DNA from: Leptolyngbya sp. Prado105
Lineage (GTDB): Bacteria > Cyanobacteriota > Cyanobacteriia > Leptolyngbyales > Leptolyngbyaceae
DNA length: 33,613 nucleotides
Reading direction: 5' to 3'
NCBI GenBank assembly: GCA_025454375.1
Contig: JALOOO010000028.1
Location: forward strand, 1-33,613
Position numbers and translations under genes: made by a program. Positions 1 through 33,613 of this stretch are shown here, piece by piece. How positions within the stretch are numbered: position 1 is the first letter of the stretch; every line of letters begins with the position of its first letter. The notes under the pieces were generated by a model, which searched no databases, had not been told where the DNA came from, and saw only the letters and a program-made list of their open reading frames with translations.

Positions 1-20
1 TCAATCTGTTACCTCTAAAA

Positions 21-323
21 ATGTTTTCACAAACTTACTATCTAATTCGATCGAGAACAGACGGCAGCTATCTCGCCGCCTATCCAAAACTCGCTGAAGA
101 CGAAGCTCGATCGCCTGCAAACGGGTTTGTTCTGCTGTTTCCAGAACAATATGACGCTCTAGGATATCTCAACAAGTTTGCAGGTGAGAGAAGCAATCAA
201 TTTACAACCGAATCGATCAACGGATCGCAAATGACAAGCCTGCTCGATCGCTGGGGCTACAAAGGATTCGGCATTGTCAAAGATCCTCTGATTCCCACGA
301 TCGAATTTCTATCCAAATCGTAA
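21..323 (+). CDS. Conserved-looking small hypothetical protein (100 aa)
   Basis: A complete 100-aa reading frame starts at an ATG 21 bases into the window. I do not recognise a named domain. The protein is soluble, with no signal peptide or membrane segment, and has an aromatic-rich N-terminus (TYYLIRSRTDGSYLAAYP) that looks like a folded small domain. The codon use, including CGATCG hexamers inside the frame, matches the neighbouring real genes. Its promoter and upstream partner lie outside the window. About 155 noncoding bases follow before the next gene and I see no terminator there, so co-transcription with the 480-947 gene is possible. Function unknown. Confidence 0.6.
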   Translation: MFSQTYYLIRSRTDGSYLAAYPKLAEDEARSPANGFVLLFPEQYDALGYLNKFAGERSNQFTTESINGSQMTSLLDRWGYKGFGIVKDPLIPTIEFLSKS

Positions 324-427
324 CCTCATCCATCCTGAGATAGGCATTACTAAAAGGAAAACTTACCCTGATGCAGATGGTGCTGAAGCGGAAAGTTTGA
401 GTAGATAGGTGCAGATTAAACACAAAT

Positions 428-439
428 TTGCCTAGGCAA
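428..439. promoter_or_regulatory. 12-bp perfect palindrome upstream of the secreted-protein gene
   Basis: TTGCCTAGGCAA is a perfect palindrome about 40 bases before the ATG at 480. It could be a dimeric-regulator site, but a short palindrome can also arise by chance. No named regulator is assigned. Confidence 0.2.
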
Positions 440-479
440 GTTTCTAAAAAAAAGATCTGTACCTCTGGAGGGTATCTGT

Positions 480-947
480 ATGAAATCCTTGTTATCTCAA
501 CTCCGCTTTGTCTTTAGTGTCTGCCTTTGCGCAATGCTGATATTTTCATCCGTTGTATCGAGTGCTGCGGCTCAAGCAATCGTGAAAGATAAGCCGATGA
601 AGAACGAAGCCTCGGAAGTCGCAAAAGAATATGAACGCACCGCAAAAGAAACGATCGATAAAGGCGGCTTGCAGTCTCTAGAAGAAGTCCGCGATCGCTC
701 TAAAGATGGCGCATTGAATGCAGTGCAAGGCACAGCAGGCTTTTACAACATGAAGCGTCCGTCCAATACGAATGTAAAGTCGATCGAACAGCAAATCGAG
801 GAAGGGCTAGATAAAGCCGAAGAAGCTCCTGCACAACTCAGTAATGAGGCGAAAAAAGCAGCAAAAGAAGCTGAAAGAAAAGCCAAGAAAACAGCAAAGC
901 AGACAGAACGAGCCGCGAAGAAAGCCATGAACTCAATGGATGACTAG
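480..947 (+). CDS. Secreted Lys/Ala/Glu-rich helical protein (LEA-like)
   Basis: This 155-aa protein begins with a Sec-type signal peptide: a basic start, a hydrophobic core at about residues 9-30, and an Ala-rich AAAQA stretch as a likely cleavage site. The mature part is highly charged and helical. Its last 45 residues are an almost uninterrupted run of Lys, Ala and Glu (for example KKAAKEAERKAKKTAKQ), resembling LEA proteins or amphipathic histone-like tails. A Shine-Dalgarno GGAGGG sits at 467-472, 7 nt before the ATG, which supports this start. A strong terminator follows at 991-1020. It probably acts in the periplasm or thylakoid lumen. A stress or membrane-protection role is only inference from composition. 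Confidence 0.75.
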   Translation: MKSLLSQLRFVFSVCLCAMLIFSSVVSSAAAQAIVKDKPMKNEASEVAKEYERTAKETIDKGGLQSLEEVRDRSKDGALNAVQGTAGFYNMKRPSNTNVKSIEQQIEEGLDKAEEAPAQLSNEAKKAAKEAERKAKKTAKQTERAAKKAMNSMDD

Positions 948-990
948 TTCTAAAAACTGCTGGCTTGAAAGTGAATGAACACAGAGAATC

Positions 991-1020
991 AGAGGTAGCA
1001 AGTTTGCTACCTCTTTTTTT
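991..1020 (+). terminator. Rho-independent terminator after the secreted-protein gene
   Basis: AGAGGTAGCA and TGCTACCTCT form a 10-bp perfect stem-loop followed directly by a T run. It lies 43 bases after the stop codon of the 480-947 gene. Confidence 0.85.
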
Positions 1021-1086
1021 AGCATTGAACTTCTGCAAAAGATCCGAGACAATAGCATCGGTCTGCAATTCTATGAAAGAACAGTC

Positions 1087-2574
1087 GTGAATCCAGATGA
1101 AGTAACTGATTGGTATGAAGGAGTCTGTCCGAGATCAAACAGGCTTCTCCGACTTCCTCGCACAAAACTCTCAGAAGCGATCGCGCGGCAACTGATGCAG
1201 ACGCTTGAAACTCGCGAAGGCAAAATGTATGGGATTCTACTTGCAGAGTCTACCTCCGGAGAGCAACAGATCCTCAAAGCCTTCTCTGGCTTATTAAACG
1301 GGCAAAGTTTTGTCGAAGGCTGGGTTCCTCCGATTCCAGGGCGAGATCAAGTTCGCCTCGAAGAAGCAAGCACCCTCACCCAACTTCAAGCAATCCAACA
1401 CCAACTGATTCATCTCACTGCTCTTCCTGAGCGTCAGCAATATCAAACCCTCGAAGCGCAATACAGCCAAAAACTCGAACAACTCTCACTCCTGCATCGC
1501 CAACGAAAACTTGAGCGACAACAGCAACGACAACACGAGGAACATTCTCCCGAATTAATCGAACAAAGCAAACGAGACGGCATTGAAAAACGCAATCTGA
1601 AACGCGATCGCGCTCTGCATCTCAACCCACTCAAACAAATCATCGACCAAGCTGACGAACAGATTCGCCAACTCAAGCAGCAACGCAAACGACTCTCCCA
1701 AAAGCTTCAAGCCCAAATGCACACCAGCTATCGAGTCACAAACTTTGCCGGAGAAACGCGATCGCTCAGCGATCTGCTCACCTCAATGCCGACTGGAACC
1801 GGAGAATGTTGCGCCCCTAAGCTTTTACACTATGCCGCGACTCATGGCTTAAAACCTCTCGCACTAGCTGAATTCTGGTGGGGTGAATCGATCGGCGACA
1901 AAATTCAAGGCGAATTCTACGGAGCCTGTGTCGAACGTTGCCAACCAATCATGGGATTTCTTCTCTCAGGGACAAGCTCGATTGAAACGGTCTACCAAGA
2001 CGATCATCTCATCGTGGTGAATAAACCTGCGGGGTTGCTCTCTGTTCGAGGACGATATGGACAGGACTGTATTCTCGATCGCTTCTGCGAACCACTCATG
2101 CCCGTCCATCGCTTAGACCAAGATACATCTGGCTTACTGATTCTTGCCCGCAATTTAGAAAGCTATAAAGGCTTAAGCCAACAGTTTGAACAGCGTCAAA
2201 TTCACAAAATCTACGAAGCAATTTTAGCAAGAGAAATTCCTGAGTCAGAAGGTCAGATTGATCTGCCTTTATGGAGCGATCCAAACGATCGTCCAAAACA
2301 GAAAGTTGATGATCAGCGAGGAAAACCCTGTTTAACTTATTTTCGTTGCTTGAGTCCGCGTCGCGTTGAATTTCAACCGATTACAGGCAGAACGCATCAA
2401 CTCCGAGTTCATGCTGCTCAGGGTTTAGGATCAGCGATTTTAGGCGATCGACTTTATGGAAATTCATCTGCTGCTGAACGATTACATCTTCATGCCCGCG
2501 AGATTCAGTTTATTCAACCTATCACAGGCGAAGAGATTGAATTAAAAACAAAAACGCCTTTTTTCTTAGAGTAA
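1087..2574 (+). CDS. RluA-family pseudouridine synthase with long N-terminal extension
   Basis: The C-terminal half, from about residue 295, is an RluA-type pseudouridine synthase that isomerises uridine in rRNA or tRNA. The signature HRLDQDTSGLL lies at residues 341-351, with catalytic Asp344. The later GRTHQLRVH segment is the conserved substrate-binding motif. The first 280 residues are not part of the minimal enzyme (E. coli RluA is about 219 aa). They include a Gln/Arg/Lys-rich coiled coil at about residues 95-215 and a GECCAPKLLHYA segment also found in long RluA relatives of other bacteria. No S4 domain is evident. The start is a GTG; no in-frame ATG gives a comparable N-terminus. The exact target uridine is unknown. 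Confidence 0.9.
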   Translation: MNPDEVTDWYEGVCPRSNRLLRLPRTKLSEAIARQLMQTLETREGKMYGILLAESTSGEQQILKAFSGLLNGQSFVEGWVPPIPGRDQVRLEEASTLTQLQAIQHQLIHLTALPERQQYQTLEAQYSQKLEQLSLLHRQRKLERQQQRQHEEHSPELIEQSKRDGIEKRNLKRDRALHLNPLKQIIDQADEQIRQLKQQRKRLSQKLQAQMHTSYRVTNFAGETRSLSDLLTSMPTGTGECCAPKLLHYAATHGLKPLALAEFWWGESIGDKIQGEFYGACVERCQPIMGFLLSGTSSIETVYQDDHLIVVNKPAGLLSVRGRYGQDCILDRFCEPLMPVHRLDQDTSGLLILARNLESYKGLSQQFEQRQIHKIYEAILAREIPESEGQIDLPLWSDPNDRPKQKVDDQRGKPCLTYFRCLSPRRVEFQPITGRTHQLRVHAAQGLGSAILGDRLYGNSSAAERLHLHAREIQFIQPITGEEIELKTKTPFFLE

Positions 2575-2722
2575 AGGCACAGCTATCTTAACGATTCGCG
2601 AGATCGAGAACTAGGGCAGTGCGAGGCAGCGATGAGCGAGGTGGAAGGGATTAGCTCAGTCATCCCAACCTACTCGTCAATTGTGAAGAAACCTGTGCGT
2701 TTGCCCTGGATTTTACTCCAAC

Positions 2723-2767
2723 CCTTTAGAGACATTGAAACCCTCTATGTATCAATATCTCTAAAGG
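2723..2767. repeat. 10-bp inverted repeat in the ABC importer leader
   Basis: CCTTTAGAGA (2723-2732) and TCTCTAAAGG (2758-2767) are exact reverse complements separated by 25 bases. No T run follows, so it is not a standard terminator. It lies in the 411-nt gene-free stretch 2575-2985, which also holds a GATCG/CGATC inverted repeat at 2808-2820 and the palindrome at 2828-2847. I found no ACTGGTCC guanidine-riboswitch core and no clear GTA-N8-TAC NtcA site in that stretch. Confidence 0.4.
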
Positions 2768-2827
2768 CAGACTGTTCAAAATTCTACTTTGATGCTAAAT
2801 TGCTAAGGATCGAGTCGATCAGCTTAA

Positions 2828-2847
2828 TTTGGGAATCTATTCCCAAA
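2828..2847. promoter_or_regulatory. 20-bp palindrome, candidate operator of the ABC importer
   Basis: TTTGGGAATCTATTCCCAAA has two exact 9-bp arms around a 2-base centre. It lies about 140 bases before the permease ATG and is the most symmetrical element in the leader. A dimeric transcription factor is a reasonable guess, but no regulator gene is adjacent. Confidence 0.4.
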
Positions 2848-2985
2848 GCGGAGGAACCAGTTTAACCGGGGCTTACTATTGTGAACTTAGAATCTCTAAG
2901 TTATCCAATAGAGGACATCTCTCAGTCCGCGCCCGTCAGCTAACTTCGTCAGCACTTGAGAGTTTGACTCTGGAGAAGCAAATTT

Positions 2986-3834
2986 ATGATTCTGCAAATG
3001 AATTTGGCAGCAGTTTTTGCTGCTGTGGCTCAGGCTACAATACGGCGAGTTCGTCCCGTAGTGTCAAGCGATCGCGTTCTGTTCCCAATGATTGGCTTTT
3101 TGGGTGTCATTCTGCTTTGGTGGGCGATCGCGCTTGCCAAACATGAGCTAATCCCAACGCCTCCTGAAGCACTGGTAGCAAATCTAGACTATATTTTGCA
3201 TCCATTTTACCGTCGAGGGGCAGGAGATTTAGGATTAGGTTGGCTTTTGCTCGCGAGTTTGCGGCGGGTGTTGATTGGGTTTAGCTTAGGGGCGTTGGTT
3301 GCGATTCCCGTTGGCTTTTTGATTGGCACGTCGGAGAAGGCAATGCTTGCGCTCAATCCAGTGATTCAGATTTTTAAGCCTGTCTCGCCGCTCGCCTGGT
3401 TACCGATCGCGCTTTCGATTTTCAATCTCGCTGATCCTTCAGCAATTTTCGTAATTTTTATCACTTCGCTTTGGGCAACAATTATTAATACTGCTTTGGG
3501 TGTGTCCAGTGTGCCAAAAGACTATGTCGATGTGGCGCGAGTGCTGGAAATGCCTCAGTGGCGGAGAATTCTGAAGATTGTGCTGCCTGCTAGCCTGCCC
3601 TATATCTTTACTGGATTAAGAATTAGCTTAGGGGTCGCTTGGCTAGTAATTGTCGCGGTCGAGATGCTGACAGGTGGAGTGGGGATTGGCTTCTTTGTCT
3701 GGGATGAATGGAGTCGATTGAATCTTAGCTCTGTGTTTTTAGCGGTCTTTGTGATTGGCTTGACTGGATTGCTACTAGATTCTGGGTTGGCACAGCTTGA
3801 AGCATTCGTCACACATCGTCGCCGATCGACTTAA
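2986..3834 (+). CDS. NrtB/CmpB/SsuC-type ABC transporter permease
   Basis: This 282-aa inner-membrane permease belongs to the nitrate/bicarbonate/cyanate/taurine (NitT/TauT) ABC importer family. Several hydrophobic spans are visible. The cytoplasmic ATPase-contact (EAA) loop runs into VLPASLPYIFTGLRISLG, which closely resembles NrtB and CmpB. A GGAG about 11 nt upstream supports the ATG at 2986. It is the first gene of a three-gene unit with the binding protein 21 nt downstream and the ATPase after that. This permease-first order differs from the binding-protein-first nrtABCD and cmpABCD operons. The substrate cannot be told from the permease alone. Confidence 0.9.
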   Translation: MILQMNLAAVFAAVAQATIRRVRPVVSSDRVLFPMIGFLGVILLWWAIALAKHELIPTPPEALVANLDYILHPFYRRGAGDLGLGWLLLASLRRVLIGFSLGALVAIPVGFLIGTSEKAMLALNPVIQIFKPVSPLAWLPIALSIFNLADPSAIFVIFITSLWATIINTALGVSSVPKDYVDVARVLEMPQWRRILKIVLPASLPYIFTGLRISLGVAWLVIVAVEMLTGGVGIGFFVWDEWSRLNLSSVFLAVFVIGLTGLLLDSGLAQLEAFVTHRRRST

Positions 3835-3855
3835 TCCAACTTTAGAGAGTAGCGA

Positions 3856-5235
3856 ATGAAAAGGCGTGAGTTTTTGCTGGGGGTAGGAGCCGCTGCTGCA
3901 ACTGGATTGCCCAGTTGTGCGCTAGATGCAAATCGAACCTCTCAAGCAGGGTCTGAATCTGCAATGTCGGTGACTCCTGTGATTCAATCGAGTGAATTAG
4001 AGAAGCCGAATTTAACGATCGGGTATGTTCCGGTGAATGACTGTGCGCCCTTTGCGATCGCGTGGGAGAAAGGCTTTTTTCGCAAGTACGGCTTGAATGT
4101 GCAATTAAGTCGCGAGGCAAGCTGGGCGACTTCGCGCGATGGTCTGATCTTTGGTCGCTTAGATGCGGCTCCGGTCGTTGCAGGCGCAGTGACCAATGCT
4201 CGAATCGGAGCAGAAGGGGCACGTCATGCACCAATGTGTGCGGGGATGACGATTCATCATCACGGTAATGCCATGACGATGAATCGAGCCATGTGGGACG
4301 CGGGATTGCGCCCTTGGTCGGAGTACAACGGCAACTTAGAAGCCTTTGGGCGAGATTTTCGCCGATATTTTGAAGGATTGCCCTCAGAGCAGCGGGTTTG
4401 GGCAGTAGTTCTGAGTTCTTCAATCTACGAGTACTTTGTGCGCTATGTTGCGGCAGCAGCAGGAGTCGATCCGCTGAAAGAGTTTCGGGTGATCATTGTC
4501 CCGCCTCCGCAAATGGTGACGAATGTGCGAATTGGAGCTATGCAAGGCTATATGGTTGCTGAACCCTGGAATACAAGGGCAATCTCTAGAAATGAAGGCG
4601 TTGGGTTTACATTTGCTCAAGGGCGAGAAATCTGGAATGGGCATCCCGATCGCTTACTGGCTGTGATGCAGTCTTTCATTGATGAGAATCCGAAAACCTA
4701 TCGGGCATTGCTCAAAGCGATGATTGAAGCCTGTCGCTACTGTGATCAAAATCGAGCAGAAGTCGCGCAAATCATTTCGGCTCGATCGTATACGGGCGCA
4801 AATGTTAAATTCACTCGACCTGCGATCGTTGGAGAGTACAACTATGGCGGATTTGATGATCAAACGCGAATCGTCAAATCAGATGCAACGACGATGTTTT
4901 TTGACATGCCAAAAGATGTGCCGCAGGTTAAAGACGAGCATTCTACTTTTATGTGGCGATCGCGAAGTTTGTGGCTGATGACGCAGGCGGCAAGATGGGG
5001 GCAAATCAAAGAAATTCCCAAGGATGCAGACAAAATCGCTGCGAGGTCTTGGCGGACAGATATCTATCGCGAAGTTGCAGCAGAGCTAGACATTGCTTGC
5101 CCAAGTGAAGATTACAAAGTGGAACCTGCCGAAGCGTTTATCGATCGCAAAGCGTTTGATCCGAGTGATCCGGTCGGGTATCTCAAGGGTTTTGAGATTC
5201 GAGTCGGTCGAGCAGCAACCCTTTATGTTTCCTAG
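3856..5235 (+). CDS. NrtA/CmpA-family substrate-binding lipoprotein
   Basis: This 459-aa protein binds the ligand for the adjacent permease and ATPase. The N-terminus has a twin-arginine-like KRREFLLG motif and a Cys at residue 21 in LPSC, suggesting an exported, lipid-anchored protein; Pro in the lipobox is not ideal. The mature part carries NrtA/CmpA hallmarks: LTIGYVPVNDCAPFAIAWEKG at its start, then YGLNVQLSREASWATSRD, and late in the protein GEYNYGGFDD and WLMTQAARWGQ. A HHHGNAM stretch could help form the ligand site. The family binds nitrate, nitrite, bicarbonate or cyanate. Related cyanobacterial importers lie near guanidine-metabolism genes, but none is seen here. Substrate unresolved. 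Confidence 0.88.
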   Translation: MKRREFLLGVGAAAATGLPSCALDANRTSQAGSESAMSVTPVIQSSELEKPNLTIGYVPVNDCAPFAIAWEKGFFRKYGLNVQLSREASWATSRDGLIFGRLDAAPVVAGAVTNARIGAEGARHAPMCAGMTIHHHGNAMTMNRAMWDAGLRPWSEYNGNLEAFGRDFRRYFEGLPSEQRVWAVVLSSSIYEYFVRYVAAAAGVDPLKEFRVIIVPPPQMVTNVRIGAMQGYMVAEPWNTRAISRNEGVGFTFAQGREIWNGHPDRLLAVMQSFIDENPKTYRALLKAMIEACRYCDQNRAEVAQIISARSYTGANVKFTRPAIVGEYNYGGFDDQTRIVKSDATTMFFDMPKDVPQVKDEHSTFMWRSRSLWLMTQAARWGQIKEIPKDADKIAARSWRTDIYREVAAELDIACPSEDYKVEPAEAFIDRKAFDPSDPVGYLKGFEIRVGRAATLYVS

Positions 5236-5264
5236 TAGACGAGTATTTTAACAAGGAGTTCTCC

Positions 5265-6104
5265 ATGACAAAGTTCAACATACTGAATGCTCCAAAGCCT
5301 GACTTTGAGAGGTCTTGCTCGCCTGCATTTCTCGAAATTCAGCACCTTGCTAAGGCGTATAAAAATCGCGATCGCGAAACCGTCATTCTCAAAGATGTCA
5401 ATTTGACGATCGCAGAGCGAGAATACATTTCGATCATTGGTCATTCGGGCTGCGGTAAGTCTACCTTGCTGAAAATTGTGGCAGGATTAGAGCAATCGAC
5501 TTCAGGTTTGGTTTTACTTGAAGGGCGAGAAATTCGTAAGCCTGGAGCAGAACGAATGATGGTGTTTCAGAACTATTCATTGCTTCCTTGGCTCACAGTA
5601 CGGCAGAACATTCGCTTAGCAGTGGATGAAGTATCGAGAGGACTGTCTGCGGTGGAGAAAAAGCAGGTCGTGAATGAACATTTAGCGATGGTGAATCTGA
5701 CGGCTGCGGCTGAGAAGTATCCTGATGAAATTTCAGGTGGGATGAAGCAGCGAGTGGGAATTGCGAGAGCTTTGGCGATTCGTCCAAAAATGCTGCTGAT
5801 GGATGAGCCGTTTGGGGCGCTAGATGCTTTGACACGCGGCAAGTTGCAGCGACAGGTGCTAGAGATTTGGGAGCAGCATCGGCAAGCGGTGATGATGATT
5901 ACTCACGATGTAGATGAGGCGATTTATATGAGCGATCGCATTGTGCTGATGACAAATGGACCGGAAGCGACCATTGGGGAAATTTTAGACGTTCCCTTTG
6001 AGCATCCCCGCGATCGTGCGAAGCTTCGCAATTCTCCCGATTACTACGAACTGCGAAATCATGCCTTAAATTTCTTAGATTCACATTTCGAGTCAGATGA
6101 CTAA
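5265..6104 (+). CDS. NrtD/CmpD-type ABC transporter ATPase
   Basis: This 279-aa cytoplasmic ATPase powers the importer encoded just upstream. It has a Walker A GHSGCGKST, the Q-loop region VFQNYSLLPWLT, the signature ISGGMKQR, the Walker B MLLMDEP and the switch His in ITHDVDEA. The phrase NYSLLPWLTVRQN and the C-terminal PRDRAKLRNSPDYYELRN resemble NrtD and CmpD. There is no fused binding-protein-like domain, so it is a D-type and not a C-type subunit. An AAGGAG ribosome site precedes the ATG. The 29-nt gap from the binding-protein gene and the terminator at 6126-6162 show one operon. Confidence 0.92.
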   Translation: MTKFNILNAPKPDFERSCSPAFLEIQHLAKAYKNRDRETVILKDVNLTIAEREYISIIGHSGCGKSTLLKIVAGLEQSTSGLVLLEGREIRKPGAERMMVFQNYSLLPWLTVRQNIRLAVDEVSRGLSAVEKKQVVNEHLAMVNLTAAAEKYPDEISGGMKQRVGIARALAIRPKMLLMDEPFGALDALTRGKLQRQVLEIWEQHRQAVMMITHDVDEAIYMSDRIVLMTNGPEATIGEILDVPFEHPRDRAKLRNSPDYYELRNHALNFLDSHFESDD

Positions 6105-6125
6105 TCAAAGTTTGAGCGACTATAG

Positions 6126-6162
6126 GACTTCAGGTTTTTTAGCAAACTTGGAGTCTTTTTTT
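6126..6162 (+). terminator. Rho-independent terminator of the ABC importer operon
   Basis: GACTTCAGGTTT pairs with AAACTTGGAGTC (12 pairs including two G-U) around a short loop, then seven T residues. It starts 22 bases after the ATPase stop codon. Confidence 0.8.
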
Positions 6163-6247
6163 AGCGTCAGGGTTATCTCTTTTTGCTTCTTCACTCTTTT
6201 TCTCTCTCCTTTTCACGCTCTGCGCGATCAATTTTTTTGGCTAAAAA

Positions 6248-6282
6248 GCTTGATTTACTTCTCTCGCAATTTAAAATCAAGC
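6248..6282 (-). terminator. Possible minus-strand hairpin with T run
   Basis: GCTTGATTT (6248-6256) and AAATCAAGC (6274-6282) are exact 9-bp arms. On the minus strand the stem is followed by TTTTT. It is downstream of the stronger gcvP terminator, so it may be a backup stop or chance. The rest of the gene-free stretch 6163-6443 shows nothing I can support. Confidence 0.35.
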
Positions 6283-6443
6283 CGTTTTGAAAGTTAAATC
6301 TTGTACAAAGAAGGTAGGAATTTGCTCACGAATAAAGTCCCAAACGGATCGACCTGCTGCGTTGCTTGTTCACGCGCGGGCGGAACCCAATCAAAGCTTA
6401 GGAATATTATTTCATCACGAATCCCTTACCTGTAAATTTCAAC

Positions 6444-6481
6444 AAAAAAGCAGAAGGATTCAATCGAACCCCTCTGCTTTT
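6444..6481 (-). terminator. Rho-independent terminator of the gcv operon
   Basis: Read on the minus strand, AAAAGCAGAGGGG pairs with CCTTCTGCTTTT and is followed by a T run. It begins five bases past the gcvP stop codon. Confidence 0.8.
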
Positions 6482-6485
6482 AAAC

Positions 6486-9413
6486 CTAGCTTTCGTAAGC
6501 ATCCATTGGTAAACAGGAACAGACTAAATTACGATCGCCAAACGCATTATCAATTCGACCCACTGCTGGATAAAATTTGTTCAATCTCGTCCAAGCAGTC
6601 GGAAAAATCGCCTCATGGCGCGAATAAGGACGATCCCAAGTCTCAGACGTGAGATCTGCAACCGTATGAGGCGCATTCTTCAAGAGATTGTTTGTGCGAT
6701 CGACTTTGCCATCTTCGATCGCGCGAATCTCTGCTCGAATTGCAATCATGGCATCACAGAAGCGATCGAGTTCAGATTTCGATTCACTCTCCGTCGGCTC
6801 GACCATCACAGTTCCTGCAACAGGCCAAGAAACCGTTGGCGGATGGAAGCCATAATCGATCAAGCGCTTTGCAATGTCATCGACTTCAATCTCTGCGTTT
6901 TTCTTAAACTCCCGCAAATCGAGAATACATTCATGCGCGACCCAACCATTCTTGCCTTTGTACAAAACAGGATAGTGACCTTCGAGACGCTTAGCAATAT
7001 AGTTCGCGCTGAGAATTGCTATCTCAGTTGCTTCAGTCAAACCCTGACCGCCCATCATTGCAATGTACATCCACGAAATTGGCAAAATGCTAGCACTGCC
7101 CCAAGGAGCCGCCGAAACTGCTCCAATTCCTGCTTCTCCACTCGTCGAAATCACAGAATGATTTGGCAAAAAAGGAACTAAATGAGCCGCAACCCCAATC
7201 GGTCCCACTCCAGGCCCACCGCCCCCATGAGGAATGCAGAATGTCTTGTGTAAGTTCAAATGACAGACATCCGCCCCAAAATCCCCCGGACGACACAAGC
7301 CCACCTGAGCATTCATATTTGCGCCATCCATGTAGACCTGTCCGCCGTTCTCATGCACGATCGCACAAATCTCTTTGATCCCTTCTTCAAACACCCCATG
7401 CGTTGAAGGATACGTCACCATCAAAGCAGCTAAGTTAGCTTGATGCTGTTCCGCTTTTGCTTTGAGATCTGCAATGTCAATATTGCCTTCATGATCACAA
7501 GCGATCGCGACAACTTTCATGCCTGCCATAACTGCACTAGCAGGATTGGTTCCATGTGCCGATTGTGGAATCAAACAAATCGTTCGATGCGTATCACCCC
7601 GGCTTTGATGATACTGACGAATCACAAGCAAGCCAGCATATTCGCCTTGAGAACCTGCATTCGGTTGCAGTGAAATGCCTGCAAATCCAGTAATCTCAGA
7701 CAGCCAGGATTCCAACTGCTTGAATAAGGTTTGATAGCCTTGCGTTTGATTCGTCGGGGCAAATGGATGGATCTGTCCAAATTCTGCCCAAGTAACTGGA
7801 ATCATTTCGGCAGTTGCATTCAACTTCATGGTGCAAGAGCCAAGCGGAATCATTGCAGAAGTTAGAGACAGATCTTTCGACTGCAAGCGATACAGATATC
7901 GAAGGAGTTCCGTCTCCGATCGATAAGCTGAAAAAGTGGGATGTGTGAGATACTCAGAAGTCCGAGTAAACTTTGCAGGAATTTGAGCATCTGGAATCGT
8001 AGGCAGCGAGCGACCTGCAAAGCACCCGATTAAATCGAGTAAATCAGCTTGAGACGTGGTTTCATCGATCGAAATCCCAACCGTATCCGCATCAATCTTT
8101 CTCAAGTTAATGCCTTTCTGCAAAGCCCTTGCAAGTACAGAATCTGCATCACATTCGACTCGAATCGTGTCAAAGTATGGCTCAGTTCCCAGCTTGAGTC
8201 CGAGCTTTTGCATCGCGATCGCCAATTGTGCTGTTAAACGATGAACACGATCGGCAATCTGTCTTAGCCCATCTGCCCCATGATAGACCGCATACATCCC
8301 AGCAATGACTGCTAGCAAAACCTGTGCCGTACAGATATTACTCGTTGCTTTGTCGCGGCGAATATGTTGCTCACGAGTTTGCAGCGCGAGTCTCAAAGCA
8401 GGCTGACCACTGCGATCTTTAGAAACTCCGACTAATCTTCCAGGCAGTTGGCGTTTGTAAGCTTCTTTCGTCGCAAAGTAAGCGGCATGAGGTCCTCCGT
8501 AACCGAGCGGAACTCCAAATCGTTGAGTATTCCCGATCGCAATATCTGCACCAAATTCTCCCGGTGGCTTGAGCAGAGTCAAACTGAGTAAATCAGCAGC
8601 AACAGTAACTAGTGCTCCTGCTTGATGAGCGCGATCGGCAAATTCTGAATAGTCATAAATCGCGCCATCGGTTGCCGGATATTGCAGCAATGCACCAAAA
8701 ATCGGAGTCTCAAACTCAAAGGTTCGATGATCACCGACAATAATTTCAATTCCAAGCGGGAGCGCACGAGTTTGAATGACCTCGATCGTTTGCGGATGGC
8801 AAGCTTCTGAAACCCAAAATGTCTTGGCTCCATTCTTGACAACGCCATAGCTCATCGACATTGCTTCTGCTGCTGCCGTGCCTTCATCTAAAAGCGACGC
8901 ATTCGCAATTTCTAATCCGGTCAAGTCCATGACCATGGTTTGGAAGTTCAGCAGTGCTTCAAGTCGTCCTTGAGCAATTTCAGGCTGATAAGGGGTGTAT
9001 TGCGTGTACCACCCTGGATTTTCTAGAACATTGCGCTGAATGACAGGCGGTGTAATGCAATTCGAGTAGCCCATGCCAATAAACGATCGCATCACCTGAT
9101 TTTTAGACGCGATCGCTTTCAATTCCTTTAAGAGTTCGTACTCACTTCGACCGGATCGGATTTGTAAAGGGCGTTGAATGCGGATGCTTTTTGGCACAGA
9201 TTGCTCGATCAGATCTGCGATCGAATTTAATCCCAGCACAGCCAGCATTTCGCGAATTTCTTCCCCACGCACGCCAATATGTCGATCGACAAAGCGATCA
9301 GTGTAGGTCAGTTCAGGGTTAGGAACGGTGGATTCTGAGGGTTCGGATGAATCGAAATCAATTGAGCGATCGTAGTCAGAGAGAGCAGTTACGGATATTG
9401 TGGGTTCAGACAT
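6486..9413 (-). CDS. gcvP: Glycine dehydrogenase (decarboxylating), P-protein
   Basis: GcvP is the PLP-dependent enzyme that decarboxylates glycine and passes the aminomethyl group to the lipoyl arm of GcvH. In cyanobacteria this serves photorespiratory glycine disposal and one-carbon supply. At 975 aa it matches the fused (single-chain) P-protein length. The PLP lysine is in [16 protein letters not shown], about residue 723. Further hallmarks include [15 protein letters not shown] near the N-terminus and [18 protein letters not shown] near the C-terminus. The first 35 or so residues, rich in Ser, Asp and Glu, are an unconserved-looking extension before the RHIG motif. It is the last gene of the gcvT-gcvH-gcvP run and is followed by a terminator. 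Confidence 0.97.
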
Positions 9414-9540
9414 AGATTACGAGTCGTTTAGAGTGACAAAAGTGGATCTTCTAAAGGAGACTTTGAAACCGTAGCAAGCAGTCAATCACCGTTGAATGTT
9501 AAAGATATCAAAAATATTTAGAAACATTCTGCAACAATTA

Positions 9541-9563
9541 ACCCGCCAGCGGAACTAGCGGGT
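9541..9563 (-). other. Stable hairpin between gcvH and gcvP
   Basis: On the minus strand ACCCGCTAG and CTGGCGGGT form a 9-pair stem (one G-U) with a 5-nt loop. No T run follows, so it may be an RNA-processing or stability element more than a terminator. It lies in the 239-nt gap between gcvH and gcvP. A weak promoter-like TTGCAG, 18 nt, TGATAT follows it on the same strand and could give gcvP its own start. Confidence 0.45.
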
Positions 9564-9652
9564 ATGAAGCTACGATGAATTTATATATTTATTTCGGAAA
9601 TTACAGAGAAAATTCTCCTCTCCCTTCCGATCATCCGCCAGCTAAAACCGTT

Positions 9653-10042
9653 TTAGGCTCCCTCGACTTTAGCGCGATACTCATCCGCCGACATCGCGCT
9701 TTCAAGCTCAGAGGGATCGCTCACCTGCACTTTGATTAACCATCCAGCCGTATAGGGATCATCGACTAATTTCTCGGGCGTGTCCGCCATTTCCATATTC
9801 GACTCCACAACTGTCCCGCTCACAGGAGACTTCAAATCTTCCACTGCTTTGACCGATTCCACTGTGCCAAAGTTTTCGCCTTTTTTAACCGCGGTTCCCG
9901 GTTCTGGCAATTCCAAAAATACAATGTCGCCAAGCTGATCGATCGCGAATGCAGTAATTCCGATCGTGGCGGTATCGCCTTCTAGCTGGGCGTATTCATG
10001 AGAGTCTGCATATTTCAGCGTGTTGGGATATTCAAATGCCAT
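9653..10042 (-). CDS. gcvH: Glycine cleavage system H protein
   Basis: GcvH is the small lipoyl carrier that shuttles the aminomethyl group between the P, T and L proteins. The protein is 129 aa, the usual length. The lipoylation site is Lys65 in ESVKAVEDL, and the surrounding [20 protein letters not shown] is typical. The N-terminal [13 protein letters not shown] and [18 protein letters not shown] segments are also canonical. It lies 32 nt after gcvT on the same strand, so the two are almost certainly co-transcribed. Confidence 0.97.
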
Positions 10043-10074
10043 AATGTCTAGACGTATCGAAGATTTTTCTTATT

Positions 10075-11169
10075 CTATTTGGTTGCGCGGTAGAACGGAC
10101 GCTTCACGACGATCGCAGAATAGTTTTTGCCGCGAATCCCAATTTCTACCTGCTGTCCGGGTTTCGAGAATTCTGTCGGCACATAGCCAAGCGCGATCGC
10201 TTGCCCTACCGTTGGCGCTAACGTCCCGCTTGTGACGATTCCAACCTCTGCACCCTCTGAAAAAATCGGATAATCATGCCGTGCAATATTGCGCCCCTGC
10301 ATTTGCAATCCGACTAAGCGCTTTTTCACGCCATTTTGTTTCTGATCTTCAAGCACCGATCGCCCAATAAAATCGCCTTTGGTATCGAGATGAACCAGCC
10401 AGCCCAGTCCCGCTTCTAGGGGCGTTGTCGAATCGTTAATGTCTTGTCCATACAGAGCCATTGCTGCTTCGAGCCGCAGTGTATCTCGCGCACCCAAGCC
10501 GCAAGGAGTGACCCCCGCCTTCCGCAAAGATTGCCACAAGTCGATCGCTGCTGCTGGAGCCAGCATCACTTCAAATCCATCTTCTCCGGTATATCCAGTG
10601 CGTGCGAGAAAGGCAGGTGTTCCTAAAACATTTGCTTCTAAATGTCCAAAGGCTTTGATTCTAGAGAGATCTTGATCGACGATCGCGCTTAAATGTTCGA
10701 CTGCTTTTTTCCCTTGAATTGCGATTAAAGCTTGAGACTCTGAGAGATCTTGAAATTCAACTCCACTCAAATTTGCCAGCAGCCAGTCGCGATCTTTCTG
10801 AGTCGTTCCCGCGTTTACAATCACAACCCAGCAATCGTCTCCCTGGAAATAGAAAATCAAATCATCGATAATTCCACCCTGAGAATTTAGTAAAACTGTG
10901 TACTGCGCTTGTCCGGGTTGGAGTCGGCTGAGATCCGACGGCACCAGTTTTTGAATCTGTGTCAAAACATCCTCACCGCTCAGCGTGAATTTACCCATAT
11001 GTGAAATATCAAACATTCCGGCATTTGATCGCACCGCATGATGTTCTTGAGTAATTCCACCAAATTGCACAGGCATTTCCCACCCCGAAAAACCCGTCAT
11101 GCGAGCATTAAGTTCGATCGCTAATTCATACAATGGAGTGCGACGCAAAGTTTCCAAAAGCTGACTCAC
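10075..11169 (-). CDS. gcvT: Aminomethyltransferase, T-protein of glycine cleavage
   Basis: GcvT releases ammonia from the aminomethyl-lipoyl H protein and transfers the methylene group to tetrahydrofolate. The text [24 protein letters not shown] at the start, the FDISHMGKF region and the [13 protein letters not shown]-like segment ([19 protein letters not shown]) are diagnostic. I chose a GTG at 11169, giving a 364-aa protein starting [16 protein letters not shown], which matches the family's normal length. A longer frame from a TTG at 11244 would add 25 unconserved residues. Neither start has a good Shine-Dalgarno. It heads the gcvT-gcvH-gcvP run, divergent from glgC. Confidence 0.95.
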
Positions 11170-11261
11170 AAAAAAACGCAACAAGGATATTCTAAACGTA
11201 GCTTTGCCCTCGATCTCAGCGTTTGAATGTATTCCAGACTGCAAATAATTTACGGATCTAA

Positions 11262-11285
11262 GAAATTGATCCCAATTTCAATTTC
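11262..11285. promoter_or_regulatory. 8-bp inverted repeat between gcvT and glgC
   Basis: GAAATTGA and TCAATTTC are exact reverse complements with an 8-base spacer. They lie in the divergent region between gcvT and glgC, where a regulator site could act on either gene. AT-rich symmetry like this can also be chance. Confidence 0.3.
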
Positions 11286-11367
11286 TCTGCCTCAAACCTC
11301 TTGTCAACTTTGCCATACAGACAGAAACTAATGGTGGGAGTCGAAGTGGAAGTGCGAGGTTATTTTT

Positions 11368-12663
11368 GTGAAAAAGGTATTAGCTATTATTTTAGGAGGG
11401 GGTGCTGGAACCCGTCTATATCCGTTAACCAAGCAACGGGCAAAGCCAGCCGTCCCATTAGCTGGAAAATATCGACTTATTGATATTCCAGTTAGTAACT
11501 GTATTAATTCTGAGATCTTCAAGATCTATGTTCTGACTCAATTCAATTCTGCTTCTCTCAACCGTCACTTAGCCCGCGCCTACAACTTTTCAGGATTTAG
11601 TGAAGGCTTTGTTGAAGTCCTCGCCGCTCAACAAACCGCTGAAAATCCTAACTGGTTTCAGGGAACGGCTGATGCGGTTCGCCAATACATTTGGCTGTTC
11701 CAGGAGTGGGATATTGATGAATACGTGATTTTGTCTGGGGATCATTTGTATCGCATGGACTACCGCGAATTCGTTCATCGTCACCGCGAAACCGGAGCCG
11801 ATATTACGCTTTCGGTTGTGCCAATGGATGAGGCACGCGCTTCTGACTTTGGTTTGATGAAAATTGATGATTCTGGACGAGTCGTTGATTTTAGCGAGAA
11901 GCCAAAAGGAGACGCGCTGAGAGCGATGCAGGTTGATACGACCGTTTTAGGCTTGTCGGCTGAAGAAGCAAAACAAAATCCTTATATTGCTTCCATGGGG
12001 ATCTATGTTTTCAAGAAGGAAGTCCTTGAGAAGCTGTTGAAAGAAGCCCCGAATCAGACCGATTTTGGCAAAGAAATCATTCCCAGTTCCTCCAGTACCT
12101 ACAATGTGCAAGCGCACCTATTTAATGACTACTGGGAAGACATCGGAACGATTCAAGCGTTCTACGAATCGAATTTGGCACTGACCCAGCAGCCTTATCC
12201 GCCATTTAGTTTCTACGACGAGAAAGCTCCGATCTATACTCGTCAGCGTTTCTTACCACCGAGCAAATTCCTCGATTCACAAATTACAGAGTCGATCGTT
12301 GGTGAAGGCTGCATTTTGAAGAATTGCCGCATTCATCATTCAGTCTTAGGAGTTCGATCGCGAATTGAAGCAGGTTCGATCGTTGAAGATTCGCTGATTA
12401 TGGGGGCTGACTTCTATCAAGGTCACGCCGAGCGCAAATCAGGAATTGACTGTGAGAGTCCAAATATCCCACTTGGGATCGGATCAGATACAATCATTCG
12501 TCGTGCGATTATTGACAAGAATGCTTATATTGGTTGCAATGTTCAGATTGTGAACAAAGATCATGTTCAAGAAGCCGATCGCGAAAATCTCGGTTTCTAT
12601 ATTCGCAGCGGAATTGTTGTCACGTTAAAAAATGCGGTGATCCCTGACGGAACGATTATCTAA
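11368..12663 (+). CDS. glgC: Glucose-1-phosphate adenylyltransferase (ADP-glucose pyrophosphorylase)
   Basis: GlgC makes ADP-glucose from glucose-1-phosphate and ATP, the committed and allosterically controlled step of glycogen synthesis. The 431-aa length is normal for cyanobacteria. Visible hallmarks are [20 protein letters not shown] (nucleotide binding), [26 protein letters not shown] (catalytic Asp region) and a C-terminal left-handed beta-helix with hexapeptide-like repeats ending in DGTII. The start is GTG, with a GAGG 9-13 nt upstream. A P-loop kinase gene follows after only 10 bases, suggesting a shared transcript. Confidence 0.97.
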
Positions 12664-12673
12664 GCCGATTCGA

Positions 12674-13243
12674 TTGATTTTGATGATTGGACTGCCAGGG
12701 AGCGGGAAATCGACTCTGGCAGGTTCTTTATTGAAGAATTCAGGCAGTGTGACTGGGGCGGGAGGAAACCACAATCACCGAAGCAAAAAAACCTCAGCCC
12801 TTCTCATTTCCACTGACGCGATCCGCGCTCAACTTTTTGGCGATGAAGCGATTCAAGGCAATTGGCTAAAAATCTGGCTAGAAGTCCGATCGCAATTTCA
12901 ACAAGCCGTTACTCAAATCGCATCGAATGAACTCGACTTTGCCATCTACGACGCAACCAACGCCGTCCGTAAACACCGTCGAGAAGCGATCGCTCTAGCT
13001 CGAAAAACAGGATTCACAGACATCACAGGCATCTGGGTAAACCCCACGATCGAGATTTGTTTAGCGCGAAATCAAGCGCGATCGCGTCAAGTCCCCGAAG
13101 ACGTGATTCATCGGATGGCACGGCGATTATATGGCGCACCTCCGTCAATTGAAGAAGGGCTAGATTGCTTGTTAGAAACAGCAGGGATGTCCCACTCCCC
13201 ACTCCCCACGTTCATGATCTCGATCGTCCTTTCCGAGTCATAA
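12674..13243 (+). CDS. P-loop kinase of the polynucleotide-kinase/zeta-like family
   Basis: This 189-aa protein has a Walker A GLPGSGKST at residues 6-14, a STDAIR motif about 40 residues later, and AIYDATNA plus RNQARSRQVPEDVI. These place it among small P-loop kinases that phosphorylate nucleic-acid ends, sugars or small metabolites. The substrate is unknown. The TTG at 12674 puts LILMIGLPG at the start as the first beta strand; an ATG at 12683 would cut into that strand. The tail after about residue 170 runs through a heptamer tandem repeat (13191-13209) and looks unconserved. It follows glgC by 10 bases, but a role in glycogen metabolism is not shown. Confidence 0.8.
   Translation: MILMIGLPGSGKSTLAGSLLKNSGSVTGAGGNHNHRSKKTSALLISTDAIRAQLFGDEAIQGNWLKIWLEVRSQFQQAVTQIASNELDFAIYDATNAVRKHRREAIALARKTGFTDITGIWVNPTIEICLARNQARSRQVPEDVIHRMARRLYGAPPSIEEGLDCLLETAGMSHSPLPTFMISIVLSES
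13191..13209 (+). repeat. Short tandem repeat, 7-base unit CCCACTC
   Basis: CCCACTCCCCACTCCCCAC is 2.7 copies of a 7-base unit. Cyanobacterial genomes often carry such heptamer tandem repeats (STRR). It lies inside the 3' end of the kinase frame and so lengthens or alters its tail. Confidence 0.6.
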
Positions 13244-13273
13244 TGAACACAGCGTCAACTCACCACGCGCAAC

Positions 13274-13576
13274 ATGATGAACGCTTTTGAACCTGTGCCG
13301 CCGACATGGACAACTTCGGCAGTTCATTCTTTCTCGTTTGCTTGTCCAACCTGTCATCAGTCTTCCAAAGAAGCCAATAGCGTTTGGATCAACCGCCGCG
13401 CCCCAGTTTTCACCGAAGACTATCGCAAAAAATGGCAAGAATTTTATCATTGCCAATGCGGTCAGGTTTGGTGGGCATGGAGTAGCGATCGACCGTCCAG
13501 CGAGTTGGGAGAACGCGAACGTGATGAACCACGCCGTCGCCGTTTCGATTCGTTTAACCCTTTTGACGACTTCTAG
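13274..13576 (+). CDS. Small Cys-rich (zinc-ribbon-like) hypothetical protein
   Basis: The protein is 100 aa with two Cys pairs, CPTC (about residues 24-27) and CQCG (about residues 60-63), spaced like a zinc ribbon. The second pair sits in YHCQCGQVWWAW. The C-terminus is Arg- and Asp-rich. I recognise no named family; it resembles conserved cyanobacterial unknowns. The ATG at 13274 is followed at once by a second ATG, so the true start may be at 13277. Its last 23 bases overlap the 3' end of the convergent metal-permease gene, leaving no room for a terminator between them. A nucleic-acid-binding or metal-binding role is only inference. Confidence 0.65.
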   Translation: MMNAFEPVPPTWTTSAVHSFSFACPTCHQSSKEANSVWINRRAPVFTEDYRKKWQEFYHCQCGQVWWAWSSDRPSSELGERERDEPRRRRFDSFNPFDDF

Positions 13577-14459
13577 GCAGCAGGCTTTTAATCTCACGCA
13601 GTAAAGGAATCGGTTGTCGAGTCGTCGATCGAGGTTGAGTTAGCACGCCATGTCGAGGACTCAAAAGAAACGCAAGGAAAAATAATCCTGATGCGACCAT
13701 GACGATCGCGGCTCCAGATGGCAAATTGTAGAAATAGCTCAAATACATGCCGCTAATACTAGAAAAAATCCCGATCGCGGCTCCGAGAATCATGACATGA
13801 TGCAATCGTTTGACCAATAGATAAGCAGTCGCACCTGGAGTAATTAACAGCGACAAAACAAGAATCACTCCAACCGCTTTCATACTGGCAACGATCGTTA
13901 ATGCAATTAGCACCATTAAGCCTAGATTCAACAGATTGGTCGGCAATCCTGCTGCCTGTGCGCCTAAAGCATCAAACGTATAAAAGAGTAGTTCTTTATA
14001 AAAGAGAACCACAATCGCCAAAATCACCGCAGCAATAATCGCAGTATCTCGAACATCACCCGCCGTCACACCCAAAATATTGCCAAATAGAAAATGATTC
14101 AAATCGATTTTGTTATCTTTCTGAATCACCGTGATTAATGTAATTCCAACCGCAAAAAACGCACTAAAGACAATCCCCATTGCCGCATCTTCTTTAATCG
14201 GCGATCGCGTCCGAATCCACGCAATGATTAATGTACTTAAAACGCCTGCAATAAACGCCCCAACAAAAATATTAAATCCAAATAGAAATGCGATCGCTAG
14301 CCCCGGCAAAACAGAATGACTAATCGCATCGCCAAGGAGCGCTAAGCGTTGGACGATTAAATAACTGCCCACGATCGCACAAATCAATCCGACCAAGATC
14401 GCGATGATCAGAGATCGCTGCATAAATCCATACTGCAAAGGCTCAATCAAGGCTTCCAT
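13554..14459 (-). CDS. mntB: Manganese/zinc ABC transporter permease (MntB-like)
   Basis: This 301-aa membrane protein belongs to the metal (Mn/Zn/Fe) ABC-3 permease family. It carries about eight hydrophobic segments. LALLGDAISHSVLPGLAIAF and TRSPIKEDAAMGIVFSAFFA are family hallmarks, and NKIDLNHFLFGNILGV resembles cyanobacterial MntB. It lies 2 bases after the ATPase gene, so translation is probably coupled. Manganese is the likely substrate given the similarity to Synechocystis MntB as I recall it, but zinc cannot be excluded. The last codons overlap the convergent 13274-13576 gene. Confidence 0.88.
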   Translation of the reverse strand: MEALIEPLQYGFMQRSLIIAILVGLICAIVGSYLIVQRLALLGDAISHSVLPGLAIAFLFGFNIFVGAFIAGVLSTLIIAWIRTRSPIKEDAAMGIVFSAFFAVGITLITVIQKDNKIDLNHFLFGNILGVTAGDVRDTAIIAAVILAIVVLFYKELLFYTFDALGAQAAGLPTNLLNLGLMVLIALTIVASMKAVGVILVLSLLITPGATAYLLVKRLHHVMILGAAIGIFSSISGMYLSYFYNLPSGAAIVMVASGLFFLAFLLSPRHGVLTQPRSTTRQPIPLLREIKSLLPRSRQKG

Positions 14460-14461
14460 AG

Positions 14462-15262
14462 TTATGCAGCATCTGAAAAGAATACGACCTTCCCACCATA
14501 AGCCTGTTGCAAATTGTCTTGTGTTAAGACTTTTTGCCGTGATCCACTTGCAATCAGTGATTTATTTAACAAAATCAACTCATCAAAATTGACGATCGAT
14601 TCGCCTAAGTCATGATTCACCACCAGCACTAATTTATTCTGGCGCGTCAATTCCTTAAACACATCGAACATAATCGTCTGTGTCTTCTGATCAATTCCCA
14701 CAAACGGCTCATCAAAGCAAAACACATCCGCTTGCTGTGCCAATGCCCGTGCTAAAAAGACTCGCTGTTGTTGTCCACCTGACAGATCAGAGATTGCTCG
14801 ATCACGAAATTCCATCATTCCGACTCGTTCTAAAGCCTGCGTTGCTAATCTGCGACTGATTGATGAATAGCGCTGAAACCAGCCCGTCTTCTTCGTGCGT
14901 CCCATCATCACGACATCCCAGACCGTCACCGGATAAGTCCAATCAATCTGCGATCGCTGCGGCACATAAGCGACTCGATCCAACTGATCAACCAGCGCTC
15001 TACCCTGATAAATCACTTCTCCACTGACTGCCGGAATCAACCCCAGCATTGCCTTAATCAGCGTACTTTTCCCGGCTCCATTGGGTCCAAAAATCCCGAC
15101 TAACCGACCCGGTTGAACTGAGAAACTGATTTGATGTAGCGCATCGATCGCACGATATTTCACACTGAGATTCTCGATCGTCAGATTCGGCGAAACATCT
15201 TGCGCCGGATTATGAACCGTCAATCTCGGATAGGAATTCTCAAAAAATGGAGTCGATTGCAT
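14462..15262 (-). CDS. mntA: Manganese/zinc ABC transporter ATPase (MntA-like)
   Basis: This 266-aa ATPase partners with the downstream permease. It has Walker A GPNGAGKST, signature LSGGQQQR, Walker B VFCFDEP and the switch His in VVNHDLGE. The YVPQRSQIDWTYPVTVWDVVMMGR stretch is typical of metal ABC-3 ATPases. No periplasmic binding protein gene lies upstream, although the Synechocystis operon is mntCAB, so the binding protein must be elsewhere or lost. The upstream region carries the tandem repeats at 15282-15346. Confidence 0.9.
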   Translation of the reverse strand: MQSTPFFENSYPRLTVHNPAQDVSPNLTIENLSVKYRAIDALHQISFSVQPGRLVGIFGPNGAGKSTLIKAMLGLIPAVSGEVIYQGRALVDQLDRVAYVPQRSQIDWTYPVTVWDVVMMGRTKKTGWFQRYSSISRRLATQALERVGMMEFRDRAISDLSGGQQQRVFLARALAQQADVFCFDEPFVGIDQKTQTIMFDVFKELTRQNKLVLVVNHDLGESIVNFDELILLNKSLIASGSRQKVLTQDNLQQAYGGKVVFFSDAA

Positions 15263-15281
15263 ATCAGTTTACCTGGTCAAT

Positions 15282-15346
15282 AATGAAAGAAAAATGAAAA
15301 GCTTGAATACCCTAAAGTATGACAGAAAATGAAAGAAAAATGAAAA
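15282..15346 (-). promoter_or_regulatory. Perfect 19-bp direct repeat upstream of mntA, candidate operator
   Basis: AATGAAAGAAAAATGAAAA occurs at 15282-15300 and again, without mismatch, at 15328-15346. Each copy contains two ATGAAA hexamers 11 bases apart (15283, 15294, 15329, 15340), the spacing of one helical turn used by PhoB/OmpR-type response regulators. Manganese uptake in Synechocystis is controlled by the OmpR-type regulator ManR, so this could be its counterpart; that link is inference. Confidence 0.55.
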
Positions 15347-15365
15347 TCTCTTAATTTCCTAGTTT

Positions 15366-15412
15366 AGGCAACGTCAAATCGAGTTGAATCAGCTTTATGG
15401 AAGACGTTGCCT
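15366..15412. repeat. 10-bp inverted repeat upstream of tgt
   Basis: AGGCAACGTC (15366-15375) and GACGTTGCCT (15403-15412) are exact reverse complements with a 27-base spacer, 82 bases before the tgt start. There is no T run. It could be an operator or a leader hairpin. Confidence 0.4.
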
Positions 15413-15493
15413 CCGGCTCACGGAATACGTGTTCTCAATCTCATCCCCTCGCCCTTATGATGGAATCTTGCATTTGTTTCGGAATTTCAAGTC

Positions 15494-16600
15494 TTGAATC
15501 AATTCTCTTACCAGTGCCAAGCACGCTGCACTCAAACCCATGCCCGCGCTGGAGTCTTCCACACCCCTCACGGCATCGTCGAAACCCCTCGCTTCATGCC
15601 TGTTGGAACTTTGGCAAATGTAAAAACCATTACGCCTGATCAACTCAAAGCGACAGGCGCACAGATGGTTTTATCCAACACCTATCACCTCCACTTACAG
15701 CCCGGAGAAGACATTGTAGAAAAGGCAGGGGGTCTGCATCGATTCATGGGTTGGTCGAAGCCGATGTTGACTGATTCAGGCGGCTTCCAAGTCTTCAGTC
15801 TGAGTGAAATGAGAACGATCACCGATGAAGGTGTGACCTTTCGATCGCCTCGCGACGGTCAGATGATCAAAATCACGCCAGAAAAATCGATCGAGATTCA
15901 AAACGCGCTTGGGGCAGACGTAATCATGGCATTTGATGAGTGTCCTCCACCGGGAGTCGGACGTGACGCGACTGAGAAAGCAACGTCTCGAACCTACGAA
16001 TGGCTAAAACGCTGTATCGAAGCACATCAAAGATCTGATCAAGCCCTATTTGGAATTGTGCAAGGGGGCGAATTTCTAGATCTCAGAGCCGAAGCCGTTC
16101 GACAATTGGCGGATTTGAATCTACCAGGATATGCGATCGGCGGGGTCAGTGTCGGCGAAGCGCCTGAAGTGATTGATCAAGTCGTCCAAGCCACCACGCC
16201 CCTTCTACCTGAGGACAAACCGCGCTATTTGATGGGAGTCGGAACTTATCGTGAAATGGCTCGTGCGATAGCTGCTGGAATGGATCTATTCGATTGTGTG
16301 ATTCCGACTCGACTAGCTCGACATGGAGCCGCTTTAGTTCAAGGCGAGCGCTGGAATTTGAAAAACGCGAAATTTCGAGAAGACTTTACGCCCATCGACG
16401 AAACTTGCCCCTGTTACACCTGTCAGAATTTCAGTCGGGCATATGTGAGTCATTTACTGCGATCGCAAGAACTGCTAGCTTACACCTTAATTTCGATTCA
16501 CAATATTACTGAACTGATCCGATTCACTCAGCAAATTCGTGCTGCGATTTTTAACGGTACTTTCCATACCGAATTCGCAGCATGGCTTACTTCTCTCTAG
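15494..16600 (+). CDS. tgt: tRNA-guanine transglycosylase (queuosine pathway)
   Basis: Tgt swaps the wobble guanine of GUN-anticodon tRNAs for the queuosine precursor. The 368-aa length is normal. Visible hallmarks are [33 protein letters not shown] (catalytic Asp), [23 protein letters not shown] (second Asp), and the zinc site CPCYTC with the following AYVSHLL His. The start is a TTG giving [19 protein letters not shown]; no in-frame ATG lies nearby upstream. In several cyanobacteria tgt is followed by psbK; here a 251-aa gene separates them. Confidence 0.95.
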
Positions 16601-16727
16601 GACGGCATTATGGAACTCTACGATCGTGATCTTTTCCAATGGACACAGCACCAAAATTGCTGGCTTGAATGATATCTATCCGTTGGATACCAAGTAACAT
16701 ACAACTGCCGATAGCCCCCAAATTGCG

Positions 16728-17483
16728 ATGAAGCCTGAAGTTTTGACTACGATAATTGCTGCGATCGTTGCAGTGGTTAGTGCGACAATTACCATCTACG
16801 GACAAACTCGCGTTGCCCGATTGACAGATCGCCTCATCAAGCAACGAGAAGCAGCATCACGCGAAGCTCAAACCGCAGTTTTAATGGCGAAATATCGAGA
16901 TCCCTTACTGCGATCTACAATTGATCTCCAAAGTCGGTTGTACAACATTCATCAACAGAAGTTTTTTGAGTATGTCTATCATCGATCTCCCGTAGGACAA
17001 GAGTATGCAATTAACAACACGCTATATGTCATTGCAGAATATTTAGGGTGGGTAGAAATATTACGCAAAGAAATTCAGTTTCTAGATTTAGGTGATCTCG
17101 ACCTCAATCGCCAATTGAGTGAACTGCTCATCGCCATCAATCAAGCGTTTGGACATCATCGAGGCGGCGAGATTTTCCAGCTTTTTAATGGCGAACAACG
17201 CGCGATCGGAGAAATCATGATGACGACTCGCTCCACTCAAGAAGTGATCGGCTATGACTGTATCGGCTATGCCTCGTTTGTAAAAAGGCTTAATGATCCA
17301 GATTTTGCTAGTTGGTTTACAAAATTAAAAAACGACCTGAATACAATCGGCAAAACTCCTGACGTTAACCTCGATCGACTCGTCATCATCCACAGCAAAC
17401 TCATCGACCTAATTGATTTCCTCGACCCCCATCATGTCAGAGTCCCAACTAAACACAGAAGCAAAATCAGACATCAACCCTAA
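16728..17483 (+). CDS. Unknown membrane-anchored protein (251 aa)
   Basis: The N-terminus has one hydrophobic helix at about residues 6-25 (TTIIAAIVAVVSATITIYG), then a charged linker with ARLTDRLIKQREAA suggesting a short coiled coil, then a mostly helical soluble domain. The arrangement fits a single-pass protein with its bulk in the cytoplasm. I recognise no named domain. The start ATG at 16728 immediately precedes the hydrophobic helix. It sits on the same strand between tgt and psbK, 127 bases after tgt, and appears to be inserted into a commonly adjacent pair. Base composition and CGATCG content do not look foreign. Confidence 0.75.
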   Translation: MKPEVLTTIIAAIVAVVSATITIYGQTRVARLTDRLIKQREAASREAQTAVLMAKYRDPLLRSTIDLQSRLYNIHQQKFFEYVYHRSPVGQEYAINNTLYVIAEYLGWVEILRKEIQFLDLGDLDLNRQLSELLIAINQAFGHHRGGEIFQLFNGEQRAIGEIMMTTRSTQEVIGYDCIGYASFVKRLNDPDFASWFTKLKNDLNTIGKTPDVNLDRLVIIHSKLIDLIDFLDPHHVRVPTKHRSKIRHQP

Positions 17484-17596
17484 AATCTCGTACCGCATCT
17501 CTCTCCGAATCGATCATCGAGAAGTAAGAGACGACTCTCGAATCATGTTAAAATCCGTATCAATTATGAGTCCTGTGTTGGAGAGGTCATCGAGTC

Positions 17597-17734
17597 ATGG
17601 AAGCAGCAATGCTACTTGCAAAATTGCCCGAAGCTTATTCGATTTTTGATCCGTTGGTTGATATCTTGCCTGTGATCCCCGTTTTCTTTCTGTTGCTGGC
17701 ATTCGTCTGGCAAGCAGCCGTCGGTTTCAAATAA
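17597..17734 (+). CDS. psbK: Photosystem II reaction-centre protein K
   Basis: PsbK is a small one-helix thylakoid subunit of photosystem II near CP43. The 45-aa product is [20 protein letters not shown] at its N-terminus, then [20 protein letters not shown] and a final AVGFK. The [20 protein letters not shown] block and the C-terminal VGFK are diagnostic. The first eight or so residues are the leader that is removed. The ATG at 17597 is preceded by GGAGAGG about 12 bases upstream. A bidirectional terminator follows 19 bases after the stop. At 45 codons it is easily missed by gene callers. Confidence 0.96.
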
Positions 17735-17753
17735 ATTACTCGATCAAAACGAT

Positions 17754-17783
17754 AAAAAAAGGGGCAAAATCGCCCCCTTTTTT
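17754..17783. terminator. Bidirectional terminator between psbK and the GST gene
   Basis: GGGGC and GCCCC form the stem, flanked by A7 on the left and T6 on the right, so it can stop transcripts from psbK (plus) and from the GST gene (minus). Confidence 0.85.
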
Positions 17784-17788
17784 GTGAA

Positions 17789-18340
17789 TCATTTCCGACC
17801 GCCGATCGCTTTCTGAAACGCTGGGCGCTCCGCCATGCGCTTCATGTAATTCACAACATTCGGATACTCACTCAAATCGAGCTTTAACATCAACGGAATA
17901 TAATTCAGCAATGCACCCACCATCACATCAGAGACGGTAAAGCGATCGCCTGCAATAAATTCGCGCTTGCCAAAAATCTCATCCAACGGCTGCATCAATC
18001 GGGGCATTTCCCGCTCTCGATTCGCCTCGACAAAGATCCCAGGACCTAAAGTCGCATTGGCAAATAACACCCACTGAGCCGCGATCGCGCGATCATTGAG
18101 ATCTGCATTGCCATAGCGATCGAGCAAATAGAGCAAGATTGCACCCGACTCCCAAAGCTTTAGATCGCCATCGACGATCGCAGGAACTTTGCCAAACGGA
18201 TTGATCTCGCAAAACTCAGGCTGCCGATGTTCACCTGATTGCATGTCTAGCATGACAAACTCGTAAGGTATCTCTAATTCTTCGAGATACCATTGCACAA
18301 TAGACGCTCGACTTCGTGCGCCTCCAACCAGTTTTAGCAT
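17789..18340 (-). CDS. Glutathione S-transferase family protein
   Basis: This 183-aa protein has the two-domain GST fold: an N-terminal thioredoxin-like part with GARSRASIVQWYLEELEIPYE, NPFGKVPAIVDG (cis-Pro) and ESGAILLYL (glutathione-binding Glu-Ser), then a helical C-terminal domain with FTVSDVMVGALL (the N-capping Ser-Asp). It probably conjugates or reduces small electrophiles with glutathione. A catalytic Ser or Arg near residues 8-12 is plausible, but I cannot assign the class. The ATG is clear. It ends six bases from the shared terminator. Confidence 0.92.
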   Translation of the reverse strand: MLKLVGGARSRASIVQWYLEELEIPYEFVMLDMQSGEHRQPEFCEINPFGKVPAIVDGDLKLWESGAILLYLLDRYGNADLNDRAIAAQWVLFANATLGPGIFVEANREREMPRLMQPLDEIFGKREFIAGDRFTVSDVMVGALLNYIPLMLKLDLSEYPNVVNYMKRMAERPAFQKAIGGRK

Positions 18341-18347
18341 AGATTTT

Positions 18348-18836
18348 TTACAAAACTTTATGAGTATATTCGTGTTGTTTCACATTATCCTCAGTCTTCA
18401 CAATTCGCTGAGAATTTAACACTCGTTTGCGCTCCGTTGAAAAATTAAAATCTTCGCGCTTTGCGCCCGTCGGAATGTGAGATTGAGCAATCGGTCGCGC
18501 TTTGTAAGTCCGAGCCGATGCTGTGGCGCGAAAGGCAAAATCATCACAGAACTGCGCGTCAGAGGGAAAGCACTCTAGAAGGTGTAACGATCCTCCAGGA
18601 ATCACCGAGCCAATTGTAGTCGCGGTTGCGAACTGATAAGAAGTCGGAATGCCTTTGACGATCGCTTCTAATGCCGCTGAAGGAATCGGTTCAACCACAT
18701 TCACTTCATGAACACCGTCATCGTCTTTGATAAAGCAAGTTGCCAAGCCGACGACAAGATAATCATCGCTGGAAAGGTCGGTTGCATCAGGATAGCAAAT
18801 CGTTGTTGTCATATCTGCATTTGAAGGGATAGGCAT
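18348..18836 (-). CDS. Conserved-looking hypothetical protein
   Basis: I chose the ATG at 18836 (162 aa). A TTG at 18869 would add 11 residues, and an ATG at 18812 (MTTTICYPDATDLSSDDYLV) would remove 8; the latter may be the true start. None has a clear ribosome site. The soluble protein has two parts: an N-terminal region with DDYLVVGLATCFIKDDDGVHEVNVVEPIPSAALEAI, and a basic C-terminal tail. No signal peptide or membrane helix. I do not recognise a domain. It lies just upstream of the GST gene on the same strand (7-nt gap) and is probably co-transcribed with it. Confidence 0.65.
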   Translation of the reverse strand: MPIPSNADMTTTICYPDATDLSSDDYLVVGLATCFIKDDDGVHEVNVVEPIPSAALEAIVKGIPTSYQFATATTIGSVIPGGSLHLLECFPSDAQFCDDFAFRATASARTYKARPIAQSHIPTGAKREDFNFSTERKRVLNSQRIVKTEDNVKQHEYTHKVL

Positions 18837-18900
18837 TACGTGCGATCGTATCAAGCTCTTAGAACTCAATTTTCAGAATGACTCAATTCTTAATCCAATA

Positions 18901-18933
18901 AAAAAGCGATCGCGCTTTTGACGATCGCTTTTT
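18901..18933 (-). terminator. Rho-independent terminator of the CtpA-family protease gene
   Basis: AAAAAGCGATCG and CGATCGCTTTTT are exact 12-bp arms around a 9-nt loop, with a T run on the minus strand. The stem is built on a GCGATCGC-like (HIP1) core. It starts 19 bases past the protease stop codon. Confidence 0.8.
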
Positions 18934-18951
18934 CAACCTGCTCAAACTCGC

Positions 18952-20274
18952 TTACTCGCGATTCACGGGAGTCGATTGCTGTGAGGCTTGTTGTCCATTC
19001 GGCTTCAGCAATGCCGTGCGTTGTAGCATATTTAAGGCTTGTGCATATTGGGGATCTTGCACGGTTCCAATCAATTTTGGATTTGTTGCCAGAAATTTCT
19101 GCTGTGCATCCGACAAATCAACCTTAATATCTGGCGAGATACCTTTTTGGCTAATATCCGTTCCGTTCGGTGTGTAGTAATGCGCGATCGTCACTGCTAA
19201 TCCCGATCCATCGGAGAGCGAATGCACCGACTGCACTAAGGCTTTGCCAAAGGTCTGACTTCCAATAACGGTCGCCCGCTTGTTGTCTTTCAGCGCACCT
19301 GTGAGAATCTCACTCGAACTTGCCGATCGACCATCTACCAACACTGCTAACGGCAACTTGGTCAACTGACGACCTGTCGCATAGGCGGTATCGCTTGCAC
19401 CTTGGCGATTGACCGTTTTGACGATCGAGCCTTTGTCGAGCCACATGCGGCTGATATCAATACTTGCTTGCAGCAACCCACCCGGATTACCTCGTAGATC
19501 CAGCACAAACGCTTCTACCTTTTGATCGCTCAGCTTCTTAATTGCCCGCTCCATTTGCTCAGAGGCATGACTGCTAAACTCAGATAGACGAATGTATCCG
19601 ATCTTGTTCTTCCCTTCTTGGCGCACGTCTGCGCGAACCGTTTGCAGTTCAATCCGAGCGCGAGTCAGCGGCAAATTAAATGCAGAAGCGCCATCTCGCC
19701 CAACTTGAAGCGTGACTTTGGTTCCAACTTCACCTCGAATCAGGTTAGAAGCGTCTTCAACGGTCATGCCTTTGGTCGGTTTGCCGTTGATTGCCAGAAT
19801 GCGATCGCCCGACTTGATCCCGGCTCTTATTGCAGGAGAATTTTCTAAGGGTTCCACAACGGTTAGAACTTTCGTTTTTTCGTTCTGTTCTAAGCGAATC
19901 CCAACCCCTGAGAGTTCACCAGAAGTCTGACTGCTCAATGCCTCAAACTGCTTCTGATCCATGAATCGAGTGTAGGGATCATCCAGTTTCTTCAAGGCAT
20001 CTCGAAGCGCTGTGTATGCTTGCTGACGAGAACTGTACTCCTTGCTGAGAAGAGATTGCCGCACAGCACGCCAGTCATTTTTATTGAAAGTACCGTCTAC
20101 GTATTCACGGTTCACAATTTGCCAAGCTTCATCCAAAACGGATTTTGGGCTGTCTTGAAGGGCCGCTCGAACTGAGCGATCAGCGCCAAATACGGTTACA
20201 GCAGCGGTAGCCACAACGACACCACTACAGAGGGCAACTTGAAGCAGCGATACACGGCGAGGGGATTGGTTCAT
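18952..20274 (-). CDS. Carboxyl-terminal processing protease (S41 family, CtpA/B/C type)
   Basis: This 440-aa serine protease cleaves C-terminal tails of exported proteins. CtpA of this family matures the photosystem II D1 protein, but which paralogue this is (A, B or C) cannot be settled; the text is closest in my memory to CtpB/C. It has an N-terminal signal or membrane anchor (residues 9-30), a PDZ domain at about residues 115-200 (GVGIRLEQ, GDRILAINGK), and an S41 core. The likely catalytic pair is Ser319 in GRSASSSEI and Lys344 in TFGKALVQ, 25 residues apart as in the family. It acts in the periplasm or lumen. Confidence 0.93.
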   Translation of the reverse strand: MNQSPRRVSLLQVALCSGVVVATAAVTVFGADRSVRAALQDSPKSVLDEAWQIVNREYVDGTFNKNDWRAVRQSLLSKEYSSRQQAYTALRDALKKLDDPYTRFMDQKQFEALSSQTSGELSGVGIRLEQNEKTKVLTVVEPLENSPAIRAGIKSGDRILAINGKPTKGMTVEDASNLIRGEVGTKVTLQVGRDGASAFNLPLTRARIELQTVRADVRQEGKNKIGYIRLSEFSSHASEQMERAIKKLSDQKVEAFVLDLRGNPGGLLQASIDISRMWLDKGSIVKTVNRQGASDTAYATGRQLTKLPLAVLVDGRSASSSEILTGALKDNKRATVIGSQTFGKALVQSVHSLSDGSGLAVTIAHYYTPNGTDISQKGISPDIKVDLSDAQQKFLATNPKLIGTVQDPQYAQALNMLQRTALLKPNGQQASQQSTPVNRE

Positions 20275-20310
20275 TGAATATTGAGGAGGCGAGAAGTGGA
20301 CAGTTTTAAA

Positions 20311-20357
20311 ATCAAAATTACAGTTAGTGACTCAGTGTGACATGGGTCAATTTTGAT
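20311..20357. promoter_or_regulatory. 9-bp inverted repeat upstream of the protease gene
   Basis: ATCAAAATT (20311-20319) and AATTTTGAT (20349-20357) are exact reverse complements 29 bases apart, close to the protease start. The gene-free stretch 20275-20613 also has TCTGAG/CTCAGA arms at 20487-20492 and 20515-20520. I see no convincing promoter pair. Confidence 0.3.
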
Positions 20358-20613
20358 CAACAGAATTTAATTGAGGTTTAGCATTTGGGTGAAGGGTGGC
20401 GATAAATTTAACCCTAGAGTCTAGATACAACGTACACGGAAGGATTCCGGCAGATGTGACAATTTTAGGACAGTCAATCAAGTGTCTCTGAGTTTAAAAC
20501 ATGCCTTAATATGGCTCAGACATGTGGCGTATGAATGCAATCTTTATGACAATCTAACGGAATTTGGGCAAATTGTTGTAAGAATTTGAGACGAGTTTTG
20601 TAAAGCTTTCTTA

Positions 20614-21453
20614 ATGAGGTTCTCTGTTGTGGTGGAAAGTGTGCGTCAAACTTGGAAATCTTGGGGCGGGATCACGCTGCATATCGCGATCGCTGGAGCC
20701 GCGATCGCTGGAGTAATGGCAATTCAATTCGATCGATTGAAACAGCCTTCCATTACGTTGGAAACACCCGAGCAAGATGCGCGACAAGAGGGGTTACGGC
20801 TGGATTTATTGAGCAAGATGCCGAGTTTTGGCTTTGGAAACATGGTCGCGAATTGGACATTTCTCAACTTTATCCAATACTACGGAGATGAACCTGCTCG
20901 CAAAGTTACGGGATATTCGCTTGCACCGAAGTATTTCGACATCTTGACGCGCCACGATCCTCGGTTTGTTGAGAGCTATCTGTTTTTATCAGGAACGATT
21001 TCACATCAGTTGGGCAAGCCCGAACTGGCGTTGGAATTCATGAAGAGAGGCACAGATTCTCTAAGTCCCCAAATGCACCCTAAAGCCTTCTCGGTTTGGC
21101 GATGTGCGGGGTTAGACCAAATTTTATTACTAGGAGATTTGCCAGGAGCCGCACGATCGTTTGATATGACGGCAAAGTGGGCAGCAGAGAGTGAAGAGTA
21201 TAAGCAGTTTGTGCCAAATTTTCAGGGCACAGCAGATTTTCTCAGAACGAATCCTGATATTGATTTTGTTCGGTTCCAGGCTTGGCTTGTGGTGTTTCAG
21301 GATGCAACTGCCTCTGGGGATCAGCAATCGATCGATCGAGCCAGACGAGAACTTGTGAAGATGGGTGGCGTTGAACAAAAAAATAGCAAGGGTGAAACAG
21401 GATTTTTGATGCCAGAAGCGTTGAGAAAAAAGGCAGAGAAAAGAGCAAAATGA
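20614..21453 (+). CDS. Membrane-anchored TPR-like hypothetical protein
   Basis: This 279-aa protein has one N-terminal hydrophobic helix at about residues 21-38 (LHIAIAGAAIAGVMAI) and a soluble part that is largely paired helices, with LAPKYFDILTRHDPRFVESYLFLSG and GKPELALEFMKRGTDSL resembling TPR repeats. The topology suggests an anchored scaffold facing the periplasm or lumen. The Gly-rich FGFGNMVANWTFLNFIQYYGD stretch looks conserved and may be functional. I do not recognise a named family. The ATG at 20614 follows a long gene-free region. C-terminal Lys-rich tail. The 92-aa gene follows on the same strand after about 90 bases. Confidence 0.75.
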   Translation: MRFSVVVESVRQTWKSWGGITLHIAIAGAAIAGVMAIQFDRLKQPSITLETPEQDARQEGLRLDLLSKMPSFGFGNMVANWTFLNFIQYYGDEPARKVTGYSLAPKYFDILTRHDPRFVESYLFLSGTISHQLGKPELALEFMKRGTDSLSPQMHPKAFSVWRCAGLDQILLLGDLPGAARSFDMTAKWAAESEEYKQFVPNFQGTADFLRTNPDIDFVRFQAWLVVFQDATASGDQQSIDRARRELVKMGGVEQKNSKGETGFLMPEALRKKAEKRAK

Positions 21454-21541
21454 AGATCGCATCAAGACCTGATAAAGTCGAGCGCCATTTGACACCTGGG
21501 AAATACTAGAGAAAACATAATTTCATCTGGTGCAGTCTACG

Positions 21542-21808
21542 ATGCCTAGTCAAGACTCGATGCGGTTTTATGTCCAGGTTGGGTTCAGTTCGATCGTGCT
21601 TTGCTTTTGTTTGTTTAAGTTGGCGAATGCTGATGATAGCCAATCTAGTGCGCTTTACTGGAGTGGCGTGACGAGTATTCTGGCTTGGTGGATGCCCTCA
21701 CCTGAAGCCAACAATCCTTCACGCAATATAGAGCAGGCGAATGCAGTAAATTCTGTCCAAATCGAGAAAGTCGAATCGCTGCCACAAATGAATGGATTCA
21801 AGAACTAA
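21542..21808 (+). CDS. Small membrane hypothetical protein (88 aa)
   Basis: The ATG at 21542 gives MPSQDSMRFYVQVGFSSIVL; a GTG at 21530 would add four residues. There are two short hydrophobic stretches, about residues 9-27 and 41-52, the latter ALYWSGVTSILAWWMPSP. That WMPSP end followed by a polar tail recalls small cyanobacterial membrane proteins of unknown function. The last four bases overlap the convergent kinase-like gene. No function can be assigned. Confidence 0.6.
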   Translation: MPSQDSMRFYVQVGFSSIVLCFCLFKLANADDSQSSALYWSGVTSILAWWMPSPEANNPSRNIEQANAVNSVQIEKVESLPQMNGFKN

Positions 21809-22668
21809 ATCAATTGATCGATTATTCGATTCGCCTGGGATTCGTACCCGCCTCCAAACAAATTAAAGTGATTCAGAATGTGATACAGGTTGTAAAGGGT
21901 TTTTCGCTGCTTGTAGCCCACTGGTTCAATGGCAAAAATTTCGTCGTAGCCTCGATAAAATTCAGCCGGAAAGCCCCCAAACAATTCGGTCATTGCCAGA
22001 TCCACTTCTCGATCGCCCCAGTACGTTGCGGGATCAAAGATGACAGGCTCCCCAGATTGTGTCACGGCTGCATTTCCCGACCATAAATCCCCATGAACGA
22101 TCGACGGTTTCGGATGGTGATCGGCTAGAAGTTCTGGAATGCGTTCGAGTAAGCGATCGCCATTGCGGAAGCGTCCGCCGTTTTGTCGTCCTAATTCAAG
22201 CTGATAGCCAATTCGGTATTGGGTAAAGAAGTCTACCCAATTCGATGTCCAAGGATTTTTTTGAGGAGTTGAGCCGATCGTATTATCGCGCTCCCACCCA
22301 AATGCAGTGGATTTCTGATACTGGTGCATTCGAGCCAGGTTTCGACCCAATTCTACCCAAGCTTGACTACTGCCTCGCCCAAGTTCTAGCCACTCTAAAA
22401 CGAGGTAAGCGGACTGTTCGGCAATCCCGACGCAGATCGGTTTTGGAACCCGAATCGCTTGAGTTTCTGCCATCTGTTTGAGTCCGAGAGCTTCGGCTTC
22501 AAACATGTTGAGTTCATTTGCTTGATTGAGTTTGACAAAGAATGATTGTTCGCCGTTGCTGACCCGATAGCCCTGATTAATGCACCCTCCACCAACAGAA
22601 CGGCGATCGCGGCTTTCAAATGGCTGAGCGATCGCTTGAGCAATCTGAGCCTCGATCTGCGTCCACAT
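21805..22668 (-). CDS. Fructosamine kinase-family protein
   Basis: The 287-aa protein has the aminoglycoside-phosphotransferase-like fold of fructosamine-3-kinase relatives, which phosphorylate ketoamines (glycated proteins or ribulosamines) so that they break down. Key residues are Lys46 in FFVKLN, the catalytic loop VHGDLWSGN (His192, Asp194, Asn199) and Asp212 in FDPATYWGDREVDLAM. The GGGCINQGYRV start is typical. It begins three bases after the M16 peptidase gene, so the two form an operon. Protein deglycation is the inferred role. Confidence 0.93.
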   Translation of the reverse strand: MWTQIEAQIAQAIAQPFESRDRRSVGGGCINQGYRVSNGEQSFFVKLNQANELNMFEAEALGLKQMAETQAIRVPKPICVGIAEQSAYLVLEWLELGRGSSQAWVELGRNLARMHQYQKSTAFGWERDNTIGSTPQKNPWTSNWVDFFTQYRIGYQLELGRQNGGRFRNGDRLLERIPELLADHHPKPSIVHGDLWSGNAAVTQSGEPVIFDPATYWGDREVDLAMTELFGGFPAEFYRGYDEIFAIEPVGYKQRKTLYNLYHILNHFNLFGGGYESQANRIIDQLI

Positions 22669-22671
22669 ATT

Positions 22672-23946
22672 CTATTTTCCTGGCTTTACGACAACACAAC
22701 CATACGCTTGAGTCGGGAGATAAGTCTGTGCCGCACTTTGCAAGTCTGCCGCAGACAGAGATTGAATGTAAGCCGGATAGTTAAACGCTGGCTCCAAAGC
22801 ACCCACAAGCGTTTGATAATACCCATATAAACCCGAGCGATCGCTCGGTGTCTCATTGCCAAAGGTGAAATGATTTGCGACTTGAGTGCGAACGCGATCA
22901 AGTTCGGCAGCCGTCACACATTCGGTTTGTAGAGAGTGAATATGTTCGATGATCGCTTTTTCAACGGCATCAATATTTTCAGCAGGCAACTGGGCTGAGA
23001 TGCAGAAAATCCCTTGATGACGATAGTTCATATTGCTTGCAGAAACGCCAGACACTAAGCCGCGATTTTCTCGCAAATCTTTGATCAGTCGAGCCGTTCT
23101 GCCATGTCCCAGAATGCTTGCAATTCCGTCTAAAGCGTAAGTCTGATTGAGATTGTCAAGTCCTGGAACGCGCCATAGCAGCATCATTCGAGCTTGGGTC
23201 AAACTCGGATCGATATGTTCTTGACGGATGATTTTAGTGAAAGGTTGTTCTGAAATCAGTCGATCACGGTCTAGTATTGGAGTCGGAACCGCATGAGAAA
23301 CGCTATTTTCGACGATTTGAATCAGTTGCTCGACAGGAAGATTTCCCACAGCTACAGCCGTCATCGATCGCGGTTGATACCAGGTGGAATGAAAATCTCG
23401 CATTTGTTGAGCGCTGAGATTTTCGATCACGGAAGCAGGCCCTAAAACTTGGCGGCGATAAGGCAAGGTTTCAAATGCCATTTCTGACATGTGTTGATAA
23501 GTCCGACGACGAGGATTGTCTTGCGATCGTCGAATTTCTTCGAGTACGACAGATCGCTCTCGCTCAAATCCATCTTCTGGAATTTGAGCGTTTAGCACCA
23601 CATCCATCTGCAACGGCGCTAAAGCTGCAAAATCCTTGGGAGCAGTCGTAATATAGTAGTGCGTGTAGTCTTGGCTCGTTGCGGCATTTGTCACGGCTCC
23701 GCAACGTTCGATTTGCTGTTCAAACTCGCCACTTTTTAGACGATCGGTTCCTTTGAACACCATGTGTTCTAGAAAGTGCGCCATGCCGTTAATCGCATCT
23801 AACTCGATCGCACTGCCAACATCCAACCACACATTGAGATTGACCGCATCGACAGGGATTTGTTCTGCAATGATCGTCAACCCATTCGACAAACAGTGAA
23901 TTGTGGGTGCGTTCAGCTTCGGAGATTTGATTAACGTCGAAGTCAT
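22672..23946 (-). CDS. M16 family zinc peptidase (pitrilysin/processing-peptidase type)
   Basis: The 424-aa protein has the inverted zinc motif HFLEH at residues 57-61, with Glu60 catalytic and a distal Glu137 in VVLEEIRR, 76 residues on, as expected. The MVFKGT, NAATSQDYTHYY and GPASVIENLS segments are typical of bacterial M16B peptidases. It is an active-type subunit; the family often works with an inactive partner, which is not seen here. No signal peptide is clear, so it may be cytoplasmic. A fructosamine-kinase-like gene follows after three bases. Confidence 0.93.
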   Translation of the reverse strand: MTSTLIKSPKLNAPTIHCLSNGLTIIAEQIPVDAVNLNVWLDVGSAIELDAINGMAHFLEHMVFKGTDRLKSGEFEQQIERCGAVTNAATSQDYTHYYITTAPKDFAALAPLQMDVVLNAQIPEDGFERERSVVLEEIRRSQDNPRRRTYQHMSEMAFETLPYRRQVLGPASVIENLSAQQMRDFHSTWYQPRSMTAVAVGNLPVEQLIQIVENSVSHAVPTPILDRDRLISEQPFTKIIRQEHIDPSLTQARMMLLWRVPGLDNLNQTYALDGIASILGHGRTARLIKDLRENRGLVSGVSASNMNYRHQGIFCISAQLPAENIDAVEKAIIEHIHSLQTECVTAAELDRVRTQVANHFTFGNETPSDRSGLYGYYQTLVGALEPAFNYPAYIQSLSAADLQSAAQTYLPTQAYGCVVVKPGK

Positions 23947-24104
23947 GATTTACCTGTAGCGTCACTTTACTTATCTTAGTCTTTGGCAAGTGGCAATTGA
24001 CACTCTAAAATCTGTAGATTTCTAGCAAAAGCTTGATCGCATAAGACTCTGCGATTCTTTACAATAGGTATAGAAGGTTAAGATTTTTTAAGCAGTATAG
24101 AAAG

Positions 24105-25604
24105 ATGCCCCAGAAAGTTGTCGTGGTCGGTGCTGGAATTGGTGGATTAACTGCGGCTGCGCTGTTGGCTCATCGTGGATATGAAGTGCTGATTTTGGAT
24201 CAGGCAGGGGTTCCGGGTGGGTGTGCTTCGACATTTAAACGACAGGGTTTTACTTTTGATGTGGGGGCGACACAAGTTGCAGGATTGGAACCGGGTGGAA
24301 TTCATCATCGGATTTTTTCGCAACTGGGCATTGATTTACCGTCTGCGACATTTTGTGATCCGGCTTGTGCTGTTTTTCTTCCAGGCGAATCAGAACCGAT
24401 TAACGTTTGGCGAGATCCCGATCGTTGGAAATCCGAACGTCAAAAACAATTTCCTGGTAGCGAACCATTTTGGCAATTGCTGAATGATTTGTTTCGCTAC
24501 AGTTGGCAATTTCAAGCTCGTGATCCGGTGCTTCCGCCTCGAAATATTTGGGATGTGTGGCAGTTAACTAAAGCAGTTCGACCGAATACACTTCTCACGC
24601 TGCCACATACCTTTTCAACGGTGGGTGATGCGTTGCGTGGATATGGACTCAACGATCGACGACTTCGCACTTTTCTCGATCTGCAACTCAAACTCTATTC
24701 CCAAGTCAATACAGACGAAACGGCTTTGCTTTATGCAGCGACGGCTTTGAGTGTTTCTCAGGCTCCACAGGGATTATTTCATTTGCAGGGGAGTATGCAG
24801 GTGTTGAGCGATCGCTTAGTTGAATCTTTGGAGCGCGATAACGGCAAACTTTTGCTGCGTCGTCGCGTTGAGCAGATTCATACCGCATTAGGACGAATCA
24901 CAGGCGTAACGATTCGGAATCAAAAGAATAATGAATCTTGGTTTGAGCCTGCTGATCACGTCGTTGCAAATGTGACGGTTCAGAATTTAGTCGGACTCTT
25001 AGGAAAAGATGCGCCAAAAGGGTATCAGCGTCGAGTCGATAAATTGCCGCCTTCATCGGGAGCATTTGTAATTTATCTGGGAGTTGATCGATCTGCAATT
25101 CCTGAAAATTGTCCGCCTCATCTGCAATTTCTCTACGACTATGACGGTGCGATCGGCGAAAATAATTCACTCTTCGTGTCAGTCAGTCACGAGGGCGATG
25201 GACGTGCGCCGGATGGGAAGGCAACGATCGTCGCTTCTTCATTCACAGATACAGGAGCGTGGAAAAATTCTGGTGATTATGAAGGGATGAAACAGCGCTA
25301 TGCAGCAGCAGCGATCGCAAAATTAGGGCAGTATTTCAAATTAGACGCATCGGCGATCGTGTATCAAGAATCGGCGACTCCTCGAACTTTTGCGCGATTT
25401 ACAGGTCGCGCAGATGGAATTGTGGGCGGAATTGGGCAGAGAATCCCAACATTTGGTCCTTTTGGATTTGCAAATCGAACTCCTGTGAAGCATCTCTGGC
25501 TTGTTGGCGATTCGACCCATCCCGGAGAAGGAACGGCTGGGGTGAGTTATTCTGCTCTAACTGTTGCGCGACAGATCGAAGCGTTAGCCTTGCCAGGTGC
25601 CTGA
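24105..25604 (+). CDS. crtD: Carotenoid C-3',4' desaturase / CrtI-family FAD oxidoreductase
   Basis: This 499-aa flavoenzyme has the N-terminal dinucleotide motif GAGIGGLTAAALLA at residues 9-22 and a C-terminal FAD-binding segment GDSTHPGEGTAGVSYSALTVAR. The closest family, as I recall it, is the cyanobacterial CrtD that desaturates the 3',4' position in myxoxanthophyll (myxol glycoside) synthesis. FDVGATQVAGLEPGG and the LHLQGSMQVLSDRL-like segment (FHLQGSMQVLSDRLVESL) support the CrtI/CrtO superfamily. CrtD versus a related desaturase is not certain. It is divergent from the M16 gene, and its 3' end overlaps the convergent 25584-25919 gene by 21 bases. Confidence 0.85.
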   Translation: MPQKVVVVGAGIGGLTAAALLAHRGYEVLILDQAGVPGGCASTFKRQGFTFDVGATQVAGLEPGGIHHRIFSQLGIDLPSATFCDPACAVFLPGESEPINVWRDPDRWKSERQKQFPGSEPFWQLLNDLFRYSWQFQARDPVLPPRNIWDVWQLTKAVRPNTLLTLPHTFSTVGDALRGYGLNDRRLRTFLDLQLKLYSQVNTDETALLYAATALSVSQAPQGLFHLQGSMQVLSDRLVESLERDNGKLLLRRRVEQIHTALGRITGVTIRNQKNNESWFEPADHVVANVTVQNLVGLLGKDAPKGYQRRVDKLPPSSGAFVIYLGVDRSAIPENCPPHLQFLYDYDGAIGENNSLFVSVSHEGDGRAPDGKATIVASSFTDTGAWKNSGDYEGMKQRYAAAAIAKLGQYFKLDASAIVYQESATPRTFARFTGRADGIVGGIGQRIPTFGPFGFANRTPVKHLWLVGDSTHPGEGTAGVSYSALTVARQIEALALPGA

Positions 25605-25919
25605 GAAAATACTTTTGACTGCGATCGCAATTCGTCCTAAATCTTCACTGAGAAGCGGCGGGCAGTCCAGACTTTTCCCAAGTCCGCCATCAAATAAACG
25701 TTTTGCCTCATTCGAGATTGCGAACAGTGCAGCCGCGAGTGCGCGATCAATCGTGGTTTGATCTTTGAGCGCATCAAACAACACTTTCAACGCCAGCAAA
25801 ATCGAAGTGACTTGACCCGGAACAGGGGGTTTTCCTTGTCCTAACCGTCCGAGAAAGGTATCGCTGGCAGTAAGATTCGTTTGGTCAATTAATAACCGAC
25901 GAGCAGTTTCGTAATCCAC
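25584..25919 (-). CDS. Small conserved-looking hypothetical protein (111 aa)
   Basis: A GTG start gives MDYETARRLLIDQTNLTASD. The all-helical, soluble protein contains GQGKPPVPGQVTSILLALKVLFDALKD, which looks like a cyanobacterial family of short unknowns that databases sometimes label as dethiobiotin-synthetase-like; the length and lack of a P-loop argue against that enzyme. The gene converges on crtD and overlaps its end by 21 bases. No function is proposed. Confidence 0.7.
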   Translation of the reverse strand: MDYETARRLLIDQTNLTASDTFLGRLGQGKPPVPGQVTSILLALKVLFDALKDQTTIDRALAAALFAISNEAKRLFDGGLGKSLDCPPLLSEDLGRIAIAVKSIFSGTWQG

Positions 25920-25974
25920 GATCGGGCAAGAGAAATGAACTGTACCACTTTAGCGTGAATTCACAACTTTGCTA

Positions 25975-26172
25975 TCAAACATAAAAAATCGGGGAGAGCG
26001 TTAAATTCTCTTTCCCCGATTTGCCAAAGTCTGAATTGTTTTGTCCGTCTTGGAGCTTTTTGCGTAGCGCTTGGTTTCGCTTCTTAAGTTGTCTTTGTCT
26101 TGCAGTTCCACCTTTACCTTTGTCGTTTCGCCCTTCACGTCTGGGCGATTCCCAACGCTTCATCATTGCCAT
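25975..26172 (-). CDS. Small very basic hypothetical protein, dubious 3' end
   Basis: The ATG at 26172 gives a 65-aa product that is strongly basic in its first 40 residues (RREGRNDKGKGGTARQRQL, KKRNQALRKKL), like a small nucleic-acid-binding protein. However, the last 14 codons run through the hairpin and T run of an apparent terminator at 25983-26021, and the stop codon lies beyond it. Transcripts ending there would have no stop codon. Either the terminator is weak, or the frame is not a real gene. Confidence 0.45.
   Translation of the reverse strand: MAMMKRWESPRREGRNDKGKGGTARQRQLKKRNQALRKKLQDGQNNSDFGKSGKENLTLSPIFYV
25983..26021 (-). terminator. Rho-independent terminator (overlaps a small reading frame)
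   Basis: On the minus strand AATCGGGGAAAGAG pairs with CTCTCCCCGATT, with two bulged bases, and is followed by TTTTTT. It is oriented to end transcription entering from the 25975-26172 frame or further upstream on the minus strand. Confidence 0.7.
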
Positions 26173-26387
26173 ATTCAAATTTTCTCAATCACTGATAATA
26201 AAATTCTAACGCGAGAATCAAAACTGTCAAAGCCTTTGGCTTGCGGTTAGCCGTCCCGACTGTTTTAGAGTTTTCAGCACTTCATACAGTCTGTTGCGAT
26301 CGCGCGAATGTGTTGAAAACAGAGCAGTAGCTCCGTGCTGTCGATACAGGGCTTTCTGGAATCTAGAGTTACTGTCGATACAAGCTA

Positions 26388-26469
26388 TGGGCGGAGGGAG
26401 AATCGAACTCCCATACCTTTCGGTGCCACATTTTGAGTGTGGTGCGTCTACCAGTTTCGCCATCCGCCC
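26388..26469 (-). tRNA. tRNA-Leu (anticodon CAA)
   Basis: On the minus strand, acceptor arms GGGCGGA and TCCGCCC pair perfectly with discriminator A. The anticodon stem CCACA/TGTGG holds the loop CTCAAAA with anticodon CAA, reading UUG. A long variable arm and GTTCGATTC T-loop show a class II tRNA, as expected for leucine. The 3' CCA is not encoded. Confidence 0.95.
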
Positions 26470-26484
26470 TGGATGACCTCACCT

Positions 26485-26514
26485 AATATAATCTGTTTTG
26501 TCGCGTTAACGCAA
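26485..26514 (-). promoter_or_regulatory. Sigma-70-type promoter for tRNA-Leu
   Basis: On the minus strand TTGCGT (-35) and TATATT (-10) are 18 bases apart, with the -10 box ending 15 bases before the mature tRNA. Confidence 0.55.
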
Positions 26515-26648
26515 GACTCTAGAAAATCGTATTTCCCGAACCAAAAAAGGGTGTTTAGATCCAGGCAGATCGCTTTATTCTTAAAATAAGATGCTCTGCA
26601 AAGTTTTGTAGAGTTCCGCTTATCCGCGATCGCCCCTCAAAACGAATC

Positions 26649-26876
26649 ATGGCTTTTTTCCGTCAATACATCGCCCCACTGATTGTCGTTCTCGTCTTCA
26701 TGTTTTCGCTCGTTGTTGTCAGCGCTCGAATTTTTCTTCCCGACGACATGGCAGCACCCGCACCTATCGAAGAACCGAGCAAGGCTGCAACTCCCGATGT
26801 GGACGCAGTTGCAGGATTGCCGCCGACACTCGCTCCTTTCATTCAGGGCTTACCGAATGATCCGACTCAGTTGTAA
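26649..26876 (+). CDS. Small single-pass membrane hypothetical protein (75 aa)
   Basis: An N-terminal hydrophobic helix at about residues 7-29 (YIAPLIVVLVFMFSLVVVSA) is followed by a Pro-, Ala- and Asp-rich tail ending in PNDPTQL. This is a signal-anchor or signal-peptide arrangement; a secreted cleaved form cannot be excluded. I recognise no family, though the tail looks conserved in style with small cyanobacterial proteins. The GNAT gene starts 6 bases after its stop, suggesting a shared transcript. Confidence 0.65.
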   Translation: MAFFRQYIAPLIVVLVFMFSLVVVSARIFLPDDMAAPAPIEEPSKAATPDVDAVAGLPPTLAPFIQGLPNDPTQL

Positions 26877-26882
26877 GCGATC

Positions 26883-27356
26883 GTGTCAGAGTTTGTCCCT
26901 GGATATTCGCTGATCCTCGGCTCAGGTAACGGGCGCGATCGTAAAAAGCTGCTTGCATTTATGCACAATGCTTATATTGAATTGTTTCCTGAAAGAAACT
27001 TTCCTTATCTTGAATCTGCGATCACACGTTTCTTCTCGTCTGAGACACCATTGTGGTGGGTACAGCCCATCGACAGTTTAGCCTGGAATCCGATTGCCGG
27101 ATTGTGGCTCGGAGGCGCGATCGAGCAAGGAACGGGAGAGCGGCAGACGCATATTTTATTGCTGTATGTGATGCCCGAACATCGGCGGAGAGGGATCGGA
27201 GCGGCACTCGTGCGCTACGCTGAAACATGGGCAAAAATGCGTGGCGATCGCCAAATCGGACTGCAAGTTTTTGAAACAAATTTGCCTGCGTTGTCACTCT
27301 ACGAAGCGTTGGGATATGACACCCAATCTCGCTGGATGACAAAATCAATCGATTAG
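26883..27356 (+). CDS. GNAT-family N-acetyltransferase
   Basis: The 157-aa protein has the GNAT fold. The acetyl-CoA motif is RRRGIGAALVRYAETWAK, with HILLLYVMPEHRRRGIG as the preceding beta strand and loop, and NLPALSLYEALGYD at the C-terminus. It probably acetylates a small molecule or a protein N-terminus; the substrate is unknown. The start is GTG at 26883, just after the small membrane gene. The HEAT-repeat gene follows after 18 bases. Confidence 0.9.
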   Translation: MSEFVPGYSLILGSGNGRDRKKLLAFMHNAYIELFPERNFPYLESAITRFFSSETPLWWVQPIDSLAWNPIAGLWLGGAIEQGTGERQTHILLLYVMPEHRRRGIGAALVRYAETWAKMRGDRQIGLQVFETNLPALSLYEALGYDTQSRWMTKSID

Positions 27357-27374
27357 CAGCATAAAATAAATCCT

Positions 27375-28121
27375 ATGTATAGCAATGACGATTTAAAAGT
27401 TTTAGACCTGGAAGAAGATCCATTAGATGACCTTCCTGCAATCGAGGATGAGGTTGCCCCCAAACCTGATCCAGAGGTGATGTTGCCTTTACTCGATGCG
27501 TCTGATGTGCAGCAACGAATGCTAGCAGCACGAGCATTTTGCGATGTGCAAGATAGTCGCGCGATTCCAAAACTGATTGTGCTGTTAGGCGATCCATGTC
27601 CGCTGGTGCGGGTGAGTGCAGCCTATGCGCTGGGGCGAAATCCAAGTCCGGATGCAGTTGAGCCGTTAATCGATCGCTATGTGCAAGATTGGAATGGCTA
27701 TGTTCGCAAAGGGGTCGTTTGGGCGTTGGGAAATTGTCGCGATCGACGGTCTCTCCATACTTTGACAGATGCGGTTAAAACCGATATTTCAGCCGTTCGC
27801 TTGTGGGCAGCAAGTTCTCTCGCACAGATGGCAACGTTGGGATATGACATCATTATTGCGGCTGTTCCGCCTTTAATTGAGGGATTACGGCGCGATCCGG
27901 TTGCTGCGATTCGGAGTAATTGCGCTTGGGCGCTGGGTGAATTGTGTCGGGAGATGCCGTCGAATGTAGTGTATGCAACGGCGATCGATGCTTTGATCGA
28001 AGCGTTTGCTGAAGACGAAGATACGGGCGTGCAAGAAGATGCAAAAGCCTCAATGCTCAAGGTTGGAGATGCACGAGGCTTGCAGGTGATTGAAACGTTA
28101 GAACAAGAAGATTGGTTCTAA
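27375..28121 (+). CDS. HEAT-repeat protein (PBS-lyase HEAT-like)
   Basis: After a short acidic N-terminus the 248-aa protein is a run of about 30-residue HEAT-like repeats from about residue 35 to the end. Examples are AIPKLIVLLGDPCPLVRVSAAYALG, then AVEPLIDRYVQDWNGYVRKGVVWALG, and a late ALIEAFAEDEDTGVQEDAKASML. Cyanobacterial relatives include phycobilin lyase subunits, but without a partner gene here it is best called a protein-interaction scaffold. It is the last gene of the 26649-28121 run. The convergent CP12 gene ends 16 bases away. Confidence 0.9.
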   Translation: MYSNDDLKVLDLEEDPLDDLPAIEDEVAPKPDPEVMLPLLDASDVQQRMLAARAFCDVQDSRAIPKLIVLLGDPCPLVRVSAAYALGRNPSPDAVEPLIDRYVQDWNGYVRKGVVWALGNCRDRRSLHTLTDAVKTDISAVRLWAASSLAQMATLGYDIIIAAVPPLIEGLRRDPVAAIRSNCAWALGELCREMPSNVVYATAIDALIEAFAEDEDTGVQEDAKASMLKVGDARGLQVIETLEQEDWF

Positions 28122-28137
28122 ATAGAGAACTAAGCCT

Positions 28138-28374
28138 TTAGACATCGTAAATCCGGCACTCAGGTGCATCCGGATGATCATCGCAATAGACGACGAGTGG
28201 AGTCTTCGCAGTCGATCGACGGTGTGAGATTTCTGCTTGGACTTCTTCAACTGCATCCCAAGCCGCAGCACAATCGTCTGAAATTGTTCCATTGGTGCTG
28301 CAAACATCGTGAGCGGATACAACGAGATCAGTGAGGCGTTGTTCGATCGAGAGAGTTTCTGTAGCTTGAGCCAT
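28138..28374 (-). CDS. cp12: CP12, redox regulator of the Calvin cycle
   Basis: CP12 is a small, partly disordered protein that binds GAPDH and phosphoribulokinase in the dark and shuts them down; light-reduced thioredoxin releases it. From the ATG at 28374 it is 78 aa, the normal length. The N-terminal pair Cys25 and Cys35 lies in CSTNGTISDDC, followed by the core AWDAVEEVQAE. The C-terminal pair Cys64 and Cys73 lies in YCDDHPDAPECRIYD. Both redox pairs are intact. A longer frame to 28425 adds 17 residues absent from CP12. It converges with the HEAT-repeat gene. Confidence 0.95.
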   Translation of the reverse strand: MAQATETLSIEQRLTDLVVSAHDVCSTNGTISDDCAAAWDAVEEVQAEISHRRSTAKTPLVVYCDDHPDAPECRIYDV

Positions 28375-28588
28375 AACTTTAACCCTTGGTGTAGTGAGAA
28401 CTGGGTGACTCTTTTCAGTGTGCAACCGAATTTTAAAACTGGGCTGAGTCTTACCTTTAATTTAACGATTGGGACGATCGCGCTGTTCGTAATCCGTTCC
28501 TTCCATCTGATAGATACAAGTTATTGCAGAATCTCCGATGATGGGCAAGTGTTAAAAATGTGCCCTAACTCCCCATAGAGCCAAACCA

Positions 28589-29935
28589 ATGAAAGCTTTT
28601 GATAATACATTACTGAGTAACTACATTCAAACGGTGCAGCAGCGAACCCAAGTTTTATATGAGAGTACAAAAAGTAATTCAACAGAAAGTTCTGGACAGT
28701 CTCATACAAACGTAGAAGATTGTTTGGAGGAATTGTTTTCAGCTTTAGAAGAATTAAGCATTGCGGAAGAAGAATTGCGACAGCAAAATGAGATGTTAGT
28801 TTTGGCTCAGTCCGAAATTGAAGCCGAGCGACAGCGTTATCAAGAGTTGTTTGAATTTGCACCGGATGCTTACTTAATTACTGATTTGTATGGAGTGGTT
28901 CAAGAAGCCAATCGGGTTGCAGTTCAGTTATTTAATATTTCTCATCGGCATTTGATCCAGAAACCTTTAGTGAGTTTTATTCCGGATCATCAACGTCAGG
29001 CGTTTCGATCGGTTCTGAATCAATTGCCCACGATTCATCGAGTTCAAGAGTGGGAAACTGTCGCTTGCGGGCGGAAGAATAATCCCTTCACCGCAGCGAT
29101 TACTGTTGAAACCGTCCTCGATCGACAAGGAAGAGCGATCGCACTACGCTGGCTGATTCGCGATATTACAAACCGTAAACGCAGTGAGGCACACCTTCAA
29201 GAAGTTCAAGTTCAAAACTTAGAACTGATCGAAATCGATCGACTCAAAGATCAATTCATGGCGACGATTTCTCACGAACTGCGAACGCCGATGAATGCAA
29301 TTTTAGGATTTTCTCATTTGCTCGGCAACCGTATTGCTCCGATTGGCGATTATCGATTGAGTCAAATGGTGGATTATGTGATCCGCAACAGTCATCATTT
29401 GTTGGCAATGATCGAAGAATTACTCGACTTTTCCAAGCTCAAATCTCGAAAACTTGAACTGCAACCTGTGGGATTTGATCTGGTTCAGATTGCTCACGAA
29501 ACGATGCAAGACCTTCACTGTTTAGCGGAGCAAAAAGGCTTGACACTAGAGCTTGACTGTTCGCAGGATGTTTTACCGATCGTGAATGATCCGGCTCGAG
29601 TCCGCCAAATCTTGGTTAATTTGATTTCTAATGCGATTAAATTTACCGATTCGGGTCGCGTTATGGTGAGAGTCTGGGAAGTCCCGGAAGGGCAAATTCT
29701 GATCGCGGTTCAAGATACCGGAATTGGCATTGACATCGCTGATCAAGAGAATATTTTTCAAGAATTTTGGCAAGTCAATCAATCGCGCACTCGTCAAGTC
29801 GGCGGCACTGGCTTGGGACTGGCGATCGTACATGCTCTTGTAGAATTAATGCGAGGAACGATTTCGATCCAAAGTAAAGTCAATCAAGGCACTACAATCC
29901 GAGTTGAGATTCCTCGCCGCATTGCGCCACTCTAA
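28589..29935 (+). CDS. PAS-domain sensor histidine kinase
   Basis: This 448-aa kinase has no transmembrane segment and is probably cytoplasmic. In order: an N-terminal coiled coil (about residues 45-85, EELFSALEELSIAEEEL), a PAS domain (about 85-195), a dimerisation/phosphoacceptor domain with His229 in ISHELRTPMNAILGFS, and a HATPase domain with N-box Asn348 (ISNAIKF), G1 DTGIG at 376-380 and G2 GTGLGLAI at 406-413. There is no receiver domain and no response regulator gene nearby; its target is unknown. The CheB-type gene follows 36 bases later, so the two probably share a transcript. Confidence 0.94.
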   Translation: MKAFDNTLLSNYIQTVQQRTQVLYESTKSNSTESSGQSHTNVEDCLEELFSALEELSIAEEELRQQNEMLVLAQSEIEAERQRYQELFEFAPDAYLITDLYGVVQEANRVAVQLFNISHRHLIQKPLVSFIPDHQRQAFRSVLNQLPTIHRVQEWETVACGRKNNPFTAAITVETVLDRQGRAIALRWLIRDITNRKRSEAHLQEVQVQNLELIEIDRLKDQFMATISHELRTPMNAILGFSHLLGNRIAPIGDYRLSQMVDYVIRNSHHLLAMIEELLDFSKLKSRKLELQPVGFDLVQIAHETMQDLHCLAEQKGLTLELDCSQDVLPIVNDPARVRQILVNLISNAIKFTDSGRVMVRVWEVPEGQILIAVQDTGIGIDIADQENIFQEFWQVNQSRTRQVGGTGLGLAIVHALVELMRGTISIQSKVNQGTTIRVEIPRRIAPL

Positions 29936-29971
29936 AAGACGCACGATCGTTCATCTTGGCAAGGAGTAGCA

Positions 29972-30988
29972 ATGACCGGACACAACATCATCGCGATCGG
30001 AGCTTCGGCAGGCGGAGTCGAAACATTGTCGAAGTTAGTGAGTCAGCTTCCAAGTGATTTGAACGCTGCGGTTTTTGTTGCGATCCATTTTCCTCCTCAT
30101 GCCACCAGTGTTTTGCCTCAAATCCTCAATCGCCTCAAAACTGTGCCTGCACAGCATCCAGCAGAGGGAGACGCGATCGAGGCTGGACGGATTTATATTG
30201 CTCCGCCTGACTATCATTTATTCATTCAGAAGGGTCGGATTCATCTCGATCACGGGGCACGCGAAAATGGACATCGCCCCGCGATCGACACAATGTTTCG
30301 CTCGATCGCTCACACCTACGGTCGGCGGGTAGTGGGGGTGATTTTGACTGGAACCCTTGATGATGGTGCAGCCGGACTATTAACAATTAAGGCTCAGGGC
30401 GGAGTTGCGCTCGTTCAAGATCCGAATGAAGCCCTATTTACAGGAATGCCAGAGAGCGCGATCAAAACAGTGAAAGTAGATGAGATCTTAAAGGTCAGAG
30501 AGATTGCAACGCGATTAATCGAGCTTTCAAATACGCCGATTCAGGAGAAGAAGCTGATGACGGAAGAAATTTCGCGTGAAGGAGAATGGGTTGCACAGGA
30601 GAAAGCTGCGATCGAGCGCGGAGAGCGATCCGGCATGGCATCTGCTTTTACCTGTCCTGATTGTGGTGGCGTGCTGTGGGAGTTGCAGGATCAAAGTTTG
30701 ATGCGATATCGCTGTCATGTCGGTCATGCTTATTCGATCGATAGTTTGCTTTCAGAAAAGGACAATAGTTTAGAGCGAGCGCTTTGGTCAGCAAATCGTG
30801 CCTTAGAAGAAAAAGCAGCACTGGCACGTCGTATGGCAGCGCAAGCTAAGCGATCGAATCATTTGATGTCGGAGGAGCAATTTTTGGAGCGAGCAGCAGA
30901 GGCAGAGAGTCACGCAGCCGTGTTGAAACAGGTCTTGTTACAACAGATTGAGTTAAAGCTGCAACCTGAGGAGACTAAGAAGAGTTGA
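29972..30988 (+). CDS. CheB-type methylesterase with C-terminal zinc-ribbon-like domain
   Basis: The first 190 residues are the CheB catalytic domain that removes methyl groups from glutamates. The likely triad is Ser12 (IGASAGG), His39 (VAIHFPP) and Asp131 (LTGTLDDGA). There is no N-terminal receiver, so activity is not controlled by direct phosphorylation as in chemotaxis CheB. The C-terminal part has a putative zinc site of Cys228, Cys231, Cys248 and His252 (CPDC, YRCHVGHAYS), then a helical tail. An AAGGAG precedes the ATG. It sits between the PAS kinase and the CheR-type gene. No chemoreceptor is nearby, so its substrate may differ from receptor glutamates. Confidence 0.93.
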   Translation: MTGHNIIAIGASAGGVETLSKLVSQLPSDLNAAVFVAIHFPPHATSVLPQILNRLKTVPAQHPAEGDAIEAGRIYIAPPDYHLFIQKGRIHLDHGARENGHRPAIDTMFRSIAHTYGRRVVGVILTGTLDDGAAGLLTIKAQGGVALVQDPNEALFTGMPESAIKTVKVDEILKVREIATRLIELSNTPIQEKKLMTEEISREGEWVAQEKAAIERGERSGMASAFTCPDCGGVLWELQDQSLMRYRCHVGHAYSIDSLLSEKDNSLERALWSANRALEEKAALARRMAAQAKRSNHLMSEEQFLERAAEAESHAAVLKQVLLQQIELKLQPEETKKS

Positions 30989-31146
30989 GCATTTGAGATG
31001 AATCAAGTGAGGAATTGCGCCGAATCTCAGCTTAAAGAGCGATCGTATCTGTACAGGTTCATCGATCTGTTCGATACTGGGATTTTTCACCCGCCAAATC
31101 TCCCATCTAACTCATAGACTTCTTGCAGATTCGGTTCATATCATTT

Positions 31147-31217
31147 GCTGCATTCCCCCACCCGCGCGTCAACGGCGGGCTAGCGGGACAACCCTGCTAA
31201 ACCAGGCTGAATGCAGT
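31147..31217 (+). ncRNA. Structured RNA candidate in the CheR leader
   Basis: CTGCATTC (31148-31155) and GAATGCAG (31209-31216) close an 8-bp stem, with one extra G-U pair. Inside are CCCGC/GCGGG (31161-31165 with 31175-31179) and AGCGGG pairing with CCCTGCT around ACAA (31182-31198). CCTG (31193-31196) can instead pair with CAGG (31203-31206), which would break the second hairpin. The element ends 21 bases before the GTG of the CheR gene. It matches no riboswitch core I know. The rest of 30989-31238 shows nothing else. Confidence 0.45.
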
Positions 31218-31238
31218 CAGCGTAATAGGGTAAATTGA

Positions 31239-33080
31239 GTGGAAGACCTGACAACGAATATCGAAATTGAAGCCCTGCTCGACTACATCAAATGCAGTCG
31301 TGGCTTTGACTTTACAGGCTACAAGCGACCGAGCCTACTGCGTCGCATCAACAGAGAAATGCAGACAGTCGGCGTTGAGGGCTACGGGAACTATTTAGAT
31401 TATCTCGAAGTTCATCCTGAAGAATTTGTGCAGCTAACTTGCTTTTTTCGCGATCGACCTGCTTGGGATTTCATTCGCAGCGATATCGTACCGAAAATCC
31501 TGGCTCAAAAAGATCCAACTGAACCGATTCGTATCTGGACAGCAGGTTGTGCTTCGGGTCAAGAACCCTACACGATCGCAATGTTACGTGCAGAAGTTTT
31601 GGGGGTTAAAACATTTCGCGATCGCGTCAAAATCTACGCCACAGATATGGACGAAGACGCACTGAATCAAGCACGTCATGCTAGCTATTCCGCTCATGAA
31701 ATGACAGGATTATCACCTGAAAAGATCGAGCAATTCTTCACGCAATCGGACGATCGCTATACGTTTCGCAAAGACTTACGGCAGTCTGTGATTTTTGGAC
31801 GGCATAATCTGATTCAAGATGCGCCCATTTCTAGAATTGATCTGCTCACCTGTCGCAATACTTTGATGTATTTTAATGCCGAAACTCAGACAAAGATTCT
31901 GACTCGATTTCACTTTTCTCTACGCGAGGGTGGCTTTCTGTTTCTAGGTAAAGCTGAAATGCTGCTGTCTCACACCAGCACTTTTGCCCCAGTTCAGTTG
32001 AAACACCGCATCTTCTCAAAAGTGCCCAGAGCGACTTTACCGAATCGACCTGTCGCAACCAGTCAAGCGGCTCAAAATGAAGTTGAGCGCTTCTTACCAA
32101 GCTATACAAGACTTCAGGAATGGGCTTTTGAGACGGCTCCCCTCGCGAGACTGTTAATCGATGCGTCTGGTTTTCTAGCATTAGTGAACGACCGCGCTCG
32201 ATCGCTCTTTGGCATCAGTCCGCGTGATGTGGGTCGCCCGCTCCAGGATTTAGAAATTTCCTACCGTCCCGTCGAACTGCGATCCTGTATTGAGCAAGTT
32301 TATATCGATCGTCGATCGGTGACACTCTGCAATGTCGAATGGCAAACCACTCGCGAACTCATTTATCTCGATGTTCAAATCACACCTTTAATAGATCCCG
32401 CAGACAATATTCTTGGGGTGAGTGTGAGTTTTACTGATGTAACACGGTACAAACGATTACAAGAAGAACTCGAACACTCGAATCAAGAGTTAGAGATGGC
32501 GTATGAAGAACTGCAATCGACGAATGAAGAGCTTGAAACGACGAATGAAGAACTACAGTCGAGCAATGAAGAATTGGAAACCACTAACGAAGAACTCCAA
32601 TCGACGAACGAAGAACTCGAAACAATGAATGAGGAGCTTCAATCGACGAATGAAGAACTCCAAACCGTTAACGAAGAACTCCAACGCCGCAGCGAAGAAC
32701 TCAATCAAAGCAATGCGTTTCTAGAATCGATTCTCAGAAGCTTGAAAGGTGGAGTCGTGGTCATCGATCTAGATTTGCAGGTGCAGATCTGGAATCACAA
32801 AGCCGAAGATTTTTGGGGAATTCGTCCTGAAGAAGTGATCGGGCAAAACTTTTTCAGTCTCGATATCGGGCTACCGGTCGAACAATTGCGCCGACCGATA
32901 CGGGATTGTCTGCTTGGACTTTCTGCGTCCGCCGTTGAAATCGTGCTGACCGCGATTAATCGCCGAGGGCGGAGTATTGAGTGTTATGTCACTTGTACTT
33001 CCTTAGTCAATCATGAAGAAGCCACTCAAGGCATAATTTTATTAATGGAGGAACGGGACGGCGAGGGTGCTGTGAGTTGA
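31239..33080 (+). CDS. CheR-type methyltransferase with PAS domains and heptad coiled coil
   Basis: The 613-aa protein starts with a CheR domain (residues 1-262). The helical N-part includes FTGYKRPSLLRRINREM and the FFRDRPAW motif; the SAM-binding motif GCASGQEPY is at 103-111 and LLTCRNTLMYFN at 202-213. A PAS-like domain (about 290-400) follows, then an unusually regular heptad repeat coiled coil (about 409-492, variants of EELQSTN), then a second PAS domain (about 493-605). In many bacteria CheB, CheR and PAS/kinase parts are fused; here they are separate proteins. The start is GTG. A structured RNA-like leader precedes it. Confidence 0.93.
   Translation: MEDLTTNIEIEALLDYIKCSRGFDFTGYKRPSLLRRINREMQTVGVEGYGNYLDYLEVHPEEFVQLTCFFRDRPAWDFIRSDIVPKILAQKDPTEPIRIWTAGCASGQEPYTIAMLRAEVLGVKTFRDRVKIYATDMDEDALNQARHASYSAHEMTGLSPEKIEQFFTQSDDRYTFRKDLRQSVIFGRHNLIQDAPISRIDLLTCRNTLMYFNAETQTKILTRFHFSLREGGFLFLGKAEMLLSHTSTFAPVQLKHRIFSKVPRATLPNRPVATSQAAQNEVERFLPSYTRLQEWAFETAPLARLLIDASGFLALVNDRARSLFGISPRDVGRPLQDLEISYRPVELRSCIEQVYIDRRSVTLCNVEWQTTRELIYLDVQITPLIDPADNILGVSVSFTDVTRYKRLQEELEHSNQELEMAYEELQSTNEELETTNEELQSSNEELETTNEELQSTNEELETMNEELQSTNEELQTVNEELQRRSEELNQSNAFLESILRSLKGGVVVIDLDLQVQIWNHKAEDFWGIRPEEVIGQNFFSLDIGLPVEQLRRPIRDCLLGLSASAVEIVLTAINRRGRSIECYVTCTSLVNHEEATQGIILLMEERDGEGAVS
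32466..32715 (+). repeat. Degenerate tandem repeat coding for a heptad coiled coil
   Basis: About twelve 21-base units, variants of a sequence encoding NEELQST and NEELETT, run through the middle of the CheR-type gene. The protein has residues EEL at fixed positions, forming a long parallel coiled coil between the two PAS domains. Synonymous changes (AAC/AAT, GAA/GAG) between units show the repeat is not a recent exact duplication. Confidence 0.8.
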
Positions 33081-33127
33081 TCGATCGCACTCTATGAAGG
33101 ATTTTTTCCTGAGTTTTGCACCACTCC

Positions 33128-33414
33128 TCAATAAAGAACACGTTCAGGATCTTCATAGCGCAGCGCACTCCGGTAATTGATGAATTGTCCCAATGCACGA
33201 TGAAACTCAGAAATCGCAGAACTTCCAATGAGGAAGCTTTTCACTTCGATCGCAATTTTCTGTCCCTCGCGCTCAGCAGCCAAAACTCGTTCTGCTCCAA
33301 GATCAATCTCCATATCAACACCCCAACTTTAATTTCTAAAGGGTCGTGTGTGATTTGCCAGCCTTCCTGAATGAGCAAGGATTTCACAATGTCATGAAGT
33401 TTATCTTTGGACAC
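33128..33414 (-). pseudogene. xisH: Frameshifted, truncated xisH (fdxN-element excision controlling factor)
   Basis: The minus-strand text reads SKDKLHDIVKSLLIQEGWQITHDPLEIKV, then continues in another frame as MEIDLGAERVLAAER, KIAIEVKSF and ISEFHRALGQFINYRS, which is XisH. The two frames would join as VGGVDMEIDLGAE if one base were added to the G run at 33321-33324. After DPERVLY an in-frame TGA ends the protein, so the usual C-terminal 30-40 residues are missing. The E-x-K of IEVKSF is the PD-(D/E)XK nuclease-like core. The usual partner xisI is not downstream. Start chosen at GTG 33414. A sequencing error could explain the frameshift but not the missing tail. Confidence 0.8.
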
Positions 33415-33553
33415 GTTCAATTTGAGAAGAGATGCGACTATTTTAGCGATCGACTGAATCAAAAGCCCCTTGATTTAGCGTACAAAACTTAATAGATCCC
33501 CGATCGCACTTTGCAAGACCGCCATTTGGTAGGATTGATAACTGAGATTGCCC

Positions 33554-33613
33554 ATGAAAACGGCGACTAATCAGCAGTTGGAGGACTTATTTCGTGGAAA
33601 ACACGCTTGGTTT
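33554..33613 (+). CDS. Start of an unidentified gene, cut by the window edge
   Basis: An ATG at 33554 opens a frame of 20 codons (MKTATNQQLEDLFRGKHAWF) that remains open to the last base. It is too short to identify. No clear ribosome site precedes it, so it may also be chance. Confidence 0.4.
   Translation, partial: MKTATNQQLEDLFRGKHAWF

Follow-up and report, generated by a model that had tools for sequence, protein, structure and literature searches.

A tandem direct-repeat box upstream of mntAB in Leptolyngbya sp. Prado105 as a putative ManR operator shared with other manganese-uptake genes of cyanobacteria

The mntAB genes of Leptolyngbya sp. Prado105 are preceded by two copies of a direct-repeat box that most probably form the operator of this importer. 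Judged from comparative sequence data, the pair would provide two tandem sites for ManR, from which manganese (Mn) uptake is repressed when Mn is plentiful. A role as a manganese-regulator switch site is very likely because the same sequence precedes Mn-uptake genes in many cyanobacteria. Beyond this locus, we lean towards a reading in which one ManR box defines an Mn regulon larger than the one operon that is commonly named. Such a regulon would include mntAB or mntC, mntH, and importers similar to hmx1-hmx2, together with a multicopper oxidase, an M48 membrane peptidase, a Band-7 protein, and a protein of about 130 residues in some lineages, and it would bring hmx under Mn control in many cyanobacteria other than Synechocystis. 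The anatomy, conservation, and target specificity of the boxes are direct observations, made in the window (the whole stretch of 33,613 nucleotides that was analyzed), in the remaining contigs of the same genome, and in related genomes.

The repeat pair occupies positions 15282–15346 of the plus strand, where AATGAAAGAAAAATGAAAA occurs at 15282–15300 and again at 15328–15346 with a start-to-start distance of 46 bp. The sequence-only reading had described two identical 19-mers, each with two ATGAAA hexamers 11 bp apart, and both the positions and the identity (19/19) hold; extended to 22 nt, the copies still match at 21 of 22 positions. On the strand of mntA, each copy reads TTTCAT-N5-TTTCAT followed by an A/T-rich triplet, and the box can be written as TTTCATWWTNNTTTCATWWT, that is, two 11-bp direct repeats. 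Box 1, nearer mntA, lies at 15280–15299 on the minus strand (TTTCATTTTTCTTTCATTAT on the mntA sense strand), and box 2, farther away, at 15326–15345 on the same strand (TTTCATTTTTCTTTCATTTT); both are strict matches. The half-sites run head to tail with a period of 11 bp, about one helical turn, which is the arrangement expected for an OmpR/PhoB-type regulator. Such a pair exceeds chance expectation. Exact 19-mer repeats within 100 bp of each other occur once in the window and in none of 200 dinucleotide-preserving shuffles, and exact ATGAAA-N5-ATGAAA on both strands is found twice, against a shuffle mean of 0.015 and a maximum of 1 (200 shuffles). The looser count with one mismatch, confined to the window, is weak and by itself not significant (2 versus 0.68 expected; two or more in 13 of 100 shuffles). 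A position weight matrix (PWM), built from 199 distinct sites that had themselves been selected by the TTTCAT-N5-TTTCAT pattern with at most one mismatch, scores boxes 1 and 2 at 29.9 and 30.0, and the next-best place in the window at 3.4.

The pair is placed in the intergenic region between mntA (14462–15262, minus strand, start at 15262) and the divergent gene tgt (15494–16600, plus strand, start near 15494; Pfam TGT and NCBIfam Tgt). It spans 17–84 bp upstream of mntA; from the start codon of this putative Mn importer gene, the near ends of the boxes are 17 and 63 bp away. The mntA product matches Pfam ABC_tran as the ATP-binding subunit of an Mn-type ABC importer; its best NCBIfam model is the manganese ABC transporter MntA, at 240 bits under a 400-bit cut-off. 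After a gap of 2 bp follows mntB (13554–14459, minus strand), the permease subunit (Pfam ABC-3, E 2e-83), which also matches NCBIfam metal-permease models, all below their cut-offs, and is likely in one operon with mntA. Mn is therefore assigned as the putative substrate by similarity, below the NCBIfam cut-offs, and by context. An mntC-like reading frame adjoining mntA or mntB was not found in the window, and tgt may now occupy the former place of mntC. Between the boxes and tgt, a perfect 10-nt inverted repeat is also present (AGGCAACGTC/GACGTTGCCT, 15366–15375 and 15403–15412, with a 27-nt spacer).

Within its own genome (an assembly of 383 contigs and 5.69 Mb, 93% complete), the box was traced as follows. 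The core TTTCAT-N5-TTTCAT occurs at 10 sites, against 2 for the reversed control, and the exact 17-mer of the window at four places, two of them here and two on another contig (C111). That second double site has a spacing of 47 bp, and 10 bp separate the end of its second copy from the start codon (ATG) of an NRAMP/MntH gene. The strict pattern, with the flanking A/T positions included, yields five sites against none in the control. The fifth is a single box just upstream of two adjoining GDT1-family (UPF0016) genes on contig C182. All five strict sites precede mntAB, mntH (double in both cases), or the GDT1/Hmx-like pair (single). A genome-wide scan had been proposed as the check, with random scatter of the motif as the outcome that would count against an operator; the double repeat recurs only before mntH, the strict single before the Hmx-like pair, and every strict site stands before putative Mn-uptake genes. 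Allowing two mismatches gives 14 sites, barely above the 11 of the control, so matches beyond the five strict ones are not counted as real. A check upstream of the genome's three full-length mntC-like genes showed no box (best PWM score −0.9); a fourth mntC-like match, L098, is broken. One 8.1-kb contig of the same genome (C105) has three copies of a sister motif, TTTCATCNTGRTTTCATTTT (L121 at 152–171, 3008–3027, and 7693–7712). Its contexts are an RppB-type kinase gene that it precedes, the space between two glycosyltransferase-like genes (assigned by eye), and a position beyond mntH, some 57 bp from the stop codon; its core is also found past mntH in G460 (L219, 2966–2982). It is perhaps the box of another regulator.

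The box is also conserved before mntA. Among the mntA loci listed in a search for relatives of MntA (at least 80), the upstream region of 77 of 80 contains the core with no more than one mismatch, all in one orientation, and the remaining three have a box with two mismatches, TCTCATATTTTTCTCATTTT. Across these 80 listed loci, the 32,000 positions within 400 bp upstream of mntA hold 102 matches, and the 482,751 positions elsewhere, 15 times as many, hold 6. The inner bases of the box vary among relatives. Spacing between boxes (68 pairs) is 34–35 bp in 28, 41–48 bp in 17, and 17–18 or 22–24 bp in 13, with no clear preferred helical period. The full double pattern has four sites in three of 386 genomes of the phylum. 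Two of these are the own-genome sites, one precedes an mntC-mntA operon (G085), and one a multicopper oxidase gene (G296).

A search of 145 genomes of the class that disregarded genes altogether found the strict box at 206 sites in 103 genomes, and the reversed pattern at 5. Targets were read for 150 of the 206 places, those among the matches listed, which gave 126 loci with 151 sites in 74 genomes; a target was called within about 400 bp of a gene 5' end by tblastn at E 1e-6. Among these listed matches, 145 of 151 sites (120 of 126 loci) precede mntA, an mntC-type binding protein, mntH, GDT1, or a multicopper oxidase. By locus, the listed targets are GDT1 (38), a binding protein (29), mntA together with a binding protein (27), mntH (14), mntA (11), and a multicopper oxidase (1); by genome, GDT1 accounts for 38 of the 74, binding proteins for 54, mntA for 38, and mntH for 13. 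Similarity to three proteins of the own genome and to one MntC decided what counted as a binding protein, and zinc-type proteins may therefore be included. The orientation of the box is gene-specific among the listed matches. TTTCAT lies on the sense strand of mntA in 53 cases to 1, and the opposite orientation prevails at GDT1 (38 to 0), mntH (15 to 1), and binding proteins (63 to 10). For mntH, the 11 genomes shared by both searches contain 12 close genes (E below 1e-100). Nine of the 12 have a strict box beside the start among the matches listed; those of G185 and G389 and the second copy of G479 do not.

At six of the 126 listed loci, the box precedes genes without a known role in Mn uptake. 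In two genomes, a strict box lies upstream of an M48 peptidase gene, at 45 bp (L214) and 61 bp (L233), and a Band-7 protein gene (L232) is likewise preceded by one. The Mn box also stands 6–31 bp upstream of genes for a protein of about 130 residues without a Pfam match (L243, L250, and L252), which an ArsR-like gene (by eye) adjoins in L243 and L250. Multicopper oxidase genes L014 and L253, the latter named by similarity to the former, carry the box as well, in double form in G296; a link to Mn, for example through its oxidation, is only putative.

The genomes scored as box-negative were followed with the PWM. Among 30 selected genomes, largely box-negative ones, 23 have an MntA match. Two variant boxes, at 21.9–25.6 bits, lie upstream of mntC in each of G014, G076, and G093, and shuffles of these loci (five each) reach at most 6.6 bits. 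Several other genomes scored box-negative also have variant boxes near mntA or mntC; G387, G401, G410, and G175, among others, have none near these genes by PWM. Some mntA loci have PWM scores within the range of shuffled sequence, and a shuffled version of a different locus gave 18.2 bits.

The GDT1-family genes deserve separate consideration. Hmx1/2 are UPF0016 proteins described as importing Mn, and in Synechocystis their transcripts show no significant change with Mn excess (PMC11649195). An initial view of the GDT1 pair as an Mn exporter was dropped on the basis of the same description. Among the matches listed, a strict box precedes hmx-like genes in 38 of 74 genomes. Of the best hmx-like loci in 14 selected genomes, those of four show a box-like site scoring at least 18 bits (G011, G048, G051, and G391) and those of ten show none, namely in G014, G076, G080, G093, G002, and five members of family f19; the G080 match may be a longer GDT1 gene. 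G014, G076, G080, and G093 form one genus (g8), which we take as Synechocystis, and the absence of a box at their hmx-like loci fits the reported constitutive expression. In G014, two overlapping box-like sites of 17.5 and 20.9 bits (L413, 1033–1065) lie about 440 bp before the match to a longer GDT1 gene. Mn regulation of hmx in other lineages is a prediction that appears to be new in the literature searched, which mostly excluded subscription papers.

ManR is the regulator that the genomes point to. In PCC 6803, ManR is Slr1837, a protein of 234 residues with cysteines at positions 64, 154, and 230, whose primers imply that it starts with MANILL and ends with YCFEAN (PMC4361706). By both termini and the cysteines, the putative ManR of G076 and G093 is recognized in a protein of 232 residues that begins with MANILLVDDE, ends with YCFEAY, and has cysteines at 64, 152, and 228. 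Its best match in the Prado105 genome is L114 (contig C29) at 57% identity, with other OmpR-type regulators at 42% or less, so that among 22 Trans_reg_C domains this genome has a single clear ManR orthologue. The only kinase encountered among its loci is of the RppB type. Relatives of L114 at E 1e-60 are present in 125 of 145 genomes, as a single copy in 115 of those. Box and regulator largely coincide: 99 genomes have both, 26 only the ManR type, 4 only the strict box (G395, G407, G422, and G475), and 16 neither. This association is confounded by ancestry because 13 of the 16 double negatives belong to family f19, where both are absent in 13 of 13 sampled genomes.

Published work describes ManR as binding and repressing the mntCAB promoter of PCC 6803 (PMC7020235, PMC11649195, PMC13421787), with repression also given in PMC4361706. 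A published sequence for the ManR-binding motif was not found in the literature searched. A promoter of the PCC 6803 mntCAB type would carry this kind of box, since the mntC promoters of G014, G076, and G093 have variant boxes; the comparison with the ManR-bound promoter runs through these genomes taken as Synechocystis, not through PCC 6803 itself or a footprint. The sequence-only reading proposed a metal-response operator with ManR as the candidate. Comparative evidence supports both parts: the former by the own-genome targets and the conservation before Mn-uptake genes, the latter by L114 and the variant boxes.

The boxes could instead be Mn-uptake operators bound by another member of the OmpR family, such as the RppA-like protein L116. 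In G185, mntC and its box are immediately preceded by an RppA-like response regulator gene (L226, 311–985), and L114 and L116 are close relatives, as both exceed the NCBIfam RppA cut-off. Distribution and identity nevertheless make RppA the poorer fit, and we regard this alternative as unlikely. L116 finds a match at E 1e-60 in 53 of 145 genomes against 103 with the strict box, which leaves at least 50 box-bearing genomes without one, and the Synechocystis-type ManR is far closer to L114 (57% identity) than to L116 (41–42%).

With ManR as the preferred regulator, we infer binding at these boxes, repression as the sign, and Mn as the signal. Each box would offer two 11-bp head-to-tail half-sites of the TTTCATAWT type to this OmpR/PhoB-family protein. 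When Mn is sufficient, phosphorylated ManR would sit on both boxes and block transcription; when Mn is scarce, ManR would leave and uptake would be switched on. In the own genome, mntH and the hmx-like GDT1 pair would come under the same control. OmpR-family proteins are often activators, and activation from these boxes is the obvious counter-proposal. It is improbable, as many sites lie about 5–60 bp from called start codons (some farther), which is late for an activator, and published ManR represses mntCAB (PMC7020235, PMC11649195, PMC4361706). Repression is preferred on precisely these two grounds, the published role and the short distance between many boxes and start codons.

That the element serves tgt rather than mntA is highly improbable. 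The boxes do share the mntA-tgt intergenic region, and a weak promoter-like match on the plus strand overlaps box 2 (2 found, 0.9 expected). However, tgt stands beside a box only here and in G460 of the same genus among the 126 loci listed, whereas 38 listed loci have the box before mntA, 27 of them between mntA and a binding-protein gene; tgt is probably not a target. Equally hard to credit is a function in the RNA, as a leader element or as a very short upstream reading frame: the plus-strand copies can be read as ATG AAA GAA AAA TGA, but relative to the transcript the box is conserved in one orientation at some genes and in the other at others, its inner bases vary, leader folding is no better than in shuffles (z −0.50), and positions 14900–15700 have no Rfam match.

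Because of photosystem II, cyanobacteria need far more Mn than most bacteria. In the literature found, most evidence for control by ManSR concerns a single operon of a single model strain. With a precisely defined box and a list of its targets across lineages, the Mn regulon becomes directly testable. The box predicts Mn regulation of hmx and mntH in many cyanobacteria outside Synechocystis and offers a potential site for reporters of Mn status.

Among the closest known systems is ManS/ManR-mntCAB of Synechocystis sp. PCC 6803, which, like the locus here, combines an OmpR-family regulator with an Mn importer promoter. The likeness extends to the variant boxes in three Synechocystis-type mntC promoters and to the ManR orthologue encoded here. 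Unlike mntCAB, the importer operon here is mntAB without an adjacent mntC, and the box is also found at mntH and the hmx-like pair, whereas hmx-like loci of Synechocystis-type genomes are without it. In Anabaena PCC 7120, ManR reportedly bound the mntH (Nramp) promoter through a described DNA motif (Huang and Wu 2004). In Prado105, an mntH gene likewise has the double box, and if the two motifs are the same, the present finding is partly a rediscovery. Further parallels are found in the pho box of PhoB, where an AT-rich spacer separates two direct repeats of 7 bp with an 11-bp period, and in HLR1, the direct-repeat box of the cyanobacterial OmpR-family regulator RpaB. The TGTCAT core of the pho box resembles TTTCAT, although the targets here are Mn transporters and not phosphate genes. 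HLR1 shares the direct-repeat design with the box described here and differs from it in core and period.
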